Positions 1-64,000 of a stretch of DNA of 64,000 nt are shown piece by piece. The stretch is from Pseudomonas sp. B21-056 (GTDB lineage Bacteria; Pseudomonadota; Gammaproteobacteria; Pseudomonadales; Pseudomonadaceae): contig NZ_CP087203.1 of NCBI RefSeq assembly GCF_026016325.1, positions 1,240,001 to 1,304,000 on the forward strand. Direction: 5' to 3'. Below the pieces are notes generated by a model. It saw only the letters and a list, made by a program, of their open reading frames with translations. It had not been told where the DNA came from and did not search any database. How positions within the stretch are numbered: position 1 is the first letter of the stretch; each line of letters starts with the position of its first letter. The translations under genes and the position numbers were made by a program.

Positions 1-80
1 TGCGACAGGTCACCCAGGGACAGGGCCATGGCGTTGGCGCAGACCAACAGGCCGGTGAAGAGTAGAGTAGAGCGGAGCAT
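1..80 (-). CDS. DUF4197-like secreted protein, N-terminal fragment
   Basis: Only the first 26 codons lie in the window and the gene continues beyond base 1. They encode a signal peptide (MLRSTLLFTGLLVCANAMA) followed by LSLGDLS. This start and the position downstream of plsB and a YbaY-like lipoprotein match the DUF4197 proteins I know from Pseudomonas, whose function is unknown. The product should be exported to the periplasm. The family assignment is an inference from a short fragment plus context. Confidence 0.5.
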   Translation of the reverse strand, partial: MLRSTLLFTGLLVCANAMALSLGDLS

Positions 81-110
81 GACAGCGTCCTTGAGATGAA
101 TGGAAAGGAA

Positions 111-509
111 TCAACGTGCAGGGTTGACGCGGATCTTCAACGGCTGCGGATCTTTGCCATCGAGTTGCACGGTGTGTTGTTCGGTGCTGATGAACATCAG
201 CTGGCCGTCCACTTCGATGCGGGCACTCACGGCATAGCGATGGCCGGGTTTGACCTGGGACGGATCATAGCTGAGGTGGAATGGCAGCGGGACCTGGCCT
301 TTGACCGGGCCACTCTGTTGATCGAGCACCACCGCCGGGGCATCGGCCAGGGACACATCCTGCAAACTCACGCTTAGGGTTGCGGTGGGCGGCAGGGCGA
401 TGCGTTGCAGGTAGAACACTTCACCGTCGAGGTGGTTCTTGCTCGCCAGCGGTGCGCTGGAGCAGGCGCCGAGCAGCGTGGCAACGGCCAGCAGGGTCAT
501 TTTTTTCAT
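111..509 (-). CDS. YbaY-family lipoprotein
   Basis: This is a 132-residue protein with a type II signal peptide ending in the lipobox LLGAC, so Cys16 should be lipidated and the protein anchored in the envelope. The rest is one small beta-sandwich domain of the YbaY type, with the segment EVFYLQRIALPPTATLSVSL near its start and a predicted strand ending IRVNPAR. The biochemical role of the family is not known; related folds occur in type III secretion pilotins. It lies 30 bases upstream of the DUF4197-like gene on the same strand and downstream of plsB, so the three could be cotranscribed. Confidence 0.75.
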   Translation of the reverse strand: MKKMTLLAVATLLGACSSAPLASKNHLDGEVFYLQRIALPPTATLSVSLQDVSLADAPAVVLDQQSGPVKGQVPLPFHLSYDPSQVKPGHRYAVSARIEVDGQLMFISTEQHTVQLDGKDPQPLKIRVNPAR

Positions 510-561
510 GGCGCAGTTCCTTGATCGAGGGCGCCAGGCAACGGCCTGGCGCCGGGGGGAA

Positions 562-3063
562 TCAATCCTGGGTCACCGGAGCAACCTGATCCGCCGCATC
601 TTCACTGCGATGCAACGCCACCTGGCGGATCGACAAACGAATCTCCGCCGGCAGCACCCGTTTGGCGGCGCCTTCGGCCAGTTCGCCCAGCAGCTCGTGA
701 TAGCTTAGCTTGCCGGCTTCGTCCCGGCGCAGAACATCAAGGTCCAGCATCGTCTGGATGAAATGGCGGAACAGGGTCTTGTCGAAGAATTCCGGCGCGT
801 TGAGGCCATGCAGGATCGACAGACGCTGGGCCATGACGGTGCAGAGGTCCTCCAGCTCTTCGGCGCTGATGCTGTTCTGACCACTGTTGAGCAGCAGCGA
901 GACGGTCATGTAGAAGCGTTGCAGGGCCTGGGCGATGCTTTTGGACAGCAGAGTCAGCAGCACGAAATGCCGCGAACTCGGCACCGGACGCAGGTACAGG
1001 TCATTTTCGAAACGCAGCAGGCCCTGTTCGACGAACGCTTCGAGCCATTGATCGATCACCTCGTCCAGTTGCTCCAATGACCAGCGAATGAACAGTTCCG
1101 ATTGCAGGTACGGGTACAAGGCGCGGGTGTAGCGCAGGATCTGCTCGCGGCTCATGCGCGAAGAACTTTGGAAAAAGCTCGCCAGCAATGCCGGCAGGGC
1201 GAAGATGTGCAGCACGTTGTTGCGGTAGTAGGTCATCAGCACCGCATTCTGCTCATCCAGGTACAGGATCTTGCCCAGGGCATCGTTCTGTTCCGACAGC
1301 AGGTCCATGCCTTTCACATGTTCGATCAGCGCCCGGCCATCCCCCGTGGGCAGGGTGGTGTGAGGCGAATACGGTACTTTGCGCAGCAACGCCAGGTACA
1401 GGTCCAGCACCCGGGCCATGGCCTGATCATCCAGGGCCAGGCGGCTGGTGGACAGCAGCGCCAGGGCCACCAGGTTGACCGGGTTGATGGCGGCGGCTTC
1501 GTTCAGGTGGCGGGCCACGCGCTCACCCAGGCGATGGGTGGTCGCGTTGAGCCAGGCCGGTTTGAACTGCGGGCCCAGTTCCTGCTGGCGCCAGTCCGGC
1601 TGTTCACCGTCGAGGAACTCTGCCAGTTTGATCGGCTCGCCGAAGTTCACCGCCACCTGGCCGAAGCGTTGCTTGAGGGCACCGACGACCTTGAAGATGT
1701 CGAAGATCGATTCTTTCTTCTTGCTGGCCCCGCGCAACTCGCCCAGGTAGGTACGGCCCTCCAGCACCCGCTCGTAGCCGATATAGACCGGCACGAACAC
1801 GATGGGCGTGCGCGATGACCGCAGGAAGCTGCGCAGGGTGATGGCGAGCATGCCGGTCTTGGGTTGCAGCATGCGCCCGGTGCGCGAACGTCCCCCTTCG
1901 ACGAAGTATTCCACCGGAAAGCCCTTGGTGAACAACGTGTGCAGGTATTCATTGAACACGGCGGTGTAGAGCGGGTTGCCCTTGAAGGTACGGCGCATGA
2001 AGAACGCCCCGCCACGGCGCAGCAGGCCGCCGATCACCGGCATGTTGAGGTTGATGCCGGCGGCGATGTGCGGTGGGGTCAGGCCGTTGCGGAACAGCAG
2101 GTACGACAGCAGCAGGTAGTCGATGTGGCTGCGGTGGCACGGCACATAAATGACTTCGTGGCCTGGGGCGATGTCCTGCACGCCTTCGATGTTGTTGACC
2201 TTGATACCGTCGTAGATCTTGTTCCAGAACCAGCTCAGTACCACTTCCAGGAAACGGATGGCGGTGTAGGTGTAGTCCGAGGCGATTTCGTTGCCGTAGC
2301 GCAGGGCCTGGGCCTTGGCTTTTTCCGCCGGGATTTTTTCCCGCTCGGCCTCGTCGGCAATCGCCTGTTTGACCAATGGCTGGTTTACCAGGCCCTTGAC
2401 CAGGTTGCGTCGGTGGGAAATGTCGGGGCCGATGACCGCTGCCTTCAGGTTGCGGAAATGCACCCGCAGGATCCGCTGGGCCATGCGCACGGTGCGTGCG
2501 TGGCCTTTGTCGTGCTCGATCAGTTCGCGCAGATGAATCGGCGCGGAGAACTGCACGCGGGTCTTGCGACCCAGGATCATGATGCTCAGCAGGCGGCGCA
2601 GGCGTCCGGTGACGGCCCAACTGTCGGCAAACAACAGCTTCCACGGACTGGATTCGCTGTCGGGCGACTGGCCCCAGAACACGCTGACTGGAATGATCTG
2701 CGCGTCTTCGGCGGCGTCGTGAGTCAGTACGTTGACCAGTCGCGTCAGTGTGGGGGGCGCGCCGCGCTTGTCCTGGCGTCCGAGCCAGTCCGGCGCCGGC
2801 GTCAGGTAGAAGAATGCCGCCGGCTCCAGCAGGTTGCCCACCGATACCGGCAATACCGGGCGAGGCAGGCCGGCCTTGGTGCACTCTGTGTCGAGCACTG
2901 CCAGGTCGGTCAGCGAAGGGTCTTGCAGGACGTAGAACACCGGACGGCTGCGGTCGAGGTTGAGGGTGAAGGACGACTGGTTGATCGTCTCGGAGCGAAC
3001 CCAGAGGTACAGCAGTCGACGCAGGGTGCCAAACACAAGACGGCGGAACGGGGAGCGGGTCAT
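562..3063 (-). CDS. plsB: glycerol-3-phosphate 1-O-acyltransferase
   Basis: PlsB transfers an acyl chain to the sn-1 position of glycerol 3-phosphate at the inner membrane, the first step of phospholipid synthesis. The 833-residue product carries the acyltransferase motif HRSHIDYLL (HX4D) near residue 300, [11 protein letters not shown] about 75 residues later and [11 protein letters not shown] after that, in the order known for the family. The start chosen is [12 protein letters not shown]; the frame is open 25 codons further upstream, but those residues do not look like PlsB and the family length is about 830. It is read divergently from the cold-shock gene. Confidence 0.95.
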
Positions 3064-3152
3064 ACGGCTTCTGCATGAGTGGATGGGATCAAGCGGCAGG
3101 TAGTGTGCCGGATTCGTCGAAAATCGGCAAAAAAGCACCGAAGTAAAGTCAG

Positions 3153-3180
3153 TTGAGAGTTTTTCCGACTGTCATATACT
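3153..3180 (+). promoter_or_regulatory. sigma-70 promoter of the cold-shock gene
   Basis: A TTGAGA box (3153-3158) and a TATACT box (3175-3180) are separated by 16 bases and lie about 85 bases before the start codon. A leader of about 78 nt would result, which fits cold-shock genes, whose untranslated leaders are commonly long and regulatory. Confidence 0.6.
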
Positions 3181-3264
3181 CGGTCGGCTGATTGCTTCTG
3201 ACTTCCTCATGGACGGTTGGACGGCAGTGAAAGTTCTTAAAAATAAGAAATGGGAGTGAGCATC

Positions 3265-3474
3265 ATGGCTGCACGCGAGACCGGCAATGTGAAGTGGTTC
3301 AACGACGCCAAGGGATACGGTTTTATCCAGCGCGAAGGCGGGCCGGATGTGTTCGTGCACTACCGTGCGATCCGCGGCGACGGCCACCGTTCGTTGACCG
3401 AAGGCCAACAGGTCGAATACGCGGTGGTGGAAGGGCAGAAGGGCTTGCAGGCTGAGGATGTGGTGGGGTTGTAG
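3265..3474 (+). CDS. cold-shock domain protein (CspA family)
   Basis: This 69-residue single-domain OB-fold protein has the two RNA-binding motifs of the family: [16 protein letters not shown] (RNP1 region) and DVFVHYRAI (RNP2). Such proteins bind single-stranded RNA and DNA and melt mRNA structure. The ATG at 3265 follows a GGGAG ribosome binding site 8 bases upstream; an in-frame ATG at 3250 has no site. It is monocistronic, with its own promoter, and is followed by a REP pair. Which paralogue of the several in Pseudomonas it is cannot be decided from sequence alone. Confidence 0.93.
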
Positions 3475-3504
3475 GCCACTCTTCCAACCAACGCAAATCC
3501 CCCC

Positions 3505-3593
3505 TGTGGGAGCGAGCCTGCTCGCGATAGCGGTGTATCAGTCAATACATCATCAACTGACACACCGCTATCGCGAGCAGGCTCGCTCCCACA
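3505..3593. repeat. inverted REP pair (REPIN)
   Basis: The unit TGTGGGAGCGAGCCTGCTCG continues into GCGATAGCGGTGT and recurs in inverted orientation at the other end, giving an 89-base palindromic doublet with a short spacer. This is the standard arrangement of Pseudomonas REP doublets. It sits between the convergent cold-shock gene and the gene at 3623-4000. Confidence 0.9.
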
Positions 3594-3622
3594 TTTGAAC
3601 TTGTGAACGACCTGCAACTGCG

Positions 3623-4000
3623 TCAGGCCGTCTTCCAGGTAATCTCTTCTTCCCCATCGGCACTGATGCGAATCCAGCGATCGGCCGATTCCTCACCTTC
3701 CTCTTCCACCCATGAGCCGGGCGCGCAGCGCACTTCGACATTCAGTGCGGCGAACGCGGCGCGGGCGCAGGCGATGTCGTCATCCCACGGGGTCCGGTCG
3801 CTTTCCAGGTACAGGCTGTTCCATTTGCCCACGGCCTTGGGCAGCCAGGTCACAGGGATGTCGCCGGCCTTGCACTTGTAGGTCTGGCCTTTCTGCGTCC
3901 ATTCGCTGCACGGGCCCAGCGCCTGGGTCAGCCAGGCGGCGACGGCCTTGTGGTCGACGTCGGCGTCTTTGAGGTAAATCTCGATATCGGGTTGGCGCAT
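3623..4000 (-). CDS. conserved hypothetical protein
   Basis: I do not recognise a named family for this 125-residue, acidic, probably cytoplasmic protein. It begins MRQPDIEIYLKDADVDHKA and contains CSEWTQKGQTYKCKAGDIPVT in the middle; there is no signal peptide or membrane segment. The ATG at 4000 is preceded by a GTGAGGAT ribosome binding site; another in-frame ATG four codons upstream is less well placed. Normal GC-rich codon use suggests a real, resident gene. It is a single gene between a REP pair and rlmA. Confidence 0.7.
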   Translation of the reverse strand: MRQPDIEIYLKDADVDHKAVAAWLTQALGPCSEWTQKGQTYKCKAGDIPVTWLPKAVGKWNSLYLESDRTPWDDDIACARAAFAALNVEVRCAPGSWVEEEGEESADRWIRISADGEEEITWKTA

Positions 4001-4048
4001 GGATATCCTCACTGCGGTCTTGAAAAATCCATTCGCGGATTTGATAGG

Positions 4049-4858
4049 TTATTGAAGAACGAAATAATCGTAGCGCATCGACACAGTGACTTCGAACGGC
4101 TCGGCCTGCTCGATCACGCTGGCGCGGCGTTCGGCACTGGCGCGCCAGCCGTGAGGCGTCATCGCCAGCAGGTTGGCGCGGTCCTGGCCGCTCTCGAGGA
4201 TCAGCTTGAACTCGAGGGTTTCGCTGTGCTCCAGCGCCATGCCTGAAGGTACTAGCGCCAGGTGCTTGTCATCGGTGTATTCGCGCACTTCGTCGTACAG
4301 GCGTTCGCGCAATTCCATCAGGTGGCCGCGGGTGGGGCCTACTTTCATCAGGCCGCCGCCGGGGCTGAGCAGGCGCTTGGCTTCCTGCCAGTCCAGTGGG
4401 CTGAACACGCTCGCGAGGAATTGGCAGCAGCCGTTCGCCAGCGGCACTCGCGCCATGCTGGCGATCAACCAGGTCAGCTGTGGATTGCGTTTGCAGGCGC
4501 GCTTGACCGCCTCGCGGGAAATATCCAGGGCATAACCATCGGCAGCGGGCAGCGCGTCGGCGATCTGCGCGGTGTAATAGCCCTCGCCACAACCGATGTC
4601 CAGCCAGCGGCCGGGGTTACGCTCAGCCGCCAGTTCGGCCAGGCGGCGGGCGACGGGGGCGTAGTGTCCGGCGTTGAGGAAGTCGCGGCGGGCTTCGACC
4701 ATGGCCTGGTTGTCGCCGGGGTCGCGGCTGTTCTTGTGCTGTACCGGCAACAGGTTCAGGTAGCCCTGGCGGGCGCGGTCGAACCGATGCCCGGCCGGGC
4801 AGGCCACGCCGTTATCCACCGCGTTCAGCGGTTCACTGCAGATTGGACACGCGAGCAT
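4049..4858 (-). CDS. rlmA: 23S rRNA (guanine-N1) methyltransferase RlmA-type
   Basis: The 269-residue protein has an N-terminal zinc ribbon (CPICSEPL ... GVACPAGHRF), then a class I SAM-dependent methyltransferase domain with motif I LDIGCGEGYY near residue 90 and FSPLDWQEAKRLL further on. This two-part layout is that of RlmA, which methylates a guanine in helix 35 of 23S rRNA. The start codon overlaps the stop codon of dapE by one base (TGATG), so translation is probably coupled to dapE. Exact nucleotide specificity in Pseudomonas is inferred from the family. Confidence 0.88.
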   Translation of the reverse strand: MLACPICSEPLNAVDNGVACPAGHRFDRARQGYLNLLPVQHKNSRDPGDNQAMVEARRDFLNAGHYAPVARRLAELAAERNPGRWLDIGCGEGYYTAQIADALPAADGYALDISREAVKRACKRNPQLTWLIASMARVPLANGCCQFLASVFSPLDWQEAKRLLSPGGGLMKVGPTRGHLMELRERLYDEVREYTDDKHLALVPSGMALEHSETLEFKLILESGQDRANLLAMTPHGWRASAERRASVIEQAEPFEVTVSMRYDYFVLQ

Positions 4859-6009
4859 CAGGCGAGCAACTTGATCAGCGTCTTGTAGTAGATCTCGGTC
4901 AGCACATCGAGATCGGCCGCCAGCACGCGTTCGTTGACCTGGTGGATGGTCGCGTTGACCGGCCCCAGTTCCACCACTTGGGTGCCCATGGTGGCAATGA
5001 AACGACCGTCGGACGTGCCGCCGCTGGTGGAGGCCTGGGTTTCGCGACCGGTCACGTCCTTGATACTCGACGACACGGCATCCAGCAGCGCGCCCGGCTC
5101 GGTGAGGAACGGCAGGCCGGACAGGGCCCAGTCGATGTGCCAGTCCAGTTGATGTTTGTCGAGAATGTCGGCGACGCGCTGTTGCAGGCCTTCGACGGTG
5201 GACTCGGTGGAGAAGCGGAAATTGAACACCGCCACCAGGTCACCCGGGATCACGTTGGTCGCGCCGGTGCCGGCGTTGAGGTTGGAGATCTGGAAACTGG
5301 TGGGCGGGAAGAAATCGTTGCCATGGTCCCAATGCTCGGCGGCCAGTTCCGCCAACGCCGGAGCCGCCAGGTGGATCGGGTTCTTCGCCAGGTGCGGGTA
5401 GGCCACGTGGCCTTGCTTGCCGCGCACGGTCAGCTTCGCACCGAGGGAGCCGCGACGACCGTTCTTGACCACGTCGCCCACCAAGCTGGTGCTCGACGGC
5501 TCGCCGACGATGCACCAGTCCAAGCGCTCCTGACGTGCCTTGAGGCGCTCGACCACGGCCTTGGTGCCGTGGTGAGCCGGGCCTTCTTCGTCGCTGGTGA
5601 TCAGGAAGGTGATCGAGCCCTTGTGGTCCGGGTAATCGGTGACGAACCGCTCGGCCGCCACCACCATCGCCGCGAGGCTGCCTTTCATGTCCGCCGCGCC
5701 ACGGCCACAGAGCATGCCCTGGTCGTCGATGACTGCATCGAACGGGTCGAGCTGCCAGGCCTGTACCGGACCGGTCGGCACCACGTCGGTGTGCCCGGCG
5801 AAGCACAGCACCGGGCCGTCGTGCTTGCCATGGCTGGCCCAGAAGTTATCCACATCCTCGATGCGCATCGGCTCGAGCTTGAAGCCCGCATCGCCCAGGC
5901 GCTGCATCATCAGTTTCTGGCAATCGGCATCCACCGGCGTCACGGACGGACGGCGGATCAGGTCGCAGGCGAGTTGCAGGGTCGGCGAGAGGTCGGCGTG
6001 GGCCGTCAT
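4858..6009 (-). CDS. dapE: succinyl-diaminopimelate desuccinylase
   Basis: DapE removes succinate from N-succinyl-LL-diaminopimelate in lysine and peptidoglycan precursor synthesis. The 383-residue M20-family metalloenzyme shows the metal ligands in order: the His of FAGHTDVVP, the Asp of [10 protein letters not shown], the Glu pair of TSDEEGPA, the Glu of VGEPSS, and a late His in ATIHQVNER. The start MTAHADLSP was chosen over a frame extension of ten residues. dapD and dapC of the same pathway lie nearby at 10083-11117 and 13475-14674. It is followed by rlmA with a one-base overlap. Confidence 0.96.
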
Positions 6010-6104
6010 GGAAGCTCCGGGAATATAGTGTGAACGCAAGGCGAGTGCTGAGGCGGGCAGGCTCCCGCAAAATGGCGGTTATCTTATAGCAAAACACTAA
6101 ACCC

Positions 6105-6193
6105 TGTGGGAGCGAGCTTGCTCGCGATGGCGTCGGATCAGCAGCACTAATATTGACTGACCCACCGCCATCGCGAGCAAGCTCGCTCCCACA
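6105..6193. repeat. inverted REP pair (REPIN)
   Basis: TGTGGGAGCGAGCTTGCTCG followed by CGATGGCG is mirrored by an inverted copy ending GCTCGCTCCCACA. It fills the gap between the divergent dapE and tcdA genes and ends only 18 bases before the -10 box assigned to tcdA. Confidence 0.9.
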
Positions 6194-6210
6194 ATGGTTT
6201 TTGGCTGCCC

Positions 6211-6216
6211 TATAAT
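6211..6216 (+). promoter_or_regulatory. candidate -10 box for tcdA
   Basis: A perfect TATAAT lies 28 bases before the tcdA start codon. A -35 box at the usual distance is not recognisable because that position falls in the end of the REP element, so the call rests on the -10 box alone. Confidence 0.4.
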
Positions 6217-6243
6217 GCGCGCCGGTTTTTGGGGTAAATGGTC

Positions 6244-7044
6244 ATGAGTACAGAAGATCCACGGTTTGCCGGCATCGCCCGTTTGTATGGCCTCGAAGGC
6301 CTGGAGCGCCTGCGGGCGGCCCATGTGGCGATTGTCGGGGTGGGCGGGGTCGGTTCCTGGGCGGCGGAAGCCATGGCCCGGTGCGGCGTGGGCGAGATTT
6401 CGCTGTTCGACCTGGACGACGTCTGCGTCAGCAACGCCAACCGTCAGTTGCACGCCCTGGACAGCACCGTCGGCAAACCCAAGGTCGAGGTCATGGCCGA
6501 GCGCCTGCGCGGAATCAACCCCGATTGCACGGTGCATGCCGTGGCGGATTTCGTCACCCGCGACACCATGGCCGAATACATCACGCCGAACATCGATTGC
6601 GTGATCGACTGCATCGACAGTGTCAACGCCAAGGCCGCGCTGATCGCCTGGTGCAAGCGCCGCAAGATCCAGATCATCACCACCGGCGGCGCGGGCGGGC
6701 AGATAGACCCGACGTTGATCCAGGTCTGCGACCTGAACCGGACCTTCAACGATCCGCTGGCCTCGAAAGTGCGCTCGACCTTGCGCCGTGACTACGGTTT
6801 TTCCCGCACCGTGACCCGTCACTACAGCGTGCCCTGCGTGTTTTCCACCGAACAGCTGCGCTACCCCAAACCTGACGGCAGCATCTGCTTGCAGAAGAGC
6901 TTTGTCGGCGACGGCGTGAAGCTCGACTGCGCCGGCGGGTTTGGCGCGGTGATGATGGTGACGGCGACGTTCGGCATGGTCGCGGCGACCAAGGCTGTGG
7001 ATAAGATCGTTGCGGGTGTGCGACGGCCGGCTGATAGGACGTGA
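6244..7044 (+). CDS. tcdA: tRNA threonylcarbamoyladenosine dehydratase
   Basis: TcdA (CsdL) is a ThiF/E1-like enzyme that uses ATP to cyclise the t6A base at position 37 of ANN-decoding tRNAs. The 266-residue protein shows the nucleotide-binding loop VGVGGVGSWAAEAMAR near residue 33, LDDVCVSNANRQ after it, and VIDCIDSVNAK, as expected. The ATG at 6244 is 9 bases after GGGG; the ATG at 6238 is too close to it. The neighbouring csdE and csdA genes form with it the same trio as in Escherichia coli, but here an insertion sequence separates them. Confidence 0.92.
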   Translation: MSTEDPRFAGIARLYGLEGLERLRAAHVAIVGVGGVGSWAAEAMARCGVGEISLFDLDDVCVSNANRQLHALDSTVGKPKVEVMAERLRGINPDCTVHAVADFVTRDTMAEYITPNIDCVIDCIDSVNAKAALIAWCKRRKIQIITTGGAGGQIDPTLIQVCDLNRTFNDPLASKVRSTLRRDYGFSRTVTRHYSVPCVFSTEQLRYPKPDGSICLQKSFVGDGVKLDCAGGFGAVMMVTATFGMVAATKAVDKIVAGVRRPADRT

Positions 7045-7054
7045 GATCGTTCCC

Positions 7055-7065
7055 ACGCTCCGCGT
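7055..7065. repeat. left target-site duplication of the IS element
   Basis: The 11 bases ACGCTCCGCGT abut the left inverted repeat and recur, with one extra T (ACGCTTCCGCGT), at 8354-8365 next to the right inverted repeat. The length suits IS4-family elements, which duplicate about 10-13 bases. Confidence 0.75.
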
Positions 7066-7083
7066 CACTAGTGTCCGGTAAAA
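7066..7083. repeat. IS left terminal inverted repeat
   Basis: CACTAGTGTCCGGTAAAA, which is exactly the reverse complement of the right end at 8336-8353. Confidence 0.93.
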
Positions 7084-7088
7084 CCTTT

Positions 7089-8258
7089 TCATAGCTGAAG
7101 GCTACCCTGGGCAGCCTTCAGCTCTGTTCGTTCTTGCCTTCGATATCCGCGGTGTGTGTCGCTGAGCGGGCGCTCAAACAAGCTATGAGCCAGCCGGATA
7201 GTGAAGTTTGAAAGTGAGTCTGAGCAGGCCGAGCGTTGTTGATACAGGAGCAGCAAAAGGTATGTGATCAGCGCGCTGTAGATTTGTAGACGCACCGCGT
7301 TTTCAGAGAATCCGAAGTACCGTTTGAGCTTGAGTTTTTGCTTGATCCACTTGAAGAACAACTCGATCTGCCAGCGCTGCTTGTACAGGTCGGCAATTTC
7401 TTCAGCTGAGCGTGAAAAATCATTAGTCACCAGGATCAGCGGCGTTTCGTGATCATCTCGACGAACCTGGACCCGACGTACGGTTTGGTCGTGATAGTGA
7501 TTTAACCGTCGTGTATTCAGGTGTTTTTTGCCAAATCGCACGGCTTCGTCCGACTCTATGAAGTCGGCATTTTCCCCTCTGTTCAGATCCTCTACGTGAT
7601 TCACATTGGCATTTTTTTTGAGTCGTGTGACGAAGAACGCCCCCACCTGATCAATCTGGTGCCACCAGTTGTAATCGCAGTATCCCTTGTCGAAAACGTA
7701 CGTGATGCCTGCTTCAAGCGGCATGGTCAGGGCGTCACTCAGGTCATTGACGTTGGCGGCAGTGATGTTCACGTAAGTGGGTGCTGTTTGTCGTGGATCA
7801 ATTGCCACATGCACCTTCAGGCCTTGTGTTATGCGGGTTTTCGTCGCAGCGGTCCAGTCGTCGAAGCCGGGACCGCGCAAGGTGATTGAGGTCGAGTCGA
7901 TCAGCGTGACCATCGCTTCCAGGGACTTGCGCTGCTTGCGGCCAACGCCCTGCAGCAAGTGCTCGCAGGCCAGCCGAAAAGGCTCTGAACTGCGTTTGCT
8001 CAAGGCATCACAAAGCGTTGAGCGAACCATGCTGCGAGCGTTGAGATGATAATGGTGAGGTTCCAGCGATTGCGATGCTGTCGCCAAGGCGCGCAGGCTG
8101 CTGGCTTGTGTTATCTGACCAAAGATCAGCGTGACGAGCAGATCCCAAGAGCTGAATTGCTTGGCATAACGATCAGCGCCACAGCGTTTGACTGCATTTT
8201 TGAACAACTGATGAGGGAGTGCTTGGAGCATTTGTGAAAAGCGAGTGCTGCTGAACAT
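7089..8258 (-). CDS. IS4-family transposase
   Basis: The 389-residue protein has an N-terminal DUF4372-like region (FSQMLQALPHQLFKNAVKRC) followed by the DDE catalytic domain: the first Asp in TLIDSTSITL, the second in YVFDKGYCDYNWW, and the glutamate in the signature YKQRWQIELFFKWIKQKLK, which is the Y-R-E-K motif of IS4 transposases. The frame is uninterrupted and all catalytic residues are present, so the element may still be active. The start MFSSTRF was chosen over an extension of 21 residues. Lower GC and different codon use than the neighbours fit mobile DNA. Confidence 0.94.
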   Translation of the reverse strand: MFSSTRFSQMLQALPHQLFKNAVKRCGADRYAKQFSSWDLLVTLIFGQITQASSLRALATASQSLEPHHYHLNARSMVRSTLCDALSKRSSEPFRLACEHLLQGVGRKQRKSLEAMVTLIDSTSITLRGPGFDDWTAATKTRITQGLKVHVAIDPRQTAPTYVNITAANVNDLSDALTMPLEAGITYVFDKGYCDYNWWHQIDQVGAFFVTRLKKNANVNHVEDLNRGENADFIESDEAVRFGKKHLNTRRLNHYHDQTVRRVQVRRDDHETPLILVTNDFSRSAEEIADLYKQRWQIELFFKWIKQKLKLKRYFGFSENAVRLQIYSALITYLLLLLYQQRSACSDSLSNFTIRLAHSLFERPLSDTHRGYRRQERTELKAAQGSLQL

Positions 8259-8335
8259 AGCCGGAATCGAGTCTGAAAAAGCCGAGTATCGCTCAAAGGC
8301 AGGTACAGCAAGGGGGAGCAAGCTCCCCCTTCAGT

Positions 8336-8353
8336 TTTTACCGGACACTAGTG
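8336..8353. repeat. IS right terminal inverted repeat
   Basis: TTTTACCGGACACTAGTG, the exact reverse complement of 7066-7083. It is followed at 8354-8365 by the imperfect copy of the target site. Confidence 0.93.
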
Positions 8354-8404
8354 ACGCTTCCGCGTGGGAACGCCTCTACGGACGCTCCGCGTTCGGCTGC
8401 ACTG

Positions 8405-8806
8405 CTAAGTCAGTTGGCGCATCCGCTGCAACACTGCATTCAAACCATTACTGCGCGACGGCGACAGTTGCCGCGAGAGTCCCAACTGATTGAACCAGTC
8501 CGGCAAATCCACCTGCTGCAACGCTTCGGCCGACAAACCGTTGACCCGCGCCAGCAACAGCGCCACCAACCCGCGAATCAACCGCGCATCGCTGCCAGCA
8601 GCAAACTGCCATTGCCCATCCTGTAACCGCCCCACCAACCACACCTGGCTTTCACAGCCACTCACCAGGTTGGCGTCGCACCTATCCGCCTCGCTCAAGG
8701 GCGGCAGGCGTTCGCCCCATTGCATCAGCAGCCGGGCGCGTTGCTCCCAGCCCGAGGCGTCCTGGAAAATCTGCAGTGCCGCGGCGGCATCGGCCGGCAG
8801 GTTCAT
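8405..8806 (-). CDS. csdE: SufE/CsdE-family sulfur acceptor
   Basis: The 133-residue protein accepts persulfide sulfur from its partner cysteine desulfurase. The active cysteine is the one in VSGCESQVWL near residue 51, the hallmark of the SufE family, and the C-terminal part GLSRQLSPSRSNGLNAV also fits. Its ATG overlaps the csdA stop codon by four bases (ATGA), so the two proteins are made together. Pairing with csdA and proximity to tcdA favour CsdE over a SufE of the suf operon. Confidence 0.88.
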   Translation of the reverse strand: MNLPADAAAALQIFQDASGWEQRARLLMQWGERLPPLSEADRCDANLVSGCESQVWLVGRLQDGQWQFAAGSDARLIRGLVALLLARVNGLSAEALQQVDLPDWFNQLGLSRQLSPSRSNGLNAVLQRMRQLT

Positions 8807-10008
8807 CGCAGCATCTCCAGGGCCGCATCCAGGGCTTCGAAGAAGCGTTCGATATCGGCGGAGTCGTTGTACAACGCCAGCGACACCCGGATCGCCCCCG
8901 ACAGATGCAAATGCTTGAACAGCGGCATGGCACAGTGATGCCCGGCACGCACGGCGATGCCCTGTTCGGTCAGCAGGTGGGCGAGGTCGGCGTTGTGCAC
9001 GCCGTCCACCACGAAACTGACCAGCGCCAGCCGTGGATTGCCCACCAGGCGTACACCATTGCGCGCCAGCAGGCCGTGGAGCAGGTAATTGTGCAGCGCC
9101 GCCTCATGGTCAATGACATCTTGTGCGTCGAGGGCGGACAGGTAATCCAGGGTTGCCCCCAGGCCGATTACGCTGGCGATGGGCGGGGTGCCGGCTTCGA
9201 AACCCAAGGGCGCCGGGCGGAACGTAGCGCTGTGGTAATCGGCCTGCTGCACCATTTCGCCACCGAATTGCCAATGGCGCAGTTCGCGCAGCGCTTCGTT
9301 ACGGCCGAACAGCACACCCAGCCCTTCGGGGCCGTAGAGCTTGTGGCTGGAAAATACATAGAAATCGCAACCCAGGGCCTGCACATCGTGACGGCCGTGG
9401 ACCACACCCTGGGCGCCGTCGATGACGGTCAAGGCGCCTTGGGCCTTGGCCATTGCCAATAGCGCCGGCAAGGGTTGCCAGGTGCCAAGCACATTGGACA
9501 GTTGGCTCACCGCCAGCAGGCGGGTACGCGGGCCAATGAGCCCAGCGGCAGCGTCGAGGTCGATCACCCCGTCGGCGTCGAGCGGCAGCACCACCAGCGT
9601 CACCGAACGGCGTTCGGCCAGTTGCTGCCAGGGCAGCAGGTTGGCGTGGTGCTCCAGGGCGCTGATGACGATTTCATCGCCTGGATTGAACAGATGTTCC
9701 AGCCCATAGGCCAGGAGGTTCAGCGCCGAAGTGGCACCGTGGGTAAACACGATCTGCCCGCATTCCCCGGCATTGAGCCATTGCGACACCTTGAGGCGAC
9801 TGTCTTCGAACGCCTGGGTGGCATGGGCGCCGGGCAGATGCTGCGCACGGTGCACATTGGCCGCGCCGTTGGCGTAGTAATGCGCCAGGGCATCCAGCAG
9901 GGCTTGGGGTTTTTGCGTGGTGGCGGCGTTGTCCAGGTAGGTCTGGCCTTGCCGTTGCAGGGCGGCGATGGCCGGGAAGTCGGCGCGCCAGGGAGAAGGA
10001 ATCAACAT
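8803..10008 (-). CDS. csdA: cysteine desulfurase, SufS/CsdA type
   Basis: This PLP enzyme of 401 residues moves sulfur from cysteine to CsdE. Visible signatures are TYLDNAATTQKP near the start, the PLP lysine in SSHKLYGPEG, and the catalytic cysteine in RAGHHCAMPL near residue 360, where class II desulfurases place it in a short ordered loop. It is the first gene of a csdA-csdE operon on the minus strand. The partner tcdA lies beyond the insertion sequence. Confidence 0.92.
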   Translation of the reverse strand: MLIPSPWRADFPAIAALQRQGQTYLDNAATTQKPQALLDALAHYYANGAANVHRAQHLPGAHATQAFEDSRLKVSQWLNAGECGQIVFTHGATSALNLLAYGLEHLFNPGDEIVISALEHHANLLPWQQLAERRSVTLVVLPLDADGVIDLDAAAGLIGPRTRLLAVSQLSNVLGTWQPLPALLAMAKAQGALTVIDGAQGVVHGRHDVQALGCDFYVFSSHKLYGPEGLGVLFGRNEALRELRHWQFGGEMVQQADYHSATFRPAPLGFEAGTPPIASVIGLGATLDYLSALDAQDVIDHEAALHNYLLHGLLARNGVRLVGNPRLALVSFVVDGVHNADLAHLLTEQGIAVRAGHHCAMPLFKHLHLSGAIRVSLALYNDSADIERFFEALDAALEMLR

Positions 10009-10019
10009 GCTTTCGGGCC

Positions 10020-10075
10020 CTGCCGGGTTACGCGATCCCCTGTGGGGAGCGGACTTGCCCCCACAGGTGACGGTG
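10020..10075. repeat. short palindrome between dapD and csdA
   Basis: CCCCTGTGGGGAGCGGACTT followed by GCCCCCACAGG can fold into a hairpin related to the REP consensus. It is the only structure seen in the gap between dapD and csdA and might slow transcription from dapD. Confidence 0.4.
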
Positions 10076-10082
10076 AAGCGGC

Positions 10083-11117
10083 TTAGTTATGCGCGTGCAG
10101 TGCTTCGTTCAGCTCGATGGCCGACTTGTGGGTCTTGCATTCCACCGCACCGGTCTCCGAGTTGCGACGGAACAGCAGGTCCGGCTGGCCGGCCAGGTCA
10201 CGGGCCTTGACCACTTTGACCAGTTGGTTGTTCTCGTCCAGCAGTGCGACTTTGGTACCGGCGGTCACGTACAGGCCCGACTCCACGGTGTTGCGGTCGC
10301 CCAATGGAATACCGATACCGGCATTGGCGCCGATCAGGCAGCCTTCGCCGACCTTGATCACGATGTTGCCGCCACCCGACAGGGTGCCCATGGTGGAGCA
10401 ACCGCCGCCCAGGTCCGAGCCCTTGCCGACGAACACGCCAGCCGACACACGGCCTTCGATCATGCCCGGGCCTTCGGTGCCGGCGTTGAAGTTGACGAAA
10501 CCTTCGTGCATCACGGTGGTGCCTTCGCCCACGTAGGCGCCCAGGCGGATCCGTGCGGCATCGGCGATACGCACGCCGGCCGGAACCACGTAGTCAGTCA
10601 TTTTCGGGAACTTATCCACCGAGAACACTTCCAGCAGCTCGCCACGCAGACGGGCTTCGAGCTGGTGCTCGGCCAGTTCGCCCAGGTCGATCGCGCCCTG
10701 GCTGGTCCAGGCCACGTTCGGCAGCAGCGGGAAAATGCCGGCCAGGTTCAGGCCATGGGGCTTGACCAGGCGATGGGACAACAGGTGCAGCTTGAGGTAG
10801 GCCTCGGGGGTGGAGCTCAGTTGCGCATCTTCAGCCAGCAGGGTGGCGACCAGCGGTTTATGGCTTTCGGCCAGACGGGTCAGCAGCGCGGCTTGCGCGG
10901 CATCGACGCCCTTGAGGGCTTCAGCCAGTTGCGAGGCCTGGGTGGTGGTGAAGGTGATGGCCTGGTTGCCTTCGCTGTAGCCCAGGATCGGCGCTATAGC
11001 TGCGACGATGTCAGCCGAAGGGTTGAGCAGTGGCTGCGCGTAGAACACTTCCAGCCAGGCGCCTTGACGGTTTTGAGTGCCGACGCCGAAGGCCAGGCTG
11101 AACAGGGTAGTGGACAT
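10083..11117 (-). CDS. dapD: tetrahydrodipicolinate N-succinyltransferase
   Basis: DapD succinylates tetrahydrodipicolinate in the succinylase route to diaminopimelate. The 344-residue protein is the long Pseudomonas/actinobacterial type with an N-terminal domain of about 150 residues, then a left-handed beta-helix made of hexapeptide repeats, visible as ADAARIRLGAYVGEGTTVMH and GEGCLIGANAGIGIPLGDRN. The start MSTTLFSLAF lies 9 bases from GAGG, better than the ATG two codons upstream. It is probably cotranscribed with the Spx/ArsC-like gene upstream. Confidence 0.94.
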   Translation of the reverse strand: MSTTLFSLAFGVGTQNRQGAWLEVFYAQPLLNPSADIVAAIAPILGYSEGNQAITFTTTQASQLAEALKGVDAAQAALLTRLAESHKPLVATLLAEDAQLSSTPEAYLKLHLLSHRLVKPHGLNLAGIFPLLPNVAWTSQGAIDLGELAEHQLEARLRGELLEVFSVDKFPKMTDYVVPAGVRIADAARIRLGAYVGEGTTVMHEGFVNFNAGTEGPGMIEGRVSAGVFVGKGSDLGGGCSTMGTLSGGGNIVIKVGEGCLIGANAGIGIPLGDRNTVESGLYVTAGTKVALLDENNQLVKVVKARDLAGQPDLLFRRNSETGAVECKTHKSAIELNEALHAHN

Positions 11118-11150
11118 GAACATTACCTCAACAAAATGGACTGGGCAGGT

Positions 11151-11513
11151 TTACTTGATTTCTGCCGCATAGATATCTGGCTTGAAGCCAATCAGGGTTC
11201 GGTCACCGAGATCCAGCACCGGGCGCTTGATCATCGAGGGTTGGGCGAGCATCAGTTCGATGGCTTTCGACTGGTCGAGATCGGCTTTGCGTTCGTCGTC
11301 GAGCTTGCGAAAGGTCGTACCGGCACGGTTCAACACCACTTGCCAGCCATGCTCGTCGCACCATTGGGTCAGGTGCTCACGGTCGATACCGGCGGTCTTG
11401 TAGTCGTGAAAGTCGTAGCGCACAGCGTGGTCATCGAGCCAGGTGCGCGCCTTTTTCATGGTGTCGCAGGCTTTGATGCCGAAAAGGTGCAACGTTTTGC
11501 TTGAATCGGTCAA
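11151..11513 (-). CDS. ArsC/Spx/YffB-family thioredoxin-fold protein
   Basis: The 120-residue protein shows the family pattern of an N-terminal cysteine (LFGIKACDTMKKARTWL), a central segment DYKTAGIDREHLTQWC, TTFRK, and the C-terminal IKRPVL typical of ArsC-like proteins. It has KACDTM where classical thiol pairs are CXXC, as in YffB. The only sensible start is TTG at 11513, preceded by a GGGGG ribosome binding site about 7 bases upstream; the frame runs far further upstream without protein-like sequence. It sits between dapD and dapC in Pseudomonas lysine clusters, but its substrate is unknown and arsenate reduction is not implied. Confidence 0.85.
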   Translation of the reverse strand: MTDSSKTLHLFGIKACDTMKKARTWLDDHAVRYDFHDYKTAGIDREHLTQWCDEHGWQVVLNRAGTTFRKLDDERKADLDQSKAIELMLAQPSMIKRPVLDLGDRTLIGFKPDIYAAEIK

Positions 11514-12009
11514 GGAACTGCCCCCTTTGCAGGTGCTGGGAATTAAAGGTGACGGATTATGCCATGACCGGATGGTTTCGCGGCGGCTCAGGTTGATTTG
11601 CGGGCTTTCAGGGTAGAGGTAGGCCTTTATGCTTGTGTGAGGTCGCACAGAGAAACATCGCCTTGCTTGGGAGGCAATCCTCGATTCTCCTAAAAAGCAA
11701 AGCCGCCCGGAGGCGGCTTCCAATCGATATGCAGATGAGCTTGCTTCGCCCTTTCTGCGCCGCTGGGTCAACCTCGATGGGACCCAGACTCCTGCCAGCT
11801 CTCGCTGGTGACGGGGTCGATTATGGCTAGCGGCGATAGCGTATTCAAACCAGCTTGAACTCTCGTCCCAGGGTGAATGAGATCTGTAGGTATACAAAGT
11901 AAGCAAAATCAAGGGCTTGGCGTTCGCGGTACGTTTTATGTCTTTTCTTGTCTGAGCAGACAGATAGTCGTCTGTCAGACGCACCGAAGTTTCCGACAAG
12001 TTTTTAAGG
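11514..12009. other. intergenic region without a convincing gene
   Basis: This stretch holds a GC-rich hairpin at about 11701-11722 (AAGCCGCC / GGCGGCTT) and a second palindrome near 11764-11792 (CTGGGTC / GACCCAG). Short frames exist on both strands but none has a ribosome binding site or family resemblance. The AT-rich segment 11880-12009 lies just upstream of the promoter assigned to the DUF6124 leader. Confidence 0.5.
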
Positions 12010-12038
12010 TTGTCCGTCGGAAGCGAGGGCTCTAGCCT
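12010..12038 (+). promoter_or_regulatory. promoter of the first DUF6124 leader
   Basis: TTGTCC (12010-12015) and TAGCCT (12033-12038) are 17 bases apart and would start RNA at about 12045, right before the first leader hairpin. The second DUF6124 locus has TTGTGC-N17-TAGTTT at the same position relative to its hairpin, which supports both calls. Confidence 0.55.
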
Positions 12039-12044
12039 CTGGGT

Positions 12045-12283
12045 GTCGCTGCCAATTCAGCGACCGGACGTGAGAATCCGAACACCCACTATGCGCATAA
12101 GCGCCCGCCATATAAAGTGCAGGCGCGTTTCGTCCATGCTTCGTGTTATGGCGGCTGTGCGCGGGCATGTTTCGACATGGCCGGGTTTTGTGGGTTTGAC
12201 TCGGATTCTCACCCCGCGTACGGCTGCCACTCTCCAGTCCGTGAGAAGACTTTGTGGCAGCTCCAAAACCCAAGGAGCATCAC
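12045..12283 (+). ncRNA. structured 5' leader RNA of DUF6124 gene, copy 1 (candidate translational switch)
   Basis: The leader opens with hairpin TCGCTG/CAGCGA (12046-12063). Strand A1 GTGAGAATCCGA (12070-12081) is perfectly complementary to TCGGATTCTCAC (12201-12212), and ACCCAC (12084-12089) to GTGGGT (12190-12195), closing a large multibranch domain with CCGCCAT/ATGGCGG (12105-12111, 12148-12154) and a UUCG hairpin at about 12164-12182. A second strand, A2, repeats GTGAGAA (12241-12247) and carries AAACCCA (12266-12272), which can pair with the same middle strand (TTCTCAC and TGGGTTT) and touches the ribosome binding site AAGGAG (12272-12277). GGCTGCCAC/GTGGCAGCT (12222-12230, 12254-12262) forms a further hairpin. 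The leader at 58811-59031 keeps all of these elements with different arm sequences. Confidence 0.7.
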
Positions 12284-12643
12284 ATGATCAAAGAAACTCC
12301 AAATCCTCCAAAACCAGCACCCACTTTCCCCTACGGCGATTACGCCCCCGAAAAGCTGCAAGAAGCTGCTGATCGTGCGCTGGATCATTACCTCAAGCCT
12401 GACGACAACGAGTCAGACCCTGAATCCTCTACGCAGTTGTTCATTGTGGCGGACAGTGTCGACACTGAAGTTCTGCTAGCCAACCTCAGCGAAACCCTGG
12501 CCTCGGCCAATGCCATGCTGAGTGACCTGGCTTTCGAGCTGGCCGGCTCGCGGCGGCATGTGGCGTTGGGGGTGGTACAGATGATTGAGTTGGGGGCACT
12601 GTTGGCGGACAAGGCTTTGGACCGGGTAGAGGTTCGGGCCTGA
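12284..12643 (+). CDS. DUF6124 family protein, copy 1
   Basis: This is a 119-residue, probably cytoplasmic protein of a Pseudomonas family of unknown function. It begins with the characteristic MIKETPNPP, followed by a conserved EAADRALDHYLKP and a helical C-terminal half (LLANLSETLASANAMLSDLA, then GSRRHVALGV and MIELGALLADKALDRVE). The ATG follows AAGGAG by six bases. A paralogue with the same layout is encoded at 58457-58810. The gene is single, has its own promoter and a 239-base structured leader, and is followed by a REP cluster. Confidence 0.85.
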   Translation: MIKETPNPPKPAPTFPYGDYAPEKLQEAADRALDHYLKPDDNESDPESSTQLFIVADSVDTEVLLANLSETLASANAMLSDLAFELAGSRRHVALGVVQMIELGALLADKALDRVEVRA

Positions 12644-12660
12644 TGCAATAAGTGCCGGCC

Positions 12661-12814
12661 TCATCGCGAGCAGGCTCGCTCCCACAGTGGATAGATGTAT
12701 TCACAAGACTTGTGATCGACACCGGACCCTGTGGGAGCGAGCCTGCTCGCGATTGCGGTATGTCAGTTGTTGCATAGGCAACTGCACTGACGCCTTCGCG
12801 AGCAAGCCCCCACG
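12661..12814. repeat. cluster of three REP units
   Basis: Units at 12661-12686 (ending GGCTCGCTCCCACA), 12729-12760 (TGTGGGAGCGAGCCTGCTCG) and 12788-12813 (degenerate, ending AGCAAGCCCCCACG) alternate in orientation. They lie between the convergent DUF6124 and antitoxin-like genes. Confidence 0.85.
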
Positions 12815-12869
12815 AAGTTTTAGTGTCGCTACCGGAGGTTGTGAGCGCCACTGATCCAGCATCTGGGCG

Positions 12870-13172
12870 TTATGCGTGTGCTTCTTCCCGCACCGGCACC
12901 AATTTCACTTCCACTCGCTGGCCCAGCGCACGCGCTGCGCTGGCAAGCGTTGCCAGTGTCATTCCCGCATCGTTCTGGTCGAGCGCACGATCAACCGCGG
13001 TGCGACTGGTGTGCATCCGCTCTGCCAAGGCTTTTTTGGTGACTTTCTGGAGCTTCATTACTTCGGCAAGCTGCCAGGAGATAACACGCTTGAGCGCAGC
13101 AGCGGAAACCTCTTCAGCAATGCCTTGCTCGGCGAGGAAGTCATCAAAATCAGATCCAATATGCTTGTTCAT
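12870..13172 (-). CDS. HigA/XRE-type antitoxin-like DNA-binding protein, orphan
   Basis: The 100-residue protein begins MNKHIGSDFDDFLAEQGI and has a helix-turn-helix in VTKKALAERMHTSRTAVDRALD, followed by GMTLATLASAARALGQRVEV, the pattern of HigA-like antitoxins. GAGG lies 8 bases before the ATG. Such genes usually follow a RelE/HigB toxin gene on the same strand, but the 300 bases upstream contain only repeats and no toxin-like frame. It is therefore an orphan antitoxin or a regulator that lost its partner. An alternative start six codons upstream (MTEVPQ) is possible. Confidence 0.75.
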   Translation of the reverse strand: MNKHIGSDFDDFLAEQGIAEEVSAAALKRVISWQLAEVMKLQKVTKKALAERMHTSRTAVDRALDQNDAGMTLATLASAARALGQRVEVKLVPVREEAHA

Positions 13173-13347
13173 TTGCGGTACCTCAGTCATCAGTGAAATG
13201 TACCGAAATAGGTGCGTTGCGCAACCGGCGCGTTGCGGAAATTTTGTTCGGTGAGTTCCCGAATGCTGTGGCCGCTCGCTATCCAGTGTGTGCGAGCTTG
13301 CTCGCGGTAATCGACCGGGCAACGCATAAATGTCTGTGAAAACAAAA

Positions 13348-13473
13348 TTGTGGCGAGGGGATTTATCCCCGCTGGGCTGCGAAGCAGCCCTTAAACTGGT
13401 GTGTCAGGCAAATTGAGTTGACTGCTTTGGGGCCGCTTCGCAGCCCAGTGGGGATAAATCCCCTCGCCACAAC
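13348..13473. repeat. long inverted repeat of the ggcgagggGATTTATCCCC type
   Basis: About 44 bases starting TTGTGGCGAGGGGATTTATC and continuing CCCGCTGGGCTGCGAAGC are mirrored at the right end (…GGATAAATCCCCTCGCCACA). This is a second family of Pseudomonas palindromic repeats, distinct from the TGTGGGAGCGAG units. A degenerate REP unit (about 13286-13316) precedes it. Confidence 0.85.
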
Positions 13474-13474
13474 A

Positions 13475-14674
13475 TCACCCGCGACGCTGGATGAATGCCC
13501 GAATCCGCTCGGCCGCTTCCACGCACTCAGCCAGTGGTGCGACCAAGGCCATGCGCACGCGCCCGGCGCCTGGGTTTACCCCATCCACGTCACGGGACAG
13601 GTAGGAACCCGGCACCACGGTCACATGCTCCTGTTCGAACAGGTCCCGGCAGAACGCTGCATCATCGCCCGCCACGTTTGGCCACAGATAGAAGCTGCCG
13701 TCAGGGCGTTGCACGTCCAGCACCGGACTGAGGATCTCCAGCACGGCGTCGAACTTCTCCCGGTACAGCGTCCGGTTGGCCCGTACGTGTTCTTCGTCGT
13801 TCCACGCGGCGATGCTCGCCAGTTGGGTCTGCACCGGCATCGCGCAGCCGTGATAGGTGCGATATAGCAGGAAACCCTTGAGGATGTCCGCGTCGCCGGC
13901 CACGAAACCGGAGCGCAGGCCTGGCAGGTTGGAGCGTTTGGACAGGCTGTGGAACACCACGCAGCGCTTGAAGTCCTGGCGGCCGAGTTCGACGCAAGCG
14001 CTGAGCAGGCCCGGTGGCGGGGTCTGTTCGTCGAAGTACAGTTCGCTGTAGCACTCGTCCGCGGCGATCACGAAGTCGTGCTCGTCGGCCAGGGCGATGA
14101 GTTTCTTCAGCACGTCCACCGGAATCAGGGCGCCGGTCGGGTTGCCAGGGGAGCACAGGAACAGGATCTGGCAGCGTTTCCAGATGTCCGCCGAGACGGC
14201 GTCGAAGTCCGGGTTGAAGCCGTTCTCGTCCAGGCACGGCAGGTAGTGCGGCTTGGCCCCGGCCAGGAACGCCGCGCCTTCATAGATTTGATAGAAAGGG
14301 TTCGGGCTGACCACCAGCGCGTCGTCGCCACGGTTGACCACGGTCTGGGTGAAGGCGAACAGCGCTTCCCGGGTGCCATTGACCGGCAGCACATGGCGCG
14401 CCGGGTCGAGCCAACCGTTCGGCACGCTGAAGCGTCGCTCGCACCAGCCGGTGATGGCTTCACGCAAGGCCGGGATGCCCAGTGTGGTTGGATAAACAGC
14501 CATCTGATCCAGATTGGCGGCCAGGGCCTCGGCGACGAAGCTGGGGGAGCGGTGCTTGGGTTCGCCGATGGACAGGGCAATCGGCCGCTTGTCCGGGTTA
14601 GGCGTGACGCTGCCCAGCAGGGCGCGGAGCTTCTCGAACGGGTAGGGCTGCAACTGGTTCAGGGCGTTGTTCAT
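13475..14674 (-). CDS. dapC: succinyldiaminopimelate transaminase
   Basis: DapC is a class I/II PLP aminotransferase that converts N-succinyl-2-amino-6-ketopimelate to succinyl-DAP. The 399-residue protein shows the substrate-side motif LCSPGNPTGALIP, the aspartate of IAADECYSELYFDE, the PLP lysine in FHSLSKRSNLPGLRSGF, and GRVRMALV near the end. The identification as DapC rather than a generic aminotransferase rests on its location with dapD and glnD, as in other Pseudomonas. A REP pair separates it from glnD. Confidence 0.9.
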   Translation of the reverse strand: MNNALNQLQPYPFEKLRALLGSVTPNPDKRPIALSIGEPKHRSPSFVAEALAANLDQMAVYPTTLGIPALREAITGWCERRFSVPNGWLDPARHVLPVNGTREALFAFTQTVVNRGDDALVVSPNPFYQIYEGAAFLAGAKPHYLPCLDENGFNPDFDAVSADIWKRCQILFLCSPGNPTGALIPVDVLKKLIALADEHDFVIAADECYSELYFDEQTPPPGLLSACVELGRQDFKRCVVFHSLSKRSNLPGLRSGFVAGDADILKGFLLYRTYHGCAMPVQTQLASIAAWNDEEHVRANRTLYREKFDAVLEILSPVLDVQRPDGSFYLWPNVAGDDAAFCRDLFEQEHVTVVPGSYLSRDVDGVNPGAGRVRMALVAPLAECVEAAERIRAFIQRRG

Positions 14675-14698
14675 TGGGGGCCTCGTTCAATGTCGGAC

Positions 14699-14788
14699 TG
14701 TGGGAGCGAGCCTGCTCGCGATAGCGTTGGGGCAGGCGATATCAATGCTGAATGTCGCGCCGCCATCGCGAGCAGGCTCGCTCCCACA
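14699..14788. repeat. inverted REP pair (REPIN)
   Basis: TGTGGGAGCGAGCCTGCTCG followed by CGATAGCG is mirrored by an inverted copy ending GGCTCGCTCCCACA, in the gap between glnD and dapC. Confidence 0.9.
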
Positions 14789-14802
14789 GGGAATTCATAG
14801 GG

Positions 14803-17505
14803 TCAGATGTTGATGCGTGTCAGGTGAGCATCGGGTTCCTGGTTGACGCTCAAATGCTGGACGATCGCGTCCTGCAGGCGACTGCACAACAGCGGGTCGG
14901 ACAGCGGCTGGTTATGGGCGTCGGTGATGAAGAAGACGTCTTCTACCCGCTCGCCGAGGGTGGCGATCTTGGCGTTCTGCAACGACAGGTCGAACTCCAG
15001 GAAAATATGACCGACCCGCGCCAGTAGCCCGGGACGGTCCGGGGCGCTGAGCTCCAGCACGGTGATCTGGCGCTGGGCATCGTTGTGGATCGTCACCTGC
15101 GGGGCGAACGCGAAGTGCTTGAGCTGGCGTGGCACCCGCCGCTGGATGATGGTCGGGTAATCCGCCGGGTTGCGCAGGGCTTCGGTGAGGCCGTCGCGAA
15201 TCTGCTTGACCCGCATCGGGTTGTCGCCAATCGAATCGCCGTCGGTGTCGAGCACGATGTAGGTGTCGAGGGTGAACTGGCTGCTGGAGGTGATAATCCG
15301 AGCATCGTGGATGTTGAGGTTGAGCTGGTCCATCGCGGCCACGGTCACGGCGAAGAAGTCGTGCTGGTCCGGGGCGTAGATGAAGATCTGCGTGCCGCCC
15401 TCGAACTCGCGCTGGGTGGTTTCCTTGATCAACACCAACGGCCCGCCATCGGCCGGTTGCTGCAGGATCGCGTCGCTGTGCCAGGCCACGTCGCCGGCAG
15501 TGTGGCGCAGGAAATAATCATCGCCCAATTGCGACCAGAGCTGCTCGACGTCGTCCGGGTCGGTGCCACCGCGCACCAGGATGTCCAGGGCGGCGCTTTG
15601 GGTACGACGGATCTGCTCCTCGCGGTCCACCGGATTTTCCAGGCCGCGACGCAAAGCCCGCTTGGTCTCGGTGTAAAGCTGGCGCAACAGGCTGGCCCGC
15701 CAGGAGTTCCACAGGCTCGGGTTGGTGGCGTTGATGTCGGCCACCGTCAGCACGTAGAGATAATCCAGGCGGATTTCATCGCCGACGATCTGGGCAAAGT
15801 CATGGATCACTTGCGGGTCGGACAAGTCCTTGCGCTGGGCGGTAGTCGACATGACCAGGTGGTTCTGCACCAGCCAGACGATCAGCCGGCTGTCCCACAC
15901 CGGCAATTGGTGCCGCTGGCAGAACGCCTCGGCATCCACTGCGCCGACTTCCGAGTGATCGCCCTGGCGACCCTTGCCGATGTCGTGGTACAGCCCGGCC
16001 ATGTAGATCAGCTCAGGCTTGGGCAGCTTGCCCATGAGCTTGCTGGCCAACGGGAATTTTTCCGAGACCTGGGTGTATTGCAACTTACGCAGGTGCTTGA
16101 TCAGGTTCAGGGTGTGGGCATCGACGGTATAGATGTGGAACAGGTCGTGCTGCATCTGCCCGACGATAAAGCCGAACTCCGGCAGGTAGCGCCCGAGAAT
16201 GCCGTAGCGGTTCATCCGTCGCAGGTTGCGGTGTACGCCGATCTTGCACTTGAACAGCTCGATGAACAGGCTGGTGTTGCGGATGTCATTGCGGAAATCG
16301 TCATCGATCAGGTGACGGTTTTCCCGCAGCAGGCGGATGGTATCGGCGCGTACACCCTTGATTTCCGGCTGCTGGGCCATGAGCACGAAGATCTCGAGCA
16401 TGGCGAAGGGGGTACGGCGGAACACGTTGGCATTGCGTGCTTCGATGTACCCGTCGTGCAACTGGAACCGGGCGTTGATCGGCTGCGGCGGCGCCGTGTC
16501 TTCCGGCGCGAGAATGACTTCCTCGAAGTGCTGGATGATCAGTTCGCTGAGCTGGGCGATGCTCATCACCACCCGGTAGTACTGCTGCATGAAGTTTTCG
16601 ATGGCCTGCTTGGCATCCTGGCCTTCGAAACCCAGCAGGCCCGCGATGGAGCGCTGGTGATCGAACAGCAAGCGGTCTTCGGAACGCCCGGCGAGCATGT
16701 GCAAGGCATAGCGGACCTTCCACAAGAACTCCTGGGAAGACGCCAGCAAGGCATTTTCGCTTTCCACCAGGAACCCCTCGCCGGCGAGGTTGCGCAGGTT
16801 CAGCGTGCCGTACTGGCGGCGGGCAACCCACAGGATCGTCTGGATGTCCCGCAACCCGCCGGGTGAGCCCTTGACGTTGGGTTCCAGGTTGTATTCGGTG
16901 TCGTTGTACTTGTGGTGACGGGCCTTCTGCTCGGCGCGCTTGGCCAGGAAGAAGTCCTTGCTCGGCCACATGTGCGCCGTGCTGGTCACGTCGAGCATGC
17001 GCTGGCGCAGCCGTTCGGGGCCGGCAATGGTGCGACTCTCCATCAGGTTGGTCACCACCGTCAGGTCAGCGCGGGCTTCATCGGCGCATTCCTGCACCGA
17101 GCGCACGCTCTGGCCGACTTCCAGGCCAATGTCCCACAGCAGCGTCAGGAAACGCTCGATGGAGTCGCGGAAGATCTCGTGATCGGCATTGTCCAGCAGG
17201 ATCAGCAGGTCGATGTCGGAGTAGGGGTGCAGCTCGCCACGCCCGTAGCCGCCCACCGCCACCAGGGCGATGTCGGCGTCCAGGCTCCAGTCGAACTGCT
17301 CCCAGGCCTTGTGCAGGATGTTGTCGACGAACCAGGCGCGGTCCTCGATCAGCCGACGGATGTCCCGGCCATCGCGAAAGCGCTGGTCGAGTACTTCGTG
17401 GGCCTGGCGGATCGCCTTCTTGAAGGCCGAGATGGGGCTTGCCTTCAGGGCCAGTTCAGCCTGGAACTGGCCGCGGTCGAAGAGTTCGGGATCCACCTGC
17501 GGCAT
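14803..17505 (-). CDS. glnD: [protein-PII] uridylyltransferase / uridylyl-removing enzyme
   Basis: GlnD senses glutamine and adds or removes UMP on PII proteins, controlling nitrogen assimilation. The 900-residue protein has the nucleotidyltransferase motif [19 protein letters not shown] near residue 85, an HD domain with [17 protein letters not shown] near residue 490, and two C-terminal ACT domains ([20 protein letters not shown] and [20 protein letters not shown]). The start MPQVDPELF was chosen over an extension of 24 residues. It follows map by 43 bases on the same strand, the usual map-glnD-dapC order of Pseudomonas. Confidence 0.96.
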
Positions 17506-17548
17506 CGAATGGCTTTCCTTTCTATCTATAGCTGTACGCTGGTTTCGC

Positions 17549-18331
17549 TCAGGCGGAAACGCGAGCAATGGTGTCATCGCTGCGCAGGGTGAAGATCTCG
17601 TACCCGGTCTCGGTCACCAGCAGGGTGTGCTCCCACTGGGCCGACAGCTTGCGGTCCTTGGTGATGGCGGTCCAGCCGTCGCCCAACACCTTGGTGTCGG
17701 CGCGCCCCTGGTTGATCATCGGTTCGATGGTGAAGGTCATGCCCGCCTGGAGCTCCATGCCGGTGCCGGCACGGCCGTAGTGCAGGATCTGCGGTTCTTC
17801 GTGGAAGACCTTGCCAATGCCGTGGCCGCAGAATTCACGCACCACCGAAAAACCATTCTTCTGTGCGTGTTTCTGGATCACTTCGCCGATATCCCCCAGG
17901 CGGCAGCCCGGCTTCACCAGCTCGATGGCCATGTACATGCATTCCTGGGTGACTTTCGACAGGCGCTGGGCCCACTCCGGCACGTTGCCGACATGGAACA
18001 TGCGGCTGGTGTCGCCGTGATAGCCATCCTTGATCACGGTGACGTCGATGTTCAGCGTGTCGCCATCCTTCAACGGTTTCTCGTTGGGAATGCCGTGGCA
18101 GACCACATGGTTGATCGAGGTGCAGATCGACTTCGGGAAGCCTTTGTAGTTGAGCGGGGCGGGAATGGCTTTCTGCTCGTTGACGATGTAGTCATGGCAG
18201 ATGCGGTCCAGCTCTTCGGTGGTCACGCCCGGCTTGACGTAATCGGCGATCATTTCCAGCACTTCGGCGGCAAGTTTGCCGGCGACACGCATTTTTGCGA
18301 TGTCCTCGGGTGTCTTGAGGGTGACGGTCAT
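17549..18331 (-). CDS. map: type I methionine aminopeptidase
   Basis: The 260-residue enzyme removes the initiator methionine from new proteins. The five metal ligands of the pita-bread fold are visible in order: Asp in [16 protein letters not shown] (both aspartates), His in [16 protein letters not shown], Glu in [11 protein letters not shown] and Glu near the end in [11 protein letters not shown]. The start [10 protein letters not shown] is the family start; the frame is open 13 codons further upstream. It is divergent from rpsB, an arrangement common in bacteria, and leads a map-glnD unit. Confidence 0.97.
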
Positions 18332-18658
18332 ACAGGCTCTCTTTGCGCCCGGCGGCGCTGTTCGAAACAAAATGGGCGGCGGAAGAGGATCCGGGCGGCC
18401 CTGAAAGAGGCGATTCTAACAGACGATCGGGGCAAAGAACCCTCCAGCCTGGAACTCTGTGATCAGGGGGCTTATCTGCCGGGGCTGTTGTAAGGGCTGG
18501 CGAAGTCTGCGATTTTTTGATTTTTCACTTGAGGCTCAAGGGTCGGTGGAAAGATCGCAGCCTCGCTTCGCTCGACAGCTCCTACGGCAGTCCGGCGGGA
18601 TAAATCCCTTGGCATACAGGTTTTCAGAATCCGGGTTCCGTTTTCGCCCTTGCTGTGG
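18332..18658. other. map-rpsB intergenic region
   Basis: No gene is seen here. The region holds one half of a repeat related to the AGGAGCTGTCGAGCGAAGCG family (18549-18585, in the orientation GATCGCAGCCTCGCTTCGCT) and must contain the map promoter, which I could not place with confidence. Confidence 0.5.
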
Positions 18659-18664
18659 TATAAA
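18659..18664 (+). promoter_or_regulatory. -10 box of the rpsB promoter
   Basis: TATAAA followed by ATGCGCC lies about 145 bases before rpsB. The -35 region is poor (TTCCGT at the usual distance), as is common for strong ribosomal promoters helped by other features. Confidence 0.45.
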
Positions 18665-18689
18665 ATGCGCCGCTTTCCGGGGATGACCC

Positions 18690-18807
18690 CGTGAGCTTAA
18701 ATCCACACACGTGTCGACACGATGACCTGGGTGCCTTTGGCTTTATATAGCCGCTGGTTGGTCATTGGGATACGTGGAGGCCAAACCCGACTTATCAAGG
18801 AACTATC
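18690..18807 (+). promoter_or_regulatory. rpsB 5' leader, probable S2 autoregulation site
   Basis: The segment GGGATACGTGGAGGC just before the gene is nearly identical to the leader of Escherichia coli rpsB as I remember it, and the leader contains short palindromes such as CACACACGTGTCGACACG. The rpsB leader is known to bind S2 in enterobacteria and to repress translation of rpsB and tsf. Transfer of that function to this organism is inference from sequence similarity. Confidence 0.6.
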
Positions 18808-19545
18808 ATGTCCCAAGTCAACATGCGCGATATGCTGAAGGCCGGTGTGCACTTCGGTCACCAGACCCGTTACTGGAACCCGAAAATGGGTAAGTACATT
18901 TTCGGCGCGCGTAACAAGATCCACATCATCAACCTTGAAAAAACCCTGCCGATGTTCAACGAAGCACTGACCTTCGTAGAGCGCCTGGCCCAGGGCAAAA
19001 ACAAGATTCTGTTCGTTGGCACCAAGCGTTCCGCCGGCAAGATCGTTGCTGAAGAAGCAGCACGTTGCGGTTCGCCGTACGTCGATCACCGCTGGTTGGG
19101 CGGCATGCTGACCAACTTCAAGACCATCCGCGCTTCCATCAAGCGTCTGCGTGATCTTGAAGTCCAGTCCGAAGACGGTACTTTCGCCAAGCTGACCAAG
19201 AAAGAAGCGCTGATGCGTTCTCGCGATCTTGAGAAGCTGGACCGCTCCCTGGGTGGTATCAAGGACATGGGCGGTCTGCCTGACGCGCTGTTCGTGATCG
19301 ACGTTGACCACGAGCGCATCGCGATCACCGAAGCCAACAAGCTGGGTATCCCGGTCATCGGCGTTGTCGATACCAACAGCAGCCCGGAAGGCGTTGACTA
19401 CATCATCCCAGGCAACGATGACGCCATCCGCGCCATCCAGCTGTACATGGGTTCGATGGCTGACGCTGTTATCCGTGGTCGCAACAACGTTCAAGGCGGC
19501 ACCGAAGTCTTCGCTGAAGAAGCTCCGGCAGCAGCCGCTGAGTAA
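18808..19545 (+). CDS. rpsB: 30S ribosomal protein S2
   Basis: The 245-residue protein starts [20 protein letters not shown] and includes [20 protein letters not shown] and GRNNVQGG, all typical of S2. Codon use is strongly biased toward highly expressed codons. It is followed after a terminator-like hairpin by tsf, the conserved rpsB-tsf pair. Confidence 0.99.
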
Positions 19546-19572
19546 TTGACGCCCTGGCGTTGACTCAGTAAG

Positions 19573-19599
19573 CAAAAAGGGGGCTTGGCCCCCTTTTTG
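19573..19599 (+). terminator. intrinsic terminator or attenuator between rpsB and tsf
   Basis: AAAAAGGGGGC TTGG CCCCCTTTTT: an 10-11 pair stem with a T run follows rpsB by about 28 bases. Because tsf has no obvious separate promoter, this probably attenuates rather than stops transcription, lowering tsf relative to rpsB. Confidence 0.75.
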
Positions 19600-19738
19600 C
19601 CACCTCGAAAACCATCTGTCGCCTGCGCAGCTACCTGTTTGTCATCTGCCGCGGTCTATAAACAGTGGTTTTCAGGAAGAATTGATCGCCCGTTCGATCG
19701 GGTGGAATGGTTGAAAACCTATCCAAGAGGATTTTGAA

Positions 19739-20605
19739 ATGGCAGAGATTACTGCAGCGTTGGTCAAAGAACTGCGCGAGCGTACTGGCGAAGGCATGAT
19801 GGACTGCAAGAAAGCCTTGACCAAGGCTGGCGGCGACATCGAGAAAGCCATTGATGACATGCGTGCTTCGGGCGCCATCAAGGCTGCCAAGAAGGCTGGC
19901 AACGTTGCCGCTGAAGGCGCCATCGCCGTCAAGGACAACGGTAAAGCCGCTGTTCTGCTGGAAGTGAACTCCCAGACCGACTTCCTGGCTCTGCAGGACG
20001 ACTTCAAGGCATTCGTCGCTGCCAGCGTCGAAAAAGCCTTCGCTGACAAACTGACCGACGCAGCTCCGCTGATCGAAGCTCAGGAACAAGCGCGCCTGGT
20101 TCTGGTTGGCAAGACCGGTGAGAACGTCAACATCCGTCGTCTGGTTCGCGTTGAAGGTGACGTCGTCGGTACTTACCTGCACGGCAACAAGATCGGCGTG
20201 GCTGTTGTCCTCAAGGGCGGCGACACCGAGCTGGCGAAAGACATCGCCATGCACGTGGCAGCGACCAACCCTGAATTCCTGCTGCCTTCGGACGTTTCGG
20301 CCGAAGCGATCGAGCGCGAAAAAGGCGTTTTCCTGCAACTGAACGAAGAGAAGCTCAAGGGCAAGCCAGCCGACATCGCCGAGAAGATGGTGGCTGGTCG
20401 TATCTCCAAGTTCCTGGCCGAAGCCAGCCTGGTTGAGCAGGCGTTCGTCAAGAACCCTGAAGTCAAGGTCGGTGACCTGGCGAAGAAAGCCGGTGCTGAA
20501 ATCGTTTCCTTCACCTACTTCAAAGTAGGCGATGGCATCGAGAAGCCGGTCGACAACTTCGCTGAAGAAGTTGCCGCCCAGGTAGCTGCTGCCAGCAAGC
20601 AATAA
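19739..20605 (+). CDS. tsf: translation elongation factor Ts
   Basis: EF-Ts catalyses GDP/GTP exchange on EF-Tu. The 288-residue product begins MAEITAALVKELRERTGEGM, then MMDCKKAL, the N-terminal EF-Tu-contacting module (TGAGMMDCKKAL in relatives), followed by VNSQTDFLA and the core subdomains. A ribosome binding site AAGAGG lies before the ATG. It is the second gene of the rpsB operon and is followed by a clear terminator. Confidence 0.99.
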   Translation: MAEITAALVKELRERTGEGMMDCKKALTKAGGDIEKAIDDMRASGAIKAAKKAGNVAAEGAIAVKDNGKAAVLLEVNSQTDFLALQDDFKAFVAASVEKAFADKLTDAAPLIEAQEQARLVLVGKTGENVNIRRLVRVEGDVVGTYLHGNKIGVAVVLKGGDTELAKDIAMHVAATNPEFLLPSDVSAEAIEREKGVFLQLNEEKLKGKPADIAEKMVAGRISKFLAEASLVEQAFVKNPEVKVGDLAKKAGAEIVSFTYFKVGDGIEKPVDNFAEEVAAQVAAASKQ

Positions 20606-20631
20606 GACAGGTTTTACAACTGTCGCCCAGA

Positions 20632-20665
20632 AGAGGCTGCCCGCTCACGCGCGCAGCCTCTTTTT
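20632..20665 (+). terminator. intrinsic terminator after tsf
   Basis: AGAGGCTGC and GCAGCCTCT form a 9-pair stem around a GC-rich loop, followed by TTTTT. It ends the rpsB-tsf transcript before pyrH. Confidence 0.85.
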
Positions 20666-20817
20666 GGATGAGGATGCCGATTTTTATTGGTTTCCTGTCG
20701 GAACTGGCTTACAAAGCCGTGTTCCGATGGCGCTGTGTCAGCGTCACGCTAGAGTGAGTGCAGGCTGCAAACAGTCTGCCAGGAATTTTCGTAAATACGC
20801 CGCAGGAGAGATTCGCA

Positions 20818-21561
20818 ATGGCTCAGCAGGGCAGTGGTTATCAGGCTCGCTATAAACGCATTCTACTCAAGCTTAGCGGCGAGGCCCTGATGGGCTCCGA
20901 AGAGTTCGGGATCGATCCGAAAGTGCTGGATCGCATGGCCCTCGAAGTGGGTCAATTGGTCGGGATCGGCGTTCAGGTCGGCCTGGTCATCGGCGGCGGC
21001 AACCTGTTCCGTGGTGCAGCGCTGAGCGCGGCCGGCATGGATCGGGTCACAGGCGACCACATGGGCATGCTGGCCACTGTGATGAACGCCCTGGCTATGC
21101 GCGACGCGCTGGAGCGTGCCAATATCTCGGCCATCGTGATGTCGGCCATTTCCATGGTCGGCGTGACCGATCACTACGATCGCCGTAAAGCCATGCGCCA
21201 CCTCAATGCCAAGGAAGTGGTTATTTTTGCCGCTGGTACCGGTAATCCGTTCTTTACCACGGATTCGGCGGCTTGCCTGCGAGCGATCGAGATCGATGCC
21301 GATGTCGTGCTCAAGGCGACCAAGGTCGATGGTGTCTACACCGCCGACCCGTTCAAGGACCCCCATGCCGAGAAGTTCGATCATCTGACCTACGATGAAG
21401 TGCTGGATCGCAAGCTGGGTGTGATGGATCTGACGGCTATCTGTCTGTGCCGTGACCACAAGATGCCGTTGCGTGTCTTCAACATGAACAAACCCGGCGC
21501 CCTGCTGAATATCGTGCATGGTGGCGCCGAAGGAACCCTGATCGAGGAAGTTCAACAATGA
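20818..21561 (+). CDS. pyrH: UMP kinase
   Basis: PyrH phosphorylates UMP to UDP. The 247-residue amino-acid-kinase-fold protein shows [23 protein letters not shown] near residue 60, and the [13 protein letters not shown] [14 protein letters not shown]. The ATG at 20818 follows AGGAG; an upstream ATG in frame lacks a site. It begins the pyrH-frr-uppS-cdsA-dxr-rseP run, whose members overlap or nearly overlap. Confidence 0.98.
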
Positions 21562-22115
21562 TCAACGAAATCAAGAAAGACGCTGAACAGCGCATGCAGA
21601 AGTCCCTGGAGTCGCTGAATCACGCGTTTGGCCAGATTCGTACCGGCAAAGCACACCCGAGCATCCTGGGTAGCGTGATGGTCCCTTACTACGGCGCCGA
21701 TACTCCGATCAGTAGCGTTGCCAACGTTACCGTGAAGGATTCGCGGACCCTGCAAGTCGTCGCTTTCGAGCGCAACATGCTCGCGGCGGTTGACAAGGCT
21801 ATCCAGAGCGCCGGCCTGAACCTCAACCCGACCAACCTGGGTGAGCTGCTGCTGATCTCCATGCCTGCCCTGACCGAAGAAACCCGCAAGGGCTTCACCA
21901 AGCAGGCGCGCAGCGCGGCCGAGGACGCTCGGGTCGCCGTGCGCAACATTCGGCGCGACGCCCTGGGCGAGTTGAAGAAACTGGCCAAGGACAAGGAAAT
22001 CAGCGAAGACGAAGAGCGGCGCGCAGCGGCCGATATCCAGAAACTGACCGACAGGGCAGAGGCTGACATCGATGCGGCGACCAAGCAAAAAGAAGCGGAC
22101 CTGATGGCCGTATAA
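21558..22115 (+). CDS. frr: ribosome recycling factor
   Basis: RRF separates ribosomal subunits after termination together with EF-G. The 185-residue protein starts [20 protein letters not shown] and contains [10 protein letters not shown] and [14 protein letters not shown], matching the coiled, tRNA-mimicking fold. Its ATG overlaps the pyrH stop by four bases (ATGA), so expression is coupled. Confidence 0.98.
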
Positions 22116-22128
22116 GGGTCTCGTTTTC

Positions 22129-22884
22129 ATGGATAAGACCAAGCAGGCCGTGTCGTTCGCGGTGCCGCGCCACGTAGCGATCATCATGGACGGCAACAAC
22201 CGCTGGGCCAAGAAGCGCTTCATGCCCGGTGTCGCCGGGCATAAGGCGGGGGTCGATGCGGTTCGCGCGGTCATCGAGGTGTGCGCCGAGGCTGGCGTCG
22301 AGGTGCTGACCCTGTTCGCGTTCTCCAGCGAAAACTGGCAGCGTCCGGCCGACGAGGTCAGCGCCTTGATGGAGTTGTTCCTCAAGGCCTTGCGTCGTGA
22401 GGCCAAGCGCCTCAACGAGAACAGCATCAGCCTGCGCATTATTGGTGATCGCTCGCGCTTTCATCCGGAGTTGCAGGCCGCGATGCGCGAGGCCGAGGCC
22501 GCGACGGCCGGCGCCGACCGGTTTGTCCTGCAGATCGCCGCCAACTATGGCGGTCAGTGGGACATTGCCCAGGCAGCCCAGCGGCTGGCGCGGGAAGTCC
22601 AGGCCGGGCACTTGCGGCCGGAGGACATCACGCCCGAACTGCTGCAGACCTGTCTGGCGACGGGTGACCTGCCGCTGCCGGACCTGTGTATCCGCACCGG
22701 TGGCGAACATCGCATCAGCAATTTTCTCCTTTGGCAGCTGGCTTACGCCGAGCTGTACTTCTCCGACCTGTTCTGGCCGGACTTCAAACACGAAGCCATG
22801 CGCGTTGCGCTGGCCGATTTCGCTTCCCGTCAGCGTCGCTTCGGTAAAACAAGCGAGCAGATCGAAGCTGGAGCCCGGGTTTAA
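22129..22884 (+). CDS. uppS: undecaprenyl diphosphate synthase (cis-prenyltransferase)
   Basis: UppS makes C55 undecaprenyl diphosphate for peptidoglycan and O-antigen carriers. The 251-residue protein has the catalytic and substrate motifs HVAIIMDGNNRWAKKR near residue 18, LTLFAFSSENWQRP, and the C-terminal DLCIRTGGEHRISNFLLWQ. The start MDKTKQAVSF lies 13 bases after frr. The symbol ispU is also used. Confidence 0.97.
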   Translation: MDKTKQAVSFAVPRHVAIIMDGNNRWAKKRFMPGVAGHKAGVDAVRAVIEVCAEAGVEVLTLFAFSSENWQRPADEVSALMELFLKALRREAKRLNENSISLRIIGDRSRFHPELQAAMREAEAATAGADRFVLQIAANYGGQWDIAQAAQRLAREVQAGHLRPEDITPELLQTCLATGDLPLPDLCIRTGGEHRISNFLLWQLAYAELYFSDLFWPDFKHEAMRVALADFASRQRRFGKTSEQIEAGARV

Positions 22885-23690
22885 TGCTCAAACAACGAAT
22901 CATCACCGCTCTGATCCTGTTGCCCATCGCCCTGTGTGGGTTCTTCCTGCTGGACGGTGCCGGCTTTGCGCTGTTCATCGGGCTGGTCGTGACGCTGGGG
23001 GCATGGGAGTGGGCACGGCTGGCCGGTTTTGCCGAGCAATCGGCCCGTGTGATCTACGCCGCCGTCGTGGCGGCCATGCTGTTCGTCATGTATGTGGTCC
23101 CTGGCATTGCGCCCTGGGTGCTGGGCGCTTCGGTGCTGTGGTGGGCAACTGCAACGTTCCTGGTGTTGACCTACCCCCGCACGACCCATCACTGGGCCAA
23201 TGCGGCGACCAAGTTGATGATCGGCCTGTTGATTCTGCTGCCGGCCTGGCAAGGGCTTATCTGGATCAAGCAAGGCCCGCTGGGCAACTGGCAGATCATG
23301 GCCGTGATGGTGCTGGTCTGGGGCGCCGACGTCGGGGCCTACTTCTCCGGCAAGGCGTTCGGCAAGCGCAAGCTCGCGCCTAAAGTCAGTCCTGGCAAGA
23401 GCTGGGAAGGGGTCTACGGTGGCCTGGTCCTGAGCCTGGTGATTACGGCGGTAGTCGGTGTCATGCGGGAATGGACGGCTGGTCAGTTGCTGATCGGCCT
23501 GTTTGGCGCCGCGCTGATTGTCTTCGTCTCGGTGGTCGGGGACCTGACCGAAAGCATGTTCAAGCGCCAGTCCGGGATCAAGGACAGCAGTAACCTCCTG
23601 CCTGGCCATGGCGGCGTACTGGATCGTATCGACAGCCTTACCGCCGCGGTCCCGATCTTCGCTGTGCTGCTGTGGATGGCGGCATCGTGA
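22884..23690 (+). CDS. cdsA: phosphatidate cytidylyltransferase (CDP-diacylglycerol synthase)
   Basis: CdsA makes CDP-diacylglycerol at the inner membrane. The 268-residue protein is composed of about eight hydrophobic segments and carries the family signature in [20 protein letters not shown] near residue 220, with [12 protein letters not shown] before it. Its ATG shares one base with the uppS stop codon (TAATG), and its stop overlaps the dxr GTG start, giving tight translational coupling. Confidence 0.97.
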
Positions 23691-24877
23691 GTCGTCCTCA
23701 GCAGATCACCGTCCTTGGTGCTACCGGTTCGATCGGCCTGAGTACGCTGGACGTCATCGCCCGACATCCGGAGCGCTACCGGGTGTTCGCCCTCAGTGGC
23801 TTCACGCGCCTGAGCGAGCTGCTGGCGTTGTGCATTCGTCACGCGCCACGCTTTGCCGTGGTGCCCGAGGCTGGCGCGGCGCGGGCGCTGCAGGATGACC
23901 TGCGTGCAGCCGGCCTGCAGACCCGGGTGCTGGTAGGGGAGGAAGGCTTGTGCGAAGTGGCCTCCGATCCTGAAGTCGATGCGGTGATGGCGGCGATTGT
24001 CGGTGCTGCGGGCCTGCGCCCGACGCTGGCTGCGGTGGAAGCCGGCAAGAAGATCCTGCTGGCGAACAAGGAAGCGCTGGTCATGTCCGGCGCGTTGTTC
24101 ATGCAGGCTGTGGGAAAAAGTGGTTCGGTACTGCTGCCGATCGACAGCGAACACAATGCGATTTTTCAGTGCATGCCGCGGGATTTTTCCCGTGGGCTGG
24201 GTGCGGTGGGTGTCCGGCGGATCCTGCTGACCGCTTCCGGCGGTCCGTTCCGGCAGACGCCCCTGACAGAATTGGAGCATGTTTCGCCCGAGCAGGCCTG
24301 TGCTCACCCGAACTGGTCCATGGGGCGCAAGATTTCCGTGGATTCGGCCAGCATGATGAACAAGGGCCTTGAGCTGATCGAGGCCTGCTGGCTGTTCGAT
24401 GCCAGGCCGTCCCAGGTCGAGGTGGTGATTCATCCACAGAGCGTGATCCACTCCCTGGTGGACTATGTAGACGGTTCGGTACTGGCCCAGTTGGGCAACC
24501 CGGACATGCGCACGCCCATCGCCAATGCGCTGGCCTGGCCGGATCGAATCGACTCGGGTGTCGCGCCCCTGGACCTGTTTGCCGTCGCCCGCCTGGATTT
24601 CCAGGCGCCCGATGAACAACGCTTTCCTTGCCTGCGCCTGGCGCGGCAAGCGGCCGAGGCGGGCAACAGCGCCCCGGCCATGCTGAACGCCGCCAACGAG
24701 GTGGCGGTGGCAGCGTTTCTTGATGGACGTGTCCGTTACCTCGAGATCGCGAGTATCATCGAGGAAGTCTTGAATCTCGAGGCCGTGGTTTCCCTCGATG
24801 ACCTCGACGCGGTGTTCACCGTGGATGCCCGGGCCCGTGAGCTGGCGGGTCAGTGGTTGAAGCGCCACGGACGTTGA
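23687..24877 (+). CDS. dxr: 1-deoxy-D-xylulose 5-phosphate reductoisomerase
   Basis: Dxr (IspC) makes 2-C-methyl-D-erythritol 4-phosphate with NADPH, the committed step of the MEP pathway; ispD and ispF of that pathway are also in this window. The 396-residue protein shows [20 protein letters not shown] near its start, [26 protein letters not shown] and TASGGPFR. The GTG start at 23687 overlaps the cdsA stop by four bases (GTGA) and gives the usual family length; an in-frame ATG at 23672 lies inside cdsA. Confidence 0.96.
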
Positions 24878-24929
24878 GGCTGCGGTACGTTAGCCGGGGT
24901 TGCCCTGGACAGGATTGCGGAGAAAACAG

Positions 24930-26282
24930 ATGAGCGCGCTCTATATGATTGTCGGCACCCTGGTTGCGTTGGGTGTGCTGGTCACTTTTCACGAATTCGG
25001 TCATTTCTGGGTCGCCCGTCGCTGTGGCGTGAAGGTCCTGCGTTTTTCCGTCGGCTTCGGCATGCCCTTGCTGCGCTGGCATGACAAGAAGGGCACCGAA
25101 TTCGTCGTGGCGGCCATCCCCCTGGGCGGCTACGTGAAAATGCTCGACGAGCGTGAAGGCGAAGTGCCCGCCGATCAGCTTGATCAATCCTTCAATCGCA
25201 AGACCGTCCGGCAGCGTATCGCCATCGTGGCGGCGGGGCCGATCGCCAACTTCCTGCTGGCCATGGTGTTCTTCTGGGCGCTGGCCATGTTGGGCAGCGA
25301 GCAGGTGCGTCCCGTCATCGGTGCAGTCGAGGCCGGCAGCGTCGCGGCCCGGGCCGGACTGAGTGCGGGTGAGGAAATCGTTGCCATCGACGGCGAGCCG
25401 ACTTCGGGTTGGGCTGCCGTCAACCTGCAGCTTGTGCGTCGCCTGGGTGAAAGCGGTTCGCTGCAGTTGATGGTGCGCGAGCAGGGCTCGACGACGGATT
25501 CTCCCCGGGAGCTGGCGCTGGATAACTGGCTCAAGGGCGCCGATGAGCCGGATCCGATCCGTTCCCTGGGCATCCGCCCCTGGCGCCCGGCGCTGCCGCC
25601 GGTGCTGGCCGAACTTGATCCGAAGGGGCCGGCCCAGGCTGCCGGGTTGAAGACCGGTGATCGCCTGTTGGCCCTCGATGGTCAATCGGTCAGTGACTGG
25701 CAACAGGTGGTCGACGCGGTTCGTGTACGTCCTGATACCAAAATTGTGCTGCGCGTCGAGCGCGACGGTGCTCCAATCGACGTCCCGGTGACCCTGGCCG
25801 CCCGTGGCGAGAGCAAGACGCCGGCGGGTTACCTGGGGGCGGGCGTCAAGGCGGTCGACTGGCCGCCGGAGATGATCCGTGAGGTCAGTTTCGGCCCGGT
25901 GGCGGCGATTGGCGAGGGTGCGCGTCGGACCTGGACCATGAGTGTCCTGACCCTCGACTCACTGAAGAAAATGTTGTTCGGCGAGCTCTCGGTAAAAAAC
26001 TTGAGTGGACCGATAACCATTGCTAAAGTGGCGGGCGCTTCTGCCCAGTCGGGCGTTGCTGATTTCCTGAATTTCCTTGCTTATCTGAGCATTAGCCTGG
26101 GGGTTCTGAATTTGCTGCCCATCCCGGTACTGGATGGGGGGCATCTGCTGTTTTATCTGATCGAGTGGGCGCGTGGTCGTCCCTTGTCGGATCGGGTTCA
26201 AGGTTGGGGGATACAGATCGGTATCAGCTTGGTGGTCGGGGTGATGTTGCTTGCCTTGGTCAACGATCTGGGTCGTCTGTAA
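24930..26282 (+). CDS. rseP: sigma-E pathway site-2 protease RseP
   Basis: RseP is an inner-membrane metalloprotease that cuts anti-sigma factor MucA/RseA after the first cleavage. The 450-residue protein has the zinc motif TFHEFGHFWVARR in the first membrane segment, two PDZ domains in the periplasmic part (around VEAGSVAARAGLSAGEEIVA and LDPKGPAQAAGLKTGDRLLA), and the third zinc ligand in LPIPVLDGGHLLF near the end. The start MSALYMIVG follows a GGAGAAAA site. It precedes bamA after a terminator-like hairpin. Confidence 0.96.
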   Translation: MSALYMIVGTLVALGVLVTFHEFGHFWVARRCGVKVLRFSVGFGMPLLRWHDKKGTEFVVAAIPLGGYVKMLDEREGEVPADQLDQSFNRKTVRQRIAIVAAGPIANFLLAMVFFWALAMLGSEQVRPVIGAVEAGSVAARAGLSAGEEIVAIDGEPTSGWAAVNLQLVRRLGESGSLQLMVREQGSTTDSPRELALDNWLKGADEPDPIRSLGIRPWRPALPPVLAELDPKGPAQAAGLKTGDRLLALDGQSVSDWQQVVDAVRVRPDTKIVLRVERDGAPIDVPVTLAARGESKTPAGYLGAGVKAVDWPPEMIREVSFGPVAAIGEGARRTWTMSVLTLDSLKKMLFGELSVKNLSGPITIAKVAGASAQSGVADFLNFLAYLSISLGVLNLLPIPVLDGGHLLFYLIEWARGRPLSDRVQGWGIQIGISLVVGVMLLALVNDLGRL

Positions 26283-26302
26283 CGCTTCGCTGAATTGCGA
26301 AT

Positions 26303-26328
26303 CTGCCGCATTTTGCGGCAGTTTGTTT
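26303..26328 (+). terminator. terminator-like hairpin between rseP and bamA
   Basis: CTGCCGCA and TGCGGCAG form an 8-pair stem with a TTT loop, followed by TTTGTTT. It may reduce read-through from the upstream operon into bamA. Confidence 0.65.
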
Positions 26329-26356
26329 ATTGCCAGTTGGAATAAGAAAGGACTTC

Positions 26357-28732
26357 ATGAAACGTCTGCTGCTAACCGCGGTTTTTACCGTGTTGATGAT
26401 CGCCGAAGTTCACGCCGAGTCCTTCACTATCTCTGATATTCGTATCAACGGCCTCCAGCGGGTTTCCGCGGGTAGCGTCTTTGGTGCCTTGCCGTTGAAC
26501 GTCGGCGAGCAGGCGGATGATCGGCGCCTGGTGGAGTCCACTCGTGCGTTGTTCAAGACCGGTTTCTTTCAGGATATCCAGCTGGGCCGTGACGGCAACG
26601 TCCTGGTCATCACGGTCGTCGAGCGGCCGTCGGTTGCCAGCATCGAGATCGAAGGCAACAAGGCGATCTCCACCGAAGACCTGATGAAAGGCCTCAAGCA
26701 GTCCGGCCTGGCCGAAGGCGAGATCTTCCAGCGCGCGACCCTCGAAGGCGTGCGTAACGAGCTGCAGCGCCAGTACGTCGCCCAGGGTCGCTACTCGGCC
26801 ACCGTCGACACCGAAGTGGTGCCGCAGCCGCGTAACCGCGTCGGCCTGAAGGTCAACATCAACGAAGGCACCGTGGCGGCCATCCAGCACATCAACGTGG
26901 TGGGCAACACGGTTTTCCCCGACGAAGACCTGATCGACCTGTTCGAACTCAAGACCACCAACTGGCTGTCGTTCTTCAAGAACGATGACAAGTACGCCCG
27001 TGAAAAACTCTCCGGTGACCTGGAGCGCCTGCGTTCCTACTACCTGGACCGTGGCTACATCAACATGGACATCGCTTCGACCCAGGTGTCCATTACCCCG
27101 GACAAGAAGCACGTCTACATCACCGTCAACGTCAACGAAGGCGAGAAGTACACGGTTCGCGACGTCAAGCTCAGCGGTGACCTGAAGGTGCCTGAAGACC
27201 AGGTCAAGTCGCTGCTGCTGGTGCAGAAGGGCCAGGTGTTCTCGCGCAAGCTGATGACCACCACGTCCGAGCTGATCACCCGTCGCCTGGGTAACGAAGG
27301 CTATACCTTCGCCAACGTCAACGGCGTGCCGCAACCACACGATGAAGACCACACCGTCGACATCACCTTCGCCGTCGACCCGGGCAAGCGTGCCTATGTC
27401 AACCGCATCAACTTCCGTGGCAACACCAAGTCCGAGGATCAGGTGCTGCGTCGTGAAATGCGTCAGATGGAAGGTGGCTGGGCTTCGACCTACCTGATCG
27501 ACCAGTCCAAGACCCGTCTGGACCGCCTGGGCTTCTTCAAGGAAGTCAACGTCGAGACCCCGGCGGTACCGGGCGTCGATGACCAGGTCGATGTGAACTA
27601 CAGCGTCGAAGAACAGGCTTCCGGCTCGATCACCGCCAGTGTCGGTTTTGCCCAGAGCGCCGGCCTGATCCTTGGTGGCTCGATCACCCAGAACAACTTC
27701 CTGGGTACCGGTAACAAGGTCAGCGTCGGCCTGACCCGCAGCCAATACCAGACCCGCTACAACTTCGGTTTCGTGGACCCCTACTGGACGGCTGACGGCG
27801 TAAGCCTGGGCTACAACGCGTTCTATCGCACCACCGACTATGACGAACTCGACTCCGATATCTCCAGCTATGCGGTGGACAGCTACGGTGTCGGTGCCAA
27901 CATCGGCTACCCGATCAGCGAGACTTCGCGCCTGACGTTCGGTCTGACTGCCCAGCAGGACAAGATCAACACCGGCAGGTACACCGTCGACGAGATCTTT
28001 GACTTCGTTAACAAGGAAGGCGACAGCTACCTGAACTTCAAGGCGTCCGCCGGCTGGTCCGAGTCGACCCTGAACAAGGGCGTGCTGGCAACCCGTGGTC
28101 ATTCCCAGAGCCTGGTTCTGGAAACGACAACACCGGGCAGTGACCTGTCGTTCTTCAAACTCGACTATCGCGGCCAACTATTCCAGCCGTTGACCGACAC
28201 CTACACCATGCGCCTGCATACCGAACTGGGCTATGGTGACGGCTACGGGTCGACCGATGGGTTGCCGTTCTACGAGAACTATTACGCGGGTGGTTTCAAC
28301 TCGGTACGTGGCTTCAAGGACAATACCCTGGGACCGCGCAGTACTCCGAGCAAGGGCACCAACCCGGGTACCAGCCTCGACCCGGATCAGGATCCACTGC
28401 CGTTCGGTGGCAACGTACTCATCCAGGGTGGTCTTGAGGTCTTGTTCCCGATGCCGTTCATCAAGGATCAGCGCTCCCTGCGGACCTCGGTATTCTGGGA
28501 CGTGGGTAACGTATTCGACTCCAAGTGCAGCAACACTACCAACACTAATGGCAGCAAGTCCAACACCCAGTGCAACGACATCAGCCTCAGCAACATGGCC
28601 AGCTCCGTTGGTGTAGGTGTGACCTGGGTGACCGCGCTCGGTCCGTTGAGCTTCGCTCTGGCGATGCCGATCAAGAAGCCGGATGACGCTGAAACCCAAG
28701 TGTTCCAATTCTCCCTCGGCCAGACGTTCTAA
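26357..28732 (+). CDS. bamA: outer membrane protein assembly factor BamA
   Basis: BamA is the Omp85-family core of the beta-barrel assembly machine. The 791-residue precursor has a signal peptide (MKRLLLTAVFTVLMIAEVHA), five POTRA domains over roughly residues 22-420, and a C-terminal beta-barrel ending in the aromatic QTF signature of outer membrane proteins. The loop-6 VRGF motif is visible as NSVRGFKDNTLGPR near residue 655. A loop with SNTTNTNGSKSNTQCN contains a pair of cysteines. It is followed by the periplasmic chaperone gene ompH (skp). Confidence 0.97.
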   Translation: MKRLLLTAVFTVLMIAEVHAESFTISDIRINGLQRVSAGSVFGALPLNVGEQADDRRLVESTRALFKTGFFQDIQLGRDGNVLVITVVERPSVASIEIEGNKAISTEDLMKGLKQSGLAEGEIFQRATLEGVRNELQRQYVAQGRYSATVDTEVVPQPRNRVGLKVNINEGTVAAIQHINVVGNTVFPDEDLIDLFELKTTNWLSFFKNDDKYAREKLSGDLERLRSYYLDRGYINMDIASTQVSITPDKKHVYITVNVNEGEKYTVRDVKLSGDLKVPEDQVKSLLLVQKGQVFSRKLMTTTSELITRRLGNEGYTFANVNGVPQPHDEDHTVDITFAVDPGKRAYVNRINFRGNTKSEDQVLRREMRQMEGGWASTYLIDQSKTRLDRLGFFKEVNVETPAVPGVDDQVDVNYSVEEQASGSITASVGFAQSAGLILGGSITQNNFLGTGNKVSVGLTRSQYQTRYNFGFVDPYWTADGVSLGYNAFYRTTDYDELDSDISSYAVDSYGVGANIGYPISETSRLTFGLTAQQDKINTGRYTVDEIFDFVNKEGDSYLNFKASAGWSESTLNKGVLATRGHSQSLVLETTTPGSDLSFFKLDYRGQLFQPLTDTYTMRLHTELGYGDGYGSTDGLPFYENYYAGGFNSVRGFKDNTLGPRSTPSKGTNPGTSLDPDQDPLPFGGNVLIQGGLEVLFPMPFIKDQRSLRTSVFWDVGNVFDSKCSNTTNTNGSKSNTQCNDISLSNMASSVGVGVTWVTALGPLSFALAMPIKKPDDAETQVFQFSLGQTF

Positions 28733-28777
28733 GCGTCTGACCCAAGATAACGACAATGGATTTTGTAGGAGTACATC

Positions 28778-29281
28778 GTGCGTAAGTTGACTCAATTGGT
28801 TCTCCTGGCGACCGTACTGGTCGCAGGTCCGGCTTTTGCCGACATGAAGATCGCCGTACTGAACTATCAGATGGCCTTGCTGGAATCCGACGCGGCGAAG
28901 AAATACGCCGTGGATGCGGAGAAAAAGTTCGGCCCACAGCTGACCAAGCTCAAGAGCCTGGAAAGCAGTGCCAAGGGGATCCAGGATCGCCTGGTCGCCG
29001 GTGGCGACAAGATGGCCCAGGGCGAGCGCGAGCGTCTGGAGCTTGAATTCAAGCAAAAGGCCCGTGACTTCCAGTTCCAGTCCAAGGAACTGAACGAAGC
29101 TAAAGCCGTTGCCGACCGTGAAATGCTCAAGCAGCTCAAGCCGAAGCTCGACAGCGCCGTGGAAGAAGTCATCAAGAAAGGTGGTTTTGACCTGGTGTTC
29201 GAGCGTGGTGCAGTGATCGATGTCAAACCTCAGTACGACATCACGCGCCAGGTTATCGAGCGCATGAACCAGCTGAAGTAA
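28778..29281 (+). CDS. skp: periplasmic chaperone OmpH/Skp
   Basis: The 167-residue protein has a signal peptide (MRKLTQLVLLATVLVAGPAFA) and a charged, helical body typical of the Skp jellyfish fold, with KIAVLNYQMALLESDAAKKY at the start of the mature part. It holds unfolded outer membrane proteins on their way to BamA. The start is GTG at 28778, 8 bases after TAGGAG. Gene order bamA-skp-lpxD is conserved across gamma-proteobacteria. Confidence 0.94.
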   Translation: MRKLTQLVLLATVLVAGPAFADMKIAVLNYQMALLESDAAKKYAVDAEKKFGPQLTKLKSLESSAKGIQDRLVAGGDKMAQGERERLELEFKQKARDFQFQSKELNEAKAVADREMLKQLKPKLDSAVEEVIKKGGFDLVFERGAVIDVKPQYDITRQVIERMNQLK

Positions 29282-29284
29282 TCC

Positions 29285-30340
29285 ATGACAGCGACTATCA
29301 AACTCGGCCAGTTGGCCGAGTTCCTCGGAGCCACCCTGCGTGGCGACCCGGAGAAGGCAATTACTGGGCTAGCCACTTTGCAAGAGGCTGGCCCAGCTCA
29401 GTTGAGCTTCCTGGCAAATCCTCAGTACCGCAAATACCTGGCCGATAGCCGGGCTGCCGCGCTGTTGCTCAAGGCTGCCGATGCCGAAGGCTATGCCGGT
29501 GATGCGCTGATCGTGCCCGATCCGTACCTGGCGTATGCGCGGATCTCCCATTTGTTCGACCCCAAGCCGAAAGCGGCTGCCGGCATCCACCCAAGTGCGG
29601 TGATCGCGGTGGACGCGGTGGTCGATCCGACGGCCAGCATCGGTCCTTTCGTGGTCATCGAGGGCGCGGCGCGGATCGGCGCCGGTGTCACGCTGGGTGC
29701 CCATTGTTTCGTCGGTGCCCGCAGCGAGATCGGCGAGGGCGGCTGGCTGGCTCCCCGGGTCACCCTGTATCACGATGTACGCATCGGCAAGCGGGTGGTG
29801 ATCCAGTCCGGCGCGGTGCTGGGCGGTGAAGGGTTCGGTTTTGCCAACGAAAAAGGCATCTGGCAGAAGATCGCCCAGATCGGTGGGGTCACGGTCGGCG
29901 ATGACGTGGAGATCGGCGTCAACACCGCCATCGACCGCGGCGCGCTGGCCGATACGGTCATCGGCAATGGTGTCAAGCTGGATAACCAGATCCAGATCGC
30001 CCACAACGTCCAGGTCGGTGACCACACCGCCATGGCGGCCTGCGTGGGTATCTCCGGCAGCACCAGGATCGGCAAGCACTGCATGCTCGCCGGTGGCGTG
30101 GGGTTGGTGGGGCACATCGATATCTGTGACAACGTTTTCCTGACCGGGATGACCATGGTGACCCACTCGATCACCGAGCCGGGTGCCTATTCTTCCGGTA
30201 CGGCGATGCAGCCGGCGGCCGAATGGCGCAAGAGCGCGGCCCGTATTCGTCAGCTCGATGACATCGCGCGACGCCTGCGACAGCTGGAAAAGCGTGTGGG
30301 GGACGTGACCCCTGACGGTAATGCTTCATCAGATGGCTGA
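29285..30340 (+). CDS. lpxD: UDP-3-O-(R-3-hydroxyacyl)glucosamine N-acyltransferase
   Basis: LpxD adds the second hydroxyacyl chain in lipid A synthesis. The 351-residue protein has an N-terminal uridine-binding domain ([20 protein letters not shown]), then a left-handed beta-helix of hexapeptide repeats with the catalytic histidine in [20 protein letters not shown] near residue 240, and a short C-terminal helix. It begins three bases after skp. Confidence 0.97.
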
Positions 30341-30446
30341 TACCATTTCCATATCAAGTGTGCACGGCCGCCAGGCTTCCTTGATTTGCTAGCGGAGCGC
30401 GCGTCTATCGCGCACCTCCCAATCTTTACATAGGCTTCCCCCCGAA
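30341..30446. other. lpxD-fabZ spacer
   Basis: About 106 bases of non-coding sequence, the longest break in the lpxD-rnhB run. I see no clear promoter or terminator; a weak palindrome (GCGCGC region around 30397-30413) is the only structure. Confidence 0.4.
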
Positions 30447-30887
30447 ATGATGGACATCAACGAGATTCGCGAATACCTGCCTCACCGTTACCCGTTCCTG
30501 CTGGTGGACCGGGTAGTGGAGCTGGATGTTGAAGGCAAGCGCATTCGCGCCTACAAGAATGTCAGCATCAACGAGCCGTTCTTCAATGGTCACTTCCCTG
30601 CGCATCCCATCATGCCGGGCGTGTTGATCATCGAGGCGATGGCCCAGGCTGCCGGGATCCTTGGTTTCAAGATAATGGATGTGAAACCCGCCGACGGTAC
30701 GCTCTACTACTTCGTCGGGTCCGACAAGTTGCGTTTCCGTCAGCCGGTGACCCCGGGCGATCAGTTGGTCCTCGAAGCCACGTTCATCAGTTGCAAGCGC
30801 CAGATCTGGAAGTTCGAATGCCAGGCTTCGGTCGACGGCAAGCCTGTCTGCTCCGCTGAAATCATCTGCGCGGAACGCAAGCTATGA
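30447..30887 (+). CDS. fabZ: 3-hydroxyacyl-ACP dehydratase
   Basis: FabZ dehydrates 3-hydroxyacyl-ACP in fatty acid elongation, competing with LpxA for the same substrate. The 146-residue hot-dog-fold protein shows [13 protein letters not shown] and the catalytic His and Glu in [21 protein letters not shown]. Two adjacent ATG codons could start it; [12 protein letters not shown] matches Pseudomonas relatives. Its stop overlaps the lpxA start. Confidence 0.97.
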
Positions 30888-31660
30888 GTTTGATTGACCC
30901 TCGCGCAATCATCGATCCCACGGCCGTACTGGCCGCCGATGTCGAGGTCGGCCCTTGGTCGATTGTCGGCGCAGGTGTGGAAATCGGCGAGGGTACGGTG
31001 ATCGGCCCGCACGTGATTCTCAAGGGGCCGACCCGGATTGGCCGGCACAATCGTATCTACCAGTTTTCCACGGTAGGCGAGGACACCCCCGATCTCAAAT
31101 ACAAAGGTGAAGAAACCCGCCTGGTCATCGGCGATCACAATGTGATCCGCGAAGGCGTGACGATTCACCGTGGCACCGTTCAGGATCGTTCCGAAACGAC
31201 CCTGGGCGACCACAACCTGATCATGGCCTATGCCCATATCGGCCATGACAGCGTCATCGGTAACCATTGCATCCTGGTTAACAACACCGCTTTGGCCGGC
31301 CATGTCCATGTGGACGACTGGGCGATCCTGTCCGGTTTCACCCTGGTCCACCAGTACTGCCATATCGGCGCCCACAGCTTTTCCGGCATGGGCACCGCCA
31401 TCGGCAAGGACGTCCCGGCTTATGTCACGGTGTTCGGCAACCCGGCTGAAGCCCGCAGCATGAATTTCGAAGGCATGCGCCGTCGCGGTTTCAGCGAAGA
31501 TGCGATTTCTGCGTTGCGTCGGGCCTATAAGGTCGTGTATCGCCAGGGGTTGACCGTCGAGCAGGCGCTTGTCGAGTTGGCTGAAGCATCGACCCAGTTC
31601 CCGGAAGTCGCGGTGTTCCGCGATTCCATCCAGTCTTCGACCCGCGGCATCACTCGCTGA
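30884..31660 (+). CDS. lpxA: UDP-N-acetylglucosamine O-acyltransferase
   Basis: LpxA performs the first step of lipid A synthesis. The 258-residue beta-helix protein has hexapeptide repeats from residue 6 onward, the catalytic histidine in [12 protein letters not shown] near residue 122, and the C-terminal helical part [20 protein letters not shown]. Its ATG overlaps the fabZ stop by four bases. Confidence 0.97.
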
Positions 31661-31662
31661 CC

Positions 31663-32793
31663 ATGGCCAACTTGCGTGTTGCGCTGGTGGCGGGCGAAGC
31701 TTCCGGCGACATTCTGGGCGCCGGCCTGATGCGCGCGCTCAAGGCGCAACATCCGGCGGTGGAGTTCCTCGGTGTTGGCGGGCCGCTGATGCAGGCCGAG
31801 GGCTTGACCTCCTATTTCCCGATGGAACGCCTGTCGGTGATGGGGCTGGTGGAAGTGCTCGGTCGGCTGCGAGAGTTGCTGGCCCGGCGCAAGAAGCTGA
31901 TTGCGACCCTGATCGATGAAAAACCCGATGTGTTCATCGGCATCGATGCGCCGGATTTCACCCTCAATATCGAACTCAAGTTGCGCCAGGCCGGGATCAA
32001 GACCGTGCATTACGTCAGCCCTTCGGTCTGGGCCTGGCGGCAGAAGCGCGTGCTGAAGATTCGCGAAGGTTGTGACCTGATGCTGACGCTGCTGCCGTTC
32101 GAAGCCAGGTTCTACGAAGAGAAGGGCGTACCGGTGCGGTTTGTCGGGCATACCCTGGCCGATACCATCCCCCTGGAGGCCGACCGCGAAGGCGCCCGCC
32201 AGGCGTTGGGTTTGCCCGACGGGCCGCTGGTGGCCTTGATGCCCGGCAGCCGGGGGGGCGAAGTGAGTCGCCTGGGTGGCTTGTTTTTCGACGCCGCCGA
32301 ACGCCTTCGGGCGATGCGTCCCGACGTACGTTTCGTCCTGCCGTGCGCCAGTGCGCAACGTCGTGAGCAGCTTGAAGCGCTGCTGGCCGGCCGCGATTTG
32401 CCGGTTACGCTGCTCGACGGTCGTTCCCATGACGCGCTGGCCGCCTGCGATGCCGTATTGATTGCGTCCGGCACTGCTACCCTTGAGGCATTGTTGTACA
32501 AGCGCCCGATGGTGGTTGCCTATCGCCTGGCGCCGCTGACGTTCTGGATCCTCAAGCGCATGGTCAAGAGCCCTTACGTTTCCCTGCCGAACCTGCTGGC
32601 CCAGCGTTTGCTGGTGCCCGAATTGCTGCAGGACGATGCCACGGCCGACGCCTTGGCCAACACGCTGGCACCGTTGATCGACGGCGGCCAGGAGCAGACC
32701 CGGGGCTTTGACGAAATCCACCGCACTTTGCGTCGCGATGCCTCCAACCAGGCGGCAGAAGCAGTGCTGACCTTGATCGGTGCCAAGCCATGA
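31663..32793 (+). CDS. lpxB: lipid A disaccharide synthase
   Basis: LpxB joins UDP-diacylglucosamine and lipid X at the inner membrane. The 376-residue glycosyltransferase shows [32 protein letters not shown], and [14 protein letters not shown], followed by [10 protein letters not shown] and a nucleotide-binding segment [19 protein letters not shown]. It starts two bases after lpxA and overlaps rnhB by four. Confidence 0.97.
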
Positions 32794-33452
32794 GCCAGTC
32801 GAAGCTGCAGATGGGCCTGGATTTCAACCTGGTCGCCGAAGTCGAAGAGCTGGTCGCGGGTGTCGATGAAGTGGGGCGCGGCCCCTTGTGCGGCGCGGTG
32901 GTAACGGCGGCAGTGATTCTCGACCCGAACCGGCCGATCCTGGGCCTCAACGATTCCAAGAAACTCACCGAAGCCCGTCGCGAGAAGCTCTACGACGAAA
33001 TCTGCGAGAAAGCCCTGAGCTGGTGCATTGCCCGGGCCGAGGTCGAAGAGATCGATGAGCTGAACATCCTGCACGCTACCATGCTCGCCATGCAGCGGGC
33101 GGTGCAGGGGCTGCACATTACGCCGAAGCTGGCGATGATCGATGGCAATCGTTGTCCGAAACTGTCGATGCGCGCCGAGGCGGTGATTCAGGGCGACGCG
33201 AAGGTGCCGGCCATCGCGGCGGCGTCGATTCTGGCCAAGGTCAGTCGTGACCGGGAAATGACGGCTTTCGAATTGATCTATCCGGGCTACGGCATCGGCG
33301 GCCACAAGGGCTATCCGACCCCCGTTCATCTGGAAGCCCTGGCGCGACTGGGGCCGACGCCGATCCACCGGCGCTCGTTCGCCCCGGTGCGGCTGGCGTA
33401 TGAAGCGCGTGAAGGCCTGGTCGAAACCATAAGTAAGCTTCCGGCTCTGTAG
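32790..33452 (+). CDS. rnhB: ribonuclease HII
   Basis: RNase HII removes RNA from RNA-DNA hybrids. The 220-residue protein shows the catalytic Asp-Glu in [31 protein letters not shown] with the third acidic residue, and the fourth in SRDREM. Its ATG overlaps the lpxB stop (ATGA). The stop codon TAG (33450-33452) is the TAG inside the first bases of a repeat element, so the C terminus (ISKLPAL) may have been set by the arrival of that repeat. Confidence 0.96.
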
Positions 33453-33573
33453 GAGCTGTCGAGCGAAGCGAGGCTGCGATCTTTCCCCAGACACTTGACC
33501 CCCAAGCGAAAGATCAAAAGATCGCAGGCTCCTACAGATATAGCGCCAGCGGGGATAAATCCCCTCGCCACAA
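33448..33573. repeat. palindromic repeat of the TGTAGGAGCTGTCGAGCGAAG type plus a GGGGATAAATCCCC half
   Basis: TGTAGGAGCTGTCGAGCGAA followed by GCGAGGCTGCGATCTTT is mirrored in part by AAAGATCGCAGGCTCCTACA, then a fragment of the other family (GCGGGGATAAATCCCCTCGC) follows. Two repeat families are thus joined between rnhB and dnaE. Confidence 0.85.
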
Positions 33574-33618
33574 AGGCATCATTTGCCAGGCAGAACACTC
33601 ATGGCTGATGTTTTACCC

Positions 33619-33650
33619 AAGGCCCGGTACAATCCGGGCCTTGTTGTTTT
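33619..33650 (+). terminator. intrinsic terminator upstream of dnaE
   Basis: AAGGCCCGG and CCGGGCCTT form a perfect 9-pair stem with loop TACAAT, followed by GTTGTTTT. It lies 23 bases before the dnaE start and should end the lpx-rnhB transcript. dnaE then needs read-through or a promoter in the same short region, which I could not identify. Confidence 0.75.
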
Positions 33651-33672
33651 CATGACTTAACGCAGGATCACT

Positions 33673-37194
<3,522 letters not shown>

Positions 37195-37344
37195 CGGCCA
37201 GGGGCCACTCCCGGACTTGGAGTGTCCCTGACCGCGACCCGAATTTTTAATCTCGACCTGAACGCGCCTCTCCCTTAAGGTAGGGCGCGAATAGACAACC
37301 GGCCGGCCCAAGCTCTCTTGGACGTCGACCCAAGACGGACGCCT

Positions 37345-38292
37345 ATGAACCCGAATTTTCTAGATTTCGAACAGCCGATCGCCGACCTGCAAGCCAAGAT
37401 CGAAGAGTTGCGCTTGGTCGGTAATGACAATTCGCTGAATATCGGCGATGAGATCTCTCGTCTGCAGGACAAGAGCCGCACGCTGACCGAAGACATCTTC
37501 GGCAAGCTGACCAGCTGGCAGATCGCGCGCCTGGCGCGTCATCCGCGTCGTCCATACACCCTGGACTACATCGATCACATCTTCACCGAGTTCGATGAGC
37601 TGCACGGCGACCGTCACTTCTCCGACGATGCCGCGATCGTCGGCGGTGTCGCCCGTCTGGATGATCAGCCGGTGATGGTTATCGGCCATCAGAAAGGCCG
37701 TGAAGTGCGCGAGAAGGTCCGTCGCAACTTCGGCATGCCGCGTCCGGAAGGCTACCGCAAGGCGTGCCGCCTGATGGAAATGGCCGAGCGTTTCAAGATG
37801 CCGATCCTGACCTTCATCGACACGCCGGGCGCCTACCCGGGCATCGACGCCGAAGAGCGCAACCAGAGCGAAGCGATTGCCTGGAACCTGCGCGTCATGG
37901 CACGCCTGAAAACCCCGATCATCGCCACCGTAATTGGTGAAGGCGGTTCCGGCGGTGCGTTGGCCATCGGTGTCTGCGACCAGTTGAACATGCTGCAGTA
38001 TTCCACTTACGCGGTAATCTCGCCGGAAGGCTGCGCCTCGATCCTGTGGAAAACCGCCGAGAAGGCCCCGGACGCCGCTGAAGCCATGGGCATCACCGCC
38101 GAGCGCCTCAAGGGCCTGGGTATTGTGGACAAAGTGATCAACGAGCCCGTGGGCGGCGCTCACCGTGACCCGGCCGCGGCTGCCGCGCTGATTCGTGCCG
38201 AGCTGAGTTCGCAGCTGTCGATGCTGAAGAAGTTCGACAACGACGCGCTGCTGGCCCGTCGCTACGAGCGGTTGATGAGCTACGGTCTCTGA
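37345..38292 (+). CDS. accA: acetyl-CoA carboxylase carboxyltransferase subunit alpha
   Basis: AccA with AccD transfers the carboxyl group from carboxybiotin to acetyl-CoA, the first step of fatty acid synthesis. The 315-residue protein begins [20 protein letters not shown] and contains [15 protein letters not shown] and the oxyanion-forming segments [20 protein letters not shown]. The ATG at 37345 matches relatives; an in-frame TTG nine codons upstream is unlikely. Confidence 0.98.
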
Positions 38293-38312
38293 CCTGACCC
38301 TGCCTCACCCCA

Positions 38313-38401
38313 TGTGGGAGCGAGCCTGCTCGCGATTGCGGTATAACAGCCAACAGATATGTTGAATGTTAAGCAGCCATCGCGAGCAGGCTCGCTCCCA
38401 C
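38313..38401. repeat. inverted REP pair (REPIN)
   Basis: TGTGGGAGCGAGCCTGCTCG followed by CGATTGCGG is mirrored by an inverted copy ending GGCTCGCTCCCAC, filling the accA-tilS gap. Confidence 0.9.
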
Positions 38402-38426
38402 TTTGTTTTTGTGCAAGGTTATCGAT

Positions 38427-39755
38427 ATGAGCCAGCCAACGATTGATCTTGCAGCCCGGCTTCTGCTGAACCTTGCCCCCTGGCGCAACGCTGCCGCCTG
38501 GCGCATCGCCTTCTCCGGCGGCCTGGATTCCACCGTCCTGCTGCACCTGCTCGCATCGCTCGCAAACGCACACACACTGCCACCGCTCAGTGCAATCCAC
38601 GTTCACCATGGTCTCCAGGCTGCGGCCGATGCCTGGCCGGAGCATTGTCGTCGAGTGTGTGAGGGCCTTGGCGTTCCGCTTCAGGTGGTCGGCGTCCAGG
38701 TCGGCCCCGGTGCCAGCATCGAGCGTGCCGCCCGGGAGGCGCGTTATGGTGCCTTTGTGGCGACGCTCCAACGTGATGAGGTGCTGCTCACCGCCCAACA
38801 CCGCGACGATCAGGCCGAAACCTTGCTGTTTCGCTTGCTGCGTGGGGCGGGCGTGCGGGGCCTGTCGGCGATGCCGAGGCAGCGTCCTTTGGGTCAGGGA
38901 TACTTGCTGCGGCCGCTGCTGGATGTATCCCGCGCTGAGCTGGAGGCTTATGCGGCGCAGGAGGGTTTGAGTTGGGTCGAAGACCCGTCCAACGACGATC
39001 ATCGGTATTCGCGCAATTACCTGCGCCAGCGGGTTTTCCCGCTGCTGACCGAACAGTGGCCCCAGGCTGCGTTGACCCTGGCCCGTGGCGCTGCGCACAT
39101 GGCCGAAGCCCAGGGTTTGCTGGATGAGCTGGCGCGGATCGATCTGGCCGCCGCAACGTCCCCGGGCGCGTTCGACTGGCTTGGGCTGCCATCCCTGACG
39201 CTGGCACCTTTGCAGGCGTTGTCGCCGTCCCGCCAGCGCAATGCGCTGAGTCATTGGTTGACGGCGATGACGATGCTGCCCGACAGCGATCACTGGGCCG
39301 GCTGGGACTCGTTGCGAGATGCGGCGGACGATGCCCGGCCGATCTGGCGTCTGGCCGGCGGTGAGCTGCACCGGGCCGGCGGGCGGGCCTGGTGGTTATC
39401 CGACCACTGGCTGCGTTCGGTCGCAGGCCCCGTCGAGTGGGCAGATCCTGCCGTATCGTTATGCTTGCCGGGTAATGGGCAGGTCACGCTTAGCGGCAAG
39501 TTGCCAGCGGGACCGCTCTGCGTCCGCTATCGTCAGGGCGGCGAAGTGCTGGACCTACCGGGCCGTGGCCATCGGGATCTCAAGCGCTTGCTCAACGAAA
39601 GCGGACTGCCGGTGTTCGTTCGCGGCCGATTGCCGCTGTTGTATCGGGACGGGCAATTGTTGGCGGTGGCCAACCTGCCGGGGCTCGACGGGGACGCTGG
39701 TGGCTCCTGGCAATTGCGTTGGCAGCCATCCGGGCAAGATCGGGGTTTGAGCTGA
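38427..39755 (+). CDS. tilS: tRNA(Ile)-lysidine synthase
   Basis: TilS converts C34 of the CAU-anticodon isoleucine tRNA to lysidine. The 442-residue protein has the PP-loop ATPase motif AFSGGLDSTVLLHLL near residue 33, HHGLQAAADAWPEHC and TAQHRDDQAETLLFRLLRGA, plus the C-terminal domain (YRQGGEVLDLPGRGHRDLKR). The start MSQPTIDLA was chosen over a TTG-led extension. It stands alone between a REP pair and pyrG. Confidence 0.94.
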   Translation: MSQPTIDLAARLLLNLAPWRNAAAWRIAFSGGLDSTVLLHLLASLANAHTLPPLSAIHVHHGLQAAADAWPEHCRRVCEGLGVPLQVVGVQVGPGASIERAAREARYGAFVATLQRDEVLLTAQHRDDQAETLLFRLLRGAGVRGLSAMPRQRPLGQGYLLRPLLDVSRAELEAYAAQEGLSWVEDPSNDDHRYSRNYLRQRVFPLLTEQWPQAALTLARGAAHMAEAQGLLDELARIDLAAATSPGAFDWLGLPSLTLAPLQALSPSRQRNALSHWLTAMTMLPDSDHWAGWDSLRDAADDARPIWRLAGGELHRAGGRAWWLSDHWLRSVAGPVEWADPAVSLCLPGNGQVTLSGKLPAGPLCVRYRQGGEVLDLPGRGHRDLKRLLNESGLPVFVRGRLPLLYRDGQLLAVANLPGLDGDAGGSWQLRWQPSGQDRGLS

Positions 39756-42521
<2,766 letters not shown>

Positions 42522-42529
42522 TCCGGTAA

Positions 42530-44002
<1,473 letters not shown>

Positions 44003-44089
44003 GCGGTAAATGGTAAAAAGACAGCGGGTTAGGGCGCAAAAGTCGCCTGGGTGGCGGTTTTCCCTCTAATCTGATGCCTTATCAAGCAC

Positions 44090-44110
44090 AAGCCTGGGTT
44101 TTCCAGGCTT
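44090..44110 (+). terminator. hairpin between eno and ftsB
   Basis: AAGCCTGG and CCAGGCTT form a perfect 8-pair stem around GTTTT, without a T run. It may act as an mRNA 3'-end stabiliser or weak terminator for eno. Confidence 0.5.
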
Positions 44111-44173
44111 CGTGCTATCAGATGCTGCAAAGTTTGGCATGGCGGTCTTTTTTCACTGGATACCTGATATTCG

Positions 44174-44452
44174 ATGCGCAGTCCCAATTGGTTGTTTCTT
44201 GTCTTGCTCCTGTTGCTGGCCGGCCTGCAGTACCGCCTGTGGGTGGGTAATGGCAGCCTGGCGCAAGTGGCCGACCTGACTCAGCAGATTGCCGACCAGC
44301 ACGCCGAGAACGAGGCCTTGTTGGAGCGCAATCGGGTAATGGACGCCGAAGTGATGGAATTGAAAAAAGGCATGGAGACCGTTGAAGAGCGGGCTCGTCA
44401 TGAATTGGGCATGGTCAAGGAGGGCGAGACCCTCTACCAGTTGGCCCAATGA
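44174..44452 (+). CDS. ftsB: cell division protein FtsB
   Basis: FtsB is a single-pass divisome protein that pairs with FtsL and FtsQ. The 92-residue protein has one N-terminal membrane segment (LFLVLLLLLAGLQYRLWVG) and a coiled coil (LTQQIADQHAENEALLERNR), ending in the conserved ERARHELGMVKEGETLYQ. Its stop overlaps the ispD start (ATGA), the usual ftsB-ispD pair. Confidence 0.96.
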   Translation: MRSPNWLFLVLLLLLAGLQYRLWVGNGSLAQVADLTQQIADQHAENEALLERNRVMDAEVMELKKGMETVEERARHELGMVKEGETLYQLAQ

Positions 44453-45156
44453 GTATCCGATTGCCGGCCTTCTGGGCCGTGATTCCTGCCGCGGGTGTCG
44501 GAGCCCGTATGGCCGCGGACCGTCCCAAGCAATACCTGCAACTGGGCGGGCGCACAATTCTCGAACACAGCCTCGGCTGTTTCCTCGATCATCCGACCGT
44601 CAAGGGCGTGGTGGTCTGCGTTGCACACGATGATCCTTACTGGCCGACCCTGGCCTGTGCCGGCGACACCCGCATCCAACGGGTGGACGGTGGCGCGCAG
44701 CGTTCGGATTCGGTGCTCAATGCCTTGCTGCATCTGCATGCCCAGGGCGCCGACGTTCACGATTGGGTTCTGGTGCATGATGCCGCCCGGCCCAACCTGT
44801 CCCGGGACGATCTGGACACCTTGCTCGGTGAGCTGGCGAACGACCCGGTCGGTGGCCTGCTGGCCGTCCCGGCGCGCGATACCCTCAAACGCGTCGACAA
44901 GCACGGCCGTGTGCTGGAAACCGTTGATCGCAGCGTGATCTGGCAAGCCTATACACCGCAGATGTTTCGCCTCGGTGCCTTGCATCGGGCGCTGGCCGAC
45001 AGCCTGGTGGCGGATGCGGTGATTACCGATGAAGCCTCTGCCATGGAGTGGGCGGGCCAGGCGCCTCGCTTGATCGAAGGGCGCTCGGACAACATCAAGG
45101 TCACCCGGCCCGAAGATTTGGAGTGGTTGCGCCAGCGTTGGGTTCATCGTCACTGA
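44449..45156 (+). CDS. ispD: 2-C-methyl-D-erythritol 4-phosphate cytidylyltransferase
   Basis: IspD forms CDP-methylerythritol in the MEP isoprenoid pathway. The 235-residue protein shows the CTP-binding loop IPAAGVGARMAADRPKQYLQ at its start, VLVHDAARPNLS in the middle and AVLETVDRS-like VLETVDRSVIWQAYTPQMF with ITDEASAMEW, which carry substrate contacts. dxr and ispF of this pathway are elsewhere in the window. Confidence 0.96.
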   Translation: MSIRLPAFWAVIPAAGVGARMAADRPKQYLQLGGRTILEHSLGCFLDHPTVKGVVVCVAHDDPYWPTLACAGDTRIQRVDGGAQRSDSVLNALLHLHAQGADVHDWVLVHDAARPNLSRDDLDTLLGELANDPVGGLLAVPARDTLKRVDKHGRVLETVDRSVIWQAYTPQMFRLGALHRALADSLVADAVITDEASAMEWAGQAPRLIEGRSDNIKVTRPEDLEWLRQRWVHRH

Positions 45157-45162
45157 GTGAAA

Positions 45163-45262
45163 TCGCCATCGCGAGCAGGCTCGCCCCCACAAGGGTTTCT
45201 GTCGTACACAGAATATGTGTCCACCTAAGATCCACTGTGGGAGCGAGCCTGCTCGCGATAGC
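45163..45262. repeat. outward-facing REP pair
   Basis: The left unit (45163-45191) ends GGCTCGCCCCCACA and the right unit (45236-45262) starts TGTGGGAGCGAGCCTGCTCG, so the pair is divergent rather than convergent as in the other doublets. Confidence 0.85.
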
Positions 45263-45289
45263 TATTGTCCAGGCCCTGAAACACTGGCT

Positions 45290-46186
45290 TCATCCCCGAT
45301 ACTCCGGCCGCTCAGCCAACCCTCCCTTCAAGTAGTCCACCAGCTTGCGCACTTTCGGTGACAGATGCCGTTGCTGCGGATACAGCGCCCACACCGCCGT
45401 ATTCGGTGGCTGATGCGCCTCCAGCAGCGAGATCAACGCGCCGCTGTGCAAATGCTCCAGCACGTAATAATCCGGCAACTGACACAATCCGACACCTTGC
45501 AGGGTTGCTTCCAGCACCGCTTGGCCGCTGTTGCAGCGCCAGTTTCCCTGCACGCGTTGGGAAAATTCCCGCCCGTTCTGTTCCAGTTGCCAGAGGTCGG
45601 AGCTGCCAATCAGGCAGTTATGGCGGCTCAGTTCAGACAAGCTATGGGGCCGGCCATACCGCTCCAGGTAGGACGGTGAGGCGCACAGGTACATGCGACG
45701 CGGTGCGAGGCGCGTGGCAATCAAGCGTGAGTCCTGCAGGCGGCCCAGGCGAATCGCCAGATCGAGCCCTTCGTGGACCAGGTCGAGGGGCCGGTTGCTC
45801 AGTTCGATGTCCACCCGCAACTGTGGATAAAGCCCCATGAACCGTGTCACCAGCGGCACGATAAACCGCTCGCCATAGGCCACCGCACAGGTCATTCGCA
45901 ACATGCCCTTGGGTTCGCTGGTAAGATCGCCCACCGCCCGCAACGCTTCCTCACGGCCATCCTGCAACCGCTGGCAATGCTGCAAAAAGGTCTGCCCGGC
46001 CTCGGTCAGGGTCACCCGACGGGTGCTGCGATACAGCAATCGTGTCTGTAGGCGCTCTTCGAGCCGTACGATTTGTCGACTGATGTGAGAGGACGAAACC
46101 CCAAGTCGTTCAGCCGCGGCGGTGAATTGGCTGCACTCGGCCACGGCGACGAACTCGTCGATTCCTTCCCAGCGGTTATCGGACAT
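45290..46186 (-). CDS. LysR-family transcriptional regulator
   Basis: The 298-residue protein has an N-terminal winged helix-turn-helix (FVAVAECSQFTAAAERLGVS, then SSHISRQIVRLEERLQTRLL) and a periplasmic-binding-like effector domain from about residue 90 (LRMTCAVAYGERFIVPLVTR). It is divergent from frmA with a 107-base gap, the classic arrangement for a LysR regulator controlling its neighbour, so it probably responds to formaldehyde or a glutathione adduct. The effector is not shown by the sequence. Confidence 0.9.
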   Translation of the reverse strand: MSDNRWEGIDEFVAVAECSQFTAAAERLGVSSSHISRQIVRLEERLQTRLLYRSTRRVTLTEAGQTFLQHCQRLQDGREEALRAVGDLTSEPKGMLRMTCAVAYGERFIVPLVTRFMGLYPQLRVDIELSNRPLDLVHEGLDLAIRLGRLQDSRLIATRLAPRRMYLCASPSYLERYGRPHSLSELSRHNCLIGSSDLWQLEQNGREFSQRVQGNWRCNSGQAVLEATLQGVGLCQLPDYYVLEHLHSGALISLLEAHQPPNTAVWALYPQQRHLSPKVRKLVDYLKGGLAERPEYRG

Positions 46187-46191
46187 GAAGG

Positions 46192-46213
46192 ATTATCCCT
46201 ATACAGCAATAAT
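46192..46213. promoter_or_regulatory. candidate LysR operator between the regulator and frmA
   Basis: ATTAT-N12-ATAAT is an inverted repeat close to the LysR T-N11-A pattern, in an AT-rich 107-base divergent promoter region. It lies just outside the regulator start codon, where autoregulation would act. Confidence 0.4.
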
Positions 46214-46281
46214 GTTTTGCTTTTGGCTTGATTATTCATCGTCCTGAGGCGGATTACACTCCCGGTCTTGTTTTTATTTGA

Positions 46282-47406
<1,125 letters not shown>

Positions 47407-47481
47407 GGAGCAGCGGCAAGCGGCAGGCCGCAAGTGGGCACGACGCTTCACTTGCAGCTTGAGGCTTGGGGCTGAAATGCG
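47407..47481. repeat. frmA-fghA spacer with a short Pseudomonas repeat
   Basis: GCAGCGGCAAGCGGCAGGCC and the following TTGCAGCTTGAGGCTTGGGG resemble the short GCAAGCTGCAAGC-type repeats scattered in Pseudomonas genomes. No gene is present. Confidence 0.4.
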
Positions 47482-48327
47482 ATGAGTCTTGAAAATATTT
47501 CCTGCCAGAAAAGCTTCGGCGGCTGGCACAAGCGTTACCGGCACCGCTCCGAAGTGCTGGGTTGCGACATGGTGTTTGCCGTGTACCTGCCGCCGCAAGC
47601 CGAGCAGGGCGGCAAGTTGCCCGTGCTGTACTGGTTGTCCGGGCTGACCTGCACCGACGAGAACTTCATGCAGAAGGCCGGTGCCCAGCGCATGGCCGCC
47701 GAGTTGGGGCTGATCATCGTTGCGCCGGACACCAGCCCGCGGGGCGCCGACGTGCCGGGTGATCCGGACAACGCCTGGGACTTCGGCCTGGGCGCGGGGT
47801 TTTATCTGAACGCGACGCAGGAACCCTGGGCGCGGCACTATCGGATGTATGACTACGTGGTGCAGGAATTGCCTTCATTGGTTGAAGCGCATTTCCCGGC
47901 GTCGGACAAACGCAGCATCAGTGGTCATTCCATGGGCGGCCATGGCGCGCTGGTCTGCGCTTTGCGCAACCCGGGACGTTACCGTTCGGTGTCGGCCTTT
48001 TCGCCGATCAACAATCCGATGGATTGCCCATGGGGTCAGAAAGCCTTCTCCCGCTACCTGGGCGAAGACCGCTCGAAATGGCGTGAATGGGATGCCTGTG
48101 CGCTGATTGCCGAGGCTGACGAGAAGCTGCCGTTGCTGGTGGACCAGGGCGATCGCGATGATTTCCTGGCCAACCAGCTCAAGCCCGAAGCCTTGCAGCA
48201 GGCGGCGAAGGCCGCCGGTCATCCGCTGGAGTTGCGCCTGCAACCGGGCTACGACCACAGCTACTACTTCATCGCCAGTTTCATTGGTGACCATCTGCAA
48301 CATCATGCACGCGCTCTAAACGTGTAA
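47482..48327 (+). CDS. fghA: S-formylglutathione hydrolase
   Basis: FghA releases formate and glutathione. The 281-residue esterase has the nucleophile elbow in [16 protein letters not shown] near residue 150, [18 protein letters not shown] with the conserved cysteine, and the catalytic Asp and His in [11 protein letters not shown] and [12 protein letters not shown]. It completes the pathway started by frmA 75 bases upstream and is followed by a terminator. Confidence 0.96.
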
Positions 48328-48340
48328 TGCAGGTAGAATC

Positions 48341-48370
48341 ACGCCCTGACAGCAATCAGGGCGTTTTTTT
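48341..48370 (+). terminator. intrinsic terminator directly abutting the ispF start codon
   Basis: ACGCCCTGA and TCAGGGCGT form a 9-pair stem followed by TTTTTTT, and the very next base is the A of the ispF ATG. The descending stem arm contains AGGG (48358-48361), 9 bases before that ATG, so it doubles as the ispF ribosome binding site. A possible -10 box (TAGAAT, 48334-48339) precedes the stem. Confidence 0.8.
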
Positions 48371-48844
48371 ATGCGTATTGGCCACGGCTACGATGTTCAC
48401 CGTTTCACTGAAGGCGATTTCATTACGCTGGGCGGCGTGCGTATCGCACACGGCTTCGGCTTGCTCGCGCATTCTGACGGTGATGTCCTGCTGCACGCCC
48501 TGAGCGATGCATTGCTCGGTGCGGCGGCCCTGGGCGATATCGGCAAGCACTTCCCCGACACCGATCCGCAGTTCAAGGGCGTCGACAGCCGTGTGCTGTT
48601 ACGCCATGTGGTTTCGCTGATCCACGCCAAGGGCTGGAAAGTCGGCAATGTCGATAACACCATTGTCGCCCAGGCGCCGAAAATGGCGCCGCACATCGAG
48701 GCCATGCGTCAATTGATTGCCGAGGATCTTCAAGTTGAGCTGGACCAGGTGAACGTGAAAGCCACCACCACCGAAAAGCTGGGTTTTGTCGGCCGCGAAG
48801 AAGGCATTGCCGTCCATTCCGTTGCCTTGTTGCTGCGCCCATGA
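48371..48844 (+). CDS. ispF: 2-C-methyl-D-erythritol 2,4-cyclodiphosphate synthase
   Basis: IspF closes the cyclic diphosphate in the MEP pathway. The 157-residue protein shows zinc ligands Asp8 and His10 in [10 protein letters not shown] and His42 in [20 protein letters not shown], plus [20 protein letters not shown] near the end. It opens the ispF-truD-surE-pcm-nlpD-rpoS run, a conserved order, and its stop overlaps truD by four bases. Its start region is unusual because the leader is a terminator. Confidence 0.97.
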
Positions 48845-49886
48845 CCGAACTGGAATTGTTGGGGCCGCGTGCCTATGGCGAGTCGCTGGGCAGTGCGGTG
48901 CTCAAGGCCACCGCTGAAGATTTCCAGGTCGATGAAGTGCTCGACATCCCGTTGACCGGCGATGGCGAGCATCTATGGATCTGGGTCGAAAAGCGCGGCT
49001 TGAACACCGAGGAGGCGGCCCGGCGAATTGCCAAGGCCGCCGGCGTGCCGTTGCGCACCGTCAGCTACGCCGGGCTCAAGGATCGTCAGGCCCTGACCCG
49101 GCAATGGTTCAGCGTCCAATTGCCGGGCAAGGCCGATCCGGACTTGTCGGCGGCAGAGAACGACACGCTGAAGATCCTCAAGACCGGTCGGCACAAGCGC
49201 AAGCTGCAACGTGGCGCGCACTCGGCCAATGGCTTCACCTTGCGCCTGACCCAATTCAAGGGTGATCCGGCGGCTATCGACGCGCGCCTGCAACAGATCA
49301 TCCAGCAGGGCATTCCCAACTATTTCGGCGCCCAGCGCTTTGGTCATGACGGCGGCAATGTCGTTGATGCTCGTGGGTGGGCTGCACGCAAGGCCTTGCC
49401 GGAGCAGCGCAATGTGCGCTCGCGGCTGTTGTCGGCGGCCCGTAGTTTTCTGTTCAACCAGGTATTGGCGGCACGGGTCGCCGACGGGACCTGGCAGCAG
49501 GCGCAGGTGGGTGACTTGCTGGCCTTCACCGACAGCCGCAGCTTTTTCCCAGCCGGCGAAGCTGAATGCAGCGATCCGCGCCTGGCGATTCTCGATCTGC
49601 ATCCGACCGGGCCGCAGTGGGGGGCGGGGCCTTCGCCTGCCGCCGGTGCGACCCATGACCTTGAGCAGGCCGTCGCCGAAGGCGAAGCCGACCTGCGGGA
49701 CTGGTTGATAAACGCGGGGATGAATCACGAACGTCGCATCCTGCGACTGCCCATTGGCGGGCTGTCGTGGCATTATCCCTCGCCTGACATTCTGCAACTG
49801 GAATTCGTCCTGCCGGCCGGATGTTTCGCCACTGTCTTGGTGCGCGAACTCGTCGATCTGGTGCCGGTGGGGCAGACGGACAGCCC

Positions 49887-49899
<13 letters not shown>
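48841..49899 (+). CDS. truD: tRNA pseudouridine(13) synthase
   Basis: TruD makes pseudouridine 13 in tRNA(Glu). The 352-residue protein has the catalytic aspartate in [19 protein letters not shown] near residue 80, and the inserted TRUD domain with [15 protein letters not shown] and the C-terminal [19 protein letters not shown]. Its end overlaps the surE start by 13 bases. Confidence 0.95.
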
Positions 49900-51310
<1,411 letters not shown>

Positions 51311-51521
51311 GCATTTATAAACAGACGCTGAATTCCGAGGCGTGGGTTGTGTCTTACACCGGCACCCAGGTGCCGAACAGGACTCAATGGCGTCGAGCAA
51401 ACGTGTGCGACAGTGCTTGGCGCTTCATTAATAGAGGCGCGGTCGCGCCCCGTTATATGTGCATCGTGTCTGCCTGGGCAGGCAGGTTCCAATTTTTCAG
51501 CCACCACAAAGGGAGCGGCGG

Positions 51522-52367
51522 GTGAGTCTCACAGTCATTGCGCAGCGTATGGGTATCACGAGCTTTCAGCGCCTGGTGACTGGCCTTGTCTTGAGCACCT
51601 TGCTGGTCGGTTGTTCCAGTACACCGTCGGGTAATGTCCGGGTTGTCGATCGCAACAATGCTGCACCGCAACGTCCTACAGTAACGACCGGCCAGTATGT
51701 AGTCCGTCGCGGCGATACGCTATTTTCCATCGCTTTTCGCTATGGTTGGGACTACAAGTCCCTCGCAGCACGGAACAACATTCCTGCGCCTTATACGATT
51801 CATCCAGGTCAGACGATTCGCTTCGACGGGCGCAGCGGTTCAACGCCTACCGCGGTCGTCACGCAGTCGGATTCGACGCCTTCATCGTCGAGTAAAACCA
51901 CGGTCATTCGCCGGCCCAGCGGGGTTGCGACGGCGACAGTACCGTCCGTCGCGAACAAACCGGCCCCTGCTCCCATGCCTGCGGCAGGCCCCGCCCCGAC
52001 TGGCTGGGGATGGCCTTCTAATGGCGTTCTCATTGGAAAATTCTCTTCAAACGGTAGTTTGAATAAAGGAATTGATATCGCCGGGGATTTGGGACAGCCT
52101 GTTTTAGCCGCGTCTGATGGCACGGTTGTGTACGCCGGGAGTGGTTTGAGGGGCTACGGCGAACTCGTGATCATCAAACACAGCGATACCTACGTCAGTG
52201 CCTACGGTCACAACCGCAGGCTGTTGGTTCGGGAGGGGCAGCAGGTCAAGGTCGGACAGACAATTGCCGAAATGGGGTCAACGGGTACAGACCGGGTGAA
52301 ACTGCACTTTGAGATTCGCCGACAAGGTAAACCGGTAGATCCACTGCAATTCCTGCCACGTCGTTGA
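51522..52367 (+). CDS. nlpD: LysM/M23 lipoprotein NlpD
   Basis: NlpD is an outer membrane lipoprotein that activates a peptidoglycan amidase at division. The 281-residue protein has a lipobox LLVGC near residue 31, a LysM domain (QYVVRRGDTLFSIAFRYGWD) and a C-terminal M23/LytM domain. The zinc ligands expected in active M23 enzymes are missing: the first motif reads LNKGIDIAG without its histidine and the last reads VKLHFEI. The GTG start follows GGGAG. In Pseudomonas a major rpoS promoter lies inside this gene. Confidence 0.93.
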   Translation: MSLTVIAQRMGITSFQRLVTGLVLSTLLVGCSSTPSGNVRVVDRNNAAPQRPTVTTGQYVVRRGDTLFSIAFRYGWDYKSLAARNNIPAPYTIHPGQTIRFDGRSGSTPTAVVTQSDSTPSSSSKTTVIRRPSGVATATVPSVANKPAPAPMPAAGPAPTGWGWPSNGVLIGKFSSNGSLNKGIDIAGDLGQPVLAASDGTVVYAGSGLRGYGELVIIKHSDTYVSAYGHNRRLLVREGQQVKVGQTIAEMGSTGTDRVKLHFEIRRQGKPVDPLQFLPRR

Positions 52368-52377
52368 TTTGGTTGTC

Positions 52378-52408
52378 AGCCTGTTCCGTCACGTAGAGGG
52401 AACAGGCT
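52378..52408 (+). promoter_or_regulatory. hairpin in the rpoS 5' untranslated region
   Basis: AGCCTGTTCC and GGAACAGGCT form a perfect 10-pair stem around an 11-base loop, 65 bases before the rpoS start. With no T run it is not a terminator; it may protect the message or influence RpoS translation, which is controlled post-transcriptionally in Pseudomonas. Confidence 0.6.
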
Positions 52409-52473
52409 CCAGCGTTGCCAAGGATAAAGGCGTCGCTCGAGCTTGAGGTCGAACTCACCAAAGGACTATAACA

Positions 52474-53481
52474 ATGGCTCTCAGTAAAGAAGTGCCGGAG
52501 TTTGACATCGACGATGAGGTTCTCCTGATGGAGACCGGCATCGCTATGGATTCGATGTCGAATGATGAGGGAGCGTCTCCTCCTTCCGTTCGTGCCAAAT
52601 CCAGACACTCCGCTTCACTTAAACAACATAAGTACATCGATTACACCCGGGCGCTGGACGCCACTCAGCTGTACCTCAACGAAATCGGTTTCTCGCCACT
52701 GCTCTCCCCCGAGGAAGAAGTCCATTTTGCGCGTCTGTCGCAAAGCGGCGACCCGGCCGGTCGAAAACGCATGATTGAAAGCAACCTGCGCCTGGTGGTG
52801 AAAATCGCCCGACGCTACGTCAATCGTGGGCTTTCGCTGCTGGACCTGATCGAAGAGGGCAACCTGGGGCTGATTCGCGCCGTCGAGAAATTCGACCCCG
52901 AGCGAGGTTTCCGCTTCTCGACCTACGCCACGTGGTGGATCCGCCAGACCATCGAACGGGCGATCATGAATCAGACCCGCACCATCCGGTTGCCGATTCA
53001 TGTGGTCAAGGAGCTTAACGTCTACCTGCGGGCCGCCCGCGAGCTGACCCAGAAGCTCGACCATGAGCCTTCCCCCGAAGAGATCGCCAACCTGCTGGAA
53101 AAACCGGTAGGCGAGGTCAAGCGCATGCTTGGGCTCAATGAGCGGGTTTCCTCGGTGGACGTCTCCCTGGGGCCGGACTCGGACAAGACCCTGCTGGACA
53201 CTCTCACTGACGAGCGACCTACGGACCCTTGCGAACTGCTTCAGGATGACGACTTGTCCCAGAGCATCGACCAATGGCTTTCGGAGTTGACGGACAAGCA
53301 GCGGGAAGTGGTGATCCGCCGCTTTGGCCTGCGTGGCCATGAAAGCAGCACCCTGGAGGACGTAGGCCTGGAAATCGGTTTGACCCGCGAGCGGGTGAGG
53401 CAGATTCAGGTCGAGGGCCTCAAGCGTCTGCGCGAGATCCTGGAGAAGAATGGCCTGTCGAGCGAGTCGCTGTTCCAGTAA
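52474..53481 (+). CDS. rpoS: stationary-phase sigma factor RpoS
   Basis: The 335-residue sigma-70-family protein has region 1.2 ([20 protein letters not shown]), region 2 with [20 protein letters not shown] and [20 protein letters not shown], region 3, and region 4 with [20 protein letters not shown], ending in [10 protein letters not shown]. Length and ends match Pseudomonas RpoS. It directs stationary-phase and stress transcription and lies upstream of rsmZ, as expected for the genus. Confidence 0.98.
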
Positions 53482-53504
53482 TACCCGCGCAAGTGCGACA
53501 GGAA

Positions 53505-53527
53505 AAGCCCCGACTGGTTCGGGGCTT
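53505..53527 (+). terminator. rpoS terminator, first hairpin
   Basis: AAGCCCCGA and TCGGGGCTT form a 9-pair stem with loop CTGGT, 24 bases after the rpoS stop. It is followed by CTCCGTTTC. Confidence 0.75.
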
Positions 53528-53540
53528 CTCCGTTTCTGGG

Positions 53541-53570
53541 GGACCGTTTTTCCGGTCCTACTCTATTTTT
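53541..53570 (+). terminator. second hairpin with T run after rpoS
   Basis: GGACCG and CGGTCC pair around TTTTTC, followed by TACTCTATTTTT. It could act in tandem with the preceding hairpin. Confidence 0.5.
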
Positions 53571-53580
53571 AGGTTCGGCT

Positions 53581-53598
53581 TGTAAGCTTTTGCCTAGT
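53581..53598 (+). promoter_or_regulatory. candidate GacA upstream activating sequence of rsmZ
   Basis: TGTAAG (53581-53586) matches the first half of the known palindromic GacA box TGTAAGN6CTTACA exactly; the second half is degenerate here (CCTAGT). It is centred about 180 bases upstream of the rsmZ transcription start, the distance known for rsm promoters in Pseudomonas. Confidence 0.55.
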
Positions 53599-53735
53599 GT
53601 TGCGTAAGCGTTCGGTCTGTCATTGCCGGGACAGTTGACCATAAAGGCCGTTATATTTTCGTAATCATATGATTTTGTTGGTTATTTTGTTTGATGAACA
53701 ACGTATGACAAGGCGCGCCGAGGGCTTTTGGCCAA

Positions 53736-53763
53736 TTGCACTCGCTGGGGAAAACACTAATAT
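53736..53763 (+). promoter_or_regulatory. rsmZ core promoter
   Basis: TTGCAC (53736-53741) and TAATAT (53758-53763) are 16 bases apart and end 7 bases before the first base of the RNA. Confidence 0.6.
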
Positions 53764-53770
53764 CAGTCCT

Positions 53771-53900
53771 GTGTCGACGGACAGACACACCCGTCACGGA
53801 CGATGGGGAAGGACATCGCAGGACGCGATTCATCAGGACGATGAAAAGGATCAAAGGGATTAGGGAAAAAATGTGGGCGGGTCAAACCGCCCCTTTTTTT
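53771..53900 (+). ncRNA. rsmZ: regulatory small RNA RsmZ
   Basis: RsmZ titrates the translational repressors RsmA/RsmE and is switched on by GacS/GacA. The 130-base sequence starts TGTCGACGGACAG, contains nine GGA motifs, two of them in ideal hairpin loops (ATCGC-AGGAC-GCGAT and TTCATC-AGGAC-GATGAA), and ends in a terminator (GGGCGGGTCAAACCGCCC plus at least eight T). This and the location between rpoS and fdxA match RsmZ of P. fluorescens/P. protegens as I remember it. It should connect secondary metabolism and exoproduct control to the Gac system. Confidence 0.95.
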
Positions 53901-53916
53901 TTGCCTGGAGAAAAGC

Positions 53917-53941
53917 AAAAAGGCCCGCAAAGGGCCTTTTT
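53917..53941 (-). terminator. fdxA terminator (bidirectional)
   Basis: AAAAGGCCC and GGGCCTTTT form a 9-pair stem; T runs lie on both strands. It separates fdxA from the convergent rsmZ. Confidence 0.8.
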
Positions 53942-53958
53942 GAAGAGCGCGGAGATAA

Positions 53959-54282
53959 TCAGCGTTCGAGGTCTGCGATCTTGCCTGGCTTGCCATCCCA
54001 CTCTTCGGCGTCCGGCAGCGCATCTTTCTTCTCGGTGATGTTCGGCCAGATGTCCGCCAGCTCGGCGTTCAGCTCGATGAAGTTCTCCATGCCGGACGGC
54101 ACTTCGTCTTCCGAGAAAATGGCGTTTGCCGGGCATTCCGGTTCACACAGGGCGCAGTCGATGCACTCGTCCGGGTGAATGACCAGGAAATTCGGCCCTT
54201 CGTAGAAGCAGTCCACCGGACAGACTTCTACGCAGTCGGTGTACTTGCACTTGATGCAGTTGTCGGTGACGACGAAGGTCAT
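53959..54282 (-). CDS. fdxA: seven-iron ferredoxin FdxA
   Basis: The 107-residue protein has two cysteine-rich cluster-binding motifs, [17 protein letters not shown] at the start and [12 protein letters not shown] near residue 40, as in Azotobacter-type [3Fe-4S][4Fe-4S] ferredoxins, and an acidic C-terminal tail. It carries electrons in the cytoplasm; partners are unknown. The position next to rsmZ and mutS is typical of Pseudomonas. Confidence 0.95.
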
Positions 54283-54415
54283 TTCTAATTCTCTCCTCAG
54301 GCGGCGGCAGCGGATCCCTCTTCACGGTGGGGTCGCCAGGCTTGGGAGCGGACCAGGCTAATAGTCCGCAGCATCCCAAACCGCGCGCGATTCTAACAGC
54401 TTGAACGCCTGTGCG

Positions 54416-56995
54416 TTAGATCCGTGTCTTCAATGCATAGAGTAAATCCAGCGCCCGGCGTGGTGTCAGGTCGTCCAGGTCGAGTTTGGCCAGTTCATCG
54501 AGCACCGGATGGGGCAGGCTGGCGAACAGGTCGCTTTGCTGCGGTACGGCCGGTTTGCCTTTGCTCGGGCGTGGTGTCTCGTGGGGCAGACTGGAGGTTT
54601 CCAGGCGGCTCAAGTGCTCGCGGGCGCGGCTGATCACCTCGCCCGGCACCCCCGCCAGCTGTGCCACTGCCAGGCCGTAGCTCTGGCTGGCCGGGCCGGG
54701 CAGCACATGGTGCAGGAACACGATGCGCTCGTTGTGCTCGGTAGCATTGAGGTGAACGTTGGCCACCAGCGGCTGGCTTTCCGGCAACACCGTCAGTTCG
54801 AAATAATGGGTGGCGAACAGCGTGTAGGCCCGCAGGTGCGCCAGGCGTTCGGCCGCTGCCCAGGCCAGGGACAGGCCGTCGAAGGTGCTGGTGCCGCGTC
54901 CGACTTCGTCCATCAGCACCAGGCTGCGTTCGGTGGCGTTGTGCAGGATGTTCGCGGTTTCGCTCATTTCCACCATGAATGTGGAACGCCCACCGGCCAG
55001 GTCATCGCTGGAGCCGATCCGGGTGAATATGCGGTCGACCAAGGACAGTTCGCAACTCGCCGCCGGTACGAAGCTGCCAATGTGGGCCAGCAGCACAATC
55101 AGCGCGGTCTGACGCATGTAGGTGGATTTACCGCCCATGTTCGGGCCGGTGATCACCAGCATGCGGGTGTTGTCGTCCAGGCTCAGGTCGTTGGCCACGA
55201 ACGGGGTGGTCAGTACCTGCTCGACCACTGGGTGGCGACCCTGGCTGATGCGCATGCACGGCTCACTGACGAAGCGCGGGCAGTTGAGGTCCAGGGTCAG
55301 CGCACGCTCGGCCAGGTTGCTCAGTACGTCCAGTTCCGCCAGGGCGGCAGCGGTGTCTTGCAAGGGCGGCAGTTGGCTGATCAGGTCTTCGAGCAGCGCT
55401 TCGTAGAGCATCTTCTCCCGGGCCAGGGCGCGGCTCTTGGCCGACAGCGCCTTGTCCTCGAACGCCTTGAGTTCCGGAGTGATGAAGCGCTCGGCACCCT
55501 TGAGGGTCTGGCGGCGGATGTAGTCGGCCGGCGCCTGTTCGGCCTGCTTGCTCGGCAATTCGATGAAGTAGCCGTGGATGCGGTTGTAGCCGACCTTGAG
55601 GTTACTCAGGCCGGTACGGGCTTTTTCCCGGGCTTCGAGGTCGATCAGGAACTGACCGGCGTTCTCGCTCAGCGCCTGCAGCTCGTCGAGCTCGGCGTCA
55701 TAACCGGTTTTCAGCACACCACCGTCACGGATCACGGCGGGCGGGTTATCGATGATGGCTTTTTCCAGCAACGCGGCCAGGTCCGGGTAGGTGCTGGTGA
55801 TCCGAGCCAGTTGTTGCAGGTGCGGGGCTTCGAGGTCGGTCATCGCCACCTGGAGTTCCGGCAGGGCACCGAGGGCATCGCGCAGGCGCGCCAGATCCCG
55901 CGGACGGGCGTTGCGCAGGCCGATCCGCGCCAGGATCCGCTCGATGTCGCCGATTTCCTTGAGTTGCGGTTGCAGCTGCTCGAAGCGATAACGATCCAGC
56001 AGGCAGGTAATGGAGCTCTGCCGCGCCAGCAACACCGTCAGGTCCCGCAGGGGACGGTTCAGCCAGCGCGTCAGCAACCGGCTGCCCATGGCGGTCTGGC
56101 ACCGATCAACCACCGATTGCAGGGTGTTGTCGCGTCCGCCGGCCAGGTTGGTGTCCAGCTCCAGGTTGCGCCGGCTCGCACCGTCCAGTACCACCGTGTC
56201 ATCCAGGCGCTCGTGGCGCAGGCTGCGCAAATGGGGCAGGGCGGTGCGCTGGGTTTCCTTGGCGTAGGCCAGCAGACAGCCGGCCGCGCCGATGGCCAGG
56301 GTCAGGTTTTCGCAGCCGAAGCCCTTGAGATCCTGGGTGGAAAACTGCTGGCAGAGACTTTTCAGCGCCGAGTCGCGCTCGAAATCCCACGGTGCCCGAC
56401 GCCGAACCCCACGGCGTTTTTCTGCCGGCAGGTCCTTGGGCCAGTCATCGGGAATCAACAGCTCCACGGGGTTGACCCGCTCCAGCTCCGCCAGCAGGTT
56501 TTCCCAACTCTTGATTTCCAACACCGAAAAATTGCCACTGGTGATGTCCAGCACTGCCAGGCCGAACAGGCGCTCGTCCCCCAGCACTGCGGCGATCAGG
56601 TTGTCCCGACGCTCATCCAGCAATGCCTCATCGCTGACAGTGCCCGGCGTGATGATGCGCACCACTTGCCTTTCCACTGGCCCCTTGCTGGTGGCCGGGT
56701 CACCGACCTGTTCGCAAATCACCACCGACTCACCGAGCTTGACCAGTTTCGCCAGGTAACCTTCCGCTGCGTGGTAAGGAATCCCACACATCGGAATCGC
56801 CATGCCCGCCGATTGCCCACGCGCCGTCAGGGTGATGTCCAACAGCTTGGCGGCCTTCTTCGCATCCTCATAGAAGATCTCGTAGAAGTCGCCCATGCGA
56901 TAGAACATCAGCTGATCGGGGTGCTGATTCTTCAGGCGCCAGTACTGCTGCATCATGGGCGTATGGGAGGACAGGTCGTTCACGGCTGTATTCAT
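54416..56995 (-). CDS. mutS: DNA mismatch repair protein MutS
   Basis: MutS recognises mismatches and recruits MutL. The 859-residue protein has the mismatch-contacting Phe-X-Glu in [15 protein letters not shown] near residue 40, the Walker A loop [16 protein letters not shown] near residue 615, and the Walker B region [20 protein letters not shown]. The start [10 protein letters not shown] was chosen over an extension of 12 residues. In this genus the gene beyond mutS is often cinA with a tailocin locus between them, which agrees with the content of 57200-64000. Confidence 0.97.
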
Positions 56996-57204
56996 CGGTG
57001 TCAGGCAAGCTCGTTGAAAGGTGTAGGGCAAAAGGAAGGGCAGGGGCCCGGCTTTTCCGCGATGGGCGCAAGGTTAACATGGGTGATCTGGTGCGACCCA
57101 AGGATGAGTGTCTTTCATTTTTTTGATCACACTGGATTTCTGATCTCAGGCATTTTCTTTTCAATCCTATGGCATGGAAATCTTTGACTGGGCATAAATC
57201 AGGC

Positions 57205-57232
57205 AACAAAAAGCCCGACACTTGGTCGGGCT
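57205..57232 (-). terminator. terminator of the zeta-toxin operon
   Basis: On the minus strand AGCCCGAC and GTCGGGCT form an 8-pair stem followed by TTTTTGTT. It lies 17 bases after the stop of the 55-residue gene. Confidence 0.8.
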
Positions 57233-57248
57233 GCTCTTGAATCTGATA

Positions 57249-57416
57249 TCAGGCTCGTTTCGCCTCGGCCTGCATCATCACCAGGTTTTGCTGCTTGGTA
57301 GCTTCCGTCAAAACCTCGCTATAAATACGCTTTTTTTGGTCCGATTTTGCATTACGAATAAAATCGGCAAAGGTACTTTTGGTTCCTTTGGACAAGCCTA
57401 GCTTGATCGAAATCAT
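57249..57416 (-). CDS. small protein overlapping the zeta-like toxin gene (candidate antitoxin)
   Basis: This 55-residue basic protein (MISIKLGLSKGTKSTFADFI, then RNAKSDQKKRIYSEVLTEAT, ending AEAKRA) is mostly helical by composition and has no signal peptide. Its ATG overlaps the stop of the zeta-like toxin gene by four bases (ATGA), and a GGAGGG ribosome binding site lies inside the end of that gene, so translation is coupled. Pairing with a toxin, small size and the shared terminator suggest an antitoxin, but I recognise no antitoxin family; this is inference. Confidence 0.65.
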   Translation of the reverse strand: MISIKLGLSKGTKSTFADFIRNAKSDQKKRIYSEVLTEATKQQNLVMMQAEAKRA

Positions 57417-58171
57417 AGGTGCCCTCCTGATGGTGGTTCGAGCATGGCCTCTAGATCGGCCCGCGTATGTTGCTCAGGGATATGGTAGTCAATTTTATCG
57501 ACACCAGCTTTGTAAAGTCGTCCCGAATTGTCGATATGTTTGAGCAGTAGATCCACATGAACGTCACCTTGGTACTCTAGCTTAAGCGCGTTCACTACGT
57601 CACGCGCGGCGAAGTATTGCCTGATGAAATGTTCTTTACGGATCCTCCTACCCTCGGCTGCCTCGCGAGCGTTAACGAATCCCCAAGCGAGCACCGGCGA
57701 TTGATATACATACAAAATCTGTACGAATCGTCCTTTTTTCAAGGAGCGATCTACGTTCCTTCTTGCTACGTCTATGTTGGAAAACGTTCCATCAAGGATG
57801 AAGGACTGCCTTTGATCCAACGCAAGATCCAAAATTTTATCGACCAAAATCGATACAGCGCCTTGAAAAAGCCAGGAATTTGCGCCGGTGTAGGCGGGAA
57901 ATTCGCTTCGTAACTCATCAGCGTCTATGCGCAGGATGGCTGCATCTGCAAATAGATTCACCAGAGCTATCGAGGCCTCGGTTTTACCTGCTCCTGGGGA
58001 ACCTGCCATGAAAACTGATACTGGCGCTTCTTCCGGTGGATAAAGCACCTTATCCGTGAGTCGCTTTGCGATTGCTTTTTTATTGGACCGAGCGAAGCGC
58101 AATGCGTCTTCGCTAATGGCGTGGTCTGCTGGTGCCATTATTTGGCTGCCTGCGTCGGCGTCCTCCGTCAT
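57413..58171 (-). CDS. zeta-toxin-like P-loop kinase
   Basis: The 252-residue protein resembles zeta/PezT toxins, which phosphorylate UDP-N-acetylglucosamine and starve cell-wall synthesis. Visible are the Walker A loop FMAGSPGAGKTEAS near residue 55, the substrate-binding DADELRSEFPAY, FILDGTFSNIDVARRN, and a lid with arginines (AAEGRRIRKEHFIRQYF). AGGAG precedes the ATG at 58171; the frame extends 67 codons upstream through a repeat and is not coding there. GC content is clearly lower than in the neighbours, a sign of transfer. It is the first gene of a two-gene operon. Confidence 0.85.
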   Translation of the reverse strand: MTEDADAGSQIMAPADHAISEDALRFARSNKKAIAKRLTDKVLYPPEEAPVSVFMAGSPGAGKTEASIALVNLFADAAILRIDADELRSEFPAYTGANSWLFQGAVSILVDKILDLALDQRQSFILDGTFSNIDVARRNVDRSLKKGRFVQILYVYQSPVLAWGFVNAREAAEGRRIRKEHFIRQYFAARDVVNALKLEYQGDVHVDLLLKHIDNSGRLYKAGVDKIDYHIPEQHTRADLEAMLEPPSGGHL

Positions 58172-58266
58172 CAACCAACTCCTTCTGATGATTCCTGCTG
58201 TCTGAACCGAGCTAAGCCAGACTACTTTATGCCTAATACTGTCCATTTGAGGAAGTCGACAAAGTG

Positions 58267-58354
58267 GTAGCGAGGGCGATTGCTCCCGTGTGGGTGCGAA
58301 GCCACAGAAAAGGGCTGCTTTGCAGCCCAGCGGGAGCGAGCTCCCTCGCCACAG
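58267..58354. repeat. palindromic repeat of the GGCGAGGGAGC type
   Basis: GTAGCGAGGGCGATTGCTCC at the left and GGGAGCGAGCTCCCTCGCCA at the right enclose AGAAAAGGGCTGCTTTGCAG, making an imperfect inverted repeat between the toxin gene and the second DUF6124 gene. Confidence 0.8.
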
Positions 58355-58456
58355 GTTCATCGTTTTGCTCAAGTGAGCAGTATGGCGACATATAAGTGGC
58401 GTTTTTTGTTTCTGTTCAAATCAAGCCTGTTTCACCTCGGTGTGCATCATGGATGC

Positions 58457-58810
58457 TTACCTCGGCTCAACCACATCCAACGCCCGGTTCGCCAGCAGTT
58501 GGCCCAGTTCGATCATTTGTTGGACCCCTAGCGCGATATGCCGCCGCGAGCCTTCCAGATCGAACGCCAGGTCACTGACCATGGCATTGGCCGAGGCGAG
58601 GGTTTCACTGAGGTTGGCGAGCAGGCATTCGGCATCGATGTTAGGGGCGATGATGAAAAGGGTGTCGAGTGTGTCGGATGTTTCTTTGTCGGTTTGTGGC
58701 TTGAGGTAGTAGTCCAAGGCCCGGGTGGCCGCTTCGTCGAGCGCCTTGGCTGACTGGGAGCGGGAGATATGATCGTCTGTAGATGGGGGATTCGGAGTGT
58801 GCTTAATCAT
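58457..58810 (-). CDS. DUF6124 family protein, copy 2
   Basis: This 117-residue protein shares the layout of the product at 12284-12643: MIKHTPNPP at the start, a conserved EAATRALDYYLKP, and LLANLSETLASANAMVSDLA, then GSRRHIALGVQQMIELGQLL. By eye roughly half of the residues are identical to the other copy, and most of the C-terminal half is. Function is unknown; the protein should be cytoplasmic. It has its own promoter and structured leader. It lies in the accessory region next to mutS rather than with other DUF6124 genes. Confidence 0.85.
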   Translation of the reverse strand: MIKHTPNPPSTDDHISRSQSAKALDEAATRALDYYLKPQTDKETSDTLDTLFIIAPNIDAECLLANLSETLASANAMVSDLAFDLEGSRRHIALGVQQMIELGQLLANRALDVVEPR

Positions 58811-59031
58811 GCTTCTTGGATCCTCGAAGTGGGAGCTACCACCGAGTCGCTACTAAACGAAGAGAGTGGCAACTGTACGCAGGTTAGTAGACCGGGGATC
58901 CAAGAAACCGGCGCACCCGAAGGCGCCCTGCGCACAGCTGCCATTGAATGCAGGATAGGAGTCCTGACTTAATGGAGCGATGTACATCTTGGATACCGAG
59001 CTACTAAACCCGATCACTGATGGGCAGTGAC
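58811..59031 (-). ncRNA. structured 5' leader RNA of DUF6124 gene, copy 2 (candidate translational switch)
   Basis: Read on the minus strand, the leader opens with hairpin TCACTG/CAGTGA (59014-59030), equivalent to the copy-1 hairpin with one compensatory G-C to A-U change. Strand A1 (58987-59008) carries TTAGTAG and ATCCAAGA, complementary to CTACTAA and TCTTGGAT in the middle strand A' (58884-58905). A2 (58813-58857) repeats TTAGTAG and GGATCCAAGAA and can pair with the same A' over part of the ribosome binding site GAGG. Conserved cores GCTGTGCGC (58930-58938) and GCGTACAGT (58872-58880) can pair; AGTTGCCAC/GTGGTAGCT (58866-58874, 58834-58842) matches the copy-1 hairpin with wobble changes. 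A UUCG hairpin occupies the same place as in copy 1. Confidence 0.7.
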
Positions 59032-59038
59032 GAGAACA

Positions 59039-59067
59039 AAACTACCGATTGGATCCAAGGTGCACAA
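59039..59067 (-). promoter_or_regulatory. promoter of the second DUF6124 leader
   Basis: On the minus strand TTGTGC and TAGTTT are separated by 17 bases and end 8 bases before the first leader hairpin, matching TTGTCC-N17-TAGCCT at the other locus. Confidence 0.55.
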
Positions 59068-59204
59068 GCCGGCGGATTCTGGCGTAGTTGTAGGCAGAGG
59101 CGCAAGGCGACGTAGCCTGGTGGCGCATATTTGAAGGACCGGAATCGGGCAGTTTCCCAAGAGGCTGTAGGGGAAATTTCCAACACAACGGGCGCACCGG
59201 ACCC

Positions 59205-59367
59205 TGTGGCGAGGGAGCTTGCTCCCGCTGATGTGCTCCCTGTAGGAACTGCCGAGCGAAGCGAGGCTGCGATCTTTTCCCAGACACTTGAATCCCAAGT
59301 GAAAGATCAAAGGCCCGAGCCTTCATCAGCTTCTACAGAGCCCAGCGGGAGCAAGCTCCCTCGCCAC
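59205..59367. repeat. nested palindromic repeats
   Basis: An outer pair (TGTGGCGAGGGAGCTTGCTC … GGGAGCAAGCTCCCTCGCCA) encloses an inner element of another family (CTGTAGGAACTGCCGAGCGA to CATCAGCTTCTACAG, about 59240-59337). One repeat appears to have inserted into another. The region 59068-59204 upstream holds no gene. Confidence 0.8.
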
Positions 59368-59411
59368 GGGTACAAAAAGAGTCGTTTCATCCTCCATATG
59401 CACGATTTATG

Positions 59412-59425
59412 CAAATCAGCATTTG
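59412..59425. promoter_or_regulatory. candidate autoregulatory operator of the tailocin repressor
   Basis: CAAAT-N4-ATTTG lies 25 bases before the repressor start and shares the GCATTTG core with the repeats at 60290-60322, suggesting binding by the same protein. Confidence 0.45.
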
Positions 59426-59449
59426 TCTTCTGCAAAAAGAACAAGCATC

Positions 59450-60193
59450 ATGCGTGTTATGCAAAAACGCAACGTTTCTACCGTATTAAGAGCATTGCTC
59501 GATCAGCACGGGATCTCCCCCACGGAGCTTCACCGGCGTACCGGCGTGCCTCAATCCACCCTCTCGCGGATCCTCAGCGGCAAGATCGTCGATCCTTCGG
59601 ATAAACACATCTCGAAGATCGCCGAATACTTTGCCGTGAGCACCGACCAGTTGCGCGGGCGCGCCGATGTCGCGCTTGCCGGCAACAGCCGCCGCGACGA
59701 GCCGCATTCCGAACTCAAGGACATAAGCCTGTGGGACGACGATACACCTGTCGAAGAAGACGAGGTGTCGGTCCCTTTTCTGCGTGAGGTTGAATTGGCT
59801 GCTGGATCAGGAAGATTCGTCATCGAGGAAAGCGAGCGCTCCAGCCTGCGCTTTGGCAAGCGCAGCCTGCGTCATAACGGCGTGCAGTTCGACCAGGCCA
59901 AATGCGTGACGGTACGCGGCAACAGCATGTTGCCGGTGCTGCGCGACGGCGCGACGGTTGGGGTGAATGCGGGTAAATGTGGCATTGGCGACATTGTCGA
60001 TGGCGACCTCTACGCCATCAATCACAACGGGCAACTGCGGGTGAAGCAGCTCTATCGCCTGCCTACCGGGATCCGCCTGCGCAGCTTCAACCGCGATGAA
60101 CATCCGGACGAAGACTACAGCTTCCAGGACATGCAGGAAGAACAGATCGTCATCCTCGGTCATGTCTTCTGGTGGGGCATGTACGCCCGCTAA
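59450..60193 (+). CDS. LexA-like tailocin repressor (PrtR type)
   Basis: PrtR-type proteins repress pyocin or tailocin genes until RecA-promoted self-cleavage after DNA damage. The 247-residue protein has a helix-turn-helix (ISPTELHRRTGVPQSTLSRI, residues 22-41) and a C-terminal S24 peptidase domain with the cleavage site Ala118-Gly119 (VELAAGSG), the nucleophile Ser159 in RGNSM and Lys199 in LRVKQL. All catalytic residues are present, so it should be inducible. Of two in-frame ATGs (59450, 59459) neither has a strong ribosome binding site. It precedes a terminator, operators and the tailocin promoter. Confidence 0.88.
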   Translation: MRVMQKRNVSTVLRALLDQHGISPTELHRRTGVPQSTLSRILSGKIVDPSDKHISKIAEYFAVSTDQLRGRADVALAGNSRRDEPHSELKDISLWDDDTPVEEDEVSVPFLREVELAAGSGRFVIEESERSSLRFGKRSLRHNGVQFDQAKCVTVRGNSMLPVLRDGATVGVNAGKCGIGDIVDGDLYAINHNGQLRVKQLYRLPTGIRLRSFNRDEHPDEDYSFQDMQEEQIVILGHVFWWGMYAR

Positions 60194-60210
60194 CCCCTCC
60201 GTTGTCAGAT

Positions 60211-60238
60211 AAAACCCGCCGTCGTGCGGGTTTTTTTT
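60211..60238 (+). terminator. terminator of the repressor gene
   Basis: AACCCGC and GCGGGTT form a 7-pair stem with loop CGTCGT, followed by eight T. It isolates the repressor from the tailocin promoter. Confidence 0.85.
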
Positions 60239-60289
60239 CGCCCCTGAAAAGGGCTGTAACCCCTGTCCCTGCTGGGTGCTAATGCGCTG

Positions 60290-60322
60290 ATGCATTTGCC
60301 GTGCATAAATAAATGCATTTGC
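60290..60322. promoter_or_regulatory. direct repeats ATGCATTTGC, probable repressor operators
   Basis: ATGCATTTGC occurs at 60290-60299 and 60313-60322, 23 bases (about two helix turns) apart, with an inverted pair TGCAT-N6-ATGCA (60302-60317) between. They lie just upstream of the -35 box of the tailocin promoter. Confidence 0.6.
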
Positions 60323-60325
60323 GCA

Positions 60326-60354
60326 TTGACTGTATATGCATACATGCATATTCT
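60326..60354 (+). promoter_or_regulatory. tailocin promoter with overlapping palindromic operator
   Basis: TTGACT (60326-60331) and TATTCT (60349-60354) are exactly 17 bases apart. The spacer and -10 box contain a perfect palindrome, ATATGCAT-AC-ATGCATAT (60334-60351), where a bound repressor would block RNA polymerase. The run to the first gene is about 175 bases. Confidence 0.7.
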
Positions 60355-60529
60355 GTGTCCAAGCCGCTCGACAAAGCCGGCTGGCAACACCGCTCTTTAG
60401 TTCCATCAACAGGCAGCGATGAACCGGCCTCAACGGTTCAGAGGGTTGGCAACTGACCCGGGTGTGCAGCGTAAAGCACCAGAAGCAGTTATCCGGCGGG
60501 CAGGGGCCGCGGCCGGAGGAACAATTTGA
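60355..60529. other. leader between the tailocin promoter and first genes
   Basis: About 175 bases with several short palindromes (for example GAACCGGCCTCAACGGTTC at about 60421-60439) and no gene larger than the small frame that begins at 60530. It ends in the strong ribosome binding site GGAGGA. Confidence 0.5.
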
Positions 60530-60685
60530 ATGGATCCGTACCGCGCCAGTCGCGCCGAAAGATCAAGCGCATTACTGAAAAGCCTGGGCGACCGGGCTTT
60601 TTGGAATGCCTGCGCCGTGAGGCGCTTCAAAACATACCGCCGCCAATGGAGGGCTTTCAATGCTGAAGGATTTCAGATGCGGTAG
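60530..60685 (+). CDS. small basic protein upstream of com, possible leader gene
   Basis: This 51-residue frame (MDPYRASRAERSSALLKSLG … RFKTYRRQWRAFNAEGFQMR) has a very good ribosome binding site, GGAGGA, nine bases before its ATG, and overlaps the com gene by 26 bases in another frame. It is rich in Arg and aromatic residues and matches no family I recognise. The overlap suggests translational coupling with com. It may be a real small protein or only a leader peptide. Confidence 0.5.
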   Translation: MDPYRASRAERSSALLKSLGDRAFWNACAVRRFKTYRRQWRAFNAEGFQMR

Positions 60686-60842
60686 CTGTAAACGACTTCT
60701 GGCCCGCGTGGGCGAGAACGCCGAACTCCAGATCAAGTGTTCCCGATGCGGGACGTTGAATCATGTGAAGGCCGTTGAGCCTCGAGTGATCGCCGTTGAG
60801 CGAACAACGTGCGCAGTAGACCGCACAACCAGTACTCAATGA
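60660..60842 (+). CDS. com: Com-family zinc-finger regulator
   Basis: The 60-residue protein has the four-cysteine zinc finger CGSCKRLLARVGENAELQIK followed by CSRCGTLN, as in Com of phage Mu, which binds mom mRNA and opens its start site. No mom-like DNA modification gene follows here; secreted-protein genes do. The ATG follows GGAGGG. It lies in the presumed tailocin transcript. Confidence 0.8.
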   Translation: MLKDFRCGSCKRLLARVGENAELQIKCSRCGTLNHVKAVEPRVIAVERTTCAVDRTTSTQ

Positions 60843-60863
60843 CATCCGTCGAGGTAACAACAA

Positions 60864-61508
60864 ATGAAACTATCCAAACAGCTTCTACTGGCGATTGCGT
60901 TTCTGTCGTCCTTCGTCTCGCTGAACAGCCGCGCTGATACAGCCATGTCCTGGAACTTGGCCAGGGACATGTACTTGATGACGGAACAGGCTCCGGCCGG
61001 TTCTGCGTGGTCTTTCATGCAGAACAAGACGGCGGTAAACGCTTCGGCCAACTACACGCTTTTTCCGGCGTTCCAAGCAGGCGTTTGCAACGGTAAGCCA
61101 ACCACTTGCTGGCGGGACGATGCCACTGGTGCCTGGATCTCCATTCCGAACGAAAGCTTCACCTTCACCGGCTCGGGCACCAGTTTCGTATTCAAAAAGG
61201 GCGACGTGGCGACGCATCCCGGCACCAACAGCCAGAGCATCTTCCGTTGGGCCAGTCCCGTTACCGGCAACATCAACGTATTGGGACGGGTCAACGACCT
61301 GCATAACGCATGCGGCGATGGTATTGGCTGGTCGCTCAACCTGGGTGACACCGTGCTCCAGTCCGGCAGTTTGGCAAACGGCGGCAGCACCACGTTCATG
61401 TTGAACAGTGTCGCAGTCACGTCGACGTCATCGCTCTATCTGGTCATTGATCGCAAAGCGAATAACTCCTGTGATGCGACCAGTATCGACATGCTCATCA
61501 CTCGTTAA
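60864..61508 (+). CDS. secreted protein of unknown family
   Basis: The 214-residue precursor has a signal peptide (MKLSKQLLLAIAFLSSFVSL, cleavage after NSRA) and a beta-rich mature part with two cysteine pairs possible (VCNGKPTTCW; HNACGDG and NSCDATS). GAGGT precedes the ATG. I recognise no family; repeated Gly, Ser and Thr and a probable sandwich fold are visible. It stands between com and a second secreted protein and the holin gene, an unusual place for a secreted, non-lytic protein. Confidence 0.7.
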   Translation: MKLSKQLLLAIAFLSSFVSLNSRADTAMSWNLARDMYLMTEQAPAGSAWSFMQNKTAVNASANYTLFPAFQAGVCNGKPTTCWRDDATGAWISIPNESFTFTGSGTSFVFKKGDVATHPGTNSQSIFRWASPVTGNINVLGRVNDLHNACGDGIGWSLNLGDTVLQSGSLANGGSTTFMLNSVAVTSTSSLYLVIDRKANNSCDATSIDMLITR

Positions 61509-61559
61509 GAGTGAAGTCCCCGCCGCTCAACCAGAACATTAAATCTTAAGGTACCTATT

Positions 61560-62141
61560 ATGAATCTCATCAAAAGAACCCTGTCCTCCTCCCTTCTGGC
61601 GTTCGCTCTTTTCAGCGCCGCAAGCAACGCCACCGCGGCGAACTTACTGATCAACGGCAGCTTCGAACAGCCAGGTTGCGCTGACAGTTGTGTATTGGAT
61701 ACACCGCAGAAGACCAACTTCATCACCGGTTGGACGACTTTTCTGTCAGGCGCGGAGTACTTCAACCCGGCCGCTTCGATCCGAGGGGCTGCGGCAGCTG
61801 ACGGCAATGTCATTGTCGATCTGGCGAACTCCATCTATGGCAACGGCGGCGGGATTCAGCAGAACTTTGCGACGGATGTCGGCGCTAAATATCGATTGAC
61901 CTTCAGTGCCGGTAACTCGGCGTATGCCAATCGTTCCGGAGAAGGAGTCGTCCAGGTGAAAGTTGCCGGGCAGACCGCCACTTTCAACACGCCGGCCGCT
62001 CACTCCCAGGCATTTACATGGGGCACTTTCACTTACGAGTTCACGGCGACTACGGCCCTGACGACCCTGGCGTTCTCGAACGAGCAGAACCCCTATGTCA
62101 ACTTTGCCTTTATCGACAACGTCATTGTTGAGCGTCTGTAA
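61560..62141 (+). CDS. secreted DUF642-like protein
   Basis: The 193-residue precursor has a signal peptide (MNLIKRTLSSSLLAFALFSA, ending NATA) and a galactose-binding-like fold recognisable from NLLINGSFEQPG, GWTTFLSGAEYFNP and GGIQQNFATDVGAKYRLTFS, which resemble DUF642 and PEP-CTERM-associated proteins. Such domains bind carbohydrate in other families. A TTAAGG motif lies before the ATG. It may be cargo carried by the tailocin island. Assignment is by motif resemblance only. Confidence 0.6.
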   Translation: MNLIKRTLSSSLLAFALFSAASNATAANLLINGSFEQPGCADSCVLDTPQKTNFITGWTTFLSGAEYFNPAASIRGAAAADGNVIVDLANSIYGNGGGIQQNFATDVGAKYRLTFSAGNSAYANRSGEGVVQVKVAGQTATFNTPAAHSQAFTWGTFTYEFTATTALTTLAFSNEQNPYVNFAFIDNVIVERL

Positions 62142-62229
62142 ACGTCGCCAGGCTTCAAAGCAAATCCTCTCTGCCGGACGTGAGGTCTTGAATCCCGTCC
62201 CCCCATCATCAATCACCCAGGAGGCGTGA

Positions 62230-62580
62230 ATGACAAACGAGCAACAAGCGTTGCTGGACATGCCGATCTGGCTGGTCATCCTGCTCGCCCTGGTGGGCGG
62301 GGTGTCCGGCGAGATGTGGCGTGCCGACAAGGAAGGCGCCCGAGGCTGGTCGCTGTTGCGGCGCCTGGCCTTGCGCTCCGGCGCCTGCGTGATCTGCGGT
62401 GTCTCGGCAATCATGCTGCTGTATGCCCTCGGCATGTCGATCTGGAGTGCTTGCGCCCTGGGTTGCCTGACCGCCATGGCCGGTGCCGATGTGGCCATCG
62501 GTCTCTACGAACGCTGGGTCGCCAAGCGGATTGGCGTTTGTGAAGTGCCACCGGCGGACTCCCGTCCCGACCAGCAGTGA
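62230..62580 (+). CDS. phage/tailocin holin
   Basis: The 116-residue protein has three hydrophobic stretches (WLVILLALVGGVSGEMW, ACVICGVSAIMLLYALGM, IWSACALGCLTAMAGADVAI) and a charged C-terminal end, matching the holin that opens R-type pyocin clusters in Pseudomonas. It would release the endolysin or tailocin by permeabilising the inner membrane. AGGAGG precedes the ATG. It starts the structural-gene block that runs off the right edge. Confidence 0.85.
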   Translation: MTNEQQALLDMPIWLVILLALVGGVSGEMWRADKEGARGWSLLRRLALRSGACVICGVSAIMLLYALGMSIWSACALGCLTAMAGADVAIGLYERWVAKRIGVCEVPPADSRPDQQ

Positions 62581-62616
62581 GCCGGTGCCGCCGTTCCACA
62601 GGAAAGAGGCCATCCA

Positions 62617-63129
62617 ATGCCCACTCTCATCGAAAAACCCTCGCAGCTGTTTACCGCCATTGCCGAGACGCTGCGTACCACCTTTCCCGGCTTGAAGGTC
62701 GGGAGTCTCCAGGAATTTGACGACACCGGCGATCAGCCTTGGGCATTGATCTCTATCGAACGTGATACGTCAGGGAACCGTGCCAACGATGGGCGTATCG
62801 CTCATGTCCTGACGTTTTCCATGCTAGTCGTTTCGCCCGGCATGGGGTTGACGGCCTGCGATCTGGCCTGTGAGTTGAAACGCCTGATCGTCGACAACCG
62901 CTGGGATCTGTCGGCTGAGCAATGCAGCCGGCCCACGGATATCGAGGGCACTGCGTCCGTGTTCAGCGGCGGGACACGGCCGTACAGCGCCTGGACCGTT
63001 TCATTCACCCAGACCCTGTACCTCGGTCCGACGCTGCTGGAGGACCCGCTGGGCATCCCGAAATTCGCCCGGACCTGGGAAGTGTCGAACATCGACGACC
63101 CGGACCAATACACCGCACTCGAGGGCTGA
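62617..63129 (+). CDS. tailocin protein of unknown function, R-pyocin PA0615-like position
   Basis: This 170-residue soluble protein begins MPTLIEKPSQLFTAIAETLR and contains FSMLVVSPGMGLTACDLACE; its length and location between the holin and the baseplate V protein correspond to the hypothetical gene at the same place in R-pyocin clusters. It could be a tail terminator or tail-assembly protein, but no motif proves this. GGAAAGAGG lies before the start. Confidence 0.7.
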   Translation: MPTLIEKPSQLFTAIAETLRTTFPGLKVGSLQEFDDTGDQPWALISIERDTSGNRANDGRIAHVLTFSMLVVSPGMGLTACDLACELKRLIVDNRWDLSAEQCSRPTDIEGTASVFSGGTRPYSAWTVSFTQTLYLGPTLLEDPLGIPKFARTWEVSNIDDPDQYTALEG

Positions 63130-63132
63130 ACC

Positions 63133-63744
63133 ATGTTCGATGCGCTTCTACGCTTGCATCTGGGGCCGATCATCGAGCGCCTGGCCGGGATGGAAACCGA
63201 GTTCGAAGACTTGCACCGACGCGCAGACGGTGTCTGTCGCATCGGCGTCTGCCAGGAAGTCGATGCGGCCAGCAACACCTGCAAGGTTGCCCATGGAGAG
63301 CTGCTGACCCCGGCGATCCGCTTTTTCAACCCGAGTGCCGGCGCCCAGAGCGAGTCGCGGATTCCCTCCGTGGGCGAGCAATGCCTGCTGCTGAACCATG
63401 GCGGCGGTGATGGCAGCGGGCAGTCGGTGGCCTTGTTCGGCCTCAACGGTGGTCAGTTTCCTCCCGTCTCGACACAGGCAACGCTGACCCGTCGCCTTTA
63501 CCCGGACGGTTCGGAAAGCGGCTACGACCACGCCAGTCATGTCCTGCACTGGAAAAACGGTCCGGCGACATTCACCGGTTCCCGTGAATCCCTCGAATTG
63601 ACCATCGGCCCGTCGCGGCTGGCGATGACACCTGAGGCCATCGACCTGCAACTGGGTGCCGTCGGCATCCGGCTCGACGCTTCCGGTGTGCACCTGAGCG
63701 GCCCGTTGGTGGATCACCAGGGGCGTGTCATCAGCACTGCGTAA
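63133..63744 (+). CDS. baseplate assembly protein V (spike)
   Basis: The 203-residue protein corresponds to gpV of P2-like phages, the membrane-piercing spike of contractile tails. An OB-like domain spans the first 110 residues (VCRIGVCQEVDAASNTCKVA, GEQCLLLNHGGGDGSG), and the C-terminal part is beta-helical with the short repeats ESLELTIGPSRLAMTPEAI and DLQLGAVGIRLDASGVHLSG. It starts three bases after the preceding gene. Confidence 0.88.
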   Translation: MFDALLRLHLGPIIERLAGMETEFEDLHRRADGVCRIGVCQEVDAASNTCKVAHGELLTPAIRFFNPSAGAQSESRIPSVGEQCLLLNHGGGDGSGQSVALFGLNGGQFPPVSTQATLTRRLYPDGSESGYDHASHVLHWKNGPATFTGSRESLELTIGPSRLAMTPEAIDLQLGAVGIRLDASGVHLSGPLVDHQGRVISTA

Positions 63745-63767
63745 AGCACTGCATAAAGAGCTTCCCC

Positions 63768-64000
63768 ATGATTGGAATCGATAGAAACACCGGCGCCACG
63801 GTGGATGACTGGCCACAGTTCGTCCAGCGCGCCACCCGGGCGCTCACCACACCCTTGGGCACCCGCCAGAAACGCCCGTTATATGGCTGCGCACTCACCC
63901 AGTTGCTGGGGCAGAACCTCGGCGATGACCTGCTGATTCTTGCCCAGAGCCATGCAGCCCAAGCCTTCTACAACCCCCACAACGGCATCGGCGACTTCGA
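63768..64000 (+). CDS. baseplate protein W (GPW/gp25), N-terminal part
   Basis: The frame is open to the window edge and encodes MIGIDRNTGATVDDWPQFVQ followed by ALTTPLGTRQKRPLYGCAL, the start of GPW/gp25-family baseplate proteins. Order V then W is that of P2 phages and R-pyocins, so the tailocin continues to the right. Confidence 0.88.
   Translation, partial: MIGIDRNTGATVDDWPQFVQRATRALTTPLGTRQKRPLYGCALTQLLGQNLGDDLLILAQSHAAQAFYNPHNGIGDF

Follow-up and report, generated by a model that had tools for sequence, protein, structure and literature searches.

Many C4 antisense RNA cassettes with self-matching arms in a Pseudomonas chromosome, among them the leader of a DUF6124 gene with two predicted folds

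C4 is a textbook phage antisense RNA, whose founding papers are said to be those of Citron and Schuster (1990, 1992) and Hartmann (1995). For chromosomal C4 copies we know of no targets to date; the supplement of Weinberg (2010; PMC2864571) may describe C4 targets. In phages P1 and P7, whose C4 and target sites are represented by the Rfam models RF01695 and RF03163, C4 is processed by RNase P to about 77 nt, as cited in a section of PMC5320573, and the phage P1 record AF234172 carries a1 (TTGACAG), b1 (GTTAGTGC), a C4 of 77 nt, a2 (TTGACAG) and b2 (GTTAGTGA), then icd and ant. Many C4-like RNAs in a single genome have a precedent in Acinetobacter baumannii: the 'Group 1' sRNAs of strain AB5075 (21 RNAs named, 15 full-length ones analysed) are chromosomal, vary in a' and display RNA-seq read patterns resembling C4 processing at GGW, and action on incoming phages and on paralogous mRNAs is proposed for them in PMC5320573. 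To us, the 'Region 1' hairpin of these sRNAs looks like an a1 hairpin. The section of PMC5320573 on these sRNAs names no downstream genes, whereas each C4 described here is tied to its own sites and a small gene. The IsrK-orf45-anrP leader of Gifsy-1 is alike in that two exchanging structures set downstream translation, and different in that IsrK is an activator in trans with other pairing partners and that no C4 is named in the sections of PMC4825925 cited here. In Burkholderia cenocepacia, C4 and isrK are presented as one transcription unit in a part of PMC4603805, and in our material the isrK model (RF01394) matched the a1b1 part weakly in some copies, with 52.3 bits in L004 (cut-off 50) and 34.4 bits in copy 1 of the window.

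The window is a stretch of 64,000 nucleotides from Pseudomonas sp. B21-056 (contig NZ_CP087203.1, positions 1,240,001 to 1,304,000), and an Rfam scan of it yielded five matches at gathering thresholds, three of which bear on C4 leaders. An RsmZ-type sRNA (53770-53900, plus strand, 134.2 bits) and a t44 RNA (18686-18786, plus strand, 69.6 bits) were also detected. On the minus strand, a C4 antisense RNA at 58862-58948 scored 79.6 bits against a gathering score of 45, with the whole model covered. We conclude that 58811-59067 is very probably a C4 antisense RNA cassette whose C4, cut out by RNase P, most likely blocks translation of its own locus. The features of this leader, copy 2 of the window, are as follows.

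59062..59067, minus strand: -35-like TTGTGC of a putative sigma-70 promoter
59039..59044, minus strand: -10-like TAGTTT of the putative promoter, with a 17-nt spacer to the -35
59014..59030, minus strand: opening hairpin of the c4-a1b1 element, TCACTG/CAGTGA
59001..59008, minus strand: a1 target site TTTAGTAG, complementary to a'
58987..58994, minus strand: b1 target site ATCCAAGA, complementary to b'
58862..58948, minus strand: C4 antisense RNA (RF01695, 79.6 bits)
58930..58942, minus strand: C4 stem P1, 5' strand GGCAGCTGTGCGC
58910..58927, minus strand: C4 stem-loop P2 with UUCG
58896..58906, minus strand: b' TTCTTGGATCC, in the loop of P3, from complementarity
58884..58890, minus strand: a' CTACTAA, from complementarity
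58868..58880, minus strand: C4 stem P1, 3' strand
58866..58873, minus strand: 5' strand of the alternative helix, overlapping the base of stem P1, from covariation
58850..58857, minus strand: a2 target site TTTAGTAG, complementary to a'
58835..58842, minus strand: 3' strand of the alternative helix, after a2, from covariation
58821..58825, minus strand: Shine-Dalgarno-like GAGGA
58813..58823, minus strand: b2 target site GGATCCAAGAA, overlapping GAGGA, 11 nt complementary to b'
58457..58810, minus strand: DUF6124 protein gene, 117 aa, start codon at 58810 (PF19619, 113.1 bits)

Contiguous pairing with the arms of C4 extended over 7 nt at a1, 8 nt at b1, 7 nt at a2 and 11 nt at b2, and the overlap of b2 with GAGGA, ahead of the start at 58810, places b2 at the ribosome binding site, as in phage P1. 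The c4-a1b1 model (RF03163) matched 58993-59044 with 34.8 bits (E 3.7e-07), which is below its gathering score of 46.7, and TTGTGC or TTGTGT recurred at the -35 position in many copies of the same genome. With the same models phage P1 scored 68.8 bits (C4) and 51.0 bits (a1b1), and the likeness to it comprises the covariance-model structure, the order a1-b1-C4-a2-b2-gene, the spacing class, a' between P3 and the 3' strand of stem P1, and b' in the P3 loop. In contrast to the immI operon of the P1 type, in which C4 is followed by icd and the antirepressor gene, DUF6124 alone follows here; the arms are also different, and up to tens of copies are chromosomal. The target gene, the copy number and the two predicted folds described below set the C4 cassettes of the window apart from the C4 of phage P1.

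Directly downstream of the DUF6124 gene lies a zeta-toxin family ORF (57413-58372, minus strand; PF06414, 136.6 bits). Right beside the leader, at 59423-64000 on the plus strand, start a CI-like repressor, a holin and other phage-type genes, which we take to be probably a tailocin cluster. The cassette is flanked on both sides (about 59190-59390 and 58300-58360) by short GTGGCGAGGGAGC..GCTCCC repeats, which resemble the REP-type repeats of Pseudomonas. The phage-type region resembles the prtR-linked prophage region of EU982300.

A sequence-only reading of the window had assigned the same order of elements to the leaders at 58811-59031 (minus strand) and 12045-12283 (plus strand), and every element that it named was found in place. 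The features of the latter leader, copy 1 (12046-12283), are given below.

12032..12084, plus strand: c4-a1b1 element (RF03163, 56 bits, over the 46.7 cut-off)
12070..12078, plus strand: a1, from complementarity
12084..12089, plus strand: b1, 6 nt only, from complementarity
12144..12234, plus strand: C4 antisense RNA (RF01695, 58.9 bits, cut-off 45, whole model)
12185..12199, plus strand: b' loop, from complementarity
12204..12212, plus strand: a', from complementarity
12223..12230, plus strand: 5' strand of the alternative helix
12241..12247, plus strand: a2, from complementarity
12254..12261, plus strand: 3' strand of the alternative helix
12264..12271, plus strand: b2, from complementarity
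12284..12643, plus strand: DUF6124 protein gene, 119 aa (PF19619, 101.9 bits, scanned from 12266)

In both copies a' and b' are complementary to sites upstream (a1, b1) and downstream (a2, b2) of C4. The arms of copy 1 (GTGAGAATC with GATTCTCAC; CAAAACCC) differ from those of copy 2, and its contiguous pairing covered 9 nt at a1, 6 nt at b1, 7 nt at a2 and 8 nt at b2. The strands that the earlier reading had called A1, A' and A2 pair alike in two leaders with unrelated arm words, as it had stated, and they correspond to the C4 sites a1/b1, b'/a' and a2/b2. Its description of two independent sequences holds for the arms only: both copies precede DUF6124 genes and are paralogues, so they are not two independent inventions. 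Its list of elements was correct but lacked the P3 hairpin with the b' loop and the helix that the 3' end of C4 forms with the strand downstream of a2; it recognised a functional architecture and missed the identity of the C4 antisense RNA.

Membership of the C4 family is given by the covariance model, the site order and the complementarity; a coordinated change of three strands and many paralogues with matching arms were also observed. For the Pseudomonas copies we infer RNase P processing, trans action and repression by analogy with phage P1. The putative promoter just upstream would give one transcript carrying a1/b1, C4, a2/b2 and the DUF6124 gene, from which a cut by RNase P at the base of the C4 stem would release C4 as an RNA some 80 nt long, whose a' would then pair in trans with a2 and whose b' would pair with b2. 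Lying between the Shine-Dalgarno site and the start codon, b2 would on pairing with C4 be closed to translation of the locus's own protein, and pairing of C4 with a1/b1 would add autoregulation. Because the leader belongs to the C4 antisense RNA family, the most likely role of its middle strand is to act in trans once released as an RNA, beyond being a part of a cis leader.

The coordinated change was observed in EU982300 (P. fluorescens Q8r1-96), the one record for which neighbouring genes were compared, where the DUF6124 gene adjoins prtR as in the window. Its a1 and a2 both read TTTAGTCG and its a' CGACTAA, versus TTTAGTAG and CTACTAA in the window; all three A strands share one base substitution (TTAGTAG to TTAGTCG), and the b' loop is unchanged. 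Arms that changed in other genomes without keeping complementarity would have spoken against the earlier reading, and in Q8r1-96 the three strands changed together with pairing kept. Among close DUF6124 relatives, a1, a' and a2 agreed at 7 nt in 20 of 20 aligned leaders (of 22, with L106 and L109 left out), which carried four words (TTAGTCG, TTAGTAG, TTAGCAG and TTCGCAG) and which are mutually related and hence do not represent independent events.

Within the genome of the window (6.45 Mb, one contig), the covariance model gave 32 C4 matches, all above the cut-off, with 14 distinct a' words and 31 distinct b' loops. At least 6 nt of contiguous Watson-Crick complement to a' were present at a1 in 32/32 and at a2 in 30/32 of these cassettes, compared with 28/908 and 54/908 for pairs with different arms; for b', the corresponding counts were 22/32 at b1 and 26/32 at b2, against 98/990 and 147/990. 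The b1 site was weak in several copies, with fewer than 6 nt contiguous in 10/32. Arm pairing exceeded chance for each of the four combinations of arm and site, the self sum being equalled in 0 of 10,000 re-pairings, and in 30 of 32 rows no other target matched better than the cassette's own. Since the arms differ among paralogous cassettes, each C4 would mainly recognise its own mRNA; cassettes with a common a' word (up to 6) may cross-react, and L001 and L009 have both arms in common.

A stricter test required a single word, 6 nt or longer, to be present in both the a1 and the a2 region and to have its complement in C4. It was passed by 29/32 own cassettes, the three failing being truncated copies, by 38/40 cassettes from other genomes (failures L139 and L158) and by phage P1, the other genomes being 14 of the family, 13 from other genera and one from the same genus. 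When C4 and targets were taken from different cassettes, 85/992 own and 235/1,560 other-genome combinations passed, and with the C4 zone shuffled 46/1,600 and 53/2,000 did. At DUF6124 loci found by protein similarity the test was passed by 40/41 in viral contigs (failure L208) and by 73/74 in named genomes (failure L278; 5 of 79 were left out, their match not starting at residue 1), with swapped controls of 450/1,640 and 1,029/5,402, which are high because few a words are common in these sets.

The 3' end of C4 (consensus AGCTGCCACC, that is, the 3' strand of stem P1 and the unpaired end) can also pair with the strand after a2 (GGTGGCGGCT), and this helix occupies the base of stem P1, the reported place of the RNase P cut. 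In 70 cassettes (29 own, with three truncated ones dropped, 40 from other genomes, and phage P1), 615 of 699 cells of the helix held standard pairs, against 25-60% with the partner slid by 1 to 3, and 44 cells had changed on both sides, against 3-12 when slid, in columns picked from the consensus, a choice that benefits the unslid register. None of 500 shuffles reached the paired-cell or the both-side-change value, and the best 9-bp helix had at least 8 pairs in 57/69 cassettes versus 97/1,380 with a shuffled downstream strand, although the kinship of the cassettes means that shuffle tests, like the rank test below, overstate independence. Phage P1 is alike here as well, with 8 of 9 pairs. From these sequence comparisons, a helix that covaries appears to compete with the base of C4.

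Thermodynamic folding of C4 alone gave the Rfam cloverleaf in both window copies (-45.8 kcal/mol for copy 2). For the whole leader, the predicted lowest-energy fold of both copies was an alternative one, in which a1/b1 pairs with b'/a', the competing helix forms with a2 in its loop, and b2 and the start are largely free. Across the 70 cassettes the lowest fold was the alternative in 35, C4 in 28 (including phage P1) and neither in 7; with the upstream 118 nt from another cassette (n = 280), it was C4 in 206, the alternative in 43 and neither in 31. Upstream pairing involved 8 nt or more of the a'/b' zone in 28 of the 35 alternative folds and fewer than 8 nt in 7. The energy gap between the two folds (alternative minus C4) had a median of +1.0 kcal/mol in own leaders (48/70 within 6) and of +5.5 kcal/mol in swapped ones (rank test, P = 3.6e-08, samples not independent), and was +1.8 kcal/mol in phage P1. 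The leaders are thus predicted to balance the C4 fold against one with a'/b' often taken up in cis by a1/b1, and, going by these energies, a leader might switch between the roles of mRNA and antisense RNA. We tentatively suggest a bistable C4 leader, in which, as long as it is uncut, a1/b1 would act as a cis anti-antisense that takes a'/b' and the strand after a2 would take the C4 3' end, one molecule choosing to be mRNA or antisense RNA; the cassettes might then form a large set of mutually selective switches before small proteins in Pseudomonas chromosomes and prophages.

The same folds bear on the strongest alternative, a possible but doubtful one, that the leader is chiefly a two-state RNA in cis: ON when a1/b1 takes b'/a' and the C4 3' strand is bound by the strand after a2, so that the ribosome site stays open, and OFF when C4 folds and is cut out, the released C4 being a by-product or a second layer. 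It draws on the alternative being the lowest whole-leader fold of both window copies, on its frequency with own as compared with foreign upstream parts (35/70 versus 43/280), on the lower median energy gap of own leaders and on the covariation of the competing helix. The folds, however, are thermodynamic predictions, and folding during transcription may favour C4; another fold is the lowest in half of the cassettes, 7 of the 35 alternatives pair fewer than 8 nt upstream, and kinship and consensus-chosen columns inflate the tests as stated above. We favour repression of the own locus by a released C4, against which count the weak b1 of several copies, the below-threshold c4-a1b1 match of copy 2, the seven C4 matches lacking a DUF6124 match downstream and the cross-reaction that shared a' words may allow. 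Between b1 and C4, a terminator-like hairpin with a T-run was found in 28/40 other-genome cassettes (e.g. L130, L144-L148, L160, L162-L165), in phage P1 (L171) and in 12/32 own cassettes, against 190/1,460 (13%) in a shuffled control, and in neither window copy; in cassettes having one, it could make a1/b1 an attenuator.

The genome holds 32 DUF6124 matches, 29 of them above the cut-off, and a DUF6124 match closely follows 25 of the 32 C4 matches in the same orientation. Among the 25, three (430321, 5251692 and 3683725) are truncated, with C4 fused to the 3' portion of the gene, and in one (5589161) the protein is just under the DUF6124 cut-off and also matches DUF3077. The remaining seven C4s are without DUF6124 downstream, so C4 pairing is not tied to one gene family: DUF3077 follows at 351483 (122.8 bits), ORFs of 92-97 aa with no Pfam match at 5965186, 3734224, 1762668 and 3550500, and a 40-aa ORF at 1104762, and no ORF was found downstream at 3199145. 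Conversely, four of five full-length DUF6124 genes lacking an upstream C4 carry c4-a1b1 above the cut-off and are possible targets without an antisense RNA of their own. These four loci (L065, L066, L067 and L068) lie near 600.8, 536.4, 5141.6 and 1672.8 kb. Another DUF6124 gene, L064, has neither C4 nor a1b1 and is close to a PrrF sRNA.

Such C4-less genes would suit a chief action of chromosomal C4s on other RNAs, be it those of incoming phages with C4-like sites or paralogous mRNAs, which we consider unlikely. The a-sites of L065 and L066 match 7 nt of a' from the C4 at 5251692, which has a truncated gene of its own, cassettes occur in viral contigs as well, and both roles are proposed for Acinetobacter in PMC5320573. 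Against this, the own leader is the best target of nearly every C4 (30/32), and at their b-sites the four C4-less genes offer short matches. That the cassettes are a dispersed repeat without a regulatory role, with arms complementary just from recent copying, is hardly credible: 32 copies in one genome, several of them decayed, would suit it, but the arms differ and three-strand complementarity is kept within and across genomes, which already contradicts it, and in intact copies an open frame follows at a constant distance. The same kept complementarity strongly supports the claim of the sequence-only reading that a shared architecture with exchangeable arms is functional.

Beyond this genome, C4 was found in 41 of 59 sampled Pseudomonadaceae genomes, representing 17 of the 19 genera, and as many as 36 times in one genome; DUF6124 occurred in 3/59, all three of the window's genus, and DUF3077 in 10/59. 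Several unrelated kinds of small ORF follow the 40 C4 loci of other genomes (L130-L169). Among those scanned, seven of about 110-170 aa matched the antirepressor-like Bro-N domain (PF02498), five above the cut-off and two just under, and the one also compared with PHROGs matched anti-repressor Ant families; two were DUF3077, and ORFs of about 55, 90 and 94 aa had no Pfam match. In IMG/VR, 41 loci encode DUF6124 relatives, with C4 in 19 of 20 scanned. On three viral contigs (L195, L202 and L206), the C4-DUF6124 cassette stands between tail-fibre genes and the tail sheath gene, which is the position of an added (moron) gene. As to the function of DUF6124, no match was obtained in PADLOC, NCBIfam or PHROGs, and the best match to PDB sequences (E 0.096) is not meaningful. 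In a literature search that covered mostly open-access papers, DUF6124/DUF3077 turned up in one paper, on furfural tolerance, and no literature joining either with C4 was found.

Collectively, the analysis links each C4 copy with target sites of its own and with a small protein family, and the competing helix would explain the retention of a1/b1. About 30 putative natural RNA repressors with different arms in one cell offer material on how antisense specificity evolves, and the C4 cassettes provide a handle on the roles of DUF6124, DUF3077 and similar proteins.
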